64,000 nucleotides of DNA from Cryobacterium cryoconiti. Its GTDB lineage: Bacteria > Actinomycetota > Actinomycetes > Actinomycetales > Microbacteriaceae. The translations under genes were made by a program, and so were the position numbers. Below are positions 1-64,000 of this stretch, one piece after another. Below the pieces are notes generated by a model that saw nothing but the letters and a program-made list of their open reading frames with translations, was not told the origin of the DNA and ran no database searches. Location: assembly GCF_004403065.1 (NCBI RefSeq), contig NZ_SOHA01000041.1, positions 124,001 through 188,000 of the forward strand. Direction: 5' to 3'. Each line of letters begins with the position of its first letter. Position 1 is the first letter of the stretch.

Positions 1-97
1 AGATGCCGGCGGTGCGCTTGAGCTTGCGTTTCTCGAAGTAGCCTGCCTCAGCCGTCGTGTAGGTCACGCCCGAGACGTTCAAGGTGTCTTTGGACAT
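1..97 (-). CDS. APC-superfamily amino acid/ethanolamine permease, N-terminal fragment
   Basis: Only the first 32 codons lie in the window; the gene runs off the left edge. The readable N-terminus contains YFEKRKLKRTAG, which I recognise as the cytoplasmic lead-in found just before the first membrane segment of ethanolamine-type APC permeases. The ATG at 97-95 has AAAGGA seven bases upstream. It is divergent from the glutamine-synthetase-like gene, so the two probably share a 220-bp control region, and it would supply the amine consumed by the downstream pathway. The fragment is short, so substrate is inferred from family resemblance and context only. Confidence 0.6.
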   Translation of the reverse strand, partial: MSKDTLNVSGVTYTTAEAGYFEKRKLKRTAGI

Positions 98-187
98 CCT
101 GGTTTCCTTTGCGCTCTGGTTGCGCGCCTCGGCAGACGAGCGGCAACGCCGTGAGTTTTCTTGGCATGACTATAGGGCTCCAATGGT

Positions 188-201
188 GGTGTGTACATAC
201 C
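188..201. promoter_or_regulatory. Candidate GntR-type operator palindrome
   Basis: GGTGTGTACATACC is an imperfect 14-bp palindrome centred on GTAC in the 220-bp space between the divergent permease and glutamine-synthetase-like genes. The half-sites resemble the T-GT/AC-A pattern bound by GntR regulators, and a FadR-type GntR protein is coded at the end of the cluster (4738-5487). The regulatory link is inference. Confidence 0.3.
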
Positions 202-316
202 TTTATGGTCCCGTTTCCGGCGGGATCGTACGGATAAATTGGCCGTGGCCGCGTGCGCGATGTGTGGTCTAATGGTCGGAAGTTCTCGATTTGACCGCCT
301 CGATGAGGAGAAGTTG

Positions 317-1684
317 ATGACACTCAGTTCCGGAAATCTCACGCTCGAAGACCTCACGGCACTGGTGCGGGTCGGTGAAATCGACACGATCGTCGTTGCC
401 TTCACCGACATGCAGGGGCGGCTGGTGGGCAAGCGGGTCTCGGCGCGGCTCTTCCTGGAAGACGTGGCGAGCCACGGCGCGGAATGCTGCAACTACCTGC
501 TCGCGGTCGACGTGGAGATGAACACGGTGGACGGCTATGAGATGTCGAGCTGGCGGCGCGGCTACGGCGACATGGCCATGATCCCCGACCTCGGCACGTT
601 GCGCCGGGCGCCGTGGCTGCCCGGTGCCGCCCTCGTCACGGCCGACCTGCAGTGGCTCGACAAGACCCCGGTCGTGGCGTCCCCGCGCCAGATCCTGAAG
701 GCGCAGCTGGCGCGCCTGGCGGATCGCGGGCTCGTTCCCTACGTGGGCACCGAGCTGGAGTTCATCGTCTTCGACGACGGTTACCGCGAGGCCTGGAAGA
801 AGGGTTACCGCGACCTGACCCCGGCCAGCGACTACAACATCGACTACGCCCTGCTCGGCTCCACCCGGATGGAGCCGTTGCTGCGGGACATCCGCAACGC
901 CATGGACGGCGCCGGCATGTACTGCGAGGGCGTCAAAGGCGAATGCAACCTGGGCCAGCAGGAGATCGCGTTCCGGTACACCGACGCCCTGGCCACCTGC
1001 GACAACCACTCGATCTACAAGAACGGGGCCAAGGAGATCGCGGACGCCCACGGCAAGAGCCTGACCTTCATGGCCAAGTTCAACGAGCGGGAGGGCAACA
1101 GCTGCCACATCCACATCAGCCTGCGCGGCACCGACGGGTCCGCCGTCTTCGCCGAGAAGGATGCCGATTACGGCATGTCTCCGTTGTTCCGCCACTTCCT
1201 CGCCGGTCAGCTCGCGGTGATGCGTGAGCTGACCCTCTTCTCAGCACCGAACATCAACTCGTACAAGCGCTACGTCAGCGGCAGCTTCGCACCGACCGCC
1301 ATCGCCTGGGGAATCGACAACCGCACCTGTGCCCTGCGCGTGGTCGGTGCCGGCCTCGGCCTGCGGGTGGAGAACCGGGTTCCGGGCGGCGACGTGAACC
1401 AGTACCTGGCCGTGGCCGCCCTCATCGCGGCCGGCCTCTACGGCATCGAGAACGAACTCGAACTGGACGACGTCTTCGTCGGAAACGCCTACGAGAGCGA
1501 CGCGGAACGCGTGCCGGCCTCACTGCGGGAGGCCGCCGCCCTGTTCGCAACCTCGGTGGTCGCCCGGGAGGCGTTCGGCGATGAGGTCGTCGACCACTAT
1601 CTCAACAACGCCCGGATCGAGCTGGAGGCCTACGACGCGGCGGTCACCGACTGGGAGCGGGTGCGCGGTTTTGAACGCCTCTGA
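317..1684 (+). CDS. Glutamine-synthetase-like gamma-glutamyl-amine ligase
   Basis: A 455-residue protein of the glutamine synthetase fold. Visible family blocks are the metal/glutamate motif [22 protein letters not shown], the histidine block NSCHIHISL, the ATP-side block [13 protein letters not shown], and [14 protein letters not shown]. The ATG at 317 is preceded by GAGGAG; an open frame continues upstream to 191 but lacks family homology. Next to a PuuD-like hydrolase, a PuuC-like dehydrogenase and an amine permease, it is best read as a ligase that gamma-glutamylates an amine (ethanolamine, polyamine or similar; compare E. coli PuuA and Streptomyces GlnA3/GlnA4) rather than the housekeeping ammonium-assimilating enzyme. 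Which amine it uses cannot be decided from sequence. Confidence 0.85.
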
Positions 1685-2471
1685 TCCCGGGAACGTCTCT
1701 GAACCCCGCTCATCTCGCCCCATCATCGGCCTGACCACCTATCTGGAGCAGTCCCGGACCGGTGTCTGGGACGTGCCCGCCGCCTTCCTGCCTCAGGTCT
1801 ACTTCGACTCCGTCATCCAGGCGGGCGGCATCGCTGTGCTGCTGCCGCCGCAACCCGTGGACGCGGCCATCGCCGACCGGGTGCTCGACGGCCTTGACGG
1901 GCTGGTGATCACCGGCGGCAAGGATGTCGACCCGGCCCGCTACGGCCAGGCGGCGCACGTGGCCACGGATGAGCCCCGGCCGGACCGTGACGCGTGGGAA
2001 CACGAGCTGATCCACCGGGCCATCGCCCGGGAGCTGCCGCTGCTCGGCATCTGCCGCGGCGCCCAGATGCTCAACATCGCGCAGGGCGGCACCCTGCACC
2101 AGCACCTGCCCGACGTCATCGGCCATGGTGGCTACCAGACCGGCAACGGCGTGTTCACGATTGTGGACGTGCACGTTGAACCGCACTCGAAGCTGCACGG
2201 GCTGCTGGATGCCGTCGATGTGCCGCTGCCCGTTCCCGTCTACCACCACCAGTCCATCGACCGGGTCGGCGCCGGCCTCTCCGTGACCGCACGCACCGGG
2301 GACGGAGTGGTGCAGGCCGTGGAACTCACCGACGTTCCGTTCGGGGTGGCCGTGCAGTGGCATCCGGAGCAGCACGAGGACCTGCGCATCTTCGCGGGCC
2401 TCGTCGACGCGGCGGCCCGCTACCGGACCGACCGGGAACAGTCGAACCGCCAGGAAAGGGACCACCCGTGA
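1671..2471 (+). CDS. Gamma-glutamyl-gamma-aminobutyrate hydrolase family (PuuD-like class I amidotransferase)
   Basis: 266 residues of the class I glutamine amidotransferase fold. The nucleophile lies in GICRGAQ (Cys128) and the His-Glu pair in WHPEQHED near the C-terminus, so the triad is complete. PuuD-type enzymes release glutamate from gamma-glutamylated products, which is the step needed after the ligase and aldehyde dehydrogenase. The start is taken as TTG at 1671, with GGAGCGGG about ten bases upstream and a 14-bp overlap with the previous gene; no ATG or GTG fits between the overlap and the conserved RPIIGLTTY. It overlaps the next gene by GTGA, indicating translational coupling. Confidence 0.85.
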   Translation: MNASDPGNVSEPRSSRPIIGLTTYLEQSRTGVWDVPAAFLPQVYFDSVIQAGGIAVLLPPQPVDAAIADRVLDGLDGLVITGGKDVDPARYGQAAHVATDEPRPDRDAWEHELIHRAIARELPLLGICRGAQMLNIAQGGTLHQHLPDVIGHGGYQTGNGVFTIVDVHVEPHSKLHGLLDAVDVPLPVPVYHHQSIDRVGAGLSVTARTGDGVVQAVELTDVPFGVAVQWHPEQHEDLRIFAGLVDAAARYRTDREQSNRQERDHP

Positions 2472-3829
2472 GCAGCTACACCGTCATCAATCCGGCCGAC
2501 GAGACACCGGGAGCCGTGGTCGAACACCTCGACACGGATGCGACCGACGAGGCGGTCGCGCGGGCGGTGGCCGCGCAACGGCTCTGGGCCCGGGTGGCCC
2601 CCGCCGACAAGGCCGCCGTGCTGCGCCGCTTCGCGGAGGCCGTGGACGGGGACCGGGAGAACCTGGCCCGCATCGAAATGGCCAACTCGGGGCATCCGAT
2701 CAGCCAGGCCCGCTGGGAGGCCGGCCATGTGCGCGACGTGCTCACCTACTACTCCGCCGCCCCCGAGCGCCTGTTCGGCCGCCAGATCCCGGTGTCCGGC
2801 GGGCTTGACCTCACCTTCCAGGAGCCGTTGGGTGTGGTCGGCATCATCACCCCGTGGAACTTCCCGATGACCATCGCGGCCTGGGGATTCGCCCCCGCCC
2901 TCGCGGCCGGCAACGCCGTGCTGCTGAAGCCGGCGGAATGGACGCCGCTCTCCAGCATCCGTCTGGGCGAACTGGCCCGGGAGGCCGGCCTGCCGGAGGG
3001 TTTGTTCCAGGTGCTGCCCGGCCGCGGTTCGGTGGTCGGCGAACGGTTCGTGACCCACCCCCAGGTGCGGAAGGTCGTGTTCACCGGGTCGACCGCTGTG
3101 GGCAAGCGGATCATGGCCGGCTGCGCCGCCCAGGTCAAACGGGTCACCCTGGAACTCGGCGGCAAGAGCGCCAACATCGTCTTCGCCGACTCCGACCTGG
3201 AGAAGGCCGCCGCCGCGGCGCCGTCCGGGGTGTTCGAGAACGCCGGCCAGGACTGCTGCGCCCGCAGCCGCATCCTGGTGGAACGACGCGTCTATGACCG
3301 GTTCCTGGAACTGCTCGAACCGGCCGTCGCCGCCGTGCGCGTGGGCGATCCCGCCGACGAGGGCACCGAGATGGGGCCGCTCGTCTCGGCCGCGCACCAC
3401 GCTGCGGTCTCGGCCTATGTTCCGGAGGGCTCTCCCGTCGCGTTCCGCGGCAGCGCTCCGACCGGCCCGGGCTTCTGGTTCCCGCCGACCGTGCTCACGC
3501 CGGACTCCCGTACCGACCGCTCGGTCACCGACGAGATCTTCGGACCCGTCGTCACCGTGCTGCCCTTCGACGGGGAAGAGGATGCCGTGAGTCTCGCCAA
3601 TGACACCGACTACGGTCTCTCCGGCTCGATCTGGACGCGGGACGTGGGCCGGGCGATCCGGGTGGCCCGGGCCGTGGAGTCCGGGAACCTGTCGGTCAAC
3701 TCGCACTCCTCGGTGCGCTACTCCACCCCGTTCGGCGGATTCAAGCAGTCGGGCCTCGGCCGGGAACTGGGCCCGGACGCCCCGCTCTCGTTCACCGAGA
3801 CCAAGAACGTCTTCATCGCCGTCGACTGA
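2468..3829 (+). CDS. NAD(P)-dependent aldehyde dehydrogenase (PuuC-like)
   Basis: A 453-residue aldehyde dehydrogenase. The oxyanion/Asn block ITPWNFP, the general-base block LELGGKSANIV and the catalytic cysteine in GQDCC (Cys263) are intact, as is the late EIFGPVV motif. GTG at 2468 overlaps the preceding stop and follows AGGAAAGGG. In this operon it would oxidise the aldehyde formed from the gamma-glutamylated amine, giving the acid that the PuuD-like enzyme hydrolyses. Substrate is inferred from neighbours; the fold and reaction class are certain. Confidence 0.88.
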   Translation: MSSYTVINPADETPGAVVEHLDTDATDEAVARAVAAQRLWARVAPADKAAVLRRFAEAVDGDRENLARIEMANSGHPISQARWEAGHVRDVLTYYSAAPERLFGRQIPVSGGLDLTFQEPLGVVGIITPWNFPMTIAAWGFAPALAAGNAVLLKPAEWTPLSSIRLGELAREAGLPEGLFQVLPGRGSVVGERFVTHPQVRKVVFTGSTAVGKRIMAGCAAQVKRVTLELGGKSANIVFADSDLEKAAAAAPSGVFENAGQDCCARSRILVERRVYDRFLELLEPAVAAVRVGDPADEGTEMGPLVSAAHHAAVSAYVPEGSPVAFRGSAPTGPGFWFPPTVLTPDSRTDRSVTDEIFGPVVTVLPFDGEEDAVSLANDTDYGLSGSIWTRDVGRAIRVARAVESGNLSVNSHSSVRYSTPFGGFKQSGLGRELGPDAPLSFTETKNVFIAVD

Positions 3830-3881
3830 GCCCGCATCCCCGTCACCCCCCCCGATCCCCGATTTCATTCAAGGAGTCAGC

Positions 3882-4673
3882 ATGAGCAGCCTCACCCCCA
3901 TCGACCTCACCCAGCGGCTCGCGGGCCGCGTCGCCGTGATCACCGGCGGCGCCAGCGGCATCGGCCTGGCCACCGCGAAGCGGTTCGCCGCGGAAGGAGC
4001 GACGGTCGTGATCGGCGACCTCGACGAGACAGCCGGGCTCGCGGCCGCCGACCTGCTCGACTGCCTCTTCGTGAAGGTGGACGTGACCGACGAGGACGAG
4101 GTCAACGCACTCTTCGACACCGCGTACCTCACCTACGGCGCCGTTGACGTGGCATTCAACAATGCCGGCATCTCCCCACCCGACGACGACTCGATCGAGA
4201 CGACCGAGCTGCCTGCCTGGCAGCGGGTGCAGGACGTCAACCTGAAGTCGGTGTACCTGTGCTGCCGGTCCGCCCTGCGCTACATGGTGAAGCAGGGGCG
4301 AGGGTCGATCATCAACACCGCCTCGTTCGTGGCCGTGCTCGGCTCCGCCACCAGCCAGATCTCGTACACCGCCTCGAAGGGCGGAGTGCTCGCGCTCAGC
4401 CGCGAGCTGGGTGTGCAATTCGCGCGCCAGGGCATCCGGGTCAACGCCCTCTGCCCCGGCCCGGTGAACACCCCGCTGCTGCAGGAACTGTTCGCGAAAG
4501 ACCCGGAACGCGCGGCCCGCCGCCTGGTGCACATCCCGGTCGGGCGATTCGCGGAACCCGAGGAGCTCGCGGCCGCGGTGGCCTTCCTGGCCAGCGACGA
4601 CTCGTCATTCATCACAGGCTCCACGTTCCTGGTCGACGGCGGCATCAGCTCGGCCTACGTGACGCCGATGTAG
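3882..4673 (+). CDS. Short-chain dehydrogenase/reductase
   Basis: 263 residues, classical SDR. The Rossmann glycine motif TGGASGIG lies at about residues 18-25, NNAG follows in the middle, the catalytic Tyr-Lys pair is in YTASKGG, and CPGPVNTP closes the cofactor site. ATG at 3882 follows AAGGAG with an ideal spacing. It sits 52 bp downstream of the aldehyde dehydrogenase and is probably cotranscribed. It may oxidise the alcohol form of a gamma-glutamylated substrate such as gamma-glutamylethanolamide, a step the cluster would otherwise lack; that role is inference. Confidence 0.85.
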   Translation: MSSLTPIDLTQRLAGRVAVITGGASGIGLATAKRFAAEGATVVIGDLDETAGLAAADLLDCLFVKVDVTDEDEVNALFDTAYLTYGAVDVAFNNAGISPPDDDSIETTELPAWQRVQDVNLKSVYLCCRSALRYMVKQGRGSIINTASFVAVLGSATSQISYTASKGGVLALSRELGVQFARQGIRVNALCPGPVNTPLLQELFAKDPERAARRLVHIPVGRFAEPEELAAAVAFLASDDSSFITGSTFLVDGGISSAYVTPM

Positions 4674-4737
4674 CGGTCCGGGAGGGCAGGCAAACCGTGA
4701 TGGGATGGGAGACCGACCAGAAGCCAGGACCAGGACA

Positions 4738-5487
4738 GTGACCGACGACGAACAGCCCGGACTCGACAGCGGACTGCTGCTGCGCCCCGTGCACAGCGGC
4801 AACGCCTTCGAGGAGACGGTGCAGCGGCTGTTGCAGACCGTTCGTCTCGGCCTGATCGCACCCGGTGAGCGGCTTCCCGCCGAACGTGAACTCTCGACCA
4901 TGCTCGCCGTGAGCCGGGACACGTTGCGGGATGCGATCGCGTCCCTGGCCGAGGCCGGCTACCTGGTCTCCCGGCGCGGGCGCTACGGCGGCACTTTCGT
5001 GAGCGAGTCCCTCCCCCGGCAGACCCCCGGCCCGGGCGCCGAGGGCGGCCTGGCGGCACGCCGGGACATCCCCGTGGCCGAGATCGAGGATGCGCTCGCC
5101 CTGCGGGAGATCCTTGAGGAGGGCGCCGCCCGGCACGCCGCCGCACGCACCCTGTCCCCCGCCGAGCGCGAGGTGCTGTGGAACAGCCTGGCCGATTCGA
5201 TCGGCGCCACCGGCGAGGACTATCGCCGCCTGGACTCGAGGCTGCATCTCACGATCGGCGAGCTGGCCGGCGCCCCGTCGCTGGTGCCGCTGCTGGCCGA
5301 GGTCCGGATGCGGGTGAACGAGCTGCTCGACAGCATCCCGTCGCTCGGCCCGAACATCGCGCACTCGGACCGGCAGCACGAGCAGATCGTGACCGCGATC
5401 CTGACCGGCCGGCCCGATGCCGCCGCGCAGGCGATGGCCGAGCATCTGGCCGGCACCGCCCTGCTGCTGCGGGGCTTCCTGGAGTAG
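4738..5487 (+). CDS. FadR-type GntR transcriptional regulator
   Basis: About 249 residues: an N-terminal winged helix with the GntR signature around GERLPAERELSTMLAVSR, then an all-helical FCD ligand domain (residues about 100-245). GTG at 4738 has AGGA eight bases upstream; an in-frame ATG at 4705 would add eleven residues but lacks a well-spaced ribosome site. It ends the amine cluster and is the obvious candidate for its control, probably with a pathway metabolite as effector. Confidence 0.85.
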   Translation: MTDDEQPGLDSGLLLRPVHSGNAFEETVQRLLQTVRLGLIAPGERLPAERELSTMLAVSRDTLRDAIASLAEAGYLVSRRGRYGGTFVSESLPRQTPGPGAEGGLAARRDIPVAEIEDALALREILEEGAARHAAARTLSPAEREVLWNSLADSIGATGEDYRRLDSRLHLTIGELAGAPSLVPLLAEVRMRVNELLDSIPSLGPNIAHSDRQHEQIVTAILTGRPDAAAQAMAEHLAGTALLLRGFLE

Positions 5488-5512
5488 GAGTGCAGCGTTG
5501 GGCTGCCGTACG

Positions 5513-5818
5513 TCAGATCAGGAACGCGAACGGCAGGGCCAGCAGTCCGAGCGCCAGTGCCAGCAGCACCAGCAGCAGCGAGCCGGCCAGCAGCACCGCG
5601 TTGAGCACGATGCCCCAGATCGCGAGGGTGCGCGCCTGCGGTTCCCGGCCGAGGGCGAGGATGCCGGCGACGAGGCCCGCGATGGGCACGAGGAAGGTCC
5701 AGCCGGCGAGGATCGACACGAGGCCGAGCACGAGGCTGGACACGGCCAGGGGGCTGCTCGCCGCGGGGAGGGGTTCGGCGGTGTAGGCCGGCGCCTGGTC
5801 GGGAGCGATGCGTGACAT
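5513..5818 (-). CDS. DUF4190-like small membrane protein
   Basis: 101 residues. A short proline/alanine-rich N-terminus is followed by two strongly hydrophobic segments separated by a loop reading GREPQARTLA, the arrangement of DUF4190 proteins. ATG at 5818 has GGAG upstream. It converges on the GntR gene with only 25 bp between stops. Function unknown; the membrane location is clear. Confidence 0.7.
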   Translation of the reverse strand: MSRIAPDQAPAYTAEPLPAASSPLAVSSLVLGLVSILAGWTFLVPIAGLVAGILALGREPQARTLAIWGIVLNAVLLAGSLLLVLLALALGLLALPFAFLI

Positions 5819-5912
5819 GGGTGGTTCTCCGTTCGATGGTTCGGTGGGGAGCAGCGGATGCCACTCTCCCACCGACACTACGGAGCATCCGTGCCGGCGC
5901 CCATGGGGTTAG

Positions 5913-5932
5913 CCCCCGAATCGAACCGGGGG
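5913..5932. terminator. Weak hairpin between DUF4190-like gene and NCS2 permease
   Basis: CCCCCG and CGGGGG pair across an eight-base loop. It lies just past the stop of the minus-strand permease gene, with no clear T-tract, so a terminator role is tentative. Confidence 0.3.
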
Positions 5933-5970
5933 GAACACGAGCGCCGCAGGGTGCGTCCCGGCCGACCGGG

Positions 5971-7479
5971 TTACGCGCCGAACCAGACCTCGATCGGGCC
6001 GCGCACGAAGAAGACCAGGAAGCCGACCGCGACCGCCCAGAGCAGCGGGCTGATCTCGCGGGCCTTGCCGGAGAACGAGCGCACCAGCACCCAGGCGATG
6101 AAGCCCGCGCCGATGCCGTTGGCGATGGAGTAGGTCAGCGGCATCACGATGATCGTGAGGAACACCGGGAGCACGATGGAGAACTCGGAGAAGTCGATGA
6201 ACCGGATCTGGGACACCATCATGGCCCCGACGATGACGAGGGCGGCAGCAGCCACCTCGAGCGGCACGATCTGGGTGAGCGGGGTGAAGAACATGGCGGC
6301 GAGGAAGAGGAGGCCGGTGACGATGTTGGCCAGCCCGGTGCGCGCACCCTCGCCGATACCGGCGCCGGACTCGATGAAGACCGTGTTCGAGGAGGCGGAG
6401 CTGGCTCCGCCGACGACGGCTCCCACTCCCTCCACGATCAGGGCCGACTTCAACCGGGGGAAATTACCCTTCTCGTTGGCGACGCCGGCCTCATTGGCCA
6501 GGCCGGTCATGGTGCCCATGGCGTCGAAGAAGTTCGTGAACACGAGCGTGAACACGAGCATCGAGGCCGCCAGCACGCCGATCCGGTCGAAGGCGCCGAA
6601 GGAGACCTGGCCGACGAGGCTCAGGTCGGGCAGCGAGACGATGGAGGTCGGCAGCACCGGGGCGTTCAGGTTCCAGCCGTCTGGGTTCTGCCCGAACGAC
6701 GGCCCCACTTTGAAGATGGCTTCGAGGACAACGGCGATCAGCGTGGTGGCGACGATTCCGATCAGCAGCGCTGCCTTCACCTTGCGGGCGACCAGGATGC
6801 CGAGGATGATCAGGCCGAGCACGAACACGGCCGTCGGCAGGCTCACGACGGAGCCGTTCTCGCCCAGCTGCACGGGCGGCGACGCCACACCGCTCGAGCG
6901 CACGAATCCGGAGTCGACCAGGCCGATGAAGGCGATGAACAGGCCGATGCCGACCGTGATGGCGATCTTCAACTGACGTGGCACGGCGTTGAAGATGAGC
7001 TCCCGCATGCCGGTCGAGGCCAGCAGCACGATGATGAGCCCGTTGATGACGACGAGCCCCATGGCCTCAGGCCAGGTCACCTGGCCGACGACGCTCACGG
7101 CCAGGAATGAGTTGATCCCGAGACCGGCGGCGAAACCGAACGGCAGCCGGGCGATGGCGCCGAACAGGATCGTCATGACGCCGGCGGTGAGAGCGGTGAC
7201 AGCAGCGACCTGACCGTTCGGCAGCCAGCCGCCGACCACGTCGACCGCCGCCTGGTCGGCGCTGAAACCGCCGAGGATGAGCGGGTTGAGGATGACGATG
7301 TAGGCCATCGTGACGAACGTCACCAGGCCGCCGCGGATCTCACGGCCGTAGGTCGAACCGCGCATCGTGATTTCGAAGTAACGGTCGATGCGGGCCTTGA
7401 GCCCGGGGTTGGGCGTGCCGACCGGGGTGTCCGGCTTCGGGGCAGGCGTGGATGACGTGTGGGTCTCTGTTTCAGAAAT
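5971..7479 (-). CDS. NCS2-family purine permease (AzgA/PbuG branch)
   Basis: A polytopic permease of the guanine/hypoxanthine branch: GREIRGGLVTFVTMAYIVILNP opens it in two blocks (GREIRGG, then MAYIVILNP), FGFAAGLGINSF is the substrate-site segment, and SSNTVFIESGAG marks the second half. The first ATG (7365) would remove RYFEIT, normally part of the family, and has no ribosome site. The upstream frame stays open to an ATT at 7479-7477 preceded by AGGAG with a six-base spacer, and there is no ATG, GTG or TTG between. I therefore place the start at the ATT, giving 502 residues. If non-standard initiation is wrong, use 7365. Confidence 0.8.
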   Translation of the reverse strand: MSETETHTSSTPAPKPDTPVGTPNPGLKARIDRYFEITMRGSTYGREIRGGLVTFVTMAYIVILNPLILGGFSADQAAVDVVGGWLPNGQVAAVTALTAGVMTILFGAIARLPFGFAAGLGINSFLAVSVVGQVTWPEAMGLVVINGLIIVLLASTGMRELIFNAVPRQLKIAITVGIGLFIAFIGLVDSGFVRSSGVASPPVQLGENGSVVSLPTAVFVLGLIILGILVARKVKAALLIGIVATTLIAVVLEAIFKVGPSFGQNPDGWNLNAPVLPTSIVSLPDLSLVGQVSFGAFDRIGVLAASMLVFTLVFTNFFDAMGTMTGLANEAGVANEKGNFPRLKSALIVEGVGAVVGGASSASSNTVFIESGAGIGEGARTGLANIVTGLLFLAAMFFTPLTQIVPLEVAAAALVIVGAMMVSQIRFIDFSEFSIVLPVFLTIIVMPLTYSIANGIGAGFIAWVLVRSFSGKAREISPLLWAVAVGFLVFFVRGPIEVWFGA

Positions 7480-7593
7480 GGGGTGCTCCTGGTGTCCGAC
7501 TCAGCTAATTCTCAGTTGTCCAGTTTACGGCCCCGGAGAACGCGCCGAGAACGCCGGGAGTGTCGGACGGTCGGCGGAGCCGGCGCATGCGGG

Positions 7594-9204
7594 TCAGATA
7601 TGCGGCACGAAGGCGTCCCAGGCCCGTCGCCGCTCACGGTGCGGGTCGGCTTCCACGGTGTCGACGGCGTCGATGACCAGGGTCAGTCGTTCGGCCTCGT
7701 CGTAGAGCGGCCACGCGTCATCCGGAACCCCGGTGGTTGCGAAACCGAGCCACCAACCCTGCATGCGGGCGCCGATCCGCTGCAGGTCGCGGCGCCCGCC
7801 GAGCACGGTCATGCCGCGGCCGAACCAGCCGTCGAGCCGGTCGAACAGCGGGAACAGCTCGAGGCCGTGGGTGGCGTCGAGCCCCATCAGGCGCACCAGG
7901 CGCGGCGCAGCGTCGAATCGGTAGAACCGTACAGGCGCATACCGGGAGTGCCGTTCGCCCACGCGCACACTCGGATACCAGAACGAGAAGTCACCGCCGA
8001 AATCGAGTGCCGGCCGCAGGGCGGGGATGCCGGGGTACTGCGCGTTCAGCCGCGAGCGGGCCTTCTTCGTGGTGTTCGCGAAGACGGCACGGATGCGTCG
8101 GGGCGTCGTGGCGAGGATGTCGATGCGCCCGCTGAACAGCGAGCCCTCCCGGGCGTTCGTGCCGATGATCAGGGGAATCCGGTGGGCGCGTCCGTCGCGG
8201 AAGGCGTCAAGGGGGCGTTCGGGCAGGAAAACGCCGTCGATCACTGGTGAGAGCGGGATGGTTCCCGGGTAGCGGTCCGGCGCACGTCGGGTGAGGTCGC
8301 CGGTGGCCTCCGCCAGCCGGGCCGGGTCGGCCTGACAGAGCAGAGCCGCGGCATCCGTCACCGCGTGCGCCGGGGCCGGACCGGTAGGGGTCGGGCCGAC
8401 GGTCCGGCCGGCGGCGGGCAGGTCGGCCTGTCGTGTGCGTTTGGCCAGGAGCCGCACGAAATGCGCCGCCCACTCCGCGGTCACCTCGGGCGCGTAGACG
8501 GCGTTCGGCGGGGCGCTCTGCGCGATCGCGCGCTGGAACAGGCCGGCCGCGGCCGGCACGGTCATCAGGGTGGTCACGGCGTTGGCGCCGGCGGATTCAC
8601 CGAACACGGTGACGGCGTCCGGGTCGCCGCCGAACGCCCGGATGTTGCGCCGCACCCATGCGAGCGCCGCCACCTGGTCGCGCAGCCCCAGGTTGCTCTC
8701 GATCGGCCGCTCCGCGGTGGAGTAGCGACTGAAGTCGAGGTAGCCGAGCGCCCCCAGCCGGTAGTTGAAGCTGACGTAGACGATGCCGCCGCGCCGCACG
8801 AGCCCCTCCCCCTGCCGGGGCACCTCCCGCGAGGACCCGACGCTGTAGGCGCCGCCGTGGATGAAGACCATGACGGGCCGCAGCATCCGGGGGTCGACCG
8901 GTTCGTCGGGAGCGATCACGTTGAGGTTGAGGCAGTCCTCGCCCTGCGGGATCGTGGGCTTCGCTCCGATGAACTGGCCGCGGTGGCTCTGCGGGGCGAC
9001 CAGGCCGAAGTCGCGCGCGTCGCGCTCGCCCGACCAGGGCTCGGCCGGCTGGGGGGCCCGGAATCGAAGGTCACCCACCGGCGCCAACGCGTACGGGATT
9101 CCCCGCCACGCACGCACCCCGCGTACCCGGATCCCACGCAGCGAACCGGTCTCAATCTGCACCGAGAGGGGTTCTGTGTGGGCAGGCTGAACGGATGGTT
9201 TCAC
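7594..9204 (-). CDS. Type B carboxylesterase
   Basis: 536 residues of the carboxylesterase/cholinesterase family. The oxyanion region HGGAYSVGSS, the nucleophile elbow VFGESAGA and the C-terminal DATHGLELFPLF histidine block are visible. The N-terminal GIRVRGVRAWRGIPYA block is also typical. The start is GTG at 9204, preceded by TAGGCT at the six-base spacing of leaderless genes here. It is divergent from the uracil permease and lies between two nucleobase permeases, but nothing ties it to nucleobase metabolism. Confidence 0.85.
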   Translation of the reverse strand: MKPSVQPAHTEPLSVQIETGSLRGIRVRGVRAWRGIPYALAPVGDLRFRAPQPAEPWSGERDARDFGLVAPQSHRGQFIGAKPTIPQGEDCLNLNVIAPDEPVDPRMLRPVMVFIHGGAYSVGSSREVPRQGEGLVRRGGIVYVSFNYRLGALGYLDFSRYSTAERPIESNLGLRDQVAALAWVRRNIRAFGGDPDAVTVFGESAGANAVTTLMTVPAAAGLFQRAIAQSAPPNAVYAPEVTAEWAAHFVRLLAKRTRQADLPAAGRTVGPTPTGPAPAHAVTDAAALLCQADPARLAEATGDLTRRAPDRYPGTIPLSPVIDGVFLPERPLDAFRDGRAHRIPLIIGTNAREGSLFSGRIDILATTPRRIRAVFANTTKKARSRLNAQYPGIPALRPALDFGGDFSFWYPSVRVGERHSRYAPVRFYRFDAAPRLVRLMGLDATHGLELFPLFDRLDGWFGRGMTVLGGRRDLQRIGARMQGWWLGFATTGVPDDAWPLYDEAERLTLVIDAVDTVEADPHRERRRAWDAFVPHI

Positions 9205-9210
9205 CGTCCG

Positions 9211-9216
9211 AGCCTA
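9211..9216 (-). promoter_or_regulatory. -10 box, leaderless promoter of carboxylesterase
   Basis: TAGGCT lies exactly six bases before the GTG start at 9204, so transcription should begin at the start codon. Confidence 0.5.
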
Positions 9217-9264
9217 ATTGTTCACTACCATCGGGAATACGTACGACACGGAAACGAGAATCAC

Positions 9265-10545
9265 ATGGCACTGCCCTGGACCCTGCACGGTGACGGAAAA
9301 ACGGTCGGAGCCACGGATGTCGTCGGTCCCGGCGAGCGCCTCAACTGGCCGCTGACCATCGGGATCGGCACCCAGCATGTCGTCGCCATGTTCGGCGCCA
9401 CGTTCCTGGTGCCGCTGATCACCGGCTTCCCGCCCAGCACGACGCTGCTCTTCTCCGGTATCGGCACTTTGCTGTTCCTGCTCATCACCCAGAACAGACT
9501 GCCCAGCTACCTGGGCTCCTCGTTCGCCTTCATCGCGCCGATCACCGCCGCGACCGCCACGGCCGGTATGGGCAGCGCCCTGTTCGGCATCATCGTCGTC
9601 GGTCTGCTCCTGGCCCTGATCGGCCTGATCGTCCAGCTCACCGGCACCGGCTGGATCGACGCCCTGATGCCTCCCGTGGTTTCCGGGGCCATCGTCGCCC
9701 TGATCGGGTTCAACCTGGCGCCCGTCGCGAAGTCGAACTTCACGGAGGCTCCGCTCACCGCGATCATCACCCTTCTCGCCGTGGTCCTTTCCACCGTGCT
9801 GTTCCGCGGCATCCTCGGCCGGCTGTCGATCTTCATCGGTGTGATCGTCGGTTACGTGGCTGCCGTCGTGGCCGGCGAGGTCGATTTCAGCGGTGTTGGC
9901 GAAGCAGCCTGGATCGGCCTGCCCCCGTTCACCGCCGCGATGAACCCGTTCGCGGATCCGTCCGCCGCCTTCGGCGTGCTGCCGGCCTTCCTGCCGGTCG
10001 TGCTGGTGCTGGTGGCCGAGAACGTGGGCCACATCAAGGGCGTCGCCCAGATGACGGATGCGAAGGTGAACCGCTTCACGGGTCGCGCCCTGATGGCCGA
10101 CGGCCTGGCCACCATGCTCGCCGGCTTCAGCGGCGGATCGGGCACCACCACCTACGGCGAGAACATCGGTGTCATGGCCGCCACCCGCATCTACTCCACG
10201 GCCGCCTACTGGGTCGCCGGCATCACCGCGGTGCTGCTCGGGCTCTCCCCCAAGATCGGCGCGGTCATCAACACCATCCCGGCCGGCGTGCTCGGCGGCG
10301 TCACAACGGCCCTGTACGGCCTGATCGGCATCATCGGGGTCAAGATCTGGCTCGACAACAAGGTCGACTTCAGCAAGCCGGTGAACCAGTTCACGGCGGC
10401 CACCGCGCTGATCATCGGCATAGCCGACTACACCTTCTCCGCCGGCACCCTCAGCTTCAACGGCATCGCGCTGGGCACGGTCGCCGCCATCGTGATCTAC
10501 CACCTGATGACGTGGGTGGCCCGGGTGCGCGGCACCGCGCGGTAG
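9265..10545 (+). CDS. Uracil/xanthine permease (NCS2, UraA branch)
   Basis: 426 residues with about 14 hydrophobic segments. Family signatures are GTQHVVAMFGATFLVP in the first segment pair, LGSSFAFIAP, VAENVGHIKGV carrying the conserved transport Glu, and GGSGTTTYGENIGVMA. These place it in the proton-coupled UraA branch, distinct from the AzgA-type permease at 5971-7479. ATG at 9265 lies 60 bp from the divergent esterase start. Substrate is probably uracil; xanthine cannot be excluded. Confidence 0.88.
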   Translation: MALPWTLHGDGKTVGATDVVGPGERLNWPLTIGIGTQHVVAMFGATFLVPLITGFPPSTTLLFSGIGTLLFLLITQNRLPSYLGSSFAFIAPITAATATAGMGSALFGIIVVGLLLALIGLIVQLTGTGWIDALMPPVVSGAIVALIGFNLAPVAKSNFTEAPLTAIITLLAVVLSTVLFRGILGRLSIFIGVIVGYVAAVVAGEVDFSGVGEAAWIGLPPFTAAMNPFADPSAAFGVLPAFLPVVLVLVAENVGHIKGVAQMTDAKVNRFTGRALMADGLATMLAGFSGGSGTTTYGENIGVMAATRIYSTAAYWVAGITAVLLGLSPKIGAVINTIPAGVLGGVTTALYGLIGIIGVKIWLDNKVDFSKPVNQFTAATALIIGIADYTFSAGTLSFNGIALGTVAAIVIYHLMTWVARVRGTAR

Positions 10546-10567
10546 CCGCCGCGGACAGCCACCGAGA

Positions 10568-10625
10568 GTGCCCGTTCCGGTCGACAGTGACCGGCGTAAC
10601 GGGCACTCTCGACCGGAACGGGCAC
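10568..10625. repeat. 58-bp palindromic element, copy 1 (possible bidirectional terminator)
   Basis: Outer arms GTGCCCGTTCCGGTCGA and its reverse complement (17 bp) enclose a second imperfect stem AGTGACCG/CGGGCACT. A sister copy with the same outer sequence and the same length lies at 44767-44826, also just after a gene end. There is no T-tract. It follows the uraA stop and may end its transcription, but the repeated sequence suggests a dispersed element. Confidence 0.75.
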
Positions 10626-10790
10626 GCTAGCAGGCCCGACGGCTGCCGAGGTTCACCCCTCCACCCCGTGCTCAGCGTTGCGCGCGTGCTGCGCCGCTGT
10701 ACGCACGGCGTGCCACCCGCGCCCCGGCGCAGCCCCGGCGCACCGCCGAGTCGGCGCACGACCGGAACGGTGCGGACGGCGCAGCGCCGG

Positions 10791-11123
10791 TCAGCGGTGC
10801 AGAGCCGGCACGATCAGGTAGACGCCGTAGAGCACGGCCGCGCTGCAGAGCACGAAGCACGCGTACGCGCCCATCAAGGCGATCTGCTTCTGCTGGGGAC
10901 TCAGCGGGCTGGCGGACGCCGCTTTGCGCGCACGCTTGGCTTCCTTGGCCGCACGTTTGGGGGTCAGCACGGTGATGGCCCCGGTGAACTCGGCCGGCTC
11001 GACCACGGGAACGCGGCCGGCGGTGGTGAGTAGTCGCAGCCCGAGCGAATACAGGCTGACCACGATCGCGGAGGACAGGAGCGACGCGAACGCGACGACG
11101 AGGTATGCAGACCAATCGATCAC
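10791..11123 (-). CDS. Small two-segment membrane protein coupled to PitA
   Basis: 110 residues with hydrophobic segments near residues 5-30 and 82-105 joined by a basic loop rich in Lys, Arg and Ala. Its ATG overlaps the pitA stop as ATGA, so it is translationally coupled to the transporter. I do not recognise the family. It occupies the place where many pit genes carry a PhoU-like partner, so an accessory role in phosphate uptake is plausible but unproven. Confidence 0.7.
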   Translation of the reverse strand: MIDWSAYLVVAFASLLSSAIVVSLYSLGLRLLTTAGRVPVVEPAEFTGAITVLTPKRAAKEAKRARKAASASPLSPQQKQIALMGAYACFVLCSAAVLYGVYLIVPALHR

Positions 11124-12319
11124 AGCGCGATCTTCTTTCGATCCGAGTGGGACGCTTTGCGGGGGGTCTTCCTGATTTTCACGACCCGTCCGGCATCGTC
11201 GATGTCATGCAGGTTGTCGTGCGTGACCCGGGTCGCGAGGGACCTGCGGAACAAGAGCGCAACGACCAGGGAGCCGGCCACCAGGTCGAGCACGATGCCG
11301 ATCGGGCCGATCAGGGCCAGTCCGGCCGCGAAGGCACCCATGATGGCGGACGCCGGCAGGGTGAGCACCCAGCCGAGGGCGATCTGGCCGGCCATCCCCC
11401 AGCGCACGGTCGAACCGCGTCGGCCGAGGCCGGAGCCGATCACCGAACTGGATGCGACCTGCGTGGTGGACAACGCGAAACCGAGGTGGCTGGACGCGAG
11501 GATGGTGGCCGCGGTGCTGGTCTCCGCCGCGAAGCCCTGGGCCGGCTTGATCGCGGTGAGTCCACGACCCATGGTGAGGATGATGCGCCAGCCGCCGGTG
11601 TAGGTGCCGATCGCGATCGCGAGGGCGCAGGTGGTGATGACCCACAGCTGCGGGCCCGTGCCGACGTCCTGCATCCCGCTGGCGATCAGGGTGAGGGTGA
11701 TCACGCCCATGGTCTTCTGGGCATCGTTGGTGCCGTGCGCGAGGGCGACCAGCGATGACGAGAAGATCTGCGCGTAGCGGAAGCCGCCGCGGCCATCCGC
11801 TTTGCCGGCGTCGCGGCGGGTGATGGAGTAGGCGAGCTTGGTGGCGAGGAAGGCCACGATGCCCACCGTGAGGGGGGCGATCAGCGCGGGCAGGATGACC
11901 TTGGCCAGCACGACGTCGTAAGCGACGGCTTGCGAGCCCACGCCGATCACCGTGGCGCCGATGAGCCCGCCGAACAGGGCGTGGCTCGAGCTGGACGGCA
12001 GACCGCGCAGCCAGGTGATCAGGTTCCAGACGATGGCGCCGATCAGCCCGGCGAAGATGATCTCGGGGGTGATCTGCACTCCCGATCCACCCTCCTTGAT
12101 GATGCCGCCGGAAATGGTCCTGGCCACCTCGGTGGAGAGGAAGGCCCCGACCAGGTTCAGGATGGCGGCGAGTCCGACCGCGACCTTCGGGCGCATGGCG
12201 CCGGTCGCGATGGGCGTGGCCATCGCGTTCGCGGTGTCCTGGAAACCGTTGGTGAAGTCAAAAATCAGTGCGAGCGCGATCACGAGCGCCACGATCAGGG
12301 TGAAATCCACCGTTGTCAT
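11120..12319 (-). CDS. pitA: Low-affinity inorganic phosphate transporter, PiT family
   Basis: 399 residues. The two inverted signature repeats of the family are present: DFTNGFQDTANAMATPIATG near the N-terminus and ALAHGTNDAQKTMG in the second half, each bearing the Asn-Asp residues that bind phosphate and cation. About ten hydrophobic segments surround a charged central loop. The ATG at 12319 is adjacent to AGAGG. The next gene begins within its stop codon. The proton-coupled transport role is well established for the family. Confidence 0.9.
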   Translation of the reverse strand: MTTVDFTLIVALVIALALIFDFTNGFQDTANAMATPIATGAMRPKVAVGLAAILNLVGAFLSTEVARTISGGIIKEGGSGVQITPEIIFAGLIGAIVWNLITWLRGLPSSSSHALFGGLIGATVIGVGSQAVAYDVVLAKVILPALIAPLTVGIVAFLATKLAYSITRRDAGKADGRGGFRYAQIFSSSLVALAHGTNDAQKTMGVITLTLIASGMQDVGTGPQLWVITTCALAIAIGTYTGGWRIILTMGRGLTAIKPAQGFAAETSTAATILASSHLGFALSTTQVASSSVIGSGLGRRGSTVRWGMAGQIALGWVLTLPASAIMGAFAAGLALIGPIGIVLDLVAGSLVVALLFRRSLATRVTHDNLHDIDDAGRVVKIRKTPRKASHSDRKKIAL

Positions 12320-12396
12320 CCTCTGGGTGTGCGACAGCCGGGATTATCTCAAGCTGCAAAGAGTCAAGCCTGACACTCCCGGGCAGGCAGGTCAAT

Positions 12397-12870
12397 TCAG
12401 AGCCGGTCGACCACCGTGGCGAGGTCCTCGCCGAACGTGAAGGTGGCGCGCACCGGCACGCCGGCCAGCACGCCCGGCAGCCAGTGGCGGGCGTCGTCCC
12501 ACATCTCGTCGACCGGCAACGCGGCCACGTCGAACCAGACCGGGTTCAGTTCGTCGGACTCGCGCGGCGTACCCGTCCATTCGGTTGCGACGAACACGCT
12601 CGACTCCTGGCTCCACGCCTCCCGATGCGGGAACAGGTAGGTCAGCAGCCCCAGCGGCGTGAGCGCGGATGCCGCCACGACCAGGCCGGACTCCTCCTCG
12701 ATTTCGCGCACCATCGCCTGCTCAGCGCTCTCCCCCGGCTCGAGCTTGCCGCCCAGCCCGACGATGTTGCCGAGACCCAGGCCCTTCTTCTTACGGCCGA
12801 GAAGAACCTGCAGCTCCCCCGACGGGGAACGGCGGGTGAGATAACACACGCAGACCTGGGGAAGCGACAT
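12397..12870 (-). CDS. NUDIX hydrolase, 8-oxo-dGTP diphosphatase type
   Basis: 157 residues. The NUDIX box is complete in GGKLEPGESAEQAMVREI followed by EEESG, and the lead-in GRKKKGLGLGNIVG is typical of MTH1-like sanitising enzymes. It should hydrolyse oxidised nucleoside triphosphates. ATG at 12870 directly abuts GGAGGA, which is too close to act as a ribosome site; TACCAT six bases upstream suggests a leaderless message instead. It is divergent from mycoredoxin, another oxidative-stress gene. Confidence 0.85.
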   Translation of the reverse strand: MSLPQVCVCYLTRRSPSGELQVLLGRKKKGLGLGNIVGLGGKLEPGESAEQAMVREIEEESGLVVAASALTPLGLLTYLFPHREAWSQESSVFVATEWTGTPRESDELNPVWFDVAALPVDEMWDDARHWLPGVLAGVPVRATFTFGEDLATVVDRL

Positions 12871-12876
12871 TCCTCC

Positions 12877-12882
12877 ATGGTA
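12877..12882 (-). promoter_or_regulatory. -10 box, leaderless promoter of NUDIX gene
   Basis: TACCAT sits six bases before ATG 12870. The spacer is GGAGGA, which only mimics a ribosome site. Confidence 0.5.
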
Positions 12883-12918
12883 GCGACGGTGAACCGGCAC
12901 TCCGTCAGTGGGACTTGT

Positions 12919-12924
12919 TAGGCT
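12919..12924 (+). promoter_or_regulatory. -10 box, leaderless promoter of mycoredoxin
   Basis: TAGGCT sits six bases before ATG 12931 and no ribosome site is present in the spacer. Confidence 0.5.
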
Positions 12925-12930
12925 GCGCAC

Positions 12931-13185
12931 ATGAACTTTGTGCCTGAATCCGGAACCATCACCATGTTCACGACGACCTGGTGCGGCTACTGCACGCGCC
13001 TGAAGACCCAGTTGGTCAAAGCAGGCATCGCCTACACCGAGGTCAACGTGGAAGAGGTCGAGGGAACCTCGGAACTCGTGATGAGCCTGAACAACGGCAA
13101 TCGTACGGTTCCGACCATCCTGTATCCGGACGGCTCGAGTGCCACGAACCCGTCGCTGGCCCAGGTTCAGGCCAAGCTCGCCTGA
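12931..13185 (+). CDS. Mycoredoxin / glutaredoxin-like protein
   Basis: 84 residues, a single glutaredoxin fold. The active site CGYC (Cys18, Cys21) follows FTTTW, and the cis-proline region is TVPTI. CGYC is the signature of actinobacterial mycoredoxin-1, which reduces mycothiol-protein disulfides in the cytoplasm. It has a leaderless ATG start and a strong hairpin 35 bp downstream, so it appears to be monocistronic. Confidence 0.85.
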   Translation: MNFVPESGTITMFTTTWCGYCTRLKTQLVKAGIAYTEVNVEEVEGTSELVMSLNNGNRTVPTILYPDGSSATNPSLAQVQAKLA

Positions 13186-13220
13186 GCCGCACCCGAACAT
13201 CCGAACGAACAGAAACGAAC

Positions 13221-13273
13221 AGAGGGGTCCCGGTCTGGTTCGCCGAGCGGCGGAATCGGACCGGGACCCCTCT
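13221..13273. terminator. Bidirectional terminator between mycoredoxin and pfkA
   Basis: Perfect 15-bp arms AGAGGGGTCCCGGTC and its complement enclose a 23-base loop. It lies between convergent gene ends (13185 and 13289). Confidence 0.75.
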
Positions 13274-13288
13274 GGGTCGCGTGCGGGC

Positions 13289-14317
13289 TTAGCCGAACAG
13301 CACCGCAGCCTCGTCGTAGCGCGCCTGCGTCACGGTCTTGAGACCGATGGTCGCGTCGGCGATGCTGACGATTTCCATGTCGGTGCCGCGCAGGGAGACC
13401 ATGGAGCCCCACTGGCCGGCGTAGACGGCGTCGACGGCTGCCATGCCGAGGCGGGTGGCGAGCACCCGGTCGTAAGCCGACGGGGATCCGCCGCGCTGGG
13501 TGTGGCCGAGGACGGTGGCGCGGGTTTCGATGCCCGTGCGCTCCTCGATCATCGGGGCGATCATTTCGCTGATGCCGCCGAGGCGGGGGCGGTTGAACGC
13601 GTCGAGGCCCTTGGTGGAGAGCGCCTCGTCCATCCCGGCGAGCTTGAAGCCCTCGGAGACGACGATCACCGGCGCGCGGCCACGGTCGCGAACGTGCATG
13701 ACCCACTCGCAGATCTGCTCAATGGTCTGCGGCTGCTCGGGGATCAGGATGGCGTGGGCGCCGCCGGCCATGCCGGAGTGCAGGGCGATCCAGCCCACGT
13801 GGCGACCCATGACCTCGACGATCATGCAGCGGCCGTGCGACTCGGCGGTGGTGCGCAGACGGTCGATGGCCTCGGTGGCGATCTCGACGGCGGTGTTGAA
13901 GCCGAACGAGTAGTCGGTGGCCTCGAGGTCGTTGTCGATGGTCTTGGGAACGCCGACGATCTGCAGGCCGGCATCCGTCAGACGGCGTGCCGCGGTGAGG
14001 GTGCCCTCGCCGCCGATCGCGATGATCGCGTCGATTCCTTCCGCGTCCATCGTCTTCTGAATGTTAATGGGGCCGCCGTTTTCGCCCTCGAACGGGTTCG
14101 TTCGGGAGCTGCCGAGGATGGTTCCACCCTGACGGGAAAGACCGCGCACGCTGTGCCGGTCCAGTGTCATGAAGTCGCCCTCGACCAGGCCTTTCCAGCC
14201 GTTGCGAATGCCGACGAATTCGGCATCGAGGACGCGGATGCCTTTAAGGACGGAGCCGCGAATAACAGCGTTCAGTCCGGGGCAGTCTCCGCCGCTGGTG
14301 AGGATACCAATTTTCAT
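13289..14317 (-). CDS. pfkA: 6-phosphofructokinase
   Basis: 342 residues, group A phosphofructokinase. It opens with MKIGILTSGGDCPGLNAVIR, the nucleotide site; the GGEGTL block has glycine rather than aspartate at the position that separates ATP- from PPi-using enzymes, which favours ATP. MGRHVGWIAL and the substrate block TVLGHTQRGGSPS are intact. ATG at 14317 is preceded by AAGGAG nine bases upstream; an in-frame ATG eight codons earlier lacks support. It phosphorylates fructose 6-phosphate in glycolysis. Confidence 0.92.
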   Translation of the reverse strand: MKIGILTSGGDCPGLNAVIRGSVLKGIRVLDAEFVGIRNGWKGLVEGDFMTLDRHSVRGLSRQGGTILGSSRTNPFEGENGGPINIQKTMDAEGIDAIIAIGGEGTLTAARRLTDAGLQIVGVPKTIDNDLEATDYSFGFNTAVEIATEAIDRLRTTAESHGRCMIVEVMGRHVGWIALHSGMAGGAHAILIPEQPQTIEQICEWVMHVRDRGRAPVIVVSEGFKLAGMDEALSTKGLDAFNRPRLGGISEMIAPMIEERTGIETRATVLGHTQRGGSPSAYDRVLATRLGMAAVDAVYAGQWGSMVSLRGTDMEIVSIADATIGLKTVTQARYDEAAVLFG

Positions 14318-14429
14318 TTGTCGTTGCTCCTTGTTGCGCAATTAATGTAATTGGCGCCCACACCGCCGCCACTCAATCATGGACCCCAAGCGGGGCCCGG
14401 TTCAAATCCACGCCGGTGAGGGGCGCGTT

Positions 14430-16610
14430 CTACAACTCCCCGTCGAGTGCGAGGGTGAGCAGGTAGATCAGGGCGCTGGCCTGCACGGAATCGGCGGACG
14501 AGACTTCTTCCGCGACGCCGTCGAGGGCCCGGGCCGCGAGGCCCTGCTTGCTTCCGATGAGTTCGGCGATGCGCGCGTCAATGGTGTGCGCGGCGATGAT
14601 CCGCCATGCGGTGACGGGCTCGTCCTGGCCGATGCGGTGCACCCGGTCGATGGCCTGCGTCTGTTCCGCGGCGGTCCAGCTCAGCTCGGCCAGCACGACG
14701 TTGGAGGCGGCCTGCAGGTTGACGCCGACTCCGGCGGCCGACAGGGAGCAGACCACGACGGCCACCCCCGGGTCGTCGTTGAAGGAGTCGATCGCGGCCT
14801 GGCGGGCCAGAGCGCTCTGGTCGCCGCGCAGGGAGACCGTGCGCAGCCCGCGCCTGGCGAAGATGTCCTCCGCGGCATCCATCACGTCGATGTGCTTGGC
14901 GAAGAAGACGACCTTGCCCACCGAGTGCGCCAGCTGCACGGCGTAGTCCGCCGCGAGGGCGGCCTTCGCCTGGCCGATTTTGCGCACCATGGTGAAGACG
15001 TTCTCGCCGGTGGTCTGCCCCTTCGATTCCTCGAGTTCGGCGTGCGCGACCGCTCGGATGAAGGCGGCGCGCTGCTCGCCGTCGAGCACGGGCGGGGTCT
15101 GGCCCGGATGGCGGGCGGCGACAAGAGAGTGGTACCGGGTGACGAGGCGGGCGGCGAGTTCCCGCTCCGCCTGGCGGATGGAGCGTCCGAGGTCGTCGTC
15201 CAGCTCCACCGGGATGTCGGCGATGCGCTTGGCCGGCAGGTCGGCGGCGACGTCGACCTTGCGCCGGCGCACGATGCCGAGGTCGATCACGGCGGCGCGC
15301 GCCTCGGCGTAGAAGCCGGGGTCGGCAGGTGTCAACCCGATCTCCTCGAGCTTCTGCATCAGCCGGGGTGTCGGCTTGTCACCGTCGATCCAGCCGAGGA
15401 ACTGCCAGATCGCGCGGAAGTCGTCGACGTCATTGATCAGCGGGGTGCCGGTCAGGGCCATCAGCAGCGGGTTGCCCCCCGGCGTGCGACGCCGGATCTG
15501 CTCGGCGAGGGCCAGCACATGCTTGGACCGCTGTGACTGCAGGTTCTTGATGAAATGCGCCTCATCGACGACCATGCCCTTGAATCCGAGAGTTCCCAGC
15601 CAGGCGCGGTGCCGGTCGAGCACGTCGTAGTTGACGATGACGACGTCGGCGAAGGCGTCGAGGGTGTCGCCGTCGCCGTGGATGACGGTGGCCCGGCGGT
15701 TCGGAGTCCACAGTTCGACCTCCCGCACCCAGTTCATCTTGACGACGTTGGGAACGATGGCCAGCAGCGGGTAGGACCCGCTGACGGATGCCGCGAGCAG
15801 GCTCTGCGCCGTCTTTCCGAGGCCCGGCTCGTCGGCGAGCAGGTAACTGCGATGGCCCAGTCGCGCGCTTTCGACGAAGCGGGCCTGGTGACGCATCAGC
15901 TCCATGCCGCGAGGAGAGAGCCGGTCGACGCGGGGTGCCTCGGGCAGGTCCATGCTGGCGGCCTGGCCGCCGGAGCCGTACTCGAAGGACTTGAACAGCG
16001 GGCCGATGAGTTCCCAGTTGGCGAGCCGGCGACCGGAGACGACCGGCTGGGCGGCCGCGGCGCTGAAGTCGGGCGCCAGGAACGGGTTGGCGAGCTGCCG
16101 GGCCTTGACCGACTGCGGGATGACCTGGTTGACCGGGACCTCGGCCTTGGCCTCCGGTTCGCGGGTGATGATGAGTTCGTCGGGGGTGAGTTCGGCGCCG
16201 GACTCGATCAGCCAGTCGCGGCGGAAACGCTGCGCGACCGTGGACACGCCAGCATCCGGTTCCAGAAGGGTGATCAGGCTGGTGTCGCGGGCCGCGGTCT
16301 TCGCCAGGATCTGGGCGATGCCGTCGAGGCGCTTGAGCAGTTCCGCGCGGTTCGCGTCGGTGAGTTCCTTGTCGCCCTTGACCCGGGCGCGCTCCTCACG
16401 CATGAGCAGCGCGATGACCTGGTACTTGGTGCGGTTGGTCGGGCCCAGCTTGGCACCGGTCTGCGCTTTGGCCTCCACCTCGCGCACCTTGCGGGCGAGG
16501 ATGGGGATGATGGGCGCGTCATCGTCGCGGGAGCGCGGTCGTTGACGTGCGCGACCTCCGGAGGCAACTCGGTTGTTCGAACCGGCGGCCTGGTGGCGGG
16601 TGTAAGCCAT
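14430..16610 (-). CDS. SNF2-family DEAD/DEAH-box ATPase
   Basis: 726 residues. The N-terminal 200 are basic or low-complexity and not recognised. The SNF2 core follows: Walker A DEPGLGKT (260-267), the DEAH box VVDEAHFIK near 345, TGTPL, and the C-terminal helicase lobe with DRVHRIGQ near 660. The pattern is closest to SMARCAL1/HepA-type annealing translocases. No nuclease or methylase motif is present and no defence partner is nearby. ATG at 16610 is preceded by TTGGAGAAGA. Its role (DNA or RNA remodelling) is unknown. Confidence 0.85.
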   Translation of the reverse strand: MAYTRHQAAGSNNRVASGGRARQRPRSRDDDAPIIPILARKVREVEAKAQTGAKLGPTNRTKYQVIALLMREERARVKGDKELTDANRAELLKRLDGIAQILAKTAARDTSLITLLEPDAGVSTVAQRFRRDWLIESGAELTPDELIITREPEAKAEVPVNQVIPQSVKARQLANPFLAPDFSAAAAQPVVSGRRLANWELIGPLFKSFEYGSGGQAASMDLPEAPRVDRLSPRGMELMRHQARFVESARLGHRSYLLADEPGLGKTAQSLLAASVSGSYPLLAIVPNVVKMNWVREVELWTPNRRATVIHGDGDTLDAFADVVIVNYDVLDRHRAWLGTLGFKGMVVDEAHFIKNLQSQRSKHVLALAEQIRRRTPGGNPLLMALTGTPLINDVDDFRAIWQFLGWIDGDKPTPRLMQKLEEIGLTPADPGFYAEARAAVIDLGIVRRRKVDVAADLPAKRIADIPVELDDDLGRSIRQAERELAARLVTRYHSLVAARHPGQTPPVLDGEQRAAFIRAVAHAELEESKGQTTGENVFTMVRKIGQAKAALAADYAVQLAHSVGKVVFFAKHIDVMDAAEDIFARRGLRTVSLRGDQSALARQAAIDSFNDDPGVAVVVCSLSAAGVGVNLQAASNVVLAELSWTAAEQTQAIDRVHRIGQDEPVTAWRIIAAHTIDARIAELIGSKQGLAARALDGVAEEVSSADSVQASALIYLLTLALDGEL

Positions 16611-16814
16611 TCTTCTCCAACTTCACAGCAGCACAGCGGTCAAGGGCCATGCTCGACGTGGTACGGCATCCGTGGATGCCGGTGCGATCGATACGTCGAA
16701 GCCTGAATCGAGCAACGTGCCAACCATATTTGCGCCACCGGCATTTGGGATGCAGCGGCACGGTCAAGACGGTAATCGGGCTATTTCAACGTGAATCCAG
16801 TCTACGCCCGCGCG

Positions 16815-17150
16815 TCAATCCCGGTGCACAGGCACCTTCGTGACGACGCCGACGAGAATGAAGACCAGCGCGGCGATGAACTGGGCGGACACCCAGCCCT
16901 GGCCGGACAGGTCGGTGACCACGATCGGATTCCAGAGCACCGCGATCGGCACCAGACCGATCAGCCACAGCCAGGCCTTCGCCTGGATGGCGAAGACACA
17001 GAGGATCAGCGCGAGAATGCTGACCGCGTAGCGGATGATGATGAAGCTCTCGGAGTCCAGCAGCGCCAGCCCGCCGAGCAGGATGATTGCTCCGAGCAGG
17101 CCGGGGGCCAATGCGGAACGCGTGAATGTGGGTTCGACCGGGGTGCCCAT
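16815..17150 (-). CDS. Small membrane protein, DUF6804-like
   Basis: 111 residues with four hydrophobic segments and little else, resembling DUF6804 proteins around YAVSILALIL and the WNPI motif. Its ATG shares bases with the stop of the DUF2207 gene (TGATG), so the two are translationally coupled. Function unknown. The 200 bp between its stop and the SNF2 start hold nothing I can recognise. Confidence 0.6.
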   Translation of the reverse strand: MGTPVEPTFTRSALAPGLLGAIILLGGLALLDSESFIIIRYAVSILALILCVFAIQAKAWLWLIGLVPIAVLWNPIVVTDLSGQGWVSAQFIAALVFILVGVVTKVPVHRD

Positions 17151-19042
17151 CAGACGCCTCCTCCTCCGCCGCCGCCGCCACCGCCGCCGACGGAGCCTCC
17201 CCCACCCGAACCGGAACTGGAGGAACTCGACGCGCTTCCCGACCAGGAGGCCGAGGTGGAGCTCGTGAACGAGCTCAGCCCGGCGGCGAACCAGACCGGG
17301 TTGAACGGAGCGGAGCCAGCGTACCAGTCCGGCTGTGCGTTGCTCCGGTCGTAGTATTCGCCGAGCACCCGCGACCATTCCTTCTCCTGGCCGAAGAGCA
17401 CCGCGAACGGCAGCAGGCGTTCGTAGAGCTTGAGCACCTGCCCCGGCTGGCCCGGATCGGGCACACCGGAATCGGGCAGTCCGAGAACGGATGCCGCATC
17501 CGGCCGGTAGGGCGACCGCAGCGCGCCCGCGGGGCTCTGCAGTACCCGCAGCCGGTCGGCCTCGGCTATGTCGATGTACAGCTTCACGCCGGCCAGATAG
17601 TCGCGCAACTCGGCGCCGGCGGCGGTGAGCGGGCGCACGCTCGCGGCGACGCTGAGGGTCGTGACCGAGGCGCCGATGCCGAGCACCAGCACGAGGACCG
17701 GCCACCCCCCGCCGACCTCCGTGATGAACGCCCCCAGGCAGCCGACCACAGTCATCATGCCGGTGAGCACGGCGGCGGCGAGGAGCCACCGGCGCAGCCG
17801 ACCGCCCTTCTTCTCCCGCAGGCCGTCGGTCAGCACCTGGGTGGTGACGGCCTGGAGTTGCTTGGTCAGCCCGGTGCCGAGCGTGGTGTCCTTGTTCTTG
17901 AGGTCCCGGGTCGTGCCCTCGTGCAACCCCGGGAAGAGCAGCCGAAGCACCGTGCGCTCGGCCGGTTCGAGGCCTCGCGTGTGCCGCAGCTCGAGCAGGT
18001 AGTGCTTCTTGCCCTCCCCCTCGAGCACCCGTACGTTTCCGCGCACCGCGAAGCTGAGGAACAGGGCGGTCATGGCCTTGGCACTGGTGCGCGTCACGTT
18101 GCCGGCCTCGAGCAGGGTCACGCCCTTCGGCGGCAGGTACTCGGCGATGATGGTCGGCCGGCCGGGGGCGTTCCGCCACCGGGTGACCCGGGCCAGGATC
18201 GCCAGCCCGGCGCCGATCAGGCCGAGCAGGGCCGCGGCGAGGCCGAGGATCGGGAACGGGTTCGCCGTGAAGGACTGGTCGCGGGGCACGAAGGTGCCCG
18301 GTTCGAACCCGACCGCCAGGGTCAGACCCTCGGCGGGGGCGAGCGCGCCGGCGGCGACGTCGATCGTGACGGCCGAGCCCGCGGCATCCGTTGAAAGTGA
18401 CGCGCAGGGCTCCGAGGAATCGCTGCCGCCCTGGTAGCAGGCAGCGTCCCCGGTGAGGCGGGGAGCGATCTCCGGGTCGACGGTGAGGGTGGCCGAGACG
18501 TCGCCGAACGGCTGCGCCCAGCCGGTGCCGTTGACCTCCCGGTAGAACTCCTGGATCGGGGCATCCGTGGGAGCCAGCGTGATGTCGACCTGCCGGTACG
18601 TGATCACGTAGGTCTGCGCACCGTGCACGTAGTCGTCGGCGGCGATCGTCACCTCGAGGAACTCGTCATCGCCGTCGTCGCTGGTCGTTTCGGTGTCGGT
18701 GTCGCGCTGCTGCCCGTTCTCGTCGGTCACGCTGACGAGTTCGAGGTCGGTCGGATGCCCGTCGTAGTGAGTCGGGATGGCGCGCCGGATGCCGCGGTTC
18801 TGGTCGGTCTCCGGGAAGCGGGCCACGATCGTCTCCGTGGTGGTGAGCGCCGAGTGGCCGTCCTCGGTGAGCCCGAGCCGGAATTCGGAGTGGAACGAGT
18901 CGAAGGTGAAGTCGGCGGTGTCGGCCGCCACGACGGACGATGGCCCGACCGGTGCTGCGGCGGCAGGGCCGGGGATGGTCAGCCCAGGCAGGGCGAGTCC
19001 CCCGAGTATGGCTGTGAACAGGAAGATTACTGCACGACGCAT
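17150..19042 (-). CDS. DUF2207 domain membrane protein
   Basis: 630 residues. An N-terminal signal segment ends at AAAAP near residue 31; a long extracytoplasmic beta-rich domain with the DUF2207 pattern (FPETDQNRGIRRAIP) follows, then a membrane segment near 265-285, a cytoplasmic part with a paired membrane segment near 415-450, and a Ser/Gly tail ending in a run of about eleven glycines. Such tails are common in this family. The start has TAGAGT six bases upstream, suggesting a leaderless message. Function unknown. Confidence 0.85.
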   Translation of the reverse strand: MRRAVIFLFTAILGGLALPGLTIPGPAAAAPVGPSSVVAADTADFTFDSFHSEFRLGLTEDGHSALTTTETIVARFPETDQNRGIRRAIPTHYDGHPTDLELVSVTDENGQQRDTDTETTSDDGDDEFLEVTIAADDYVHGAQTYVITYRQVDITLAPTDAPIQEFYREVNGTGWAQPFGDVSATLTVDPEIAPRLTGDAACYQGGSDSSEPCASLSTDAAGSAVTIDVAAGALAPAEGLTLAVGFEPGTFVPRDQSFTANPFPILGLAAALLGLIGAGLAILARVTRWRNAPGRPTIIAEYLPPKGVTLLEAGNVTRTSAKAMTALFLSFAVRGNVRVLEGEGKKHYLLELRHTRGLEPAERTVLRLLFPGLHEGTTRDLKNKDTTLGTGLTKQLQAVTTQVLTDGLREKKGGRLRRWLLAAAVLTGMMTVVGCLGAFITEVGGGWPVLVLVLGIGASVTTLSVAASVRPLTAAGAELRDYLAGVKLYIDIAEADRLRVLQSPAGALRSPYRPDAASVLGLPDSGVPDPGQPGQVLKLYERLLPFAVLFGQEKEWSRVLGEYYDRSNAQPDWYAGSAPFNPVWFAAGLSSFTSSTSASWSGSASSSSSSGSGGGGSVGGGGGGGGGGGV

Positions 19043-19048
19043 GCCTTC

Positions 19049-19054
19049 ACTCTA
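19049..19054 (-). promoter_or_regulatory. -10 box, leaderless promoter of DUF2207 gene
   Basis: TAGAGT sits six bases before ATG 19042. Confidence 0.45.
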
Positions 19055-19079
19055 CTCAGCACCCGCCGGGCGCGGCCTG

Positions 19080-21320
19080 CTACCGGAAGCTGTTCAGGCG
19101 CAGGCTGTTCAGCACCACGAACAGGCTGGAGAACGCCATCGCGGCTCCGGCGATCATCGGGTTGAGCAGCCCGAACGCGGCCAGCGGCAGGGCCGCCAGG
19201 TTGTACGCGAAGGCCCAGAACAGGTTGCCCTTGATCACGCGCAGCGTGCGGCGGGAGAGCCGGATCGCATCGGGCACCGTGCCGAGGTGGTCGCGCACGA
19301 TGGTGACATCGCTGGCCTCGATGGCCACGTCGGTGCCGGTGGCCAGGGCGATGCCCAGGTCGGCCTGCGCGAGTGCGGCCGCGTCGTTCACGCCGTCACC
19401 GACCATGGCGACGACGCGACCCTCGGACTGCAGGCGCCGGATGGTGGCGACCTTGTCCTCGGGGAGCATGGCGGAGAAGACCTGCTCGATGCCCACCGCC
19501 GCGGCGACCTGGCCGGCGGTGCGGGCGTTGTCGCCGGTGAGCAGGATCGGGGTCAGCCCGAGGGAGACGAGTTCGGCGAGCGCGGCCGGGGCCTCGGGCC
19601 GCACGGTGTCGGCGATGTCGAGCACGGCCCGGGCCTCATCGCCCCAGCCGACCACGACGGCGGTGCCGGTGGAGGCGTCGATCGCCGCGATCAAACGCGG
19701 GTCGAGCGGGCCGGGGAAGAGCGAGGGACGGCCCACGATCACCGCATGGCCCTCGACCGTGCCGGAGACCCCGAGGCCGGCCGTCGCCCGGAAGCCGCTC
19801 ACGTCGGGCAGAGCCGTGCCGTGGGCGCCGGGTGCGGCGGCCGCGGCGGCGACGATGGCGCGGGCGATCGGGTGCTCGGAGGCGCTCTCCAGGGCGGCGG
19901 CGTAGCGCAGGGCCGTATCGGCGTCACCGGTGGCGGTGACCTGGCCGAGCGACATCCGCCCGGAGGTCAGGGTGCCGGTCTTGTCGAGCAGGATGGTGTC
20001 GACCCGGCGGGTCTGCTCGAGAGCTTCCGGGCCCTTGATCAGGATGCCGAGCTGGGCGCCCCGGCCGGTTCCCACCAGCAGGGCGACGGGCGTGGCCAGG
20101 CCGAGCGCGCAGGGGCAGGCGATGATCAGCACGGCCACCATGGCGGTGAAACCGGCCTCCACGGGGCTCCCGGTCGCGATCCACACCACGAAGGTGGCCA
20201 GGGCCAGCACGATGACGGCCGGCACGAAGACGGCGGCGACCCGGTCGGCGAGGCGTTGGATGTCTGATTTGCCGAGCTGGGCATCCTCGACGAGTTTCGC
20301 CATCTGGGCGAGGCGTGTTCCCTCGCCCACCTGGGTGGCGCGCACCAGGAGGCGGCCGCCGTGCGCGACCGTGGCGCCGACGACCTCGTCGCCCGGCCCC
20401 ACTTCGATCGGCACGGACTCCCCCGTGATCATGCTCAGGTCGACCGCGGCCTGGCCGTCGACCACGATGCCGTCGGTCGCGACCTTCTCGCCCGGACGCA
20501 CCACGAACAGGTCGCCGACGGTGAGGTCTTCGATCGGGATGCTCTGCTCGGTGCGGGTGGCGGCCATCAGGTTGCCGGGGTTGGTCGGGCTCTCCCGAAC
20601 GACCGTGACGTCTTTCGCGCCGAGGTCGAGCAGGGCGTGCAGTGCGGAACCGGCCCGTTTCTTCGACTTCTCCTCCAGGTAACGCCCGAGCAGCAGGAAG
20701 GTGACCACGCCGGCGGAGACCTCGAGGTAGATGTTGCCCGAGGCGTCCCCGCGGCTGATCGTGAATTCGAAGGAGTGCTGCATGCCGGTCATGCCGGCCA
20801 TGCCGAAGAACAGGGCGTAGAGCGACCAGCCGAACGAGGACAGTGTGCCCACCGTGATCAGGGTGTCCATGGTGGCGGCGCCGTGGCGGAGGTTGATGAA
20901 GGTGGCGCGGTGGAACGGGTACCCACCCCAGACCACGACCGGCGCGGCCAGCACCAGCGACAGCCACTGCCAGTAGGTGAATTGCAGGGCGGGCACCATC
21001 GCGAGCAGGATGACGGGTGCCGAGAGCGCCGCACTCACCAGGAGGCGGGTGCGCAGCGGGGTCGTCGGGGCCGTGGCCGGTGCGGGTTCCGAACGGCGAA
21101 CGGATGCCGCTTCGACCACGGACGCCTGGTAGCCGGCCTTGCCGATCTCGGCTACGAGCTCGGCGGGGGTGACACCGTCCGGGTACGTCACCCGCGCCCG
21201 TTCCGTGGCGAGGTTGACCTGGGCGGTGACGCCGTCCACGCCGTTGAGGCGCCCCTCGACGCGGCCGACGCAGCTGGCGCAGGTCATGCCCTCGATGGAG
21301 AGGTCGACGGTATTCGGCAC
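19080..21320 (-). CDS. copA: Copper(I)-exporting P1B-type ATPase
   Basis: 746 residues. A single heavy-metal-binding domain carries GMTCASC (Cys14, Cys17). The membrane metal site has CPC in [15 protein letters not shown] in the next helix and MAFSS in the last, the set that defines Cu(I)-specific P1B-1 pumps. DKTGT (phosphorylated Asp) and GDGVND complete the catalytic domain. GTG at 21320 has AAGGGA upstream; an in-frame GTG at 21350 is less well supported. It is divergent from the CsoR-family gene with a palindromic operator between. Confidence 0.92.
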
Positions 21321-21375
21321 GGTGGTCCCTTCGTTCGGTCTCGACGGCACGAGCCGGTTCGATGTCTACAACAGG

Positions 21376-21392
21376 ATACCCCTCGGGGGTAT
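21376..21392. promoter_or_regulatory. CsoR-type operator
   Basis: ATACCCCTCGGGGGTAT is a perfect palindrome (seven-base arms, three-base centre) matching the GC-rich, AT-flanked operators of CsoR regulators. It lies between copA and the regulator, 13 to 29 bases upstream of the regulator's -10 box, so it covers the -35 region and could repress both genes. Confidence 0.75.
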
Positions 21393-21404
21393 TCCGAATC
21401 ACGG

Positions 21405-21410
21405 TACTGT
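21405..21410 (+). promoter_or_regulatory. -10 box, leaderless promoter of csoR
   Basis: TACTGT sits six bases before ATG 21417; the operator palindrome occupies the -35 position. Confidence 0.5.
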
Positions 21411-21416
21411 GATCCC

Positions 21417-21695
21417 ATGATCGAAGACATCAAACGGCGTGCCCTGCACCGTGCCCGCATCCTGGAGGGTCAGATGCGCGGCCTCGAGAAGATGATCGAG
21501 AACGAGGACTACTGCATCGACATCCTCACTCAGTCGCTCTCCATTCAGAAGTCGCTGGGTTCCCTCAACAAGCTCCTCGTCGACAACCACCTGCAGACGC
21601 ACGTGACCGACATGTTCGAGGCCGGCGGTGAGGAACGACAGACCGCGATCGCGGAACTCCTCAAGGTCTTCGAGCTCAATAACAACCGCGGCTGA
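21417..21695 (+). CDS. csoR: CsoR/RcnR-family metal-sensing repressor
   Basis: 92 residues, all helical, DUF156 family. The conserved ligands map to Cys33 (DYCID), His58 and His62 (DNHLQTH). Copper sensors of the CsoR type normally have Cys-His-Cys at these positions; here the third ligand is His, as in the nickel/cobalt sensor RcnR. Even so, the divergent gene is a clear Cu(I) ATPase and the operator is of CsoR type, so copper remains the likeliest signal. It has a leaderless start and is autoregulated if it binds the palindrome upstream. Confidence 0.85.
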   Translation: MIEDIKRRALHRARILEGQMRGLEKMIENEDYCIDILTQSLSIQKSLGSLNKLLVDNHLQTHVTDMFEAGGEERQTAIAELLKVFELNNNRG

Positions 21696-21823
21696 ACCGG
21701 CGGCACGCCTTCGCGTTGACATCATCCGTGGATTCAATTAGCGTCATGCGAATGCTCGCAACCCGGGCATCGGTCGTTTCCCTGAACGTGCCGGTCGTTA
21801 CCCCGAGACGGATTGGGTCCCCC

Positions 21824-21991
21824 GTGAATTCAGATTCTTCAGCCCTGCCGAACAACGCAGGCCACACCGATCACCACGACATCACCAACCTGGTCGGCGA
21901 ATACCGCCAGCGCCAGCTCAACCTCTTCCGTGAGCGCCAGCCGGAACTCGAGCCCGACGAACAGGTCACGGCCCACCTGCCCACGCACTAG
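21824..21991 (+). CDS. Small hypothetical protein
   Basis: 55 residues from GTG 21824, hydrophilic, ending ELEPDEQVTAHLPTH, with a charged central helix around EYRQRQLNLFRERQ. No ribosome site is obvious. The frame is open upstream to an ATG at 21746, so the start is uncertain. I do not recognise the family. It lies downstream of csoR in the same direction. Confidence 0.4.
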   Translation: MNSDSSALPNNAGHTDHHDITNLVGEYRQRQLNLFRERQPELEPDEQVTAHLPTH

Positions 21992-22046
21992 CGAGCGCCT
22001 GCAGGACCTCTGGTCCGCGAGGTACGGCAGCGTCGGCCCGCCGGCG

Positions 22047-22607
22047 TCAGATCTGCTGGATCGGGATCGCGGTGCTCGACGGCGGACGCTGGAACAGTGA
22101 CTCCAGTGCGGGTTTGAGCTCGCTCACCCAGACCGCGTAGGCCGCGTCATTCAGGTGCAGCCGGTCCTCCGAGTAGGCCGCGTCGATCTCGCCGTCTGGT
22201 CCGGCCAGGCGCGCCCACAGATCCAGGTACTGCGCGTGCTGGGTCGGCGCGAATTGGCGCAGGTGGCGGTTGATCGAGCGCACAGTGTCGGCGAGTTCGC
22301 GTTCGCGCGGCGGCACCGATACGACCAGGATGCGCACGGCCGGCAGGCGCTTGCGCAGCGTGCAGAGCAGCGTTTCCATGTTGCGCACGACATACTCGTC
22401 CGACCGATGCCAGCCCAAATCGTTCGTGCCGACCTCGACCACGACGGCGGCCGGCTGCCGGTCGACGACCTGGTCGAGTTCGGCGACGACCTCGTCCGTC
22501 GTCTTCCCGTTCGCGCCGAGGTTGTGCACGTCGTAGTCGGGAAGCCAGACCGACCAGAGGCCGTTCGCGGTCAGTCCATCCCCGATGAACAGCACAGATT
22601 CCGACAT
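22047..22607 (-). CDS. SGNH-fold hydrolase-like protein with substituted nucleophile
   Basis: 186 residues. SGNH blocks are visible: block I FIGDGLTANG, block II NLGANG, block III VGTND and block V DRLHL. In block I the usual GDS serine is replaced by glycine (codon GGA), so the catalytic nucleophile is missing from its normal place while the Gly, Asn and His positions remain. ATG at 22607 has GGGAGG five bases upstream; a GTG one codon earlier is possible. Either the protein is not a conventional esterase or another residue acts as nucleophile. Confidence 0.7.
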   Translation of the reverse strand: MSESVLFIGDGLTANGLWSVWLPDYDVHNLGANGKTTDEVVAELDQVVDRQPAAVVVEVGTNDLGWHRSDEYVVRNMETLLCTLRKRLPAVRILVVSVPPRERELADTVRSINRHLRQFAPTQHAQYLDLWARLAGPDGEIDAAYSEDRLHLNDAAYAVWVSELKPALESLFQRPPSSTAIPIQQI

Positions 22608-22686
22608 CACAGCCTCCCTCGCACCTCCTCCATCATGCCTCGCGGGCGCCGGAGCTGCTAGGTGATCGAGGCCGATCCGGTGACGG

Positions 22687-24237
22687 TCAGGCGGCGCGGC
22701 CCGCGACGGGCACGTCCGACTTGGATGCCTCCCCGCCGGCCTCCGTCACGGCGGCCTCCGTCACGGCGGCTTCGCCGACGGCGGCCGCCGTGATCCGGTT
22801 GGCCATGCCGTTGAAGATGACGCCGTGGAACGGCAGGATCGCGAACCAGTAGAGCCGGCCGCCGAGACCCCGGGGGAAGAAGACCGCGCGCTGGCGGTAG
22901 ACCGAGCCGCCGCCCTCCGCCGGATCCGCGGTCATTTCCAGCCAGGCCCGGCCGGGAACCCGCATTTCGGCGCGCAGGCGCAGGAACCGGCCGGTGTCGA
23001 TGCGCTCGACCCGCCAGAAGTCCAACACGTCGCCGGTGTGCAGATGGTCGGGGTTGCGGCGGCCGCGGCGCAGGCCCACGCCGCCGACGAGCTTGTCCAT
23101 CCACCCGCGGATGGCCCAGGCCAGCGGGAAGGAATACCAGCCGTTGTCGCCGCCGATGCTCTCGATCACGCGCCAGAGGTCCTCGGGCTTCGCAGCGGTG
23201 TGCTTCTCCTTGAGGTCGGTGTAGACGAGATGTCCGGCCCATTCCGGGTCGCTGGGCAGCGGGTTGCTCGACGCGCCCGCGATCGACGCGTTGCGCCAGC
23301 TGGTCTCCACATCGCCGTCGCGCATGCGGCCGAGGGCCAGGCGGACGGCGGTGCGGTACCCGGTCAGGCCCTCTTTCGGCTGAGGGATGTACTGGTCGAT
23401 GTCCCGTTCGTGCACCACGCAGTCGTTTTGGAGGCTCGCGATGATCGGAACGGCCAGACTGCGCGGGATGGGGGTGACCAGGTTGACCCACTGCGATGCG
23501 AGCCAGGGGGTGAAGACGGGCAGGGAGGCGATGGGCCGCTGGCGCAGACCGGCCTCGAGCGCGTATCCGTTCATCATCTGGCCATAGCGCAGCACGTCGG
23601 GTCCGCCGATATCGAAGGTGCGGTTGACCTCGCCGGGAAGCTCCGCCGCCGCGACGAGGTAGTAGAGCACGTCGCGCACCGCGATGGGCTGGATCTTGTT
23701 GCGCACCCACTGCGGAGCCGGCATATACGGCAGCACATCGGTCAGGTGCCGGATCATCTCGAACGATGTGGAGCCGGATCCGATCACGACCCCGGCCTGC
23801 AGGGCGGCCGTGGGCACGCCGGACTCGAGCAGGATGCGGCCGACCTCGGCCCGGGAACGCAGGTGCTGGGAGAGCTCCTCGGTGTCGGGGTGCAGCCCGC
23901 CCAGGTAGACCATTCGGGAGACACCGGCCTCGGCGGCGGCCGTGGCCACGTTCGTCGCCGCCAGGCGTTCCGTGCTCTCGAAATCACCGCGCGTGCCCAT
24001 CGAGTGCACGAGGTAGTAGAGAACGTCGATGCCGGCCACGGCGGACCGCACACTGGCCAGGTCGCCGAGGTCCCCCTCGGCCACCTCCACCTGCTCAACC
24101 CACGGGACATCCTTGAGCTTCTGCGGCGTGCGCACGAGCACGCGCACGTCGTAGCCGGCTTCCAGGAGCAGGGGAACCAGCCGGCCGCCGATATAGCCGG
24201 TGGCGCCGGTCACAAGTACACGTCGTTGCGTCGTCAT
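22687..24237 (-). CDS. NAD(P)-binding SDR fused to DUF2867
   Basis: 516 residues. The N-terminal half is an atypical SDR with GATGYIGG at residues 11-18 and YYLVHSMG near the active-site region; the C-terminal half (about 340-480) carries the DUF2867 pattern with WYSFPLAWAIRGWMDKL and FHGVIFNGM. The last 35 residues include a short duplication (AAVTEA twice), mirrored by a direct repeat in the DNA. The start has TAGGCT at leaderless spacing. These fusions are common in Actinobacteria; the substrate is unknown. Confidence 0.8.
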   Translation of the reverse strand: MTTQRRVLVTGATGYIGGRLVPLLLEAGYDVRVLVRTPQKLKDVPWVEQVEVAEGDLGDLASVRSAVAGIDVLYYLVHSMGTRGDFESTERLAATNVATAAAEAGVSRMVYLGGLHPDTEELSQHLRSRAEVGRILLESGVPTAALQAGVVIGSGSTSFEMIRHLTDVLPYMPAPQWVRNKIQPIAVRDVLYYLVAAAELPGEVNRTFDIGGPDVLRYGQMMNGYALEAGLRQRPIASLPVFTPWLASQWVNLVTPIPRSLAVPIIASLQNDCVVHERDIDQYIPQPKEGLTGYRTAVRLALGRMRDGDVETSWRNASIAGASSNPLPSDPEWAGHLVYTDLKEKHTAAKPEDLWRVIESIGGDNGWYSFPLAWAIRGWMDKLVGGVGLRRGRRNPDHLHTGDVLDFWRVERIDTGRFLRLRAEMRVPGRAWLEMTADPAEGGGSVYRQRAVFFPRGLGGRLYWFAILPFHGVIFNGMANRITAAAVGEAAVTEAAVTEAGGEASKSDVPVAGRAA

Positions 24238-24243
24238 AGCGAA

Positions 24244-24249
24244 AGCCTA
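24244..24249 (-). promoter_or_regulatory. -10 box, leaderless promoter of SDR-DUF2867 gene
   Basis: TAGGCT sits six bases before ATG 24237. Confidence 0.5.
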
Positions 24250-24359
24250 GGGGCGGAGGCTGGACTGACGCCGAGGATCCGGCCGATCCGGCACCCTTCA
24301 CGGCAGGAGGCTGTGGATGACTCGCGCGGGCCGGCGGGCGGGTGCGGCATCATCGCCGC

Positions 24360-25226
24360 ATGACTCTTCGACTTGACCCGCGGCATCCGGTGGTCTGGCG
24401 TTCTCCCCGCAGCATCCAGATCGGCATCGACCACCCGCTCGTCGTGATCACAGCGATGAGCGACGGGCTCGAACGTGTGCTCGCCGCGCTGTCGGTCGGT
24501 GTGCCCCGCTCCGGCGCTCTCATGATCGGGCGGGAGGGCGGGGCCTCCGACGAGTCGATCCTGGGGCTGCTCCGCGCCCTGCGGCCCGCCCTGCTGGTGA
24601 CCGGGGAGACCCTGCCGAGCCCGGCCCCGCTGCCGACGGAGCCAACCGAACCGGATGCCCCGCCCGCGGTCTGCGTGGACGGGACAGGGCCGACCGGAGC
24701 GCTGATCGGGTCGCTGCTCGGCACCCTGGGGCTGCGGTTGACCGGCGCCGACGACCCCGGCGCCGGTCTGGCCGTGATCGTGGGGCACTACGCGCTCGAA
24801 CCGGAGCGGCACGGGCACTGGCTGCGCCGGGACGTGCCACACCTGCCCGTGGTCTTCAGCGACAGCGAGGTGCGCATCGGCCCTCTGGTCGAGCCGGGAG
24901 CGGGGCCGTGCCTCTCCTGCCTGGAGCTGGCCCACCTGGATTCCGACCCGTCCTGGGCGGCCATCGCCTGCCAGCTGCTCAGCCGGCAGGCCCCCACGGA
25001 GACCCCGCGAACCGCCCTCGATGTGGCCGCCCTCGTAGCCGGGATCGCCCAGGACCGGCTGCTGTTCGGACGCTCGACCCTGACCGAATCGGCGCTCGTC
25101 TTCGAGGGCGGCTCCGGGGTGCCCGCACGCCGGGACTACCGGCCGCACGAGCGGTGCGGCTGCCGCAGCGTGCCCGGCAACGTGACCGCGCTGCCCGGGG
25201 CCCGGCGCCCCGACCCGGTCAGCTGA
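24360..25226 (+). CDS. ThiF/E1-like protein resembling TOMM cyclodehydratase docking subunit
   Basis: 288 residues. The N-terminus reads LDPRHPVVWRSPRSIQIG, as in the leader-peptide-binding E1-like proteins of azoline (TOMM) pathways. The middle is a Rossmann-like region, and cysteine pairs CLSC (184, 187) and CGC (266, 268) form the probable zinc site, with PCLSCLELAHLDSDPSW matching the family consensus. No YcaO cyclodehydratase or precursor-peptide gene is visible nearby. Its place beside uvrD2 and nudC suggests a conserved actinobacterial role other than RiPP synthesis. The 3' end overlaps the convergent kinase gene by eight bases. Confidence 0.6.
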   Translation: MTLRLDPRHPVVWRSPRSIQIGIDHPLVVITAMSDGLERVLAALSVGVPRSGALMIGREGGASDESILGLLRALRPALLVTGETLPSPAPLPTEPTEPDAPPAVCVDGTGPTGALIGSLLGTLGLRLTGADDPGAGLAVIVGHYALEPERHGHWLRRDVPHLPVVFSDSEVRIGPLVEPGAGPCLSCLELAHLDSDPSWAAIACQLLSRQAPTETPRTALDVAALVAGIAQDRLLFGRSTLTESALVFEGGSGVPARRDYRPHERCGCRSVPGNVTALPGARRPDPVS

Positions 25227-25860
25227 GCCGGATCACGTGGTCGGCCAGCCCGCGGGTGCGTTCGATCAGCCGCGCGTTGGCCTCATCGGGGCCGAGCGCC
25301 CAGGCCTGAGCCTCGCCGGGCGTCTTGCCGTAGCGCTCGTGCCGGGCCACCAGCCGGCTGAGACGGATGCCCTGCTCCAGCCCCACGAACAGGGTCAGGT
25401 CGAGCAGCGGCCGGGCCGCGGCCCAGCCGCCCTCGTCGTGCAGCAGGTAGTTGCCCTCCACCACCACGAGGCCCCGCTCCCGGCCGATCCGAATGGCGCC
25501 GGGGGTCGCTTCTTCGATCCGCCGGTCGAACCCGGGTGCCGTGACGGTGCCCCGGGCCGCCCGGAGCCGCCGCAGCAGCGCCACGAACCCGTCGACGTCG
25601 AAGGTGTCGGGAGCTCCCATCCGATCGCGCCGGCCCAGCTCCACTAGGCGGGCCTGAGGCAGGTGGAAACCGTCCATCGAGACCAGCTGTGCGCGGTCGC
25701 CCAACCGGGCGACGAGGGCCTCCCCCACGGTCGACTTTCCCGATCCCGGGGCGCCGGCCAGGCCGACGAGGGTGCGCGGGCCGGCATCCGTCGCCCGCAC
25801 GCGGTGTTCGACCGCCCGGACGACGGCGACGACCTCGTCGAGGGTGCGGAGCACGGCCAT
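25219..25860 (-). CDS. P-loop nucleoside/sugar kinase-like protein
   Basis: 213 residues. The P-loop GAPGSGKST is at 36-44, SMDGFHLPQ holds the substrate-side Asp, and VVEGNYLL is the following strand. This arrangement belongs to the uridine-kinase/pantothenate-kinase superfamily, in the branch related to FrcK/YggC proteins. It starts 11 bp after the SGNH gene stop and is probably cotranscribed with it. Phosphoryl acceptor unknown. Confidence 0.8.
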   Translation of the reverse strand: MAVLRTLDEVVAVVRAVEHRVRATDAGPRTLVGLAGAPGSGKSTVGEALVARLGDRAQLVSMDGFHLPQARLVELGRRDRMGAPDTFDVDGFVALLRRLRAARGTVTAPGFDRRIEEATPGAIRIGRERGLVVVEGNYLLHDEGGWAAARPLLDLTLFVGLEQGIRLSRLVARHERYGKTPGEAQAWALGPDEANARLIERTRGLADHVIRLS

Positions 25861-25871
25861 CGGGGCCGACC

Positions 25872-26612
25872 TCAGCCGGCCTGGCGGCGGAGGTCCAGTC
25901 CCGGCGCCGAGTCGAAGACGAACTCGGCCCAGAGCCGGTAGCCGAGCGCGCTCGGGTGGAACTCGTCGCTGGCGAAGAAACCGTCGACGTAGGGCGGCGG
26001 GGTCGGGATCGCGACGACCCCGTCGAGGCCGCCCACGGCCAGACGGGCACCGGTGTCGAGGCTCGCGGCGTGGCGGGCCAGGGTGGCGCGCAGCGGTTCC
26101 GGCAGCAGCGCGAAGCGGTCGAAGCGCGGCATCAGCGAAACGAGCACGGCCGCCTGCGGTTCCGCGGCCCGCAGGGCGAGCACGATCCGGCGCACATCCC
26201 GGGTGAAAGCGGTGCGCGAGCGCAATCCCAGGGCGTCGTTGGCACCGATGGTCAGCAGGGCCAGGTCGAAGGGGACGGCCGCGGCATCCGTCAGGAAACG
26301 CTCGCGCACGTCCCGGGCCGTGGCGCCGTTCTCTCCGATCGCGCGCCAGGTGCTGCCGCGTCCCCAGCGCTCGGCCACCTCGTGCGCGATCCAGCCCGGC
26401 AGCGCCTCGGCCTGGGTCTCGGCGCCCACGCCGGCCGCGGTCGAGTCGCCGAGGACGAGAATGCGGAGCGGGTCGGGGCCGGGCCGGGCACCGCTCCACG
26501 GCAGGGCCGCGTCGGGCAGCCGGGGCGTGTCACGCCGCAGCCGCCGCGCCTGCGTCACGAGCAGCGGCGCGAACGGCACCGCGGCCAGACGCGTGAACGG
26601 AAAAGTGGGCAC
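25872..26612 (-). CDS. SGNH/GDSL-family hydrolase
   Basis: 246 residues with an intact set: block I LVLGDSTAAG, block II IGENGA, block III IGAND and block V DEFHPSALGY. An N-terminal stretch of about 48 residues precedes block I; it has a basic segment but no clear signal peptide. GTG at 26612 follows TAGCCT at six-base spacing. Probably a cytoplasmic esterase or lipase; substrate unknown. Compare the catalytically altered paralogue at 22047-22607. Confidence 0.82.
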   Translation of the reverse strand: MPTFPFTRLAAVPFAPLLVTQARRLRRDTPRLPDAALPWSGARPGPDPLRILVLGDSTAAGVGAETQAEALPGWIAHEVAERWGRGSTWRAIGENGATARDVRERFLTDAAAVPFDLALLTIGANDALGLRSRTAFTRDVRRIVLALRAAEPQAAVLVSLMPRFDRFALLPEPLRATLARHAASLDTGARLAVGGLDGVVAIPTPPPYVDGFFASDEFHPSALGYRLWAEFVFDSAPGLDLRRQAG

Positions 26613-26618
26613 GCCCCG

Positions 26619-26624
26619 AGGCTA
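26619..26624 (-). promoter_or_regulatory. -10 box, leaderless promoter of SGNH-kinase pair
   Basis: TAGCCT sits six bases before GTG 26612. Confidence 0.45.
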
Positions 26625-26638
26625 CCCCGCGCCCGGGG

Positions 26639-28354
26639 TCAGGCGCCGCGGGCACCGGGGGCGCGCACGCCGCGCGCGCCGATCTCGGTCAGGAAGCGGG
26701 AGCGCTCGCGGGGGCTGCGCTGCTGGTGCCCGGCCGCCGACCAGCTCAGGGACAGCCGCTTGCGCGCGCGGGTCACACCCACGTAGAGCAGGCGACGTTC
26801 CTCGTCGATCTGCTCGAAAGTGCCCGCGTAGCTGATCGGCACGAGCCCCTCGGACAGCCCGATCAGGAAGACGGCATCCCATTCGAGGCCCTTCGCCGAG
26901 TGCAGGGTGGCCAGCGTCACGGCGGACACCGTCGGCTCGTGCTGGCCCGCCTGACGCTCCATCAGCTCGTCGGTGAACTGGCGGAACGTGGTCTCCGGCG
27001 GGGCCTGGTCGACCAGGCCCATGATCGCGTTGAGCGACTCCCAGCGGTCACGCACCGCGCCCTGGGCCTCCGGTGCGCTCTGACTCCAGCCGAGCGAGCG
27101 CAGCACGTCGCTGACCGATTTGAACAGCGGTTCGCCGATGATCGACACGGATGCCGCGCGCAGCTGCATCACCGCCTGCTTGACCTCGGCCAGGTCGAAG
27201 AAGCGCTTGGACCCGCGGATCTGGTAGCTCACGCCCACATCGCCGAGGGCGGTCTCGAGGAAAGCGGCCTGCACGTTCACGCGGAACAGCACGGCGATGT
27301 CCTCCGGGCGGGTGCCGGCCTCGATCAGTTCGACGATGTTCTGGGCGACGCCGCGGGCCTCCGCCATGTCGTTGGGGTACTCGCGCACGCCCGGTTCGGT
27401 GCCCGCTTCGCTGGCGTGGGCGCGCAGGGTGAGGGCGCCGGCGCGTCCGCGCATGAGCTGGTTGGCGGTCGCCACGATGGCCCCGGTCGACCGGTAGTTC
27501 TGCTCGAGGCGCACGACCGTGGCGTCCTCCCAGCGTTTGGGGAAGTCGAGCAGGTAGTCGCTGCGGGCGCCGGCGAAGGAGTAGATGGTCTGGCTGGCGT
27601 CGCCGACGACGCAGAGGTCGCGGCGCTCCCCCAGCCAGAGCGACAGCAGGTCGTGCTGCAGCGGGGAGACGTCCTGGTATTCGTCGACGACGAAGAAGCG
27701 GTACTGCTCGCGCACCTGCAGGGCGACCGACGGCTCGGCCTCGATCATGCCGGCCATGGCCAGCAGCACGTCCTCGAAGTCGATCTGCTTGCGGTCGTCC
27801 TTGAGGCGTTCGTAGGACTCCATCATGGCCAGCACCTGGTCCACCGTGAGCCGGCCGGGCAGGCTGCGCTTGGCGATGCCGGCCCCGTACGCCTCGATCC
27901 CGATTCCGGATGTCTTGCGCCACTCGATCTCCGCGGCCAGGTCCCGCAGGGTGGCCGTATCGAGCTTGAGCTTGAGGGTCTCGGCGGCGTGGCCGAGCAG
28001 ACGGCCCTTGCCGTCGAGGATGCGGGGCGCCTGACCGCCGACCACGTGCGGCCAGAAGTAGTTCAGCTGGGACAGCGCCGCCGAGTGGAACGTGCGGGCG
28101 GCGACGCCGCCGGCCCCGAGCTGGCGCAGCCGGCCGCGCAGCTCCGCGGCGGCGCGCGCCGTGAAGGTGAGCGCCATCACCCGGTTCGGCGAGTACGCGC
28201 CGGTCATCACGCCGTAGGCGATGCGGTGCGTGATGGCGCGGGTCTTGCCGGTGCCGGCGCCGGCGAGCATGCACACCGGGCCCACGAGCGCCTCGGCCGC
28301 CACCCGCTGCTGGTCGTCGAGGCCGGCCAGCAGGGAACCGGCGGTCAACGCCAT
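26639..28354 (-). CDS. uvrD2: Superfamily 1 DNA helicase, UvrD2 type
   Basis: 571 residues. Motif I is GAGTGKT (32-38), motif II VVDEYQD, motif III GDASQTIYSF, motif IV LEQNYRS, motif V TLHSAKGLEWD and motif VI YVGVTRAR. Mycobacterial UvrD2 is about 700 residues with a C-terminal HRDC domain; this protein ends some 50 residues after motif VI, so that domain is absent. ATG at 28354 overlaps the nudC stop by ten bases. It unwinds DNA in repair, based on the family. Confidence 0.88.
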   Translation of the reverse strand: MALTAGSLLAGLDDQQRVAAEALVGPVCMLAGAGTGKTRAITHRIAYGVMTGAYSPNRVMALTFTARAAAELRGRLRQLGAGGVAARTFHSAALSQLNYFWPHVVGGQAPRILDGKGRLLGHAAETLKLKLDTATLRDLAAEIEWRKTSGIGIEAYGAGIAKRSLPGRLTVDQVLAMMESYERLKDDRKQIDFEDVLLAMAGMIEAEPSVALQVREQYRFFVVDEYQDVSPLQHDLLSLWLGERRDLCVVGDASQTIYSFAGARSDYLLDFPKRWEDATVVRLEQNYRSTGAIVATANQLMRGRAGALTLRAHASEAGTEPGVREYPNDMAEARGVAQNIVELIEAGTRPEDIAVLFRVNVQAAFLETALGDVGVSYQIRGSKRFFDLAEVKQAVMQLRAASVSIIGEPLFKSVSDVLRSLGWSQSAPEAQGAVRDRWESLNAIMGLVDQAPPETTFRQFTDELMERQAGQHEPTVSAVTLATLHSAKGLEWDAVFLIGLSEGLVPISYAGTFEQIDEERRLLYVGVTRARKRLSLSWSAAGHQQRSPRERSRFLTEIGARGVRAPGARGA

Positions 28355-29313
28355 CCGTGCACCTCGTCGGGACCGAAGTCGAGCGGTTCGCCGAGCCAGT
28401 GCTCGATGATCGCCCGGGCGATCGAGGAGCGGCCGGGCAGGATGATGGCGTCGCCCGAGGCGCGCAGCTCGTCGCGGCTGAACCAGCGCAGGTCGAGGAT
28501 CTCCTCCCCGTCGGGGAGCTTGGCGGCCGGGGCCTGCCCGTCGGCGAGCCGGGCCGTGAAACCGAACATGATCGAGGCCGGGAACGGCCAGGGCTGGGAA
28601 CCCAGGTAGACCGGGTCGGTCACGCGGAGACCGGATTCCTCGAGCATCTCCCGGATCACGGCGGCCTCGAGGGACTCCCCCGGTTCGACGAAGCCGGCCA
28701 GGAGCGAGTAGCGGTTGCCCTCCCAGAGCGCGTTCGAGCCGAGCAGGATACGGTCGTCGGCATCGGTGATCAGTACGATCACGGCCGGGTCGGTGCGGGG
28801 GAAGACCTGGCCGCCGCAGTCGGGGCAGCGCCTCGTCCAGCCGGCGTTCTCCACCACGGTGGCGGCGCCGCAGCGGGGGCAGTGGGCGTGGGAGGCGTGC
28901 CAGTTCACCACGCCGAGCGTCTCGGTGAACAGTCCCGCGTCGCGGTCCGACAGGGTGGTCGCCACGTGGCGGAGGGACGCCCAGCGGGACTCGTCCGGTT
29001 CGAGCTCCGCGGCCTGCTCGTCGCTCAGGACGGCCGCGATCAGCGCAGTGCCCACGGGTTCGGGAGCGCCGTCGGCCAGGGACCGGCCGAGGTAGAGGTG
29101 GAAGTCGGCGGCGGGGACCTGGTCGGGTGCGAGGAGGCAGAGGCGGGCGGGAGTGGCGGCCTCGATCAGGGCTGAGCCCTGCCGGAGTACCAGAACGCGA
29201 GTGCCGGCATCCGCCAGCAGGGAATCGAGCAGACCGGGTGTTGACCGGGCCTCTCCGTCGCGGTCGACCGCGTGGCGGGACAGCGGCAGACGGGAAGTGA
29301 AGGTGAACGACAT
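28345..29313 (-). CDS. nudC: NADH pyrophosphatase (NUDIX)
   Basis: 322 residues. A zinc ribbon with CPRCG and CPDCG precedes the NUDIX box GFVEPGESLEAAVIREM followed by LEESG, and the SQPWPFP motif that marks the NADH-diphosphatase subfamily is present. It hydrolyses NADH or NAD-capped RNA 5' ends. ATG at 29313 has GAGGAG upstream. It overlaps uvrD2, the same pairing as in mycobacteria. Confidence 0.9.
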   Translation of the reverse strand: MSFTFTSRLPLSRHAVDRDGEARSTPGLLDSLLADAGTRVLVLRQGSALIEAATPARLCLLAPDQVPAADFHLYLGRSLADGAPEPVGTALIAAVLSDEQAAELEPDESRWASLRHVATTLSDRDAGLFTETLGVVNWHASHAHCPRCGAATVVENAGWTRRCPDCGGQVFPRTDPAVIVLITDADDRILLGSNALWEGNRYSLLAGFVEPGESLEAAVIREMLEESGLRVTDPVYLGSQPWPFPASIMFGFTARLADGQAPAAKLPDGEEILDLRWFSRDELRASGDAIILPGRSSIARAIIEHWLGEPLDFGPDEVHGWR

Positions 29314-29390
29314 GGTGCTCCTCGGGCTCAGGCAGACTGCCGAAGTTGTGTCGAGGCGTGGCGAACAACCGCGCCGAGGGGAAGTCGACC

Positions 29391-29396
29391 TAACCT
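29391..29396 (+). promoter_or_regulatory. Candidate -10 box of the pseudokinase gene
   Basis: TAACCT lies seven bases before ATG 29404, one base more than the common spacing here; GAAGG in the spacer could alternatively serve as a ribosome site. Confidence 0.35.
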
Positions 29397-29403
29397 AGAA
29401 GGT

Positions 29404-30633
29404 ATGGTCAGATCCCCTCTCACTCTAGCCGCGCTGGCCACTGCCGCCGTTCCGGACCTCGACGTCGTGCAGGTGCGCCTGCACGGCTCCGCCGCACGCA
29501 GTCCCGGAGCCGTCGGGGCGTTCGATTCCGCCCTCCTGATCGACCGCGACGACCGTGCCCTGATCATCCGGGTTCCCACCTCGCAGGCCGCGGAGACGGA
29601 GCAGTCCGCCGATCTCGTGGCCCTGCGGGCCCTCACGGTCGGCAACCGCAGCCGGCTCCCCTTCGATGTGCCGCAGTTCGTGGGCCAGGCTCCCCTCAGC
29701 GGAACCCGGGCCGTCGTCTACGAGTTCCTGTCGGGTGATTCGTTCGATGTGGATGCCCTCACCGGCCACGCGGGCGTCTCCGGCTCGATCGGGCGCGCCA
29801 TCGCCGCGGTGCACGGCCTGCCCACCGCCTTCGTCGGCACCGCCGGGCTGCCCCAGCAGAGCGCCCAGGAATGCCGCACCGGCACCATCGCCCTGATCGA
29901 CCGGGCGGCCGCCACCGGTTACCTGCCCGCCGCGCTGCTGCGCCGCTGGGAACAGGCCACCGACGACGACGCCCTCTGGCAGTTCGCGCCCTGCGTGGTG
30001 CACGGTTCGCTGTCGGCCGACTCGTTCCTGATCACCGAGGACTCCGTCTCGGCGGTACTCGGCTGGTCGGCGCTCAGCGTGGGCGATCCGGCCCGCGACC
30101 TGCACTGGCTGCTCGCCTCCCGCGGTGCGGCCGGCGAAGCCGCCGTCGCCGCCTACGCGTCCGCCCGCCAGGGCAACGACCCGCGGATCACCCAGCGCGC
30201 CATGCTGTACGCGGAGCTGGAGCTGGCCCGGTGGTTGCTGCACGGCACGGACACCCGCAACCAGGGCATCGTCGACGACGCCGTGGCGATGCTCGACGGC
30301 CTGGTCGACACCGTGCACCGGAGCGCCTCGCATCCTCTGTCACCGCCCACCGGCCCCATCCTCGACGTCGCCGGGGTGGAGAGCATGCTCGCGGCCACCC
30401 CGCGCGGCATCCCCCGCCGGGACACGGGCGGGGCCATGCACACCGACGCCTACAACCTGTCGGAGTTCGGCGGCGAGTTCGAGGACGACGACGCGACTGG
30501 TTCGGGCCCGGCTTCGTCTTCGTCTTCGTCTTCGTCTGACGATGTCAGCACCGGCGCGATCGGTACCGTCTTCGACGATTCCGCCGTCGATCGGACCGAC
30601 GACCAGGCCCGCACCAGGTCGTCTTCGGAGTAG
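29404..30633 (+). CDS. Aminoglycoside-phosphotransferase-fold protein, probable pseudokinase
   Basis: 409 residues. The fold is recognisable from the C-lobe: VVHGSLSADSF, then VLGWSALSVGDPARDLHWLL. Active family members have HGDxxxxN and a metal-binding Asp before the tryptophan; here these are Ser, Ser and Gly, so catalysis by the usual mechanism is unlikely, while GDPxxDL is kept. The last 60 residues are acidic and Ser-rich, with a run of eight serines from a TTCGTC repeat, and lie on top of the convergent adnB gene for 184 bp. Placed between nudC and adnB. Function unknown. Confidence 0.75.
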   Translation: MVRSPLTLAALATAAVPDLDVVQVRLHGSAARSPGAVGAFDSALLIDRDDRALIIRVPTSQAAETEQSADLVALRALTVGNRSRLPFDVPQFVGQAPLSGTRAVVYEFLSGDSFDVDALTGHAGVSGSIGRAIAAVHGLPTAFVGTAGLPQQSAQECRTGTIALIDRAAATGYLPAALLRRWEQATDDDALWQFAPCVVHGSLSADSFLITEDSVSAVLGWSALSVGDPARDLHWLLASRGAAGEAAVAAYASARQGNDPRITQRAMLYAELELARWLLHGTDTRNQGIVDDAVAMLDGLVDTVHRSASHPLSPPTGPILDVAGVESMLAATPRGIPRRDTGGAMHTDAYNLSEFGGEFEDDDATGSGPASSSSSSSSDDVSTGAIGTVFDDSAVDRTDDQARTRSSSE

Positions 30634-33600
30634 AGCCGGTCCGGGGCGACGATGGTGTCGTCCGCGACGAAGTAGAACACGGCGTCGACGATCTCCGGGT
30701 CGATGCCTCTCCAGCGTGCATAGGCGAGCCGGTACAGGGCGAGCTGGGTCTGCTTGAGCTCGAGGTCGGCGGAGTCCTTGGGTGCCCGGCCCGTCTTCCA
30801 GTCGACCACCTGGTAGCCCGTCTCGGTGCGGTAGACCGCGTCGAGCTTGCAGACGAAGACCTGCCCGGCCAGAACGTGGTGGATCTCGATCTCGACCTCC
30901 TCGGGCTGCAGGGATCCCCACGGCGACTGTTCGAAGGTGTGTTGCAGCCGTTCGAGCTGCGCCTGCTCCAGCGGCTGATTCTGGTCGAGGTCCAGGTAGA
31001 ACGCGTCGGCGTCCTGGTCGCCGAGGTCGAGCTCGTTCGCGCCCGCGTCGATCAGGTCACCGCCCGACGCCCCGCCGGCCCGCTGCTCCACCCAGGAATG
31101 GAACAGGGTGCCCAGCCGGGTGGCCCGGTACGGCCGTTCGGGCATGGGGCGGCGCAGCGCCGCCGCGACCCCGGCCGGGTCGTCGATGTAGTCCTTGAAG
31201 CGGGAGGCGGGGATGCGCGTGGGCAGCGGGGCGCTGCCCGCGCCCGCCAGGCGCAGCATCCGTTCCTTGAGCAGAAGCGTGACCGCGTGGGACCAGCGGG
31301 TGTCGCGCTCGGTCACCGCCTCGGCCTCGGCGCGCACCCGTTCGGCGGCGGCCTCCACGAGCGGGCGCCGGGCGCCGAGCGGGTCGAAGGGCCAGTGCTC
31401 GTCGACGCCCTCCCCGGCGTCCGGTTTCTCGTCGTGCTCGCTGCCGTCCGGCAGCGGGGTGATCAGCCCGGCCTCGGCGAGCTCGGCCAGATACCGGCTC
31501 GGGGTGCGCACCGTGCTGCCGCCGCCCCAGTACGAGCCGGTGAGCAGCAATTCCTGCTTCGCCCGGGTCGTGGCCACGTAGATCAGGCGGCGCTCCTCGT
31601 CGTCGTGGCGGGCGGCGAGCTGCTCCTTGTAGGCCTGGAACTCGGCGTCATAGGACAACTGGGTCTCATGCTCCTGCCAGACCAGCTCGGGCAGCTCGGC
31701 CCGGTCGCCGCGGAACGGATAGGGCAACTCGCCGAACTTCACCCAGCCGGCGCCTTCCCGGGTCTGCGCCGGCAGGCTCTTCTCGGTGAGGTTGGGGATG
31801 GCCACGTAGTCCCATTCGAGCCCCTTGGCCCCGTGGATGGTGAGCAGCTGCACGGTGCCCGTCTCCCCCATCTCGACCCGCGGACCCATGTCGTCGGCGC
31901 GTTCGGCCCGGCCCAACCAGCGCAGGAAGCTCGTCAGGCTGCCCACCTCGTCGCTGGAAAGGAAGGCGGAAACGGTGTCGTGGAAGGCGTAGAGGTTGGC
32001 CAGGCCCAGCGTGTTGGCCTCGTTGGCGACGAGCTCCACGTCGAGCAGGAGCTCCTGCTCGATCAGGCGCACGAAGTCGAGCAGCGGCAGGCCGGCTCGT
32101 GCGCGCAGCCACGCCAGCTGGCGCCCGGCGGAACGCACCCGGTCGCGACCGGCGTCGCTGAAGCCCGCGAGCTGCCCGTGCGTCTCGGGGGCCGCGGCCA
32201 CGAAATCGAGCGCGTCGACGAGCGATGCGCTCTCGTCGACGGCGACGGATGCCCGCATCTTCTCCTTGAGTTCCTGCGTCACCGCCTGCTGGGCCCAGTC
32301 GTGTGCCGCCAGCCAGCGCGCCACCGAGGCCAGGTGGGCCAGGTCGCGCGGTCCCACCCGGTAGCGCCCGCTGCCGAGCAGCCGCACGAGTTCGCTGCCG
32401 GCGGCCGGGTCGTGCACGACCCGGAGCACGCAGACCACGTCGGTGACCTCCGGGGTGGACAGAAGCCCGCCGAGGCCGAGAACATGGGCGCGCACGCCGC
32501 GTTCCCGCAGCACCTCGGCGAAGAACTCCATCTCGCGCCTGGCCCGGAAGAGCATCGCGCCGGATTTCTCACTTCCGGCGGTGAGGCGTTCGGCGAACCA
32601 GTCGGCCACAGCCCGGGCCTCCTCGGCACTGGTCTCGTGCATCGACGCCTCGACCTGCCCGGCGGCCTTGCCGGCCGGAACCTTGAGAGTGTCGACCTGG
32701 ATGCCGTCGGGCCGGGCCCGGAGCGCGTCGCTCAGCGGTGCCACCAGCGCGTTCGCGGCGTCGAGCACGGCGACCGGGTTGCGCCAGGTGTAGGAGAGGC
32801 TCATCGTCGGCGACTGCCGGTTGGAGAGGCCGGCAAAGCTCTGCGAGAAGCCCAGAAGGTTGGCCGAGCTGGCACCGCGCCAGCCGTAGATGGACTGGTG
32901 CGGGTCACCGACGGCCATCACGGGGTGCCGGTTGAAGAGGGTGTGCAGCAGTTCCGTCTGCAGCACGGAGGTGTCCTGGTATTCATCGAGCAGCACCACC
33001 CGGTACTGGTCGCGGTAGCGGGCGACGACCTGCTCCACCTTCTGGCAGACCTGCAGGGCCAGGGCCACCTGGTCGGAGAACTCGATCAGTCCGAGGCGGC
33101 GCTTCTCGCTGCTGTAGCGCTCGGCGAGTTCGAACAGCACGGGCAGCGGCGCGACCGCCGCGAGCGACTCGACGACGGAGGCATACGGGATCTTCTTGCG
33201 CGGGTTGCCGTAGGGCAGGTCCTGCAGATACGCGAAACCGGCGGCGAGGCCGGTCAGGTCGTGCGGCGCACTCGGAACGCCCGGGATGAAACGCGGGGGG
33301 TTCTCGGCGAGGGAACGGCTGAAGGCGAGCACGGCATCCGTCACCGCGTCGAGGTTCTTGCCGAACGGCACGAGGCGGCTGTCGCCGTGCTCGATGACCA
33401 CCCGACGGGCGAGCAGCCAGGCGCTGGTCTCGCTGAGCAGCACCGATTCGGGCTCCCGCCCGAGCAGCAGGGCGTTGTCGGTGAACAGGCGGCTGGCGAA
33501 CGAGTTGTACGTCGACACCGTCGGCGCGTTGAAGAGGTCGGACGAGTCGATCGTGACCGCGCCGGCCGCGGGCGCCGGGGGCCTGGGCAGCAGCCCCTTC

Positions 33601-33914
33601 GCGTCGAGCTGGTCGATGCGGTCACGGATGCGCTCGGCCAGTTCACCGGCGGCCTTGCGCGTGAAGGTGAGGCCGAGGATCTGGTCGGGCCGGGCGTGCC
33701 CGTTGGCGAGCAGCCAGAGCACCCTGTTCGCCATGGTCTCGGTCTTGCCGCTGCCGGCGCCGGCCACCACGAGGGTGGGGGCCAGCGGCGCCTCGATCAC
33801 GGCCTGCTGTTCGTCGGTGGGCGGGAACATGCCGAGCGCCGCGGCGATCTGCAGGGCCGAGATCGGCGGGATCGCCGGGGCAGGGTCGAGCGCGGGAGTG
33901 ACGGGCTGATTCAT
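30450..33914 (-). CDS. adnB: AdnB-like UvrD helicase with C-terminal RecB-type nuclease
   Basis: 1154 residues. Motor domain: Walker A AGAGSGKTET (P-loop 52-58), Walker B LLDEYQDTS, TIHGAKGLEWD and YVATTRAK. The C-terminal nuclease has KLDAVYR and VVDWKTG, the PD-(D/E)XK core, followed by QTQLALYR. Together with adnA, whose stop overlaps its ATG by four bases, it forms the AdnAB complex that resects double-strand breaks in Actinobacteria, AdnB being the leading motor in mycobacteria. The tail SSDEDEDEDEAG is read from the antisense of the hexanucleotide repeat that codes polyserine in the opposite gene. Confidence 0.9.
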   Translation of the reverse strand: MNQPVTPALDPAPAIPPISALQIAAALGMFPPTDEQQAVIEAPLAPTLVVAGAGSGKTETMANRVLWLLANGHARPDQILGLTFTRKAAGELAERIRDRIDQLDAKGLLPRPPAPAAGAVTIDSSDLFNAPTVSTYNSFASRLFTDNALLLGREPESVLLSETSAWLLARRVVIEHGDSRLVPFGKNLDAVTDAVLAFSRSLAENPPRFIPGVPSAPHDLTGLAAGFAYLQDLPYGNPRKKIPYASVVESLAAVAPLPVLFELAERYSSEKRRLGLIEFSDQVALALQVCQKVEQVVARYRDQYRVVLLDEYQDTSVLQTELLHTLFNRHPVMAVGDPHQSIYGWRGASSANLLGFSQSFAGLSNRQSPTMSLSYTWRNPVAVLDAANALVAPLSDALRARPDGIQVDTLKVPAGKAAGQVEASMHETSAEEARAVADWFAERLTAGSEKSGAMLFRARREMEFFAEVLRERGVRAHVLGLGGLLSTPEVTDVVCVLRVVHDPAAGSELVRLLGSGRYRVGPRDLAHLASVARWLAAHDWAQQAVTQELKEKMRASVAVDESASLVDALDFVAAAPETHGQLAGFSDAGRDRVRSAGRQLAWLRARAGLPLLDFVRLIEQELLLDVELVANEANTLGLANLYAFHDTVSAFLSSDEVGSLTSFLRWLGRAERADDMGPRVEMGETGTVQLLTIHGAKGLEWDYVAIPNLTEKSLPAQTREGAGWVKFGELPYPFRGDRAELPELVWQEHETQLSYDAEFQAYKEQLAARHDDEERRLIYVATTRAKQELLLTGSYWGGGSTVRTPSRYLAELAEAGLITPLPDGSEHDEKPDAGEGVDEHWPFDPLGARRPLVEAAAERVRAEAEAVTERDTRWSHAVTLLLKERMLRLAGAGSAPLPTRIPASRFKDYIDDPAGVAAALRRPMPERPYRATRLGTLFHSWVEQRAGGASGGDLIDAGANELDLGDQDADAFYLDLDQNQPLEQAQLERLQHTFEQSPWGSLQPEEVEIEIHHVLAGQVFVCKLDAVYRTETGYQVVDWKTGRAPKDSADLELKQTQLALYRLAYARWRGIDPEIVDAVFYFVADDTIVAPDRLYSEDDLVRAWSSVRSTAESSKTVPIAPVLTSSDEDEDEDEAGPEPVASSSSNSPPNSDRL
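30513..30537. repeat. TTCGTC hexanucleotide tandem repeat
   Basis: Four full copies of TTCGTC plus a partial one. It is coding on both strands: serines on the plus strand and alternating Asp/Glu on the minus strand. Confidence 0.85.
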
Positions 33915-36900
33915 GAGCTGACCTGCTTGATGACGTGGATTCGGCAGGACCCGTGCGAGCGCGGGTCGAGGCAGTGGGAACTGATCTCGGCGAGGAAGGT
34001 GGCGCCGCCCATGCCGACGGCGTCGGTGCCGACCCGGGTTCGGAAGGCCGCGAGCTCCTCGGGTGTGAAGGTGGGCTGGGTGGGGTTGCGGTAGTTCTGC
34101 CTGACGGTGCCGCTGGACACGATCAGGAGCCGCGCGCCCGCGAGCGGAGTGCCGGCGGGGATGCCCTCGATCGCCCCCTCACTGAACGCGAGTTGGTAGG
34201 CGCCGAGCTGCGGATGTTCGACCACGCCGGCGTCGCTGATCGGGTCGCCGCGGCCGGTCTTCAGGTCGACGATGACCGCCCGCCCGTCACCGAGACGCTC
34301 GACCCGGTCGACCGTGCCGGAGAGCACGGCGCCGTCGACGTCGAGCTGGAAGGTACCTTCGGCACTGAGCAGGCTGCCGCCGCTGCGGTCGAAGTCGAGC
34401 AGGTAGGACGCGAGCCGGTCGGTGAGCGCGCGCGCCTCGACCTTCTGCACCCGGGACTGCCAGTCGGCATCGAATTGCAGCTCGTTCCAGCGCGCCTCGA
34501 CTCCCTGCCAGAGTGCTTCGGGGTTGTGCGTGGTGGCGTCCTCCATCACCTTGTGGATGATCGTGCCGAGGTTCGCCGCCGTGTTGGAGGTGCCGCCGCC
34601 GACCTGTCCGATCACCCAGTGCAGCGGGCAGGTTTCGAACGCCGCCATGCGGGACGGCGAGACCCGCACCGGGGCGTCGCCGGCCTCCGGGTCGTTGAGC
34701 GGGCGCACGGTGCTGGGTTCGTTCAGGCCGTACCACTGCTCGGGGGCGGCGCCGGCCACGTTCTCCCGGGCCAGGCGGGCCAGGGTCGCTGCGGCATCGG
34801 TCGCCCGGCTCGCGGTCTCGTCGCCGCCGCGGGTCGTCGCGGTGCCCCGGGTCAGGTCGCGCCGGAGCCGTCCCACCAGCCCGCGCAGGGACAGCGGATA
34901 GCGGCTGGTGTCTCCGGGCTCGTGAACGGTGGCCGGAAGGGGCGCCGGCAGCAGCCGGAAGAAGACCGACGGCTGGTTCTCCTCGTTGTCGATGGCCGTC
35001 ACGAGCAGTTCGGTGCGGGCCCGGCTGGCCGCCTGGGCGAACATCCGCAGCTCGTCGTGCAGCACGGCCGTGCGGGCACCGGCCTCCTCGGGGCGCCGGC
35101 CGGCGGCGAGCGCCGCCAGGTCGCCGGCCCCGAGCAACGAGCCACGGATGCGCAGGTCGGGCCACACGTTCTCCTGCACCCCGGCGATGACGACCACGTC
35201 GAACTCGCGGCCGATCAGGCCGCTCGGGGTGGACACGACGACCGCATCGCCGAGCGCCCGCGGCGCCAGGGTGTCTTCGGGCACATCGGTGTCGACCAGG
35301 TGCTCGAGGAACAGCACCGGCGGTGCGGCCGGGGTGCGCTCGACGTAGCGCTGCGCGGCGGAGAAGAGGGCCACCACGGCGTCGAGATTATGGTTGGCCT
35401 CGTCGGCGACGATGCCCGTGCCACTGGACTGCTCCTTCCATTCCCGGGCGAGGCCGCTGCGCTGCCAGAGACCCCAGAGCAGTTCCTCGATGGTGGCGCC
35501 GGCCGCGTATTCCACGGCGGCGCTCTTCAGGCTCTCCCCACAGCTGGCGGCCCGGCGGGCCGTGCGGTTGTCGATGGACGCCAGCAGACCCGGGTTGACG
35601 AGAGCCTCCACCAGGAGCTCATCGGCTGTGCGGCTGCGCACGGAGCTGTTCAGCTCGTGCTGGCTCAGCTCCTGCTGGCTCAGCTCCTGCTGGCTCAGCT
35701 CCTGCTGGCTCAGCTCCTGTTGGCTGAGCTCCTGTTGGCGCAGAGCGGCCCGCAGACGACGCAGGGTGATCGGGTCGAGGCCGCCGAGCGGACCGCGGAG
35801 CAGTTCGATCGCTTCCTCCGGGCCGAGCGGCTTGCGGCCCAGGGTCACCTCGAGCGCGAGGATGAACGCGCGCACCGCGTATTCCTCGCGCAGCGCGGTC
35901 TGTGCCGAGGACACCTGGGTGGGCACCTCGAGGGCGGCCAGGCCCTTGGACAGCGCGGGCACGAGCGAGCCGCTGCGCACGACGACGGCCATCTGGCCCC
36001 AGGGCACGCCGCCGATCACGTGCCGTTCGCGCAACCGGCGCGCGACCTGCGCGAGCTGGTCGGCCGGGCTGTCCGCCAGCACCGCCTGCACGGCACTCGA
36101 CTCGGGCTCCTCGGACTCGGGCTCCTCGGACCGGCCAGGCTCGGCGGCCACGCCGGCGGCGAAGCGCTGGGTGCCGGCCGATGCCGCTCCGATCCGGTGC
36201 GTGATCTCGCGCACCACCCCACGGATGGCCGCCTCGTGCCGGTACACCGTGCCGAGCACGAGGGTGGGCAGCACGCCGCCGGACAGGTAGGAACCCAGCC
36301 GGCCGAGGGCATCCGGGTGGGCGCCGTGGAAGGATCCGGTGCTGATGTCGGGGTCGCCGAAGGCGATGACACTCACCCCGCGCGCGGCGAACTGCGCGAG
36401 CAGGGTGAGGTTGGCCTGGGTGAGTTCCTGCGCGTCATCGAGCACGATCAGGCGGAGGCCGCCGAGGGAGCCGAGCGCCGCGGTGCCGGCCGGGGCCCCG
36501 GCCACGATGGCCGCGGCGAACTGGGCCAGCTCGGTGGAATCGTACTGCCCGGGACGGGACTGGTCTTTCACGTCTTCGTAGCCGCGGATGAACTCGGCCG
36601 CGGCCACCCACTCCGGGCGCTGTTCGCGGTGTCCGAGGGCGGCCAGCGCGTCCGGGGTGACACCGTATTCCACGGCGCGCATCATCAGGTCCCGCAGCTG
36701 GGTGCGGAAGCCGCGCAGTCCCCGCACGTCGGCGCCCAGCGTGTCGGGCCAGTTCGGCGTCGTTGCCGGCACCCCGCCCTGCCGCGGGTCGGCCTGGTCC
36801 AGCCGATGCCCCTCGAGCAGCTCGGCGATGATCTGGTCCTGCTCGCCGCCGGTGAGCAGGGTGGGGGCAGCACCTCCCGAGCGGGCCACGCCATCCCGCA

Positions 36901-37255
36901 CGATCTGAAAGGCGACGGAGTTCGCGGTGCGGGCCAGCGCGCCGTTGGTGGGAACGCCCAGGCGCAGCGCCAGCCGGTCGCGCAGGGCCGTTGCTCCCGT
37001 ACGGGTGGGTACCAGGACCAGCACCTCGCTGGGCGAATACCCCTGGTTCAGCACGCACTCGGCCACGAGCTCGACCAGGGTGGTGGTCTTGCCGGTGCCT
37101 GGTGCGCCGATCACGGCGGCGCTGGCGGCGGTCCGGTTCGGGCTCGGTTCGTCGGGCGTGCCCGGCCCGGCAACCAGGTGCAGAACGGCGCGCTGGGAGT
37201 CGTCGAGGACGACCGAAGCGGGGTCTGTACGGAGCGGGATTCCCAGGAGTGTCAC
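33911..37255 (-). CDS. adnA: AdnA-like helicase-nuclease subunit
   Basis: 1114 residues. Walker A is GAPGTGKT (50-57). Walker B reads VLDDAQELT, with DD in place of the usual DE, as I recall for mycobacterial AdnA. The C-terminal nuclease shows GTVDRVERL and VIVDLKTG, then HPQLGAYQLAF. Only three cysteines occur in the nuclease region (ETCPL and two near the C-terminus), so an AddB-type four-cysteine cluster is not obvious. Residues about 505-535 are a tandem SQQEL repeat. GTG at 37255 follows TAGCTT with a seven-base spacer. It overlaps adnB by four bases. Confidence 0.88.
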   Translation of the reverse strand: MTLLGIPLRTDPASVVLDDSQRAVLHLVAGPGTPDEPSPNRTAASAAVIGAPGTGKTTTLVELVAECVLNQGYSPSEVLVLVPTRTGATALRDRLALRLGVPTNGALARTANSVAFQIVRDGVARSGGAAPTLLTGGEQDQIIAELLEGHRLDQADPRQGGVPATTPNWPDTLGADVRGLRGFRTQLRDLMMRAVEYGVTPDALAALGHREQRPEWVAAAEFIRGYEDVKDQSRPGQYDSTELAQFAAAIVAGAPAGTAALGSLGGLRLIVLDDAQELTQANLTLLAQFAARGVSVIAFGDPDISTGSFHGAHPDALGRLGSYLSGGVLPTLVLGTVYRHEAAIRGVVREITHRIGAASAGTQRFAAGVAAEPGRSEEPESEEPESSAVQAVLADSPADQLAQVARRLRERHVIGGVPWGQMAVVVRSGSLVPALSKGLAALEVPTQVSSAQTALREEYAVRAFILALEVTLGRKPLGPEEAIELLRGPLGGLDPITLRRLRAALRQQELSQQELSQQELSQQELSQQELSQHELNSSVRSRTADELLVEALVNPGLLASIDNRTARRAASCGESLKSAAVEYAAGATIEELLWGLWQRSGLAREWKEQSSGTGIVADEANHNLDAVVALFSAAQRYVERTPAAPPVLFLEHLVDTDVPEDTLAPRALGDAVVVSTPSGLIGREFDVVVIAGVQENVWPDLRIRGSLLGAGDLAALAAGRRPEEAGARTAVLHDELRMFAQAASRARTELLVTAIDNEENQPSVFFRLLPAPLPATVHEPGDTSRYPLSLRGLVGRLRRDLTRGTATTRGGDETASRATDAAATLARLARENVAGAAPEQWYGLNEPSTVRPLNDPEAGDAPVRVSPSRMAAFETCPLHWVIGQVGGGTSNTAANLGTIIHKVMEDATTHNPEALWQGVEARWNELQFDADWQSRVQKVEARALTDRLASYLLDFDRSGGSLLSAEGTFQLDVDGAVLSGTVDRVERLGDGRAVIVDLKTGRGDPISDAGVVEHPQLGAYQLAFSEGAIEGIPAGTPLAGARLLIVSSGTVRQNYRNPTQPTFTPEELAAFRTRVGTDAVGMGGATFLAEISSHCLDPRSHGSCRIHVIKQVSS
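35651..35740. repeat. 15-bp tandem repeat (VNTR) inside adnA
   Basis: Six contiguous copies of CAGCTCCTGCTGGCT, four differing by at most one base and the last two slightly diverged. Read on the coding strand each copy specifies a five-residue unit (SQQEL), forming a probable helical linker. Copy number should vary between strains. Confidence 0.9.
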
Positions 37256-37262
37256 GTTTTCA

Positions 37263-37268
37263 AAGCTA
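37263..37268 (-). promoter_or_regulatory. Candidate -10 box of the adnAB operon
   Basis: TAGCTT lies seven bases before GTG 37255 and no ribosome site is present, suggesting a leaderless or near-leaderless message. Confidence 0.35.
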
Positions 37269-37353
37269 GCGGGTTGCGCCGACAGTGAACGGTGTCCGGC
37301 CCGTGGGCGGTTCTGTCGTAATCTGGGCGCTTAGGCAACGAAAGGCGCATCTG

Positions 37354-37578
37354 GTGGATATCCGCATTGGCATCTTCAATTCTCCCCGTGAGATTGGTTT
37401 CGAGACCTCACAGCCCGCGAACGAAGTCGAGGAGACGGTCGCTGCCGCCCTCGCCGGACAGACCGGGTACCTGAAGCTCTCCGACAGCAAGGGCAAGGTC
37501 TACATCGTCCCGACCATCGGGCTCGCGTACGTGGAGCTGGGCTCCGAGGAGTCCCGCCGCGTCGGCTTCGTCGCCTGA
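37354..37578 (+). CDS. DUF3107 family small protein
   Basis: 74 residues. The pattern IRIGIFNSPREIGFET and the C-terminal YVELGSEESRRVGF match DUF3107 (TB9.4/Rv3208A in M. tuberculosis). It starts with GTG at 37354 after AAAGG. It is divergent from adnA, in the same order as in mycobacteria. Function unknown, though the family is almost universal in Actinobacteria. Confidence 0.85.
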   Translation: MDIRIGIFNSPREIGFETSQPANEVEETVAAALAGQTGYLKLSDSKGKVYIVPTIGLAYVELGSEESRRVGFVA

Positions 37579-37584
37579 CCCACC

Positions 37585-37896
37585 ATGGAACTCCTCTTCA
37601 TCGCCCTGGGCGGTGCGGTTCTGGGGCTCGCCGCGCGGTATTCCCTGCCCGGGCGTCAGACCCACGGCGCGATCCTGATGCCGGCCATCGGCACCATGGT
37701 CGCCTCCGTCGTCTGGGTGACGTTGACCTGGTTCGGCCTGGCCTGGAACGACGGCTGGATCTGGTGGGTCACCCTCGGGGCGACCGCACTGGTATCCGTC
37801 GCCGCAGACCTCTACCTCGGTCGCACGCGTGCCGCGGGTGACGAGCGGATGCTGCACGTCCTGATGCGCGACGGGCACCCGACCCGCGCTGCCTGA
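37585..37896 (+). CDS. Hypothetical three-segment membrane protein
   Basis: 103 residues with three hydrophobic segments (about 2-20, 28-50 and 58-78), a tryptophan-rich middle, and a basic C-terminus. The ATG comes six bases after the DUF3107 stop, so the two form an operon. I do not recognise the family. Confidence 0.75.
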   Translation: MELLFIALGGAVLGLAARYSLPGRQTHGAILMPAIGTMVASVVWVTLTWFGLAWNDGWIWWVTLGATALVSVAADLYLGRTRAAGDERMLHVLMRDGHPTRAA

Positions 37897-37910
37897 CCTG
37901 AGCCGATCGA

Positions 37911-37938
37911 GGCGGCCGGTGCCTCGGCACCGGCCGCC
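37911..37938. terminator. Bidirectional terminator hairpin
   Basis: GGCGGCCGGTGC and its complement pair across a four-base loop, between the convergent stops at 37896 and 37956. No T-tract. Confidence 0.65.
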
Positions 37939-37955
37939 GAGCTGCGGTCAGGCGG

Positions 37956-38669
37956 TCAGGCGGTCAGCCCGAGGCCGTCCATGCGTCGCGTGTGTGCGGC
38001 GATGATTTCGGTGAAGACCGGTTCGATGCGGGATTGATCGCTCGTGTGACCGTCCATCGGCAGTGCCGAGCGGGCCACCAGCAGGGTGTCTCCGACCAGG
38101 CGGCGTCCCCACAGGGCGAGGTGCGAGCCGAGGGCGGCGTCGGAACGGATGGCCGCTTTCAAATGGGTGATGAGCACGTCGGTGCCGGCATCCTGCCCCA
38201 GCAGGTGTGCGACCCGCGGGCCCACGTCGCCGGGCAGTCCGTCGGACAGCCGGATGAAGAAGTCGTCGAGCAGTCCGCCGGCGAGGTAGCAGCTGAGCAG
38301 CAGCTCATTCCAGTCGGCGCCGGTCGTCTGGTGCCGGAACGCGTCGAGCCGGGGGGCGAACGGAGCCATCACCTCGGACGGCTCACCGCCGCGCCGACGT
38401 ATTTCGGCGACCAGGCCCTGGTGTTTGGCGAGGGCCCGGCCGGCGGCGGCGCTCAGCCCCTCCTTGGCGGCCAGGTCGGGCGCGATGGAGGTCGCCCGGG
38501 CGATGTTCTCGAACATGCCGAGTTCGAAGTACGCCGCCTGGCCGAGATAGGTGAGTAGCTCCGGGACGAACCCGGAGATGTCGACTTTGGTGGTCGACTG
38601 GCGTTCCCCCCGGGTCGATAGCCGGGGGGTTTCCACGCGCTGTGTGCGCCGCTCGGTCCACTTGATCAC
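37956..38669 (-). CDS. Ferritin-like fold protein (MiaE-like)
   Basis: 237 residues, mostly helical. Conserved-looking carboxylate and histidine positions occur in AAYFELGMFENIAR, LAKHQGLVAEI and CYLAGGLLDDFF, consistent with a four-helix diiron or ferritin-like bundle related to the tRNA hydroxylase MiaE. It occupies the position of the Rv3210c-type gene next to the DEAD-box helicase. GTG at 38669 follows TAAGCT at leaderless spacing. Metal binding and substrate are not shown by sequence alone. Confidence 0.72.
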   Translation of the reverse strand: MIKWTERRTQRVETPRLSTRGERQSTTKVDISGFVPELLTYLGQAAYFELGMFENIARATSIAPDLAAKEGLSAAAGRALAKHQGLVAEIRRRGGEPSEVMAPFAPRLDAFRHQTTGADWNELLLSCYLAGGLLDDFFIRLSDGLPGDVGPRVAHLLGQDAGTDVLITHLKAAIRSDAALGSHLALWGRRLVGDTLLVARSALPMDGHTSDQSRIEPVFTEIIAAHTRRMDGLGLTA

Positions 38670-38675
38670 GGGCCT

Positions 38676-38681
38676 AGCTTA
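38676..38681 (-). promoter_or_regulatory. -10 box, leaderless promoter of ferritin-like gene
   Basis: TAAGCT sits six bases before GTG 38669. Confidence 0.5.
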
Positions 38682-38870
38682 GGACAGGGCCGCGTCCACA
38701 CCCCGGGTTCCGGGTCCGCGGGGGCGAATCCGCCGTCTCAGGTGCGGTATAAGCCACTTCACAGGGCTGCCCGATAAGGTGGGACCGCGCCATCGGCATG
38801 GATCGGTGGCCAGGTGCCCGAAGCCAAGACGGGCGCATCCCGCTTCCAGCTAATGACAAGGCAATAATTC

Positions 38871-40433
38871 GTGACTTTCTCCGAACTCAATATCGACCAG
38901 GACATGGTTCAGGCCCTCGCTGATAAAGGCATCATCGAGCCCTTCCCGATCCAGGTGCAGACCATCCCCCTCGCCCTCTCCGGCCAGGACATCATCGGCC
39001 AGGCCAAGACCGGCACCGGCAAGACCCTCGGCTTCGGTCTCCCGATCATCCAGCGCCTGGGCCTCGACCCCGCGCCTGGCGTGCAGGTTCTCGTTGTCGT
39101 TCCGACCCGCGAGCTGTGCGTGCAGGTCTCCGAAGACCTCGAGATGGCATCCTCCAACCGCAACACCAAAGTCGTCTCCATTTATGGCGGCAAGGCTTAT
39201 GAGGGCCAGATCGAAGCCCTCAAGGCCGGCGCGCAGATCGTCGTCGGCACCCCCGGGCGCCTGCTTGACCTGGCCAGCCAGCGTCTGCTCAGCCTCGCCA
39301 ACGTGAGCGAGATGGTGCTCGACGAGGCCGACAAGATGCTCGACCTCGGCTTCCTCGCCGACATCGAGAAGCTGTTCTCGCAGACTCCGTCCACCCGCCA
39401 CACCATGCTGTTCTCGGCCACCATGCCGGGCCCGATCGTCGCCCTGGCGCGCCGGTTCATGAACCGGCCCATCCACATCCGTGCGACCGATCCCGATGAG
39501 GGCCTGATGCAGGCCAACATCGAACACCTCGTGTACCGCGCGCACAACATGGACAAGGACGAGGTGATCGGCCGCATCCTGATGGCCGAGGGCCGCGGCA
39601 AGACCGTGATCTTCACCCGCACGAAGCGGGCCGCCGCCAAGCTGGTCGAGGAACTCGGCGACCGTGGCTTCAACGCCACGGCCGTGCACGGAGACCTCAA
39701 CCAGGAACAGCGTGAACGCGCCATGGCCTCCTTCAAGGCCGGCAAGAAAGACATCCTCATCGCGACGGATGTCGCCGCGCGAGGCATCGACGTCGACGAC
39801 GTCACCCACGTGATCAACCACACCATCCCCGAAGACGAGAAGGCGTACCTGCACCGCGTCGGACGCACCGGCCGCGCGGGCAAGACCGGTATCGCTGTCA
39901 CGTTCGTCGACTGGGACGACATGCACAAGTGGACGCTGATCAACACCGCGCTCGACTTCGGAACCCCGGTTCCGATGGAGACGTACTCGTCCTCGCCGCA
40001 TCTCTACACCGACCTGAACATCCCGGCCGGGTCGAAGGGGCGCCTCCGTGCGTCGCCGATCCGTGAAACCGCGGCCTCCGCGGCACGCTCGGGCGGCGCA
40101 GGACGCACCGGTGGAGCCGGGCGCTCAGACTCCGGCCGTTCCGGCGGGGGCCGCACAGGTGGCGACTCCGCTCGCTCCGGCTCGGGTCGCTCCGCTTCCG
40201 GTCACTCCGACACCGCCCGCTCGGGCGCCGGCCACTCCGGCGATCAGGCCGGCAGCCGCCCGCCGCGGTCGCGCACCCGCGTCAGCCCGGCCACCACCTC
40301 GGATGCCCCGATCGTCGCCCCGGCCGCCGGCACGCACGACGGCGGCGGCGCCGAACACCACGATGGCAACAGCGCCCCGCGCCGTCGCAGCCGCACGCGC
40401 CGCCACGCCCCGCAGGCCGGCACCCCCAGCTAG
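38871..40433 (+). CDS. rhlE: DEAD-box RNA helicase
   Basis: 520 residues. The Q motif FPIQVQTIPLAL, Walker A AKTGTGKT, PTREL, the DEAD box VLDEADKM, SAT in LFSATMP, and HRVGRTGR are all present. Residues 395-520 are a Gly/Ser/Arg-rich tail, probably disordered and RNA-binding. GTG at 38871 has AAGG nine bases upstream, with about 200 bp of leader. Synteny suggests the RhlE-type gene beside adnAB. It remodels RNA structures or ribonucleoproteins. Confidence 0.88.
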   Translation: MTFSELNIDQDMVQALADKGIIEPFPIQVQTIPLALSGQDIIGQAKTGTGKTLGFGLPIIQRLGLDPAPGVQVLVVVPTRELCVQVSEDLEMASSNRNTKVVSIYGGKAYEGQIEALKAGAQIVVGTPGRLLDLASQRLLSLANVSEMVLDEADKMLDLGFLADIEKLFSQTPSTRHTMLFSATMPGPIVALARRFMNRPIHIRATDPDEGLMQANIEHLVYRAHNMDKDEVIGRILMAEGRGKTVIFTRTKRAAAKLVEELGDRGFNATAVHGDLNQEQRERAMASFKAGKKDILIATDVAARGIDVDDVTHVINHTIPEDEKAYLHRVGRTGRAGKTGIAVTFVDWDDMHKWTLINTALDFGTPVPMETYSSSPHLYTDLNIPAGSKGRLRASPIRETAASAARSGGAGRTGGAGRSDSGRSGGGRTGGDSARSGSGRSASGHSDTARSGAGHSGDQAGSRPPRSRTRVSPATTSDAPIVAPAAGTHDGGGAEHHDGNSAPRRRSRTRRHAPQAGTPS

Positions 40434-40456
40434 TCAGTCCCGGGTCAGTCCCGGCT

Positions 40457-40492
40457 CGAAAAGCGCCCCCGCTCCGGCGGGGGCGCTTTTCG
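40457..40492 (+). terminator. Rho-independent terminator of the DEAD-box helicase gene
   Basis: A 16-bp stem (CGAAAAGCGCCCCCGC with its complement) and four-base loop, with A-run and T-run at the base. It starts 24 bp after the rhlE stop. Confidence 0.9.
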
Positions 40493-40551
40493 TTTGCCCA
40501 CGGGAACACCGGCAGCACCCCCGTAAAGTATGATTTTTTTTCGGACGTGGA

Positions 40552-40577
40552 CAATAACCGTTATCGTTGCTAACGAT
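40552..40577. promoter_or_regulatory. Tandem palindromes upstream of the PTS gene
   Basis: ATAACCGTTAT (40552-40562, perfect) is followed directly by ATCGTTGCTAACGAT (40563-40577, perfect arms around GCT). They lie about 100 bp upstream of the permease start, downstream of a TATGAT hexamer (40529-40534) that could be a -10 box. Probable operator for a LacI- or GntR-type sugar regulator that is not in the window. Confidence 0.45.
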
Positions 40578-40679
40578 CATTGAATATCGACACGATCCTC
40601 TCAGCCGGCCCCTCGGTTCGCGCTGACCTGCACCGAGCGGGAATGACATATTAAGCGTGAACACCATAAGGAGATCCAG

Positions 40680-42716
40680 GTGGCATCAAAACCTGCTGCA
40701 GACATAATTAAAAGTATTGGAGGGGCCGATAACATCGTCGGCCTCACCCACTGTGCCACCCGGCTGCGTTTCACCCTCAAGGACGCATCGGGAATCGATC
40801 AGGCGGCCGTCGAGGCCCTGCCGGTCGTGCTCGGCGCAGTTCCCCAGAGCGGAAACCGCTACCAGGTTGTCATCGGCGGAGCCGTTGAGACCGTATACAA
40901 CGACATTATGGCGCTTCCCGCAATGAAGAAGCACGCCGGCGACCACCACACGGGGGATTCGGCCGCGGACATCAAGGCCGCGGAGCGTGCGAAGGGACCA
41001 CGCGGAAAGTTCTCCGGACTGGACACCTTCTTCGAGATCCTGTCCGACTCCTTCCGACCGATCCTCGGCGCCCTGCTCGGCGCCTCCCTGTTCATCACGT
41101 TCATGGCTCTGATGGCCACGCTCGGGGTCATCCCGTCCTGGAACGCACCGGGCGTCACGCTTGACCCGTCCTGGCAGTTCATCAACCTGATGTGGCAGGG
41201 CGTGTTCGTCTTCCTGCCGCTGATGGTCGCCTACAACGCGTCCAAGCGGCTCGGCGCCGACCCCTGGGTCGGTTTCGGCATCATGGCCGTCGTCATGCTT
41301 CCCGGCTTCAACGCTCTGGGTCTCACCGACGGCGCCGAGACCGTCTTCGGCGGCAAGGCAGCCGTTGTGCAGATCTTCGGGTTCCCGCTGACCGTGACCG
41401 ACTACAGCTCGCAGGTGTTCCCGCCGCTGCTGATGGCGGTCGTGCTCGGCCTGCTGACCAAGTACCTGAAGAAGATCATCCCCTCCAGCGTTCAGCTGAT
41501 CTTCGTGCCGTTCCTCAGCATGTTGATCATGATCCCGCTGACCGCCTTCCTGATCGGCCCGATCGGCGTGTACGGAGGAGCCGGACTCGGCAACTTCCTC
41601 AAGTCGATCAACGATTTCTCGCCGTTCATCTTCGCTGTCGTCATCCCGCTGGCCTACCCGTTCATGGTTCCGCTCGGACTGCACTGGCCGCTCAACGCGA
41701 TCATGCTGCTCAACATCCAGTCCCTCGGCTATGACTTCATCCAGGGCCCCATGGGCGCCTGGAACTTCGCGTGCTTCGGAGCCACCGCCGGTGTTCTGTT
41801 CCTGTCGATCCGCGAAAAGGACCGCCTGATGAAGCAGACGGCAACCGGTGCTCTCGCGGCCGGCCTCCTGGGTGGTATTTCGGAACCCTCGCTCTACGGC
41901 ATCCACCTGCGGTTCAAGCGCATCTACCCGCGGATGCTCGTGGGTTGCCTCGTCGGTGGTGTCATCATCGGCCTCGGCGGCGGCGTGAAGACCAGCGCGT
42001 TCGTCTTCACCTCGCTGCTGACCATCCCCGCGTTCGACAACATCCCGCTCTACGCGGGTGCCGTCGGCGCATCCTTCTTCACCGCGATGATCCTCGTGAT
42101 CCTCTCCGGCTACAAGACGCCCGAGCAGAAGGCGGAATTCGCTGCTGCTCAGGCCACGGAAGCCGTCGCGGCCGACGAGGCAGCACCTGTCTCGACCCTT
42201 GCCGCCCCGGTTGCCGCTGGTGCAGCCGGCACCGGCACCGCGACCACCGTCGCCACGGTTCTGGCGACGATCGGTTCGCCCATCGCCGGCATCGTCGTTC
42301 CGCTCGCCGATGTTCCGGACCCCGTGTTCAGCAAGGGGATCGTCGGACTCGGCGTCGGGATCGACCCGACCGAGGACACCGTGTACGCACCTGGTGCGGG
42401 CAAGGTCCTCGTTGCCCAGCCGACCGGCCATGCCTTCGGGTTGCGTCTCGACAACGGGGTTGAACTGCTCATTCACGTGGGCATCGACACCGTGAACCTG
42501 GCCGGCAAGGGCTTCTCCGTCAAGGTCGCCGCCGGCGACCGTGTCGAGGCAGGCACCCCGCTGGTGACCTTCGACCGCTCGGTGATCGAGGCGGCCGGCT
42601 ACTCGCTGATCACCCCGGTGCTCGTGACGAACCCGAAGAAGTTCGGTTCGGTCGACCAGGCAGCGTCAGGACAGGTGACGGTCGGAAGCCCGCTCATCAC
42701 GGTCGACGCCAAGTAA
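40680..42716 (+). CDS. PTS sugar permease EIIBCA, beta-glucoside/glucose superfamily
   Basis: 678 residues in the order IIB (1-90, phospho-Cys25 in HCATRLRF), IIC (about 105-480, with GTEP-like GGISEPSLYGI), and IIA (about 520-678, phospho-His599 in LLIHVGIDT). The BCA order is that of BglF-type beta-glucoside permeases. An alanine-rich linker joins IIC and IIA. GTG at 40680 follows AAGGAGATCCAG. No antiterminator target is visible in the leader, but tandem palindromes are. Substrate is probably a beta-glucoside or glucose. Confidence 0.88.
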   Translation: MASKPAADIIKSIGGADNIVGLTHCATRLRFTLKDASGIDQAAVEALPVVLGAVPQSGNRYQVVIGGAVETVYNDIMALPAMKKHAGDHHTGDSAADIKAAERAKGPRGKFSGLDTFFEILSDSFRPILGALLGASLFITFMALMATLGVIPSWNAPGVTLDPSWQFINLMWQGVFVFLPLMVAYNASKRLGADPWVGFGIMAVVMLPGFNALGLTDGAETVFGGKAAVVQIFGFPLTVTDYSSQVFPPLLMAVVLGLLTKYLKKIIPSSVQLIFVPFLSMLIMIPLTAFLIGPIGVYGGAGLGNFLKSINDFSPFIFAVVIPLAYPFMVPLGLHWPLNAIMLLNIQSLGYDFIQGPMGAWNFACFGATAGVLFLSIREKDRLMKQTATGALAAGLLGGISEPSLYGIHLRFKRIYPRMLVGCLVGGVIIGLGGGVKTSAFVFTSLLTIPAFDNIPLYAGAVGASFFTAMILVILSGYKTPEQKAEFAAAQATEAVAADEAAPVSTLAAPVAAGAAGTGTATTVATVLATIGSPIAGIVVPLADVPDPVFSKGIVGLGVGIDPTEDTVYAPGAGKVLVAQPTGHAFGLRLDNGVELLIHVGIDTVNLAGKGFSVKVAAGDRVEAGTPLVTFDRSVIEAAGYSLITPVLVTNPKKFGSVDQAASGQVTVGSPLITVDAK

Positions 42717-42730
42717 GACACACCGCATAG

Positions 42731-42764
42731 AGAAGGTGGGCAGAGAATCCTCTGCCCACCTTCT
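42731..42764 (+). terminator. Terminator of the PTS gene
   Basis: A perfect 15-bp stem beginning AGAAGGTGGGCAGAG, a four-base loop, then TTTG. It begins 15 bp after the stop and lies between convergent genes. Confidence 0.88.
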
Positions 42765-42784
42765 TTGTGTGTCGGGAGGCTTTC

Positions 42785-43654
42785 CTAGCCGAAGACGGGC
42801 GGTGAGCCCGTGCCCTGCTCGATGATGCGGTCGAGCACCTCCGGTGCCGTGGTGTTCTCCCCCAGGCGGTTGGGCTTGCCTTCGCCGTGGTAGTCGCTGG
42901 AACCGGTGACGAAGAGCCCGTACTTCGCGGCGAGGGAACGCAGTCGGGCCGTCGCCTCCGGCTTGTTCTCCCGATGCTCGAGTTCGAGGCCGAACAGCCC
43001 GGCCTCGGCCAACTGCGCCAGGTGCGCCTCGGCGATCACGTCGCTGACCCCGCGCGTCGCGGGGTGGGCGATCACCGGCACGCCCCCGGCCGCCCGCACG
43101 AGGGAGATGGCCCGGAGCGGTTCCGGCGCGTAGTGCGGCTGGTAGTAGCCGGCCTCCCAGTGCAGGATCCCGGCGAACGCCTCACTCCGGGTGAGCGCGA
43201 ACCCCCGTGCCACCAGGGCGTCGGCGATATGCGGCCGGCCGACGGTCGCATCCGGCGTGGTCTGAGCGAGCACGTCGTCCCAGGTGAGGGCGTAATCCAC
43301 GCCGATGCGTTCCACCATCTGCTCGGCCCGCACCAGTCGGGCCTGGCGCACCCGGGCGGTCTCGGCCACGATGCCGGCGTTGGACGGGTCGAACAGGTAC
43401 GCCAGCAGGTGCACGCTGGCGAAACCGACGCGGGTGCTGAATTCCATGCCCGGGATGAGGGTGATGCCCGCGGTGCGCGCTGCGGCGCTGGCCTCGGCCC
43501 AACCCGCGGTGGAGTCGTGATCGGTGAGCGCGACCGTGCCCAGGCCCGCGGCCACGGCGGCCCGCACGAGCTGAGACGGGGTTTCCGTGCCGTCCGACAC
43601 GCTCGAATGGGTGTGCAGGTCGATCGGACCTCTGAATCGGCGTGCACCTGACAT
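42785..43654 (-). CDS. PHP-domain phosphoesterase
   Basis: 289 residues. The metal motifs are DLHTHSSVSDGTE, ALTDHDST, GMEFST and a late TGSSDYHGEG, the full set of the PHP family of the TrpH/YciV type. These enzymes act on nucleoside 3',5'-bisphosphates or short oligonucleotide 5' ends. ATG at 43654 directly follows GGGGGA, with TAGCAT at leaderless spacing. Confidence 0.85.
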   Translation of the reverse strand: MSGARRFRGPIDLHTHSSVSDGTETPSQLVRAAVAAGLGTVALTDHDSTAGWAEASAAARTAGITLIPGMEFSTRVGFASVHLLAYLFDPSNAGIVAETARVRQARLVRAEQMVERIGVDYALTWDDVLAQTTPDATVGRPHIADALVARGFALTRSEAFAGILHWEAGYYQPHYAPEPLRAISLVRAAGGVPVIAHPATRGVSDVIAEAHLAQLAEAGLFGLELEHRENKPEATARLRSLAAKYGLFVTGSSDYHGEGKPNRLGENTTAPEVLDRIIEQGTGSPPVFG

Positions 43655-43660
43655 TCCCCC

Positions 43661-43666
43661 ATGCTA
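43661..43666 (-). promoter_or_regulatory. -10 box, leaderless promoter of PHP gene
   Basis: TAGCAT sits six bases before ATG 43654. Confidence 0.5.
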
Positions 43667-43728
43667 GTTGCGCGGCAGGTCCGGCCCGTTCGAAGGCTTC
43701 CCAGCCAGGTCGTCTAGCGTGGTCGGAC

Positions 43729-44766
43729 ATGCTCAATCGACTCCTCAGCACCCTGTTCCTCGGCGCGTCCGCCGCCGTGCTGCTCGCGCTGGGCTGGCCG
43801 CAGCTTGTCGGCCTGCAGAACACCTGGGTGGCCGCGCACGCCGTTTCCCTGCGCGGCGTCGCCGTGGTGGTCGCGATCGCGCTGATCGCCGTGCTCCTTC
43901 TGCTCGTCGCCCTGTTCCGTCCGCTGCGCCCGGTGGCCGGGGGGCTGGTCGTGCTCCTCCTGCTCTTCGGCGCCGGAAACGCGGCCGTCCTGATGGTCCG
44001 GGGCGTCGGCGAGCCGGTCGGCACCCCTGCCGCCGCCGAGACGACGGATGCCGTCACGGTGCTCAGTTGGAACACCCTCGGCGACGAGCCGGGCGCCGAC
44101 GCCATCGCCCGGCTCGCCCTCGACCAGAACGCCGACGTGATCACCCTGCCCGAGACCACGGAAGCCACCGGGGAAGCCGTGGCCGAGGCCATGCGCGAGG
44201 GCGGACGCCCGATGTGGGTGCACACCCTCGCCTTCGACCAGATCTCCAAGGCGCGCTCCACGACCCTGCTGATCAGCCCCGAACTCGGCGACTACACGGT
44301 CAGCAACGAGGCCGGCTCCGGCCCTCCCGGCAACACCAATGTGCTGCCGACCGTTGTCGCGACCCCCGTCGACGGCACGGGCCCGACCATCATCGCCGTG
44401 CACGCCGTGGCGCCCATCCGCTTCGAGATGTCCAACTGGCGCTCCGACCTGGACTGGCTCGCCGAACAGTGCACGGGCGACGACGTGATCATGGCCGGCG
44501 ATTTCAACGCGACCCTCGACCATTTGAGCGGGCGTGAGACATCCGCCGGCGCCGTTCTCGGAGACTGCCGGGATGCCGCTTTGGCGACCGGTTCGGGGGC
44601 CGTCGGCACCTGGCCGACCTTCGCCCCGGCCCTGCTCGGCTCGCCCATCGACCACGTGCTGGCCACGCCGAACTGGCAGGTGCAGAGCATGAACGTGCTG
44701 GACTCGGAGGACGACGCCGGCAGCGACCATCGCCCGATCGTCGCCACCCTCACCCCGACCTCGTAA
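43729..44766 (+). CDS. Membrane-anchored endonuclease/exonuclease/phosphatase-family protein
   Basis: 345 residues. Three hydrophobic segments fill residues 1-100. The EEP domain follows, with VLSWNT, the Glu in LPETTEAT, GDFNAT and the terminal GSDHRPI, so the catalytic set is complete and presumably faces outward. Family members cleave phosphodiesters in DNA, RNA or lipids. A TAGCGT hexamer lies eight bases before the ATG. A long hairpin begins directly at its stop codon. Confidence 0.8.
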   Translation: MLNRLLSTLFLGASAAVLLALGWPQLVGLQNTWVAAHAVSLRGVAVVVAIALIAVLLLLVALFRPLRPVAGGLVVLLLLFGAGNAAVLMVRGVGEPVGTPAAAETTDAVTVLSWNTLGDEPGADAIARLALDQNADVITLPETTEATGEAVAEAMREGGRPMWVHTLAFDQISKARSTTLLISPELGDYTVSNEAGSGPPGNTNVLPTVVATPVDGTGPTIIAVHAVAPIRFEMSNWRSDLDWLAEQCTGDDVIMAGDFNATLDHLSGRETSAGAVLGDCRDAALATGSGAVGTWPTFAPALLGSPIDHVLATPNWQVQSMNVLDSEDDAGSDHRPIVATLTPTS

Positions 44767-44826
44767 AGTGCCCGTTCCGGCCCGGAGTGCCCGCTCCAAC
44801 GGGCACTCCGGGCCGGAACGGGCACT
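44767..44826. repeat. 60-bp perfect hairpin, copy 2 of dispersed palindromic element
   Basis: A perfect 27-bp stem starting AGTGCCCGTTCCGGCCCG, with the six-base loop CTCCAA. It begins one base after the upstream stop codon and ends just before the aminopeptidase gene. The outer sequence is the same as at 10568-10625. Whether it terminates transcription or attenuates the downstream gene cannot be told. Confidence 0.85.
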
Positions 44827-44853
44827 GTGGGGCGAGGAATGGGACAATGGGCC

Positions 44854-46395
44854 ATGGCCAATTCCAGCGAAACCGCGATCACCCCTGCTCCCCGATCGAA
44901 CGAGAACCGCTCGACGACACCCGGCTCAGCCGGATTCAAGGCGTACATCTCCAGTGAATGGGCCGAGCGCGCCGAGACGCTGCCGCCCGCCCGTGAGCAG
45001 GCGCCGTTCGCGAGCGCACGCCGCGACCGCCTCTCCGCGATGCACCCCGGACAGCGGTTGATCGTGCCGGCAGGTCGCCTCAAGCAGCGTTCCAACGACA
45101 CCGACTACGCCTTCCGCGCCCACTCCGCATTCGCCCACCTCACCGGCTGGGGCAGCGACACCGAACCCGGTGCCGTGCTGGTGCTCGAGCCCACCGCGAC
45201 CGGGCACGACGCCACAATCTACTTCCGCGAGCGTGCCGGCCGCGACTCGGACGAGTTCTACGCCAACCCCGAGATCGGTGAGTTCTGGATCGGCCCTCGC
45301 CCCTCGATCGCCCAGGTTGCCGGCGACCTCGGCGTGCAGGTGCGCGGCATCGCCGATCTGGCCCTGGTCCTGAACACCATCGACACCGAGACGGTCGTGC
45401 TGCGGGAGGCCGACCCGGACTTCACCACCCAGGTCGACGAGGGCCGCCTGCGGTTCGCCGCCGAGAAGGTGCTCACGACGGATGCGTCCGACTCCCCCTT
45501 CAGCCTCGAGGTCAACGGCGACCACGCCGCCGACGAGCAGTTCGCCCGCGGGCTGTCGGAGCTGCGCCTGGTCAAGGACGCCTATGAGATCGCCCAGATG
45601 CGCCTTGCCGTCGCGGCCACCGGGCGCGGTTTCGAAGACGTCATCAGGGACCTGCCCCGCTCGAGCACCCACCACCGCGGCGAACGCCTGGTCGAGGGTG
45701 TGTTCAACACGCGCGCCCGCACGGATGGAAATGCCGTCGGCTACGACACGATCGCGGCATCCGGCCCCCACGCCTGCATCCTGCACTGGACCCGCAACGA
45801 CGGCGCCGTCGTGCCCGGCGACCTGATCCTGATCGACGCCGGCGTTGAGGTCGACAGCTACTACACCGCCGACATCACCCGCACCCTCCCGGTCGACGGC
45901 ACCTTCACCGCCGTGCAGCGCCGCGTGTACGACGCGGTGCGTGAGGCAGCGGATGCCGCGTTCGCCGTGGCCGTGCCCGGTGCCGTGTTCCGCGACGTGC
46001 ACGCCGCGGCGATGGCGGTCATTGCGCGGCACACGGCCGCGTGGGGCATGCTGCCCGTCACCGCCGAGGAGGCGCTCCTGCCCGACAACGGCCACCACCG
46101 CCGCTACATGGTGCACGGCACCAGCCACCACCTCGGGCTCGACGTGCACGACTGCGCTCAGGCCCGCCGCGAGATGTACATGGACGGCGTGATCGAGCCC
46201 GGCATGGTGTTCACCATCGAGCCCGGCCTCTACTTCCAGCCCGACGACCTGACCGTGCCGGCGGAATACCGCGGCATCGGCGTGCGGATCGAAGACGACA
46301 TCCTGATCACCGTCGACGGCCCCGAGAACCTGTCGGCCGGCATCCCCCGCACCTCCGAGGCTGTGGAGGCCTGGATCGCCGCCCTCACCGCCTGA
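44854..46395 (+). CDS. pepP: Xaa-Pro aminopeptidase (aminopeptidase P)
   Basis: 513 residues. An N-terminal creatinase-like domain (RSNDTDYAFRAHSAFAHLTG) precedes the pita-bread catalytic domain, whose metal ligands are in LIDAGVEVDSYYTADITR, HGTSHHLGLDVHD, FTIEPGLY and VRIEDD. It removes N-terminal residues preceding proline. Three in-frame starts are possible (44827 GTG, 44839 ATG, 44854 ATG); I choose the last because the hairpin ends at 44826 and the earlier ones sit directly against it. Confidence 0.87.
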   Translation: MANSSETAITPAPRSNENRSTTPGSAGFKAYISSEWAERAETLPPAREQAPFASARRDRLSAMHPGQRLIVPAGRLKQRSNDTDYAFRAHSAFAHLTGWGSDTEPGAVLVLEPTATGHDATIYFRERAGRDSDEFYANPEIGEFWIGPRPSIAQVAGDLGVQVRGIADLALVLNTIDTETVVLREADPDFTTQVDEGRLRFAAEKVLTTDASDSPFSLEVNGDHAADEQFARGLSELRLVKDAYEIAQMRLAVAATGRGFEDVIRDLPRSSTHHRGERLVEGVFNTRARTDGNAVGYDTIAASGPHACILHWTRNDGAVVPGDLILIDAGVEVDSYYTADITRTLPVDGTFTAVQRRVYDAVREAADAAFAVAVPGAVFRDVHAAAMAVIARHTAAWGMLPVTAEEALLPDNGHHRRYMVHGTSHHLGLDVHDCAQARREMYMDGVIEPGMVFTIEPGLYFQPDDLTVPAEYRGIGVRIEDDILITVDGPENLSAGIPRTSEAVEAWIAALTA

Positions 46396-46402
46396 TAATC
46401 CA

Positions 46403-46463
46403 CGCGAGAGCGCAAAAATTGCCCCTTCACGACAGGTGAAGGGGCAATTTGTGCGCTCTCGCG
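46403..46463. terminator. 61-bp hairpin between aminopeptidase and stress-protein genes
   Basis: A 28-bp stem with one mismatch, starting CGCGAGAGCGCAAAAATTGC, and the five-base loop GACAG. It starts eight bases after one stop and ends seven before the opposing one. Probably a bidirectional terminator; it is unusually long and unlike the 44767 element in sequence. Confidence 0.8.
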
Positions 46464-46469
46464 AGTGCT

Positions 46470-47042
46470 TTAGGGCTGCGGAGCGGCGGGCGGCTCCTCG
46501 GCGCGCGGGGGCTCCGACGGATGCGGCGGGGCCGGCACCACCGCGGCGGCCGCGGCCTGCCCGGACAGCAGGTTGCGGGCGCGATTGACCAGGGCGCCGT
46601 CGACGATCACCTGATAGTTGCTGGCAATCACCTGCATGGTGGATGTGAAGTCGCGGCGACGGCGATTGAGTGCGGCACTGACCACTCCGAAGAGCATGCC
46701 GAACCCGGCGCCGATCATGACCGCGGCGAAGACGAACGGCAGGCCGGCGCCGTCGGGCGAGAAGATGAAGAACAGCAGTCCGAAGAACACGCCCAGCCAG
46801 GCGCCGGAGGCCGCACCGCCCAGCGCGACGCGCCCCCAGGTGAGTTTTCCGGTCACTCGCTCGACGCTCTTGAGGTCATTGCCGAGGATGGAGACCTGTT
46901 TCACCGGGAAGTCGGCCTTCGCCAGCGTGTCCACGACTTCCTGGGCCTCGCCGTAGGTCGCATACGTGGCGAGCACCTCGCCCTTGGGCAAAACGGGGAA
47001 CAATGCGGCCCTGCGCCCGCCGAAGGGACTCTGATTGCTCAT
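46470..47042 (-). CDS. General-stress-protein-17M-like membrane protein
   Basis: 190 residues. Residues 22-75 match the general stress protein 17M-like domain (VLATYATYGEAQEVVDTLAKA, in two parts), followed by two glycine-rich membrane segments (about 75-120), and a proline/alanine-rich tail. It corresponds in position to Rv1234 of M. tuberculosis. ATG at 47042 with GAGG close upstream. Function unknown. Confidence 0.75.
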   Translation of the reverse strand: MSNQSPFGGRRAALFPVLPKGEVLATYATYGEAQEVVDTLAKADFPVKQVSILGNDLKSVERVTGKLTWGRVALGGAASGAWLGVFFGLLFFIFSPDGAGLPFVFAAVMIGAGFGMLFGVVSAALNRRRRDFTSTMQVIASNYQVIVDGALVNRARNLLSGQAAAAAVVPAPPHPSEPPRAEEPPAAPQP

Positions 47043-47084
47043 GACCTCATTCTTTCACAGGACCGATAGGCCCTGAAGGTGGCC

Positions 47085-47090
47085 TAGATT
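47085..47090 (+). promoter_or_regulatory. -10 box, leaderless promoter of MgtE-N/CBS operon
   Basis: TAGATT sits six bases before GTG 47097; no ribosome site is present. Confidence 0.5.
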
Positions 47091-47096
47091 TGTACT

Positions 47097-48428
47097 GTGT
47101 CTGCCACCAGAGTCTTCGTTGCCCGTTTGGCCGGGTGTACCGTTTTCGACCCCGCCGGTGACCGCGTGGGCAAGGTCCGCGATGTTCTGGTGGTCTACCG
47201 AAAAAGCGACCCGCCCCTCGTCGTCGGCCTGATCGTTGAGATCCCGGGCAAACGGCGCGTCTTCGTGTCCATCGGACGCGTCACCAGCATCGGGTCGGGC
47301 CAGATCATCACCACCGGTTTGATCAACGTGCGCCGCTTCGAGCAGCGCGGCGGCGAAGTGCGCGTCATCGCCGAATTGCTCGGCCGCACGGTGGTCTTCA
47401 ACGATGGTTCCGGCGAAGCAACCATCGAGGACGTCTCGATCGAGGAACTCCCCCAGGGTGGCTGGGCGATCAACCAGCTCTTCGTGCGCCGCCCCAAGAC
47501 CAGCCTGTCCCTCTTCGCGAAGGGTGCCACGACGTTCACGGACTGGGCCGAGGTGCGCGAGCAGACCACCGAGGGCCAGGCCCAGTCCGCCGAGCAACTG
47601 ATCGCCACCTACTCCGACCTCAAGCCCGCCGACCTGGCGAACACGCTGCTCGACCTGCCCCCGGAGCGCATGCACGAGGTTGCGGGTGAGTTGCCGGACG
47701 GCCGCCTCGCCGACGCCCTCGAGGAGATGCCGGAAAGCGAGCAGGTCAGCATCCTGACCCGTCTCGGCGACGCCCGCGCCGCCGACGTGCTCGACCACAT
47801 GCAGCCCGACGACGCCGCCGACCTGATCGCGCAACTGCCCGAGGAACTCGGCGAACAGCTGCTCGACCTGATGGAGCCCGAGGAAGCCGACGACGTGCGG
47901 TTCCTGCTGACCTACGCGCCCGACACCGCCGGCGGCCTGATGACCACCGAGCCGATCATCGTCTCCGCCGACGCCACGGTCGCCGAGGGTCTCGCCCTGA
48001 TCCGCCGCCACGACCTCGCGCCCGCTCTCGGCGCGGCGATCTGCGTGACCCTGCCGCCGTACGAGCCGCCCACCGGCCGCTTCCTCGGCATGGTGCATTT
48101 CCAACGGATGCTGCGTTACCCGCCCCACGAACGCCTCGGCACGCTGCTCGACCAGGGTCTCGATCCCGTTACCGCGGACACCTCGGCGGCGGAGGTCACC
48201 CGCATCCTCGCCAGCTACGACCTCGTCTCCGTGCCCGTGGTCGACGAGAACCACCGACTCGTCGGGGTGGTGACGATTGACGACGTTCTCGACTATCTGC
48301 TGCCCGACGACTGGCGCAGCCAGGACGGCAACGACGATGTGCGCCGCCGGGCCGAGGCCCGCACCGAACTGACCACGGGAAGCATCCCACTGCACCACGG
48401 ACGGAGGACCGGCAATGGCCCGAGCTAA
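47097..48428 (+). CDS. MgtE N-terminal/CBS domain protein
   Basis: 443 residues. A PRC-barrel-like N-terminus (residues 1-130) is followed by MgtE N-domain helical repeats (LADALEEMPESEQ, DDAADLIAQLPEE) and a pair of CBS domains (ITTEP-like MTTEPIIVSADATV and VPVVDENHRLVGVVTIDD). It lacks the MgtE membrane channel, so it is a soluble sensor-like protein (Rv1232c type) rather than a transporter. GTG start, apparently leaderless. It overlaps the DUF1003 gene by 14 bp. Confidence 0.82.
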   Translation: MSATRVFVARLAGCTVFDPAGDRVGKVRDVLVVYRKSDPPLVVGLIVEIPGKRRVFVSIGRVTSIGSGQIITTGLINVRRFEQRGGEVRVIAELLGRTVVFNDGSGEATIEDVSIEELPQGGWAINQLFVRRPKTSLSLFAKGATTFTDWAEVREQTTEGQAQSAEQLIATYSDLKPADLANTLLDLPPERMHEVAGELPDGRLADALEEMPESEQVSILTRLGDARAADVLDHMQPDDAADLIAQLPEELGEQLLDLMEPEEADDVRFLLTYAPDTAGGLMTTEPIIVSADATVAEGLALIRRHDLAPALGAAICVTLPPYEPPTGRFLGMVHFQRMLRYPPHERLGTLLDQGLDPVTADTSAAEVTRILASYDLVSVPVVDENHRLVGVVTIDDVLDYLLPDDWRSQDGNDDVRRRAEARTELTTGSIPLHHGRRTGNGPS

Positions 48429-49011
48429 CCGAGCGGATCTCCGCCTCGACTCCCCCAAGGGCCTGCGCGCCCCCGCGCTGGGACGCAAACGCAAGCGCAA
48501 CCGGAACCGCCCCAGCCGCGACCGCTTCGGCCGGTTCACCGAAGCCATCGCCCGCGGCATGGGCACGCCGTGGTTCCTGCTCGGGCTCACCTTCTTCGCC
48601 GTCAGCTGGATCGCCTGGAACACGCTCGCGCCGGCGCAGTGGCGCTTCGACTCGGTCTCGCTCGGCTTCATCGCGCTGACCCTGGTCCTGTCCATGCAGG
48701 CCTCCTACGCGGCCCCGATGATCCTGCTGGCGCAGAACCGCCAGGACGACCGCGACCGGGTGCAGTTCGAACAGGACCGGCAGCGCGCCGAACGCAACCT
48801 CGCCGACACCGAGTACCTTGCCCGCGAGGTCGTGGCCCTGCGCCTCGGCATGAAGGACCTGGCCTCCCGCGACTTCCTCCGTTCCGAGCTGCGCGCCCTG
48901 CTCGAGAACCTGGAGGAGCGCGAAGATCAGGACAAACAGACCCGCAAGCGCGCCCGCAAAGGCGACCGGGATCGTGACCGTGACCGTGACGAGCGTCCGC
49001 CCGGTGTCTGA
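48415..49011 (+). CDS. DUF1003 membrane protein
   Basis: 198 residues. A basic N-terminus precedes two membrane segments (about 60-80 and 85-108) with the DUF1003 pattern PWFLLGLTFFAVSWIAWN and MLLAQN-like ILLAQNRQDDRDR, then a coiled charged C-terminus ending DRDRDRDE. It starts within the preceding gene and ends within the following one. Partner of the MgtE-N/CBS protein in Actinobacteria; function unknown. Confidence 0.82.
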   Translation: MARANRADLRLDSPKGLRAPALGRKRKRNRNRPSRDRFGRFTEAIARGMGTPWFLLGLTFFAVSWIAWNTLAPAQWRFDSVSLGFIALTLVLSMQASYAAPMILLAQNRQDDRDRVQFEQDRQRAERNLADTEYLAREVVALRLGMKDLASRDFLRSELRALLENLEEREDQDKQTRKRARKGDRDRDRDRDERPPGV

Positions 49012-50170
49012 CCCGCTCTTCTCCACCGACCAGGTGCTGGCGGCCCTGGCCCGGGTGATCGACCCGGAGATCCGCCGGCCGATCACCGACCTCGACATGG
49101 TCGCCGGGGTGGACATCGTGGACGGCCGCGCCCTGGTCGGCATCCGGCTCACCATCGCCGGCTGCCCGGCGGCGCGGCAGATCGAACGCGACGTGCTGCA
49201 GGCAGCAGAGTCCGTGGCCGGCCCCGGCAACGTCTCCGTCTCCGTCGACGTGATGACGCGCGAGCAGCGCCGCGCCATGACGGAGAAGCTGCGCGGCGGC
49301 ACGGAAGCCCGCGGCAACCAGTTCGGCCCGGATTCCCTGACCCGGGTGTACGCCATCACCAGCGGTAAGGGCGGCGTCGGCAAATCGACCATCACCGCGA
49401 ATCTGGGTGTGGCGCTGGCCGCCCGCGGTCTTCGGGTCGGCATCGTCGACGCGGATGTCTACGGGTTCTCCATCCCCGGACTCCTCGGCCTGGTCACCCC
49501 GCCCGACCCCGAGACGGGCAAGTCCGCCGCGGTCAAGCCGACCCAGGTCGGCGAGATGATCCTGCCGCCGATCGCGTTCGACGTGAAAGTGATCTCGATC
49601 GGCATGTTCGTGGAGGACGGCTCGGTCGCCGTCGCCTGGCGCGGCCCGATGCTGCACCGCACGATCACCCAGTTCCTCACCGACGTGTACTTCGGCGACC
49701 TGGACATCCTGCTGCTGGACCTGCCGCCGGGCACGGGTGACGTGGCCATCTCGGTCGGGCAGCTGCTGCCGCAGGCCGAGGTCATCGTGGTCACCACTCC
49801 GCAGCCGGCCGCGGCCGACATCGCCGAGCGCAGCGGCGTCGTCGCCCGCCAGACCGGCCAGACCATCTACGGTGTGATCGAGAACATGGCCGGCATCGTG
49901 CAGCCGGACGGCACGGTCCTCGAACTGTTCGGCTCCGGCGGCGGCGCCGAGGTCGCACGCCGGCTCGGCGCCGGTCAGGAGTCCCCCGTGCCACTGCTGG
50001 CGCAGGTGCCGCTCAGCGTGCCGCTGCGCAGCGGCGGGGACACCGGGGTGCCCGTGGTGCTGGGTGCGGCGTCAGACCCGGCCGCGGTGGCCATCCGTCT
50101 CCTTGCCGACCGTCTCGCCACCCGGGCGCGCGGACTTTCCGGGATGAGCCTCGGAATCACCCCGAAATAG
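49004..50170 (+). CDS. mrp: Mrp/ApbC-type iron-sulfur carrier ATPase
   Basis: 388 residues from GTG 49004. An N-terminal MIP18-like domain (VIDPEIRRPITDLDMV) precedes the deviant Walker A SGKGGVGKS (about 120-128), DADVYGFSIP, WRGPMLHR and DLPPGTGD. It assembles or carries Fe-S clusters. The frame is open upstream, with GTG codons at 48974, 48980 and 48986 within a GTGACC repeat; I prefer 49004 because it begins with the family N-terminus SDPLFSTDQVL. Confidence 0.88.
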   Translation: MSDPLFSTDQVLAALARVIDPEIRRPITDLDMVAGVDIVDGRALVGIRLTIAGCPAARQIERDVLQAAESVAGPGNVSVSVDVMTREQRRAMTEKLRGGTEARGNQFGPDSLTRVYAITSGKGGVGKSTITANLGVALAARGLRVGIVDADVYGFSIPGLLGLVTPPDPETGKSAAVKPTQVGEMILPPIAFDVKVISIGMFVEDGSVAVAWRGPMLHRTITQFLTDVYFGDLDILLLDLPPGTGDVAISVGQLLPQAEVIVVTTPQPAAADIAERSGVVARQTGQTIYGVIENMAGIVQPDGTVLELFGSGGGAEVARRLGAGQESPVPLLAQVPLSVPLRSGGDTGVPVVLGAASDPAAVAIRLLADRLATRARGLSGMSLGITPK

Positions 50171-50184
50171 CGGCCCGCCGCACC

Positions 50185-50190
50185 TAGACT
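50185..50190 (+). promoter_or_regulatory. -10 box, leaderless promoter of semialdehyde dehydrogenase
   Basis: TAGACT sits six bases before ATG 50197. Confidence 0.5.
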
Positions 50191-50196
50191 TCGGGG

Positions 50197-51747
50197 ATGC
50201 CTGCCTCCCCCCTTGACCCTGTCGAAATCGCGGGCCTCACCCGCGACGTGCGCTCCACCACCGGTGACACGATCCCCGTGATCGCGCCTTTCACCGGCCG
50301 GGTGCTGCACGAACTGCCGGTCAGCGGTGTGCACGATGTTCAGGATGCGTATTCCACGGCCCGCCTGGCCCAGCTCGCCTGGGCGCGGGCCGGGTTCGCC
50401 CGCCGCCGGGCGATCCTGCTGCGGGCGCACGACCTGATCCTCGAACGCACCACGGCGCTGCAGGACACCGTGCAGGCGGAGACCGGCAAGACCCGCGGCC
50501 AGGCCTTCGAAGAGGTCTTCCAGGCCGCCGGCGTCACCCGGTTCAACGCCCTCGCCGCCCGTGGCGTGCTGCGCGGCGGTCGGCGGAGAAGCGCGATCCC
50601 GCTCGTCATCACGACCGCGGTGCGCTACCGGCCGAAGGGCGTCGCCGGCGTCATCACCCCATGGAACTACCCGCTCAGCCTCGCCGCCATGGACGTCGTG
50701 CCGGCCCTCGCCGCGGGTTGCGGCGTGGTGCAGAAGGCCGATGACCAGGGCGCGCTCAGCGTCCTCTCGCTGCGCCGGGCGTTCATCGACGCCGGCGTGC
50801 CCGAGGGGCTCTGGGCCGTGGTCACGGGCGACGGCGCGGAGATCGGCGGGGCTGTGACCGGCGGGGCGGACTACGTGTGCTTCACCGGGTCCACCGCAAC
50901 CGGCAAGAGGGTCGCGGCGCAGGCGGCCGGCACCCTCACCGGGGTCTCCCTCGAACTCGGCGGCAACAACCCGCTGATCGTGCTCGACGACGCCGACCCG
51001 GCCCGTGCGGCCGCTGACGCGGCCACGGCCTGCTTCACGGCGATGGGCCAGCTCTGCGTGTCGATCGAGCGCATCTACGTGCAGCGCGGGGTGGCCGACG
51101 CGTTCCTCCGCGAATTCGTGGCGGTCACCCGCTCTCTCCGGCTGGGCGCCGCGTACGACTACTCGACGGATGTCGGCTCCCTCACCTCCGAGGCCCAGCT
51201 GAACCGGGTGAGCGCCCGCGTGGCCGACGCGGTGGCACACGGCGCCACGGTGGAGGCCGGCGGCCGGGCCCGCCCCGACCTGGGACCGTTCTTCTACGAA
51301 CCGACCGTGCTGACCGGGGTCACCGCCGAGATGGAGTGCTTCGCGTCGGAGACCTTCGGCCCCGTGGTCGCGGTGACCGTGATCGACTCGGAGCAGGAGG
51401 CCATCCTCGCCGCCAACGACAGCGACTACGGTCTCAACGCCTCGGTGTTCTCCGGCTCGGTGCGCCGGGCCCTGCGGGTGGCCGGCGCCATCGAAGCAGG
51501 CAGCGTGAACATCAATGAGGGCTACCGCGGGTCGTTCTCCTCCGTGGCGGCCCCGATGGGCGGCATGAAGCAGTCCGGCATAGGACGCCGCAACGGCCCG
51601 GAGGGGCTGCTGCGGTTCGTGGACGCGGTCACCGTCGCGCGGGCGACGGGACTCGTGCAGCTGCCCCGCACCGGCCGGGATTTCGAACGGCTGGCCCGGC
51701 CGATGCTGTTACTCGCCGCGGTGCTGAAAGGCGTGCGCCGCCGCTGA
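50197..51747 (+). CDS. gabD2: Succinate-semialdehyde dehydrogenase
   Basis: 516 residues, aldehyde dehydrogenase superfamily. ITPWNYPLSL, LELGGNNPLIV and the catalytic cysteine in MGQLCVSIER are intact, and NEGYRG near the end is typical of the GabD2 branch. It oxidises succinate semialdehyde to succinate, linking to the TCA cycle. It has its own leaderless promoter 26 bp after mrp. It could also serve the product of the amine pathway at the left end of the window, but nothing in the sequence shows that. Confidence 0.82.
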   Translation: MPASPLDPVEIAGLTRDVRSTTGDTIPVIAPFTGRVLHELPVSGVHDVQDAYSTARLAQLAWARAGFARRRAILLRAHDLILERTTALQDTVQAETGKTRGQAFEEVFQAAGVTRFNALAARGVLRGGRRRSAIPLVITTAVRYRPKGVAGVITPWNYPLSLAAMDVVPALAAGCGVVQKADDQGALSVLSLRRAFIDAGVPEGLWAVVTGDGAEIGGAVTGGADYVCFTGSTATGKRVAAQAAGTLTGVSLELGGNNPLIVLDDADPARAAADAATACFTAMGQLCVSIERIYVQRGVADAFLREFVAVTRSLRLGAAYDYSTDVGSLTSEAQLNRVSARVADAVAHGATVEAGGRARPDLGPFFYEPTVLTGVTAEMECFASETFGPVVAVTVIDSEQEAILAANDSDYGLNASVFSGSVRRALRVAGAIEAGSVNINEGYRGSFSSVAAPMGGMKQSGIGRRNGPEGLLRFVDAVTVARATGLVQLPRTGRDFERLARPMLLLAAVLKGVRRR

Positions 51748-51752
51748 ACCTG

Positions 51753-51781
51753 GGCGCGGAGCCGTCGACCGGCTCCGCGCC
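51753..51781. terminator. Bidirectional terminator hairpin
   Basis: GGCGCGGAGCCG pairs with its complement over a five-base loop between convergent stops at 51747 and 51788. Confidence 0.7.
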
Positions 51782-51787
51782 GCCGAG

Positions 51788-52768
51788 TCAGACCGTCAGT
51801 TTGGCTTCCGCCGCTTGCTGCTTCGCAGCCTGGTCGGCTGCCTTCGCCGACGCCTGCTTCGCCGCCTTCTGAGCTGCCTTCTTCGTGGCCTTCTTCTCCT
51901 GTTTCTTGATCTTGGCCTTGCCCTTGGGCTTCGCCGTGGGCTTGTCCAGCGTGGTCGTGATGTCCGGCACGGGGCGGTTCAGCTCGCGCGGCGGGCGCTC
52001 GTATTCGGCGCCGGCGGGACGCACCGGGATGGTCACCAGGGGCGGCTCGCGATGCGTGTAGGGAACGATTGACAGCAGGTGGCTGATCATGTTGAGGCGC
52101 GCGGCCCGCTTGTCCTCGCTCTCGACGACCCACCACGGGGCCTCGGGCAGATCGGTGTGCACGAACATCTCGTCTTTGGCGCGGGAGTAGTCGACCCACT
52201 TCGTGATTGAGAACAGGTCGGTCCCGGACAGCTTCCAGCGGCGCATGGGGTCGTTCAACCGCGACCGGAAGCGCCTCTCCTGCTCATGGTCCGACACCGA
52301 GAACCAGTACTTGACGAGCAGGATGCCGTCTTCGACCAGCATCCGTTCGAAGAGGGGCGCCTGGTGCAGGAACCGGCGGTACTCGTCGGGCGTGCAGTAG
52401 CCCATCACATGTTCGACGCCGGCCCGGTTGTACCAGGACCGGTCCATCAGCACGATCTCCCCGGTGGAGGGCAGGTGCTCGATGTAGCGCTGGAAGTACC
52501 ACTGGCCCCGCTCGCGTTCGGTCGGCACCGGCAGGGCGACGATCCGGGCGACGCGCGGGTTCAGGAACTCGGTGACCCGCTTGATCGCAGACCCCTTGCC
52601 GGCCGCATCCCGGCCCTCGAAGATCACGACGATGCGGGCCCCGGATTCCTTCACCCATTCCTGCATGGCGACCAGCTCGGTCTGCAGTCGCCGCAACTCG
52701 GCGGAATAGACAGAGAGCGGAACCCGCTTGGGCTTCGCGCGATTGTTCGACGGGTTCGGCACGGTCAC
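51788..52768 (-). CDS. ppk2: Polyphosphate kinase 2
   Basis: 326 residues. Walker A is GRDAAGKG (52-59), followed by PTERERGQWYFQRY, DRSWYNRAG and the lid block ERRFRSR, the PPK2 class I pattern. It makes or uses polyphosphate with nucleotide diphosphates. Residues 275-326 form a Lys/Ala-rich tail, probably disordered. GTG at 52768 abuts GAGGAG; a second in-frame GTG at 52762 has better spacing and may be the true start. Confidence 0.87.
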   Translation of the reverse strand: MTVPNPSNNRAKPKRVPLSVYSAELRRLQTELVAMQEWVKESGARIVVIFEGRDAAGKGSAIKRVTEFLNPRVARIVALPVPTERERGQWYFQRYIEHLPSTGEIVLMDRSWYNRAGVEHVMGYCTPDEYRRFLHQAPLFERMLVEDGILLVKYWFSVSDHEQERRFRSRLNDPMRRWKLSGTDLFSITKWVDYSRAKDEMFVHTDLPEAPWWVVESEDKRAARLNMISHLLSIVPYTHREPPLVTIPVRPAGAEYERPPRELNRPVPDITTTLDKPTAKPKGKAKIKKQEKKATKKAAQKAAKQASAKAADQAAKQQAAEAKLTV

Positions 52769-52866
52769 ACTCCTCAGATACGTGCGTTCAGCGTAGCGTG
52801 CGCACCTAGCCCGTTCTCCCCGGCGTGCCTATTCTGTCGGCACAAGTCGGAGCCCGAGGGGACAGC

Positions 52867-53643
52867 ATGTCGGAGCAGCACCGAACGCTCATCTCGTCGG
52901 TGCAGCGCGCCCTGGGCCTCGTGGACCTCGTCTCCGCATCGGCCCGGCCGCTCCCGGTCAAGGCCCTGGCCCGCACGTCCGGGCTCAGCCTCGGCACCAC
53001 CTACAACCTCACCCGCACTCTCGTGTACGAGGGCTATCTGGCGGCCGAGCCCGACGGGCTGGTGCTCGGGGCCCGGTTTCCGACCCTGCGCGCCGACAGC
53101 GCTCCGGGCGAATTCCTGGCCCGCGTGCGGCAGACCCTCCGCGGGGTGGCCCGGGAGCATGGGGCTCCGGCGCACCTGTCACGGTTCGAGTCCGGCGAGG
53201 TCCGTCTCGTCGACGTCGTCGACGCCACCGGCACCCCGCGCCTCGACCTGCGCGACACCATGTCCGGGATCGCCCCGGCCGCAGCGATCGGCCGCCAGAT
53301 CCTGGCGCAGCTGAGCCGTGAACAGCGCTCCGTGTACCTTGCCCGGTTTCCCGACGAGGCGCCGACCCTACTGGACATGGTCGACCTGCGGTCGTCCCGG
53401 CAGAGTCGCCGCCAGCCGAAACCGGATGCCGGGGGCATCCGTTCGGGCGACCGCCCCGTGGACTGCGTCGCGGTGCCCGTGCGCGCCCCGGGCGTCATCG
53501 CGGCGTTGGCCGTGTGCGTGCCGCCAGGCCGCGTCGGGCACGACCTCGACCTGGTGCTGCGACGGCTGCGGACCGCCGCCGGGTTGCTGTCCTGCCAGCT
53601 GGGAGCGGCTCAGGTGGCTTCGGAGTCGAAGGGCGCCGGCTGA
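52867..53643 (+). CDS. IclR-family transcriptional regulator
   Basis: 258 residues. A winged helix at about 5-70 (SVQRALGLVDLVSASARPLPVKALA, in two blocks) precedes the IclR effector domain. ATG at 52867 follows GAGGGGA. It is divergent from ppk2 and its 3' end overlaps the convergent tatB gene by 34 bp. Target genes and effector unknown. Confidence 0.78.
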   Translation: MSEQHRTLISSVQRALGLVDLVSASARPLPVKALARTSGLSLGTTYNLTRTLVYEGYLAAEPDGLVLGARFPTLRADSAPGEFLARVRQTLRGVAREHGAPAHLSRFESGEVRLVDVVDATGTPRLDLRDTMSGIAPAAAIGRQILAQLSREQRSVYLARFPDEAPTLLDMVDLRSSRQSRRQPKPDAGGIRSGDRPVDCVAVPVRAPGVIAALAVCVPPGRVGHDLDLVLRRLRTAAGLLSCQLGAAQVASESKGAG

Positions 53644-53990
53644 GTGGCGGCCTCCCTGGCGCGTTTCCGCTGAAGGTAGGCCCCGTCGGGGTTCGGCGCG
53701 GCCCGCGATACGGTGGCCGACTGCGCCTTCAGTTCGTCTTCGTCGGTGAGCGCCTCCCGGATGATGCGGCGCGGGTCATACTGGCGGGGGTCGAGCTTCT
53801 TCCAGTCGACGTCGTCGAACTCCGGGCCCATCTCGTCCCGCATCCGATCTTTGGCACCGTTGGCCAGGTTACGGAGCTGCTTCACGAGGCGGGCCAGCTG
53901 GGCGGCGTAGTGCGGAAGCCTTTCGGGTCCGAGCAGGAAGACGGCGACAATGCCGATCAGCAGTATCTTCTCGAACGTCAAACCGAACAT
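53610..53990 (-). CDS. tatB: Sec-independent protein translocase TatB
   Basis: 126 residues. A single membrane helix at about 4-21 (LIGIVAVFLLGPERLP) is followed by an amphipathic helix and a charged, acidic tail. GPERLP and the long tail distinguish TatB from TatA. It serves export of folded proteins with TatA and TatC, which are not in the window. ATG at 53990 abuts GGGGGA, with TATTCT at leaderless spacing. Confidence 0.85.
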   Translation of the reverse strand: MFGLTFEKILLIGIVAVFLLGPERLPHYAAQLARLVKQLRNLANGAKDRMRDEMGPEFDDVDWKKLDPRQYDPRRIIREALTDEDELKAQSATVSRAAPNPDGAYLQRKRAREAATQPAPFDSEAT

Positions 53991-53996
53991 TCCCCC

Positions 53997-54002
53997 AGAA
54001 TA
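53997..54002 (-). promoter_or_regulatory. -10 box, leaderless promoter of tatB
   Basis: TATTCT sits six bases before ATG 53990. Confidence 0.5.
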
Positions 54003-54076
54003 ACCCCCGGCGAGGCCTCCACCGACCATGCCCGGGCCCCCTTAGGCTTGACCCATTCACCTACTGGAGTTGCACT

Positions 54077-54709
54077 GTGTCTGACAAAGATCTGAACTGG
54101 AAATTCTCCGACGACTCAGTCGTGGAGTCCGACGCTGTGGCGCGGGCCAGACAGCAGTCCCTCGAACTCGGAATCGACGCGATCTCGCCCGCCGTCGGCG
54201 CGCAGTCGGCCGTGATCGCGGCCGCCACCGGTGCGCGCAGCATCCTCGAGGTCGGCACCGGCGCGGGCGTCTCCGGCATCTGGCTGCTCACCGGCGCCCC
54301 CGGCGCCACCCTCACCTCGATCGACACCGAGGTTGACCACCAGCAGCACGCCAAGGCCAACTTCGCCGAAGCTGGCATCCCCGCGAACCGGGCGCGCCTG
54401 ATCACGGGCCGGGCGGCGGATGTGCTGCCCCGCATGAACGAGAACTCCTACGACATCGTCTTCGTCGACGCGGACCCGCAGTCCGTGATCGAGTACGTCG
54501 AGCACGCCCTGCGCCTGGCCCGCCCGGGTGGAACCGTCCTCGTGGCCCACGCGCTCTGGCGCGGCCGGGTGGCCAACCCGGCCCAGCGCGACGACGTGGC
54601 GACCGGGTTCCGCACCCTGCTCACCGTCATCGCCTCCTCCACCGCCGTCATCAGTGCCCTCTCCCCCGTCGGCGACGGCCTGCTGCAGATCACCAAGCTC
54701 CGCGCCTAG
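54077..54709 (+). CDS. SAM-dependent O-methyltransferase
   Basis: 210 residues, class I catechol-O-methyltransferase-like. The SAM site is ILEVGTGAGVSGIWL, with SIDTE for the ribose-binding acid and DIVFVDADP as motif III. GTG at 54077 has GGAG seven bases upstream. It corresponds to Rv1220c, which also lies near tatB, but sigE and its anti-sigma gene, found between them in mycobacteria, are absent here. Substrate unknown. Confidence 0.85.
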   Translation: MSDKDLNWKFSDDSVVESDAVARARQQSLELGIDAISPAVGAQSAVIAAATGARSILEVGTGAGVSGIWLLTGAPGATLTSIDTEVDHQQHAKANFAEAGIPANRARLITGRAADVLPRMNENSYDIVFVDADPQSVIEYVEHALRLARPGGTVLVAHALWRGRVANPAQRDDVATGFRTLLTVIASSTAVISALSPVGDGLLQITKLRA

Positions 54710-54770
54710 GCGGTCTCCCCGCCGGTGGTCGAGCCTGTCGAGTCCAGGCCCGTCGCTGGTCGAGCCTGTC

Positions 54771-54930
54771 GAGACCGAGCTTGTCGAGACCCAGGCGACC
54801 CGCCCCCGGGAACTCACGTCGACGTTGGTCGAGCTTGTCGAGACCGAGCTTGTCGAGACCCAGGCGACCTGCCCCCGGGAACTCACGCTGACGCTGGTCG
54901 AGCCTGTCGAGACCGAGCCTGTCGAGACCC
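54771..54930. repeat. Tandem array of 69-bp repeats, left of HNH gene
   Basis: Two complete 69-bp units (54771-54839 and 54840-54908) and the first 22 bp of a third. Each unit holds two copies of a GTCGAGCTTGTCGAGACC-like core. Single cores also occur just upstream (54725 and 54758). The array contains the last codons of the HNH gene. The core, in reverse orientation, also makes up the array at 56624-56781. Confidence 0.85.
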
Positions 54931-56415
54931 GGGACCAGACCCCGCCCGATGTGCTCCCGCGGGCCGCCAGGTTCGGGTCGGGTCGTAGCAGTACGGTGCC
55001 CTGACTTCGGGTTTGCCGCGGATCATGCGGATTTCCCAGCCCGACGTGTCGATGCTGTGGTGGTGGTACCAGCAGAGCAACACCCCGTTGCCGATGTCGG
55101 TTTTCCCGCCTTGGTACCAGGGGATGACGTGGTGCACCTCGCACCAGGCTGCGGGCACGGTGCAGCCCGTGATGGCGCAGCCCCCATCGCGGGCGGCGAT
55201 CGCGCGGCGCTGGGCCCGGTTGAAGAAACGTTTCTCGGTGCTCAGGGTGAGGACCTCGTTGTTCTCGCCGAACAGGACCTCCTGGAACCCGCCCGCGCAG
55301 AGGGCCTGCTTGACGGTTTTCAGTGAGACGGGAGCGTCGACGCCGTCGATCCAGCCCACACCGCGGCCCGCGGTCAGGTCGGCCTGGTTCACGTGGATCA
55401 TGACCGTGGGCGCCGCCCCGCCCATGGTCGGGGTTCCCGCGTCGCGGGTGGCGGCCTCGAACACCCCGCGGAGGATGTCCGCGCGCTTCTGACCGCCGTT
55501 CCGGTCATCGCTCAGGGCCGCGGCCTCCGCACCCGGGATGAGCTGCCCGGCATTCATGCGCGCCTGTTCCTCGGCCGTGGGGAACGCCGGCGCGGCATGG
55601 GCGGAGAGATACGTGTCGAAGATGCCGTTCATGATGCCGCGAAGCTCGGGGGTGACCCCGCCCCGCAAAGGGTAGAGGCCGTCACGGAAGAGGCCGAACC
55701 CGACGGTGCTGCGGGCCTCGGCGACGGGCTCGTTCGGGGCGGTGCCGTCAGGGTCGAGGCGGGCCTGCCACTGCGTGGCCATCCCGCGCACCAGATCTGC
55801 CGGGAAGGCGAAGCCTTCGCCGGGAAGCCCGCGGGTCTCGTCCGTGATCGCACCCGTCGCACTGGCGACCAGGGCACGTTCGGCCGTGCCGAGGTCATCG
55901 GGTGCGACCCGGGCGGCGACCTTGTCGAGGGCCGTCACGATGTTCTCGGCCGCGTCGACACCGAGATCACCGGCGGTGAGGGCATCCGCCACGGCCGGGT
56001 AATACGGCGGCAACACGCTGGTGCCGGCCAGGCGCGGGGTGACGTTGTCGCCCAGCCGCACCCGCCGGGTCGCCTCCCGGGCGGAGATGCGGGCCAGACG
56101 CGTGATCAGGTCGGTACCGCTGGAGGCCCCGTTCTTGTAGGCCAACGAGTCGTGGCCGAGGATGCGGCGGGACCGCACCGAAATGTCGGCGGCGGAGGCG
56201 ACCCTCGCAGCATCGACCCGACGGCCCAGATCTTCGACCGTGCCGAGCACCGCCATCGCATCCGCCTCGTTCAGCAAGGAGAAGGAGACCGAATCGAGCA
56301 CAGTCGCGGCCAGATCACGCGCCTGCTGCAACTGCTCCAGGACGGAAGGCTGCACAGCGGAGGCTGCCACCTGGGTGGAGGTGGTCGGGTGGTGCGGAGT
56401 GGGAGCTCCTGCCAT
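54883..56415 (-). CDS. DUF222 / HNH endonuclease (13E12 repeat family)
   Basis: 510 residues. DUF222 fills about residues 30-340. The HNH nuclease lies near 425-470: CAITGCTVPAAWCEVHHVIP, then GGKTDIGNGVLLCWYHH, giving the His-His pair, the Asn and two CxxC-type zinc pairs. The family is multicopy in Actinobacteria and matches the M. tuberculosis 13E12 repeat proteins. The C-terminal residues (GSRQARSRQARPASA) are read from the repeat array. An AT-rich upstream region carries a strong promoter. Biological role is unknown; a mobile or homing-like habit is suspected. Confidence 0.85.
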   Translation of the reverse strand: MAGAPTPHHPTTSTQVAASAVQPSVLEQLQQARDLAATVLDSVSFSLLNEADAMAVLGTVEDLGRRVDAARVASAADISVRSRRILGHDSLAYKNGASSGTDLITRLARISAREATRRVRLGDNVTPRLAGTSVLPPYYPAVADALTAGDLGVDAAENIVTALDKVAARVAPDDLGTAERALVASATGAITDETRGLPGEGFAFPADLVRGMATQWQARLDPDGTAPNEPVAEARSTVGFGLFRDGLYPLRGGVTPELRGIMNGIFDTYLSAHAAPAFPTAEEQARMNAGQLIPGAEAAALSDDRNGGQKRADILRGVFEAATRDAGTPTMGGAAPTVMIHVNQADLTAGRGVGWIDGVDAPVSLKTVKQALCAGGFQEVLFGENNEVLTLSTEKRFFNRAQRRAIAARDGGCAITGCTVPAAWCEVHHVIPWYQGGKTDIGNGVLLCWYHHHSIDTSGWEIRMIRGKPEVRAPYCYDPTRTWRPAGAHRAGSGPGSRQARSRQARPASA

Positions 56416-56421
56416 GCATTA

Positions 56422-56450
56422 ATAGTAAATGACTTCGAATGATAAGTCAA
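56422..56450 (-). promoter_or_regulatory. Strong consensus promoter of the HNH gene
   Basis: TTGACT (-35, 56445-56450) and TACTAT (-10, 56422-56427) are separated by 17 bases, and the -10 box is six bases before ATG 56415, so the message is leaderless. This is the best two-box promoter in the window. Confidence 0.7.
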
Positions 56451-56540
56451 TAGATTTGGTGAATTTACGAAAGTAATTACTTTAAGCATCAGCGTCTTGA
56501 CGGTAATTCGGAGATTTGTGGGGCGCGCCGGGTGAGTAGC
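56428..56540. other. AT-rich gene-free stretch upstream of the HNH gene
   Basis: About 110 bp of unusually low GC for this chromosome, from the HNH promoter outward. It contains AATAGATTTGG and AAAGTAATTACTTTA, the latter a short palindrome. No gene is present between 56416 and 56879; the rest of the gap holds the repeat array and a terminator. Confidence 0.6.
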
Positions 56541-56623
56541 CCGGGATGACGGCGTGTCGCGAAAAACTCCGAGATTAGCGTGAGGGCACGGATGCTGGCG
56601 GCCGAGTGTGAAGAATGGACTCG

Positions 56624-56781
56624 CCGGGGTTTCGACAAGCTCAACCACCGACAGGCTCAACCACCGGGGTTTCGACAAGCTCAACCACCGACAGGCTCAA
56701 CCACCGGGTTTCGACAAGCTCAACCACCGACAAGCTCAATCACCGGGTTTCGACAAGCTCAACCACCGACAAGCCCGACCA
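56624..56781. repeat. Tandem array of 39-40-bp repeats, right of HNH gene
   Basis: Four contiguous units (40, 40, 39 and 39 bp), each with TTTCGACAAGCTCAACCACC and then a shorter partial copy. The core is the reverse complement of the core in the array at 54771-54930 with a few substitutions. No unique spacers separate the units, so it is not a CRISPR array. Confidence 0.9.
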
Positions 56782-56841
56782 GATTCTCCGCGGTGCGCCG
56801 GATGACGGTGGGAACCCCATCCGCCCCCGGCGGGCAAAAAA

Positions 56842-56873
56842 AACGGCCGCGCAGCGTGAGCTGCGCGGCCGTT
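56842..56873 (-). terminator. Rho-independent terminator of the DUF3117 gene
   Basis: AACGGCCGCGCAGC pairs with its complement over GTGA; on the minus strand the stem is followed by a run of eight Ts. It begins seven bases after the stop at 56880. Confidence 0.92.
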
Positions 56874-56879
56874 CTGCGA

Positions 56880-57056
56880 CTATACGGTCGGCTGGACTAC
56901 GCCGGCAAGTGCATCGTGAAGCTCTTTGGCTTCAGCGTCGTTCACAGAGACGACAAGTCGGCCTCCACCTTCGAGCGGAACACGCACGATGATGAGGCGC
57001 CCCTCTTTTACAGCCTCCATTGGCCCGTCTCCGGTCCTTGGCTTCATGGCCGCCAT
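56880..57056 (-). CDS. DUF3117 family small protein
   Basis: 58 residues beginning MAAMKPRTGDGPMEAVKEGR, with RVPLEGGGRLVV in the middle; this is the DUF3117 signature (Rv1211 type), nearly universal in Actinobacteria. ATG at 57056 has GGAAGGGGAG upstream, which rules out the earlier in-frame ATG. A strong terminator follows, so it is monocistronic. Function unknown. Confidence 0.88.
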   Translation of the reverse strand: MAAMKPRTGDGPMEAVKEGRLIIVRVPLEGGGRLVVSVNDAEAKELHDALAGVVQPTV

Positions 57057-57119
57057 GAACTCCCCTTCCATTCATTCGTCTGAACCTCCATTATCGACCA
57101 TCCCGGCCCCAGACAGTAA

Positions 57120-58391
57120 TTAGGGGGGTGTCCAGTCCGCACCGTCCACTCCCCAGCACAGCAGCAGCCAGCCCCACTGGCCGAGAATGCAGAGCAGGAC
57201 GACGCCCGTCCGGTACCAGGGATTGCGTGGTTGGGCGATCGCGCCGAGCAGCGGGAACAGCGGCATCAGCAGACGGAACGTGCTCGACTGCGGGAAGAAC
57301 ACGGCCAGCAGGTAGAGGCCGTAGCTGGCCACCCAGAAGCGCAGATCGACGCCGAGCCGCCGCACGGCCGGGAGGAACAAGATCCCCCCGAAGGCCACGA
57401 TCAGGACGACGACGACGACGATGCCGAGCGGTATCCCCAGCCACCAGACCCCGCTCTGGAACCAGGCGGTGAACGGAACGAGCTCCTGGTAGCCGATGTA
57501 CGGCGCCCGCCAGGCCAGCTCGGTGCCGGTGTACGCCGTGACGCTGCCGGTCACGATCCAGGCCACGACCGGCCAGGCCACCCCGACCAGGGCGCTGAAC
57601 CCGGCGACGGATGCCGCCAGCATCCGTTCGCCGAGCGGGAAGGGGTCTCTCGCCCGGGTGAGCCAGCGGTGCACGACGTGCAGACCGAGGGCCAGCGCGA
57701 AGGCCAGGGCACTGGGCCGGGTCAAGCCCATCACGGCGATGACCGGGAACAGCAGCACGTACCGCCGATCGAGCAGCAGGAGCAGCGCGAGGGTGAGCCA
57801 GAACAGGTACATCGACTCGGCGTAGCCGAACTGCAGCACGGGCGACAGCGGAGCCACGCAGAACAACAGCACCGAGAACAGGGCGGCCGACGGGTCCAGC
57901 ACCCGACGCATCAGCCGGAAGAACAGCAGCGCGGTGCCCAGGCTGAACGCGGCCGACACGAACACGGCTGCCACGTCCCACGGCTGGCCGCTGAGGGCCA
58001 TCAGCACCCGCACGGCAGCGGGGAAGCCCGGCATGAACGCCCACGCGTTCTCCGCGATCTGCCCCTCCGCCGTCACCGGCAGCGTGGCTGGGTAGCCGCT
58101 GATCGCGACGATGTTGTACCAGCGGGCATCCCACATGTTCGCGAACGCGGCGTAGCCCGGCGACGCCGCCGTCCACGCGTTGGCGCCCTGCACATTCGCG
58201 AGCAGCAGCACCAACGTCGTCGTGACCACCCGGGATGCCGCCCAGATCACGACGACCCTGGCCCACCAGGGGGTGGCCCGGTAGCCGGCCCGCCAGCGCG
58301 ACGGTCGGACTGCGGGCGGGACGGACGCCGGTGTGGCCCGGCGCACGGGCGGCTGGAGGGGCTTGGCTACCGGACGCTTGCGCTCAGCCAT
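57120..58391 (-). CDS. PIG-V-like mannosyltransferase membrane protein
   Basis: 423 residues with about ten membrane segments after a basic, proline-rich N-terminus. NMWDARWYNIVAISGYP and the following FMPGFPAAVR match the first loop of GPI-mannosyltransferase-2/PIG-V-type GT-C enzymes, where WDARWY holds the catalytic acid. In Actinobacteria such enzymes use polyprenyl-phosphate-mannose for lipoglycans or protein mannosylation. It overlaps dapE by 25 bp, so both are cotranscribed. Acceptor unknown. Confidence 0.75.
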   Translation of the reverse strand: MAERKRPVAKPLQPPVRRATPASVPPAVRPSRWRAGYRATPWWARVVVIWAASRVVTTTLVLLLANVQGANAWTAASPGYAAFANMWDARWYNIVAISGYPATLPVTAEGQIAENAWAFMPGFPAAVRVLMALSGQPWDVAAVFVSAAFSLGTALLFFRLMRRVLDPSAALFSVLLFCVAPLSPVLQFGYAESMYLFWLTLALLLLLDRRYVLLFPVIAVMGLTRPSALAFALALGLHVVHRWLTRARDPFPLGERMLAASVAGFSALVGVAWPVVAWIVTGSVTAYTGTELAWRAPYIGYQELVPFTAWFQSGVWWLGIPLGIVVVVVLIVAFGGILFLPAVRRLGVDLRFWVASYGLYLLAVFFPQSSTFRLLMPLFPLLGAIAQPRNPWYRTGVVLLCILGQWGWLLLCWGVDGADWTPP

Positions 58392-59461
58392 GAGCGGAGC
58401 CCGTCCTCACAGTCCGTGATCTGCGACAGGGCGACCCGCTCGTCGTCGGCGTGGGCCTTGAGCGGGTCGCCGGGGCCGTAGTTGACGGCCGGGATGCCGA
58501 GGGCGGAGAAGCGTGCGACGTCGGTCCAGCCGTATTTGGGTTTGGCCTCGCCGCCGACCGCGGTCAGGAACTGCAGGGCGAGCGGGGCGTCCAGGCCCGG
58601 GCGGGCACCCTCGGCCTGGTCGACGACCGTGATCTCGTACCCCGCGAACAGTTCTTCGAGGTGCTCGACGGCCTGGGCGGAGGTGCTACTGGGCGCGAAG
58701 CGATAGTTGATGTGCACCATGCACTCGTCGGGGATGACGTTGCCGGCGATGCCGCCGCTGATCCCGACGGCGTTGAGGCCCTCACGGTAGACGAGCCCCT
58801 CGACCTCGACCTGGCGCGCCTCGTAGCCGGCCAGGAGGGTGAGGATGGGGGCGACCTTGTGGATGGCGTTCTCGCCCACCCAGCTGCGGGCGGAGTGCGC
58901 GCGCAGTCCGAAGGCGCGCACTTCGATGCGCACATTGCCGTTGCAGCCACCCTCGATCCGGCTGTTGGTCGGCTCGCCGAGGATGGCGAAGTCACCCTCG
59001 AAGAGATCGGGCCGGTTGCGGGCGAGGCGGCCGAGGCCGTTGAGCTCGTCGGCGACCTCCTCGTGGTCGTACCAGATCCAGGTCACGTCGACGCTGGGCG
59101 CGGTGAGCTCGGCGGCGAGCTTCAGTTGCACGGCCACGCCCGCCTTCATGTCGACCGTGCCACGGCCCCAGAGGTACTCGACGCCGTCGATGGTCTCGAA
59201 GCGGGTCGGCAGGTTGCGGTTGACGGGGACCGTGTCGAGGTGGCCGGCGATGATCACGCGCTGGGCCCGGCCGAGGGTGGTGCGGGCCACGACGGTGTCA
59301 CCGTCCCGGATGATCTCGAGGTGCCCGTACCCGGCGAGCGCACGTTCCACGGCGTCGGCGACGGTGGTCTCGTTCCCCGAGACCGACTCGATGTCGCAGA
59401 GCGCACGGGTGAGCTCGATCGAGGTTTGGGAGAGGTCCAGGGTCACGGGGATTTGAGGCAC
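58367..59461 (-). CDS. dapE: Succinyl-diaminopimelate desuccinylase
   Basis: 364 residues, M20 peptidase fold. Metal and catalytic motifs are IAGHLDTVPV, GRGTVDMKAG, YDHEEVADE (catalytic Glu) and GEPTNSRIEGG. It removes succinate from N-succinyl-LL-diaminopimelate in lysine and cell-wall synthesis. GTG at 59461, leaderless. It is divergent from dapD, which acts two steps earlier in the same route. Confidence 0.9.
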   Translation of the reverse strand: MPQIPVTLDLSQTSIELTRALCDIESVSGNETTVADAVERALAGYGHLEIIRDGDTVVARTTLGRAQRVIIAGHLDTVPVNRNLPTRFETIDGVEYLWGRGTVDMKAGVAVQLKLAAELTAPSVDVTWIWYDHEEVADELNGLGRLARNRPDLFEGDFAILGEPTNSRIEGGCNGNVRIEVRAFGLRAHSARSWVGENAIHKVAPILTLLAGYEARQVEVEGLVYREGLNAVGISGGIAGNVIPDECMVHINYRFAPSSTSAQAVEHLEELFAGYEITVVDQAEGARPGLDAPLALQFLTAVGGEAKPKYGWTDVARFSALGIPAVNYGPGDPLKAHADDERVALSQITDCEDGLRSWLSASVR

Positions 59462-59466
59462 TCTAC

Positions 59467-59472
59467 TAATCT
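59467..59472 (+). promoter_or_regulatory. -10 box, leaderless promoter of dapD
   Basis: TAATCT sits six bases before ATG 59479 and overlaps by five bases the -10 box of the divergent dapE. Confidence 0.6.
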
Positions 59473-59473
59473 A
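59468..59473 (-). promoter_or_regulatory. -10 box, leaderless promoter of dapE
   Basis: TAGATT sits six bases before GTG 59461. The shared heptamer TAATCTA contains both -10 boxes. Confidence 0.6.
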
Positions 59474-59478
59474 GAGCC

Positions 59479-60459
59479 ATGATCACCGCCGTGCCCCCGA
59501 CATCCGTTGCCCCCTCGAACGCCTGGGGGTACGGCCTCGCCACCGTCGCCGGAGACGGCACCGTGCTGGATACCTGGTTTCCGGAGCCGCAGCTCGGCCC
59601 ATTGCCGGCCGGCCGCGACCGTTGGATCGTGCCGTCCGAACTCGAGCAGTTCGCCCGGGAGGACCCGCGGCGCGCCGTGCGCCTCGAGGCGGTCACCGTG
59701 GAGATCGACCTCACCGCACCGCCGGCCGGAACCTCGGATGCCTACCTGCGCCTGCACCTGCTCTCGCACTTGCTGGCCCGCCCGAACACCCTCAACCTCG
59801 ACGGCATCTTCGGTCACCTGCCCGCCGTGGTCTGGACCAACGCGGGGCCGATGCTGCCCGCCGATTTCACCCGTCTGCGGCCGTCCCTGCAGCGGCATGG
59901 AATCCAGGCCACCGGGATCGACAAGTTCCCGCCGCTGCTCAACTACGTCACGCCCGACCGTGTGCGGATCGCGGATGCGTCGCGGGTGCGTCTGGGTGCC
60001 CACCTCTCCCCCGGTACGACGGTGATGCACGAGGGCTTTGTGAACTTCAACGCGGGCACGCTGGGCGTCTCAATGGTCGAAGGGCGGATCTCCCAGGGCG
60101 TGGTCGTGGGCGATGGTGCCGACATCGGCGGCGGCGCGTCGATCATGGGCACACTGTCCGGCGGCGGCACCGAACGCGTGTCGATCGGCGAGCGGGCCCT
60201 GCTCGGCGCCAATTCCGGGGTGGGCATCTCGATCGGCGCGGACAGCGTCGTGGAGGCCGGGCTCTACGTGACGGCCGGAACCAAAGTCCTGCTGCCCGGG
60301 CAGCCGCGCACCGCCGACGGGAAGACGGCGTCGGTGAAGGCCGTCGAACTCTCCGGGGTCGCCAACCTGCTGTTCCGTCGCAACTCGGTCTCGGGTGCGG
60401 TTGAAGTGCTGCAGCGCAGCGGCACCGGCATCGTGCTGAACGCCCAGCTGCACGCCTGA
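59479..60459 (+). CDS. dapD: Tetrahydrodipicolinate N-succinyltransferase
   Basis: 326 residues of the actinobacterial DapD type. The N-terminal domain is followed by a left-handed beta helix around [21 protein letters not shown] and [18 protein letters not shown] (quoted in part), with [15 protein letters not shown] late in the helix. It succinylates tetrahydrodipicolinate with succinyl-CoA. Leaderless ATG start. Divergent partner of dapE. Confidence 0.9.
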
Positions 60460-60466
60460 GCAGGGA

Positions 60467-60502
60467 GGCCCCGCCGCCGGAAGTTTTTCCCGCGGCGGGG
60501 CC
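60467..60502 (+). terminator. Hairpin after dapD
   Basis: GGCCCCGCCGC pairs with its complement over a 14-base loop that contains five Ts. It is between dapD and the acylase gene; termination efficiency is doubtful. Confidence 0.5.
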
Positions 60503-60536
60503 GGCCCGGAGTACGCTGCCGTCACAAAGGAGTGAC

Positions 60537-63242
60537 GTGGGAACCGACGCACCGCGCAGCAAACGCCACCGCCGGGTGGGGCCGGCTCTGATCGCGGTCG
60601 CCGTGGTCGTGACCCTGACCCTGGCAGGCATCGGAACCGGAATCTGGACCGTGACCCGCTCCTTCCCCCAGTTCGCGGGTGAGGCACGGCTGCCCGGCCT
60701 GGGCGCCGAGGTCACGGTGTACCGGGACGAGGCGGGCATCCCCCAGATCGTGGCCGACACCGCCGGCGACCTGTTCCGTGCCGAGGGTTACGTGCACGCC
60801 CAGGACCGGTTCTGGGAGATGGATTTCCGGCGGCACGTGACGAGCGGGCGGCTGGCCGAACTCTTCGGGGAGAGCCAGGTGGCCACCGACACCTTCATCC
60901 GCACGCTGGGCTGGCGGGCCGTAGCCGAGCAGGAGGTCGCGTTGCTCGACCCGGTCACCGCCGGCTACTACCAGGCCTATGCGGACGGCGTGAACGCGTA
61001 TCTGGCCACGCACACAGGCCCTGACCTCTCCCTCGAATACGTGGCCCTGGGACTGCAGAACCCCGGCTATACGCCCGAGCCGTGGACTCCGGCCGACTCC
61101 GTGGCCTGGCTCAAGGCGATGGCCTGGGACCTGCGCTCGAACCTTGACGACGAGATCGACCGGGCACTGCTCTCGGGCAGTTACAGTCCCGCGGAAATCG
61201 AGCTGCTGCATCCGTCGTACCCGTTCGCCGCCCACCCGACCATCGTCGACGGGGCCCCGGCCCCGGCCGCCGAGGCCGAGGCCGCACCCGAGGAGACGCA
61301 GCCGGAGACGGCATCCGCCCTCACCGGGCTCGCGGGCACGCCCGCCCAGCCGGCCCTGGCCTCCTCGCTCACGGGGCTGCGAGCCGCACTCGCCGGCGTG
61401 CCCGAGCTTCTCGGCCCGGCCGGTGGGGAAATCGGCTCCAACTCCTGGGTGGTCGCCGGCGAGCACACCGACACCGGTGCGCCGATCCTCGCCAACGATC
61501 CGCACCTCGGCGCGGTGATGCCGTCGGTCTGGTACCAGGTGGGGCTGCGCTGCCGCACCGTGAGCGCGGACTGCCCGTTCGATCTGGCCGGGTACGGCTT
61601 CTCCGGCCTGCCCGGAATCATCATCGGCCACAATGCGAAGATCGCGTGGGGATTCACCAACCTCGGGCCGGATGTCGCAGACCTCTACCTGGAGAAGGTC
61701 ACCGGGGACACGTATGAGTATGACGGGGCGCAGAAGCCCCTGCAGCTGCGCAGCGAGACGATCAGGGTCGCCGGCGGGGACCCGGTGCGGATCGAGATCC
61801 GGGCCACCGAACACGGTCCGATCGTGAGCGGGCTGGGCGGCACCGTCTTCCCGGCGATCGCGAACGAGTACCCGTCGGCGATCGACCTGCCGGCGGCGGA
61901 CGCGCCGGCAGCCGGTGACGCGACGGATGCCGCGGCCGACGCGGGTGCCAGCGGCGCCGCCGCCGAACCCACCGTCTACGCGCTCTCGCTACAGTGGACG
62001 GCCCTGACGCCGGGGCGCACGGCATCCGCCGTCTTCGCGCTCGGAGCGGCGACCGACTGGGCGAGCTTCCGTCAGGCGGCCGAGCTGTTCGATGTGCCGT
62101 CGCAGAACCTCGTCTACGCCGATGTGGACGGCAACATCGGCTACCAGGCGCCGGGGCTGATCCCGATCCGCCGGGCGGGCGACGGCACCGTGCCGGTTCC
62201 CGGCTGGACGAGCGCGTACGGCTGGGACGGCTTCATCCCGTTCGATGCGCTGCCGCAGATTTTCAACCCGCCCCGCGGCTTCATCGTGACGGCGAACAAT
62301 TCCCCGGTCGGCCCGGACTACCCCTACCTGATCACCAAGGACTGGGATCTCGGCTACCGGGCGGCGGAGATCACCCGGCGGCTGCAGGCCCGCATCGACT
62401 CCGGAACCCCCGTGACGACCGCGATGATGAGCGAGATCCAGGGTGACACCTACAACCCGCTGGCGGCGGCGCTGGTGCCCGTGCTGCAGGACATCGAGAC
62501 GACCGGCGCGACCCGGGACGCGCTCGCCCTGTTCGACGGCTGGGACTACCACCTCGACGCCGGCAGCGCCGCCGCCGCGTACTTCAACATCGTCTGGCGC
62601 AACCTGCTCTCGGTCATGTTCGACCAAAAACTCCCGGAGGGCACCGCGTTCACCGGTGGTGACCGTTCCTTCGCCGTTGTGATCGCCCTGCTCGACACCC
62701 CCGAGTCACCGTGGTGGGACAACGACCGGCTCGGCTCCGGCGGCCGCGACAGCATGCTTGAACGTGTGCTCGTCCGGGCCGCGGCCGAGGGCGAGAAGCT
62801 GATGGGTGCGGATGTCGCCGGCTGGGAATGGGGCCGGATCCACACGCTCGAGGTGACGCACTCCAGCTTCGGGGAGTCGGGGATCGCCCCGCTGGAGTGG
62901 CTCTTCAACCGGGGACCGTATGAGGTCGCGGGCGGCTCCAGCGTGATCGACGCCGTCGGCTGGGATGCGACCATCGGCTACACCGTGGACTGGGTGCCGT
63001 CGATGCGGCAGGTGGTGAGCCTGGCCGACTGGGACGACTCGACCTGGCTGAACCTGACCGGAAGCTCGGGACACGCATTCCACCCGAACTACGACGACCA
63101 GACCGTGCTCTGGCAGGAGCACCGCACCCGGCCGTGGCTCTTCTCACTGGCAGCCGTGAAGCAGGCCGCCACCCACACGCTGCTGCTCACCCCGGACGTG
63201 ACGGGGCCGGACCGCGAACACGGCCCGGCCGTCAATCGCTAG
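60537..63242 (+). CDS. Penicillin acylase family Ntn-hydrolase
   Basis: 901 residues. One membrane segment at about 16-38 anchors or exports it. The alpha chain ends near IG, and the beta-chain nucleophile is Ser301 in GSNSWVV, followed by ANDPHLG; autocleavage before Ser301 is expected. Further family blocks are [11 protein letters not shown] and TANNSP. Two insertions rich in Ala (about 240-262 and 455-475) look disordered. GTG at 60537 has AAGGAG four bases upstream. It cleaves an amide, possibly an acyl-homoserine lactone or beta-lactam; substrate unknown. Its stop overlaps the convergent citrate synthase stop by four bases. Confidence 0.85.
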
Positions 63243-64000
63243 CGGCGCGGGAAGTCGCGCGCCGGCTCACCGATGTACAACTGCTGGGGGCGACCGATCT
63301 TGGTCGTCGGGTCCTCGTTCATCTCGCGCCAGTGCGCCACCCAGCCGGGCAGACGGCCGATCGCGAAGAGCACCGTGAACATGCTGGTCGGGAAGCCCAT
63401 CGCCTTGTAGATCACGCCGGTGTAGAAGTCCACGTTCGGGTAGAGCTTGCGCTCCTTGAAGTAGTCGTCGTTGAGCGCGATGTGCTCGAGTTCCTTGGCG
63501 ATGTCGAGCAGGTCGTCCTTGACGCCCAGGGCGGCGAGCACCTCGTCGGCGCTCTCCTTGACCAGGGTGGCCCGGGGGTCGTAGTTCTTGTACACCCGGT
63601 GGCCGAAGCCCATCAGGCGCACGCCCTGCTCCTTGTTCTTGACCCGTTCGACGAACTTCTCCACGCCTTCGCCGGATGCCTTGATCTCACCGAGCATCTT
63701 GAGCACGGCTTCGTTCGCGCCACCGTGCAGCGGACCGGACAGCGCGTTGATGCCCGCGGACACCGACGCGAACAGGTTCGCCTCGGTGGATCCGACCAGG
63801 CGCACGGTCGAGGTCGACGCGTTCTGCTCGTGGTCTTCGTGCAGCATCAGCAGGCGTTCGAGGGCCTTGCTGACAACGGGGTTCACCTCGTAGGGCTCGG
63901 CGAGGGTGCCGAAGATGAGGCGCAGGAAGTTGTCCACGTAACCGAGCGAGTTGTCGGGGTACAGGAACGCCTGACCGATGCTCTTCTTGTAGGCGTACGC
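63239..64000 (-). CDS. gltA: Citrate synthase, C-terminal part
   Basis: The gene continues past the right edge; 253 codons are visible. Active-site histidines are in [12 protein letters not shown] and GFGHRVYK, the catalytic Asp in PNVDFYTG, and [15 protein letters not shown] is the type II family block. It condenses oxaloacetate and acetyl-CoA at the head of the TCA cycle. The start and N-terminal domain are outside the window. Confidence 0.93.

Follow-up and report, generated by a model that had tools for sequence, protein, structure and literature searches.

A symmetric -10 element predicted to act as a shared leaderless promoter of the divergent dapE and dapD genes in Cryobacterium

The intergenic region between dapE and dapD

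The window analysed here, a stretch of 64,000 nucleotides from Cryobacterium cryoconiti, contains dapE and dapD, divergent genes of the lysine and cell-wall pathway, both identified by curated models whose cut-offs are exceeded (Table 1). The nearest three named relatives of DapD are from Cryobacterium (93-95% identity). The preliminary description of this DNA had placed 17 bp between the two start codons, and this is indeed the length of the gap (59462-59478), with a start-to-start distance of 18 bp; on the forward strand, the GTG of dapE appears as its reverse complement CAC (59459-59461). The heptamer TAATCTA stands exactly in the middle of the gap (5 + 7 + 5 bases). It had been described as holding the -10 hexamers of both genes, each at six bases from its start codon, and the sequence agrees on both counts, with one TANNNT box per strand. 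The box of dapD, TAATCT, and that of dapE, TAGATT, both begin 12 bp before the respective start codon; on neither side would a leader fit. A TANNNT box about 12 bp before the start is what PMC3160421 describes for leaderless genes of actinobacteria.

Table 1. Features of the dapE-dapD region, in window coordinates, and the second site of the same genome
Feature	Position	Strand	Basis and remarks
dapE, succinyl-diaminopimelate desuccinylase	58367..59461	-	ORF; GTG start 59461-59459; TIGR01900 (dapE-gram_pos), 508.4 bits vs cut-off 304.2
dapD, tetrahydrodipicolinate N-succinyltransferase	59479..60459	+	ORF; ATG start 59479-59481; TIGR03535 (DapD_actino), 484.2 bits vs cut-off 441.5
Symmetric heptamer TAATCTA, common to both genes	59467..59473	both	TANNNTA on each strand; sequence
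Predicted -10 box of dapD, TAATCT	59467..59472	+	Six bases before ATG; sequence, conservation
Predicted -10 box of dapE, TAGATT	59468..59473	-	Six bases before GTG; sequence, conservation
Conserved core CTACTAATCTAGAG	59463..59476	both	Heptamer and flanks towards either start
Predicted transcription start of dapE	59461	-	At the G of GTG; its partner base is -18 of dapD (C)
Predicted transcription start of dapD	59479	+	At the A of ATG; its partner base is -18 of dapE (T)
Inverted repeat CTCTA-N6-TAGAG	59461..59476	both	Centre 1.5 bp off the heptamer centre
msrA / aldo-keto reductase shared-heptamer site	L083 1501-1523 = contig C44 58579-58601		

The T at -7 (T59472) and the A at -11 (A59468) of dapD are, on the opposite strand, the -11 and -7 bases of dapE. 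In bidirectional promoters with divergent starts 18 bp apart, according to PMC10268837, -7T and -11A coincide reciprocally in this way, a T at -18 helps, and the arginine that senses -18 is R451 in E. coli; the same reciprocal coincidence is found here, and its bases are invariant in 54 of 54 genus genomes. The class of bidirectional promoters is defined by mapped divergent starts 7-25 bp apart, and the 18 bp of dapE and dapD are predicted from the start codons; 18, 10 and 23 bp are given as the common start distances (PMC12825309), and among published bidirectional promoters the 18-bp arrangement with this coincidence of -7T and -11A is the most frequent one. The base at -18, where T is common and not obligatory, is T for dapE and C for dapD because each -18 position pairs with the first base of the other gene's start codon.

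A sigma-70-type -35/-10 pair was rejected, none being found in 59300-59650 (0.1 in shuffled sequences), and so was an RNA element, as no Rfam family matched at its gathering score across 58300-60600. The genome encodes a housekeeping sigma factor, which contains an RIPVH stretch. The counterpart of R451 presumably lies in this stretch.

Conservation of the element within Cryobacterium

dapD is present in all 57 genus genomes, and the 17-bp element between dapE and dapD is kept in 54 of them; in the remaining 3 (L103, L104 and L107) the gap is 31 bp. In the 54 genomes every position of the heptamer is invariant save 59470 (T in 49, C in 5), and 10 of the 17 columns in the gap show a single base (59463-59469 and 59471-59473). 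The other four core columns are conserved in 49, 53, 53 and 52 of 54, and the variable columns are 59462, 59477 and 59478. By comparison, none of 125 fourfold-degenerate third positions at invariant residues (73 in DapD, 52 in DapE) is invariant among 56 genomes, and the mean frequency of the major base at such sites is 0.70 in DapD and 0.76 in DapE. The core is therefore under strong constraint, beyond TANNNT alone, and the conservation of its flanks CTAC and AGAG exceeds what a minimal -10 explains.

This extension of the conserved core beyond TANNNT would also suit an operator, in which case a regulator binding to CTCTA-N6-TAGAG would control both genes and the overlap of the boxes would be secondary; elsewhere in the genus, 17-bp sites next to MarR-type genes coincide with longer palindromes (L190, L201). 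However, when the whole genome was searched with the 16-mer CTCTACTAATCTAGAG, allowing up to 3 mismatches, the only site was the element itself, which is not what the operator of a regulon would give. Furthermore, most genus members have an imperfect repeat (with C at 59462 in 32 of 54) yet retain the heptamer, and no regulator gene adjoins among the ORFs listed around dapE and dapD. We rejected the operator or regulon reading, since the 16-mer has no second genomic copy within 3 mismatches, and consider it quite unlikely that the block is conserved chiefly as an operator. A CCCTA-N6-TAGGG form of the inverted repeat occurs in L014, L150, L151 and L154.

The family model of DapE begins at residue 11 and there is an in-frame GTG at residue 6, so that dapE may start further inside (e.g. 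at the GTG at 59446); the minus-strand box would then not be its promoter and only dapD would be leaderless. One genome, L116, fits this, its dapE being out of frame from the GTG of the 17-bp element. On the other hand, of the 54 genus genomes with the element, 53 have a dapE RTG that is in phase and stop-free up to the aligned DapE, despite variable N-termini; this check spans 0-34 codons upstream of the start of the tblastn alignment, which differs among rows. The minus box, in turn, is present in 54 of 54 genomes, and in L104 and L107 it is the one box left in the dapE-side copy of the duplicated element. An inner start is thus very unlikely. The dapE N-terminal stretch of L116 and dapD of L139 (near codon 60) contain frame breaks, either real or due to the assembly; that of L139 is perhaps an assembly error.

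The 31-bp gap of L103, L104 and L107 is 14 bp longer than the usual one and contains the element twice. All three genomes retain an intact copy on the dapD side. In the dapE-side copy TAGATT is retained six bases before the GTG of dapE, and the plus-strand box has become CAATCT, and is therefore lost, in L104 and L107, while it is still TAATCT in L103. In all three, each gene has kept a box of its own at six bases. This is how a duplication followed by specialisation would be expected to look, with the two directions having begun to split. The duplicates speak for a use of both boxes, and also for sharing being dispensable.

Occurrence of the pattern in other places and in other genera

The pattern CAYN5TANNNTAN5RTG has one site in the window and none in 100 dinucleotide shuffles of it. 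The whole genome contains 2 sites, each between the starts of divergent genes, and 25 genus genomes contain 64, as compared to 8 for the form with a 15-bp gap and 13 for that with a 19-bp gap. These 64 sites comprise 25 at dapE/dapD, one in each genome, and 39 elsewhere. Counts for the reversed patterns, which swap TA for AT (31, 51 and 54; forward, summed), are neither a null expectation nor a support. The second site of the genome, CAC-N5-TAGAGTA-N5-ATG, lies between the divergent genes of msrA and an aldo-keto reductase, both with Pfam matches, and the same pair, recognised by its N-terminal sequences, is found at 6 of the 39 non-dap sites, in 6 of the 25 genomes.

Frames of at least 120 codons on both sides are present at 13 of the 39 non-dap sites, versus 2 of 8 and 3 of 13 at the 15-bp and 19-bp controls. 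With controls nearly equal, we rejected the length of the ORFs as a proof that the other 17-bp sites are gene pairs, and most of these sites are only candidates; the excess of 17-bp sites lies in their number, not in this proportion. Pfam matches on both sides were obtained for an NmrA/MarR site (L201) and an EamA/MarR site (L190), and on one side only for L185 and L200. Altogether, shared leaderless -10 boxes seem to form a small class that recurs within the genus, of which dapE/dapD would be the constant member. The 17-bp sites of L190 and L201, and also those of L178, L181 and L206, coincide with long palindromes beside MarR-type regulators or EamA-like transporters; these palindromes are possible operators, overlapping a possible shared -10. 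A relative with a 19-bp gap, CAYACTSATTACTCTAGAACSCATG, recurs in L266, L268 and L277, before a similar long plus-strand gene.

In the wider family, a scan of 249 Microbacteriaceae genomes (78 genus codes), which covered the ACTAAYCTA forms of the pattern only, gave matches in 21 genomes of 7 genus codes. Twenty of the 21 are at dapE/dapD (g1 5/5, g9 2/2, g26 2/2, g51 2/2, g52 5/5 and g54 4/4 of those sampled); besides Cryobacterium (g1), five genus codes have the 17-bp gap in every member sampled (15 genomes). The match in G080 (g25) was rejected as dapD, since its plus frame resembles, by eye, a sugar-phosphate isomerase and its minus frame has 3 codons. In the same family sample, dapD was not matched in 13 of the 249 genomes; ten of the 13 belong to genus codes whose genomes measure about 2 Mb or less. 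Six genomes of g70, g75 and g77 have one TGA inside the DapD match.

Of the 165 loci that we compared, 7 lacked dapE, 1 was not divergent and 8 more were removed as duplicates of genus genomes. The 149 left, among which some duplicates remain (the proteins of L007 and L162 are identical), consist of 67 with the shared heptamer, 3 with the duplicated element, 74 others and 5 without a box pair. A second set contained 44 loci, 3 of them without one or both genes and 2 without a dapD box. In relatives that do not share the heptamer, the pair is usually divergent, and both genes have a TANNNT 5-8 bases ahead of an in-frame start in 74/79 and 35/37 loci of the two sets; these fractions are biased upward, a box having been the criterion by which starts were picked. 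The two boxes are separate in nearly all of these loci, and the gaps range from 19 bp up, being 30-90 bp in 55/74 and 30/35. Overlapping boxes in registers other than the 17-bp one occur in other genera, at three of the smallest gaps: in Leucobacter weissii (L028; gap of 19 bp, TACTGTA), in L221 (gap of 22 bp, start distance 23, ACGATAACCT) and in L053 (gap of 25 bp). Among the loci with both boxes found, none has a gap below 17 bp.

L146 and L157 contain the pattern before dapD and were rejected as shared loci, dapE being 648 and 744 bp away with a box of its own; the minus frames at the pattern sites have 17 and 44 codons. Together with L164 they are g66 relatives, in which 606-744 bp separate the chosen starts and the dapD side retains TAATCT, as would be expected after an insertion.

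A tree of 113 concatenated DapD and DapE rows needs 3 changes for the shared state, and a single clade is not rejected by the AU test (p 0.45; p 0.586 when g66 and Rathayibacter-like rows are added as putative losses). This quick tree took 22 of the 57 genus loci, hand-picked and leaving out L159; 31 of its 109 inner branches are open, L138 (Cryobacterium) is placed away from the other rows of the genus, and the change counts cannot separate gain from loss. We propose that the shared state in the genus and in some neighbouring genera is a contracted, selectively fixed form of the two separate leaderless promoters predicted for most other Microbacteriaceae examined. In the same tree, DapD and DapE of L048, a contig labelled Stenotrophomonas maltophilia, fall among Microbacterium, which is probably due to contamination or a wrong label.

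The start codon of dapE differs between the two kinds of locus: it is GTG in 64 of 67 shared loci versus ATG in 63 of 74 non-shared ones, and in the second set GTG in 3 of 4 versus ATG in 29 of 35. In L092, L094, L166 and L256 the natural start of dapE is ATG. The Fisher p of this preference, 2.6e-24, ignores relatedness and means little because the shared state may be one clade; for this reason, the GTG preference was rejected as an independent test. The choice between ATG and GTG might set the strength of the other gene's promoter and so tune the balance of the pair, a possibility that we regard as doubtful. If it were true, the ATG of dapD would give dapE its favourable -18T, and the GTG of dapE would withhold -18T from dapD.

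Proposed model of the shared promoter

We consider it likely that the element is a symmetric promoter without a recognisable -35, which would serve dapE and dapD as two leaderless mRNAs; the sequence evidence is that of a real, strongly conserved, leaderless bidirectional promoter. RNA polymerase, presumably with the housekeeping sigma factor, would bind TANNNTA in either orientation and initiate at the first nucleotide of the GTG or of the ATG, so that neither mRNA would have a leader and the two starts, on opposite strands, would lie 18 bp apart. Judging from this geometry, the two directions would exclude each other at the moment of binding.

The element resembles the bacterial bidirectional promoters described by Warman, Grainger and colleagues (PMC12825309 and PMC10268837) in the 18-bp distance, the shared -10, the reciprocal -7T/-11A and the position between two divergent genes of one pathway. 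It differs from them in that its starts are predicted from sequence rather than mapped, neither mRNA would have a leader, so that the -18 base of either promoter would come from the other gene's start codon, and conservation has genus depth. With the leaderless genes of Actinobacteria (PMC3160421 and PMC4633059) it has in common the TANNNT about 12 bp before the start and an ATG or GTG at the predicted 5' end, but there one box usually belongs to one gene, whereas here one heptamer would serve two. Other dapE/dapD pairs of Microbacteriaceae and Micrococcales have the same genes, the same orientation and a TANNNT 5-8 bases before each chosen start, but their gaps are longer and the two boxes are apart in nearly all. 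Bidirectional promoters are a known kind, of which the leaderless form, with bases of each start codon also serving in the opposite promoter, is a variant. Among the literature matches listed, none was recognisable, by its title or the start of its abstract, as a paper on a dapE/dapD promoter or on a leaderless bidirectional promoter.

The preliminary description went further, holding that polymerase can occupy only one direction at a time and that competition may thereby balance the two genes. The arrangement on which it built stands: the -10 boxes overlap, both genes have leaderless-type spacing, and the 17-bp gap recurs in 54 of 57 genus genomes and in five further genus codes. Occupancy in one direction at a time agrees with the geometry, and that two polymerases cannot occupy a bidirectional promoter at once is stated in PMC12825309. 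Steric competition could hold dapE and dapD at a set ratio or lower noise, the shared promoter then being a means of regulatory balance. The boxes overlap completely, as they do in 54 of 57 genus genomes, and competition and lower noise have been reported when one direction is strongly active (PMC12825309). However, in the same study, basal transcription from five E. coli bidirectional promoters was too low for competition, which arose, with strong effects, once one direction was raised. Moreover, the duplicated elements relieve the sharing in 3 of 57 genus genomes, so that sharing is not required, and most other genera examined manage without a shared box. We find it unlikely that the shared promoter also balances the two genes by competition.

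The cited work on bidirectional promoters rests on start-site maps and on reporters in E. coli and Salmonella. The dapE/dapD case belongs to an essential pathway, and its promoter has stayed near letter-perfect while synonymous sites turned over; being near-identical across the genus, it lends itself well to tests, in a natural setting, of the way in which one switch is shared by two genes. The locus also has a readable history, which would run from separate to contracted to fixed promoters and then, in three genomes, to a duplicated and partly split element. It offers natural alleles for asking whether a shared -10 is selected for or is the mere floor of a shrinking gap between leaderless genes, a floor that is visible in the 17 bp that form the smallest gap among the loci with both boxes found.
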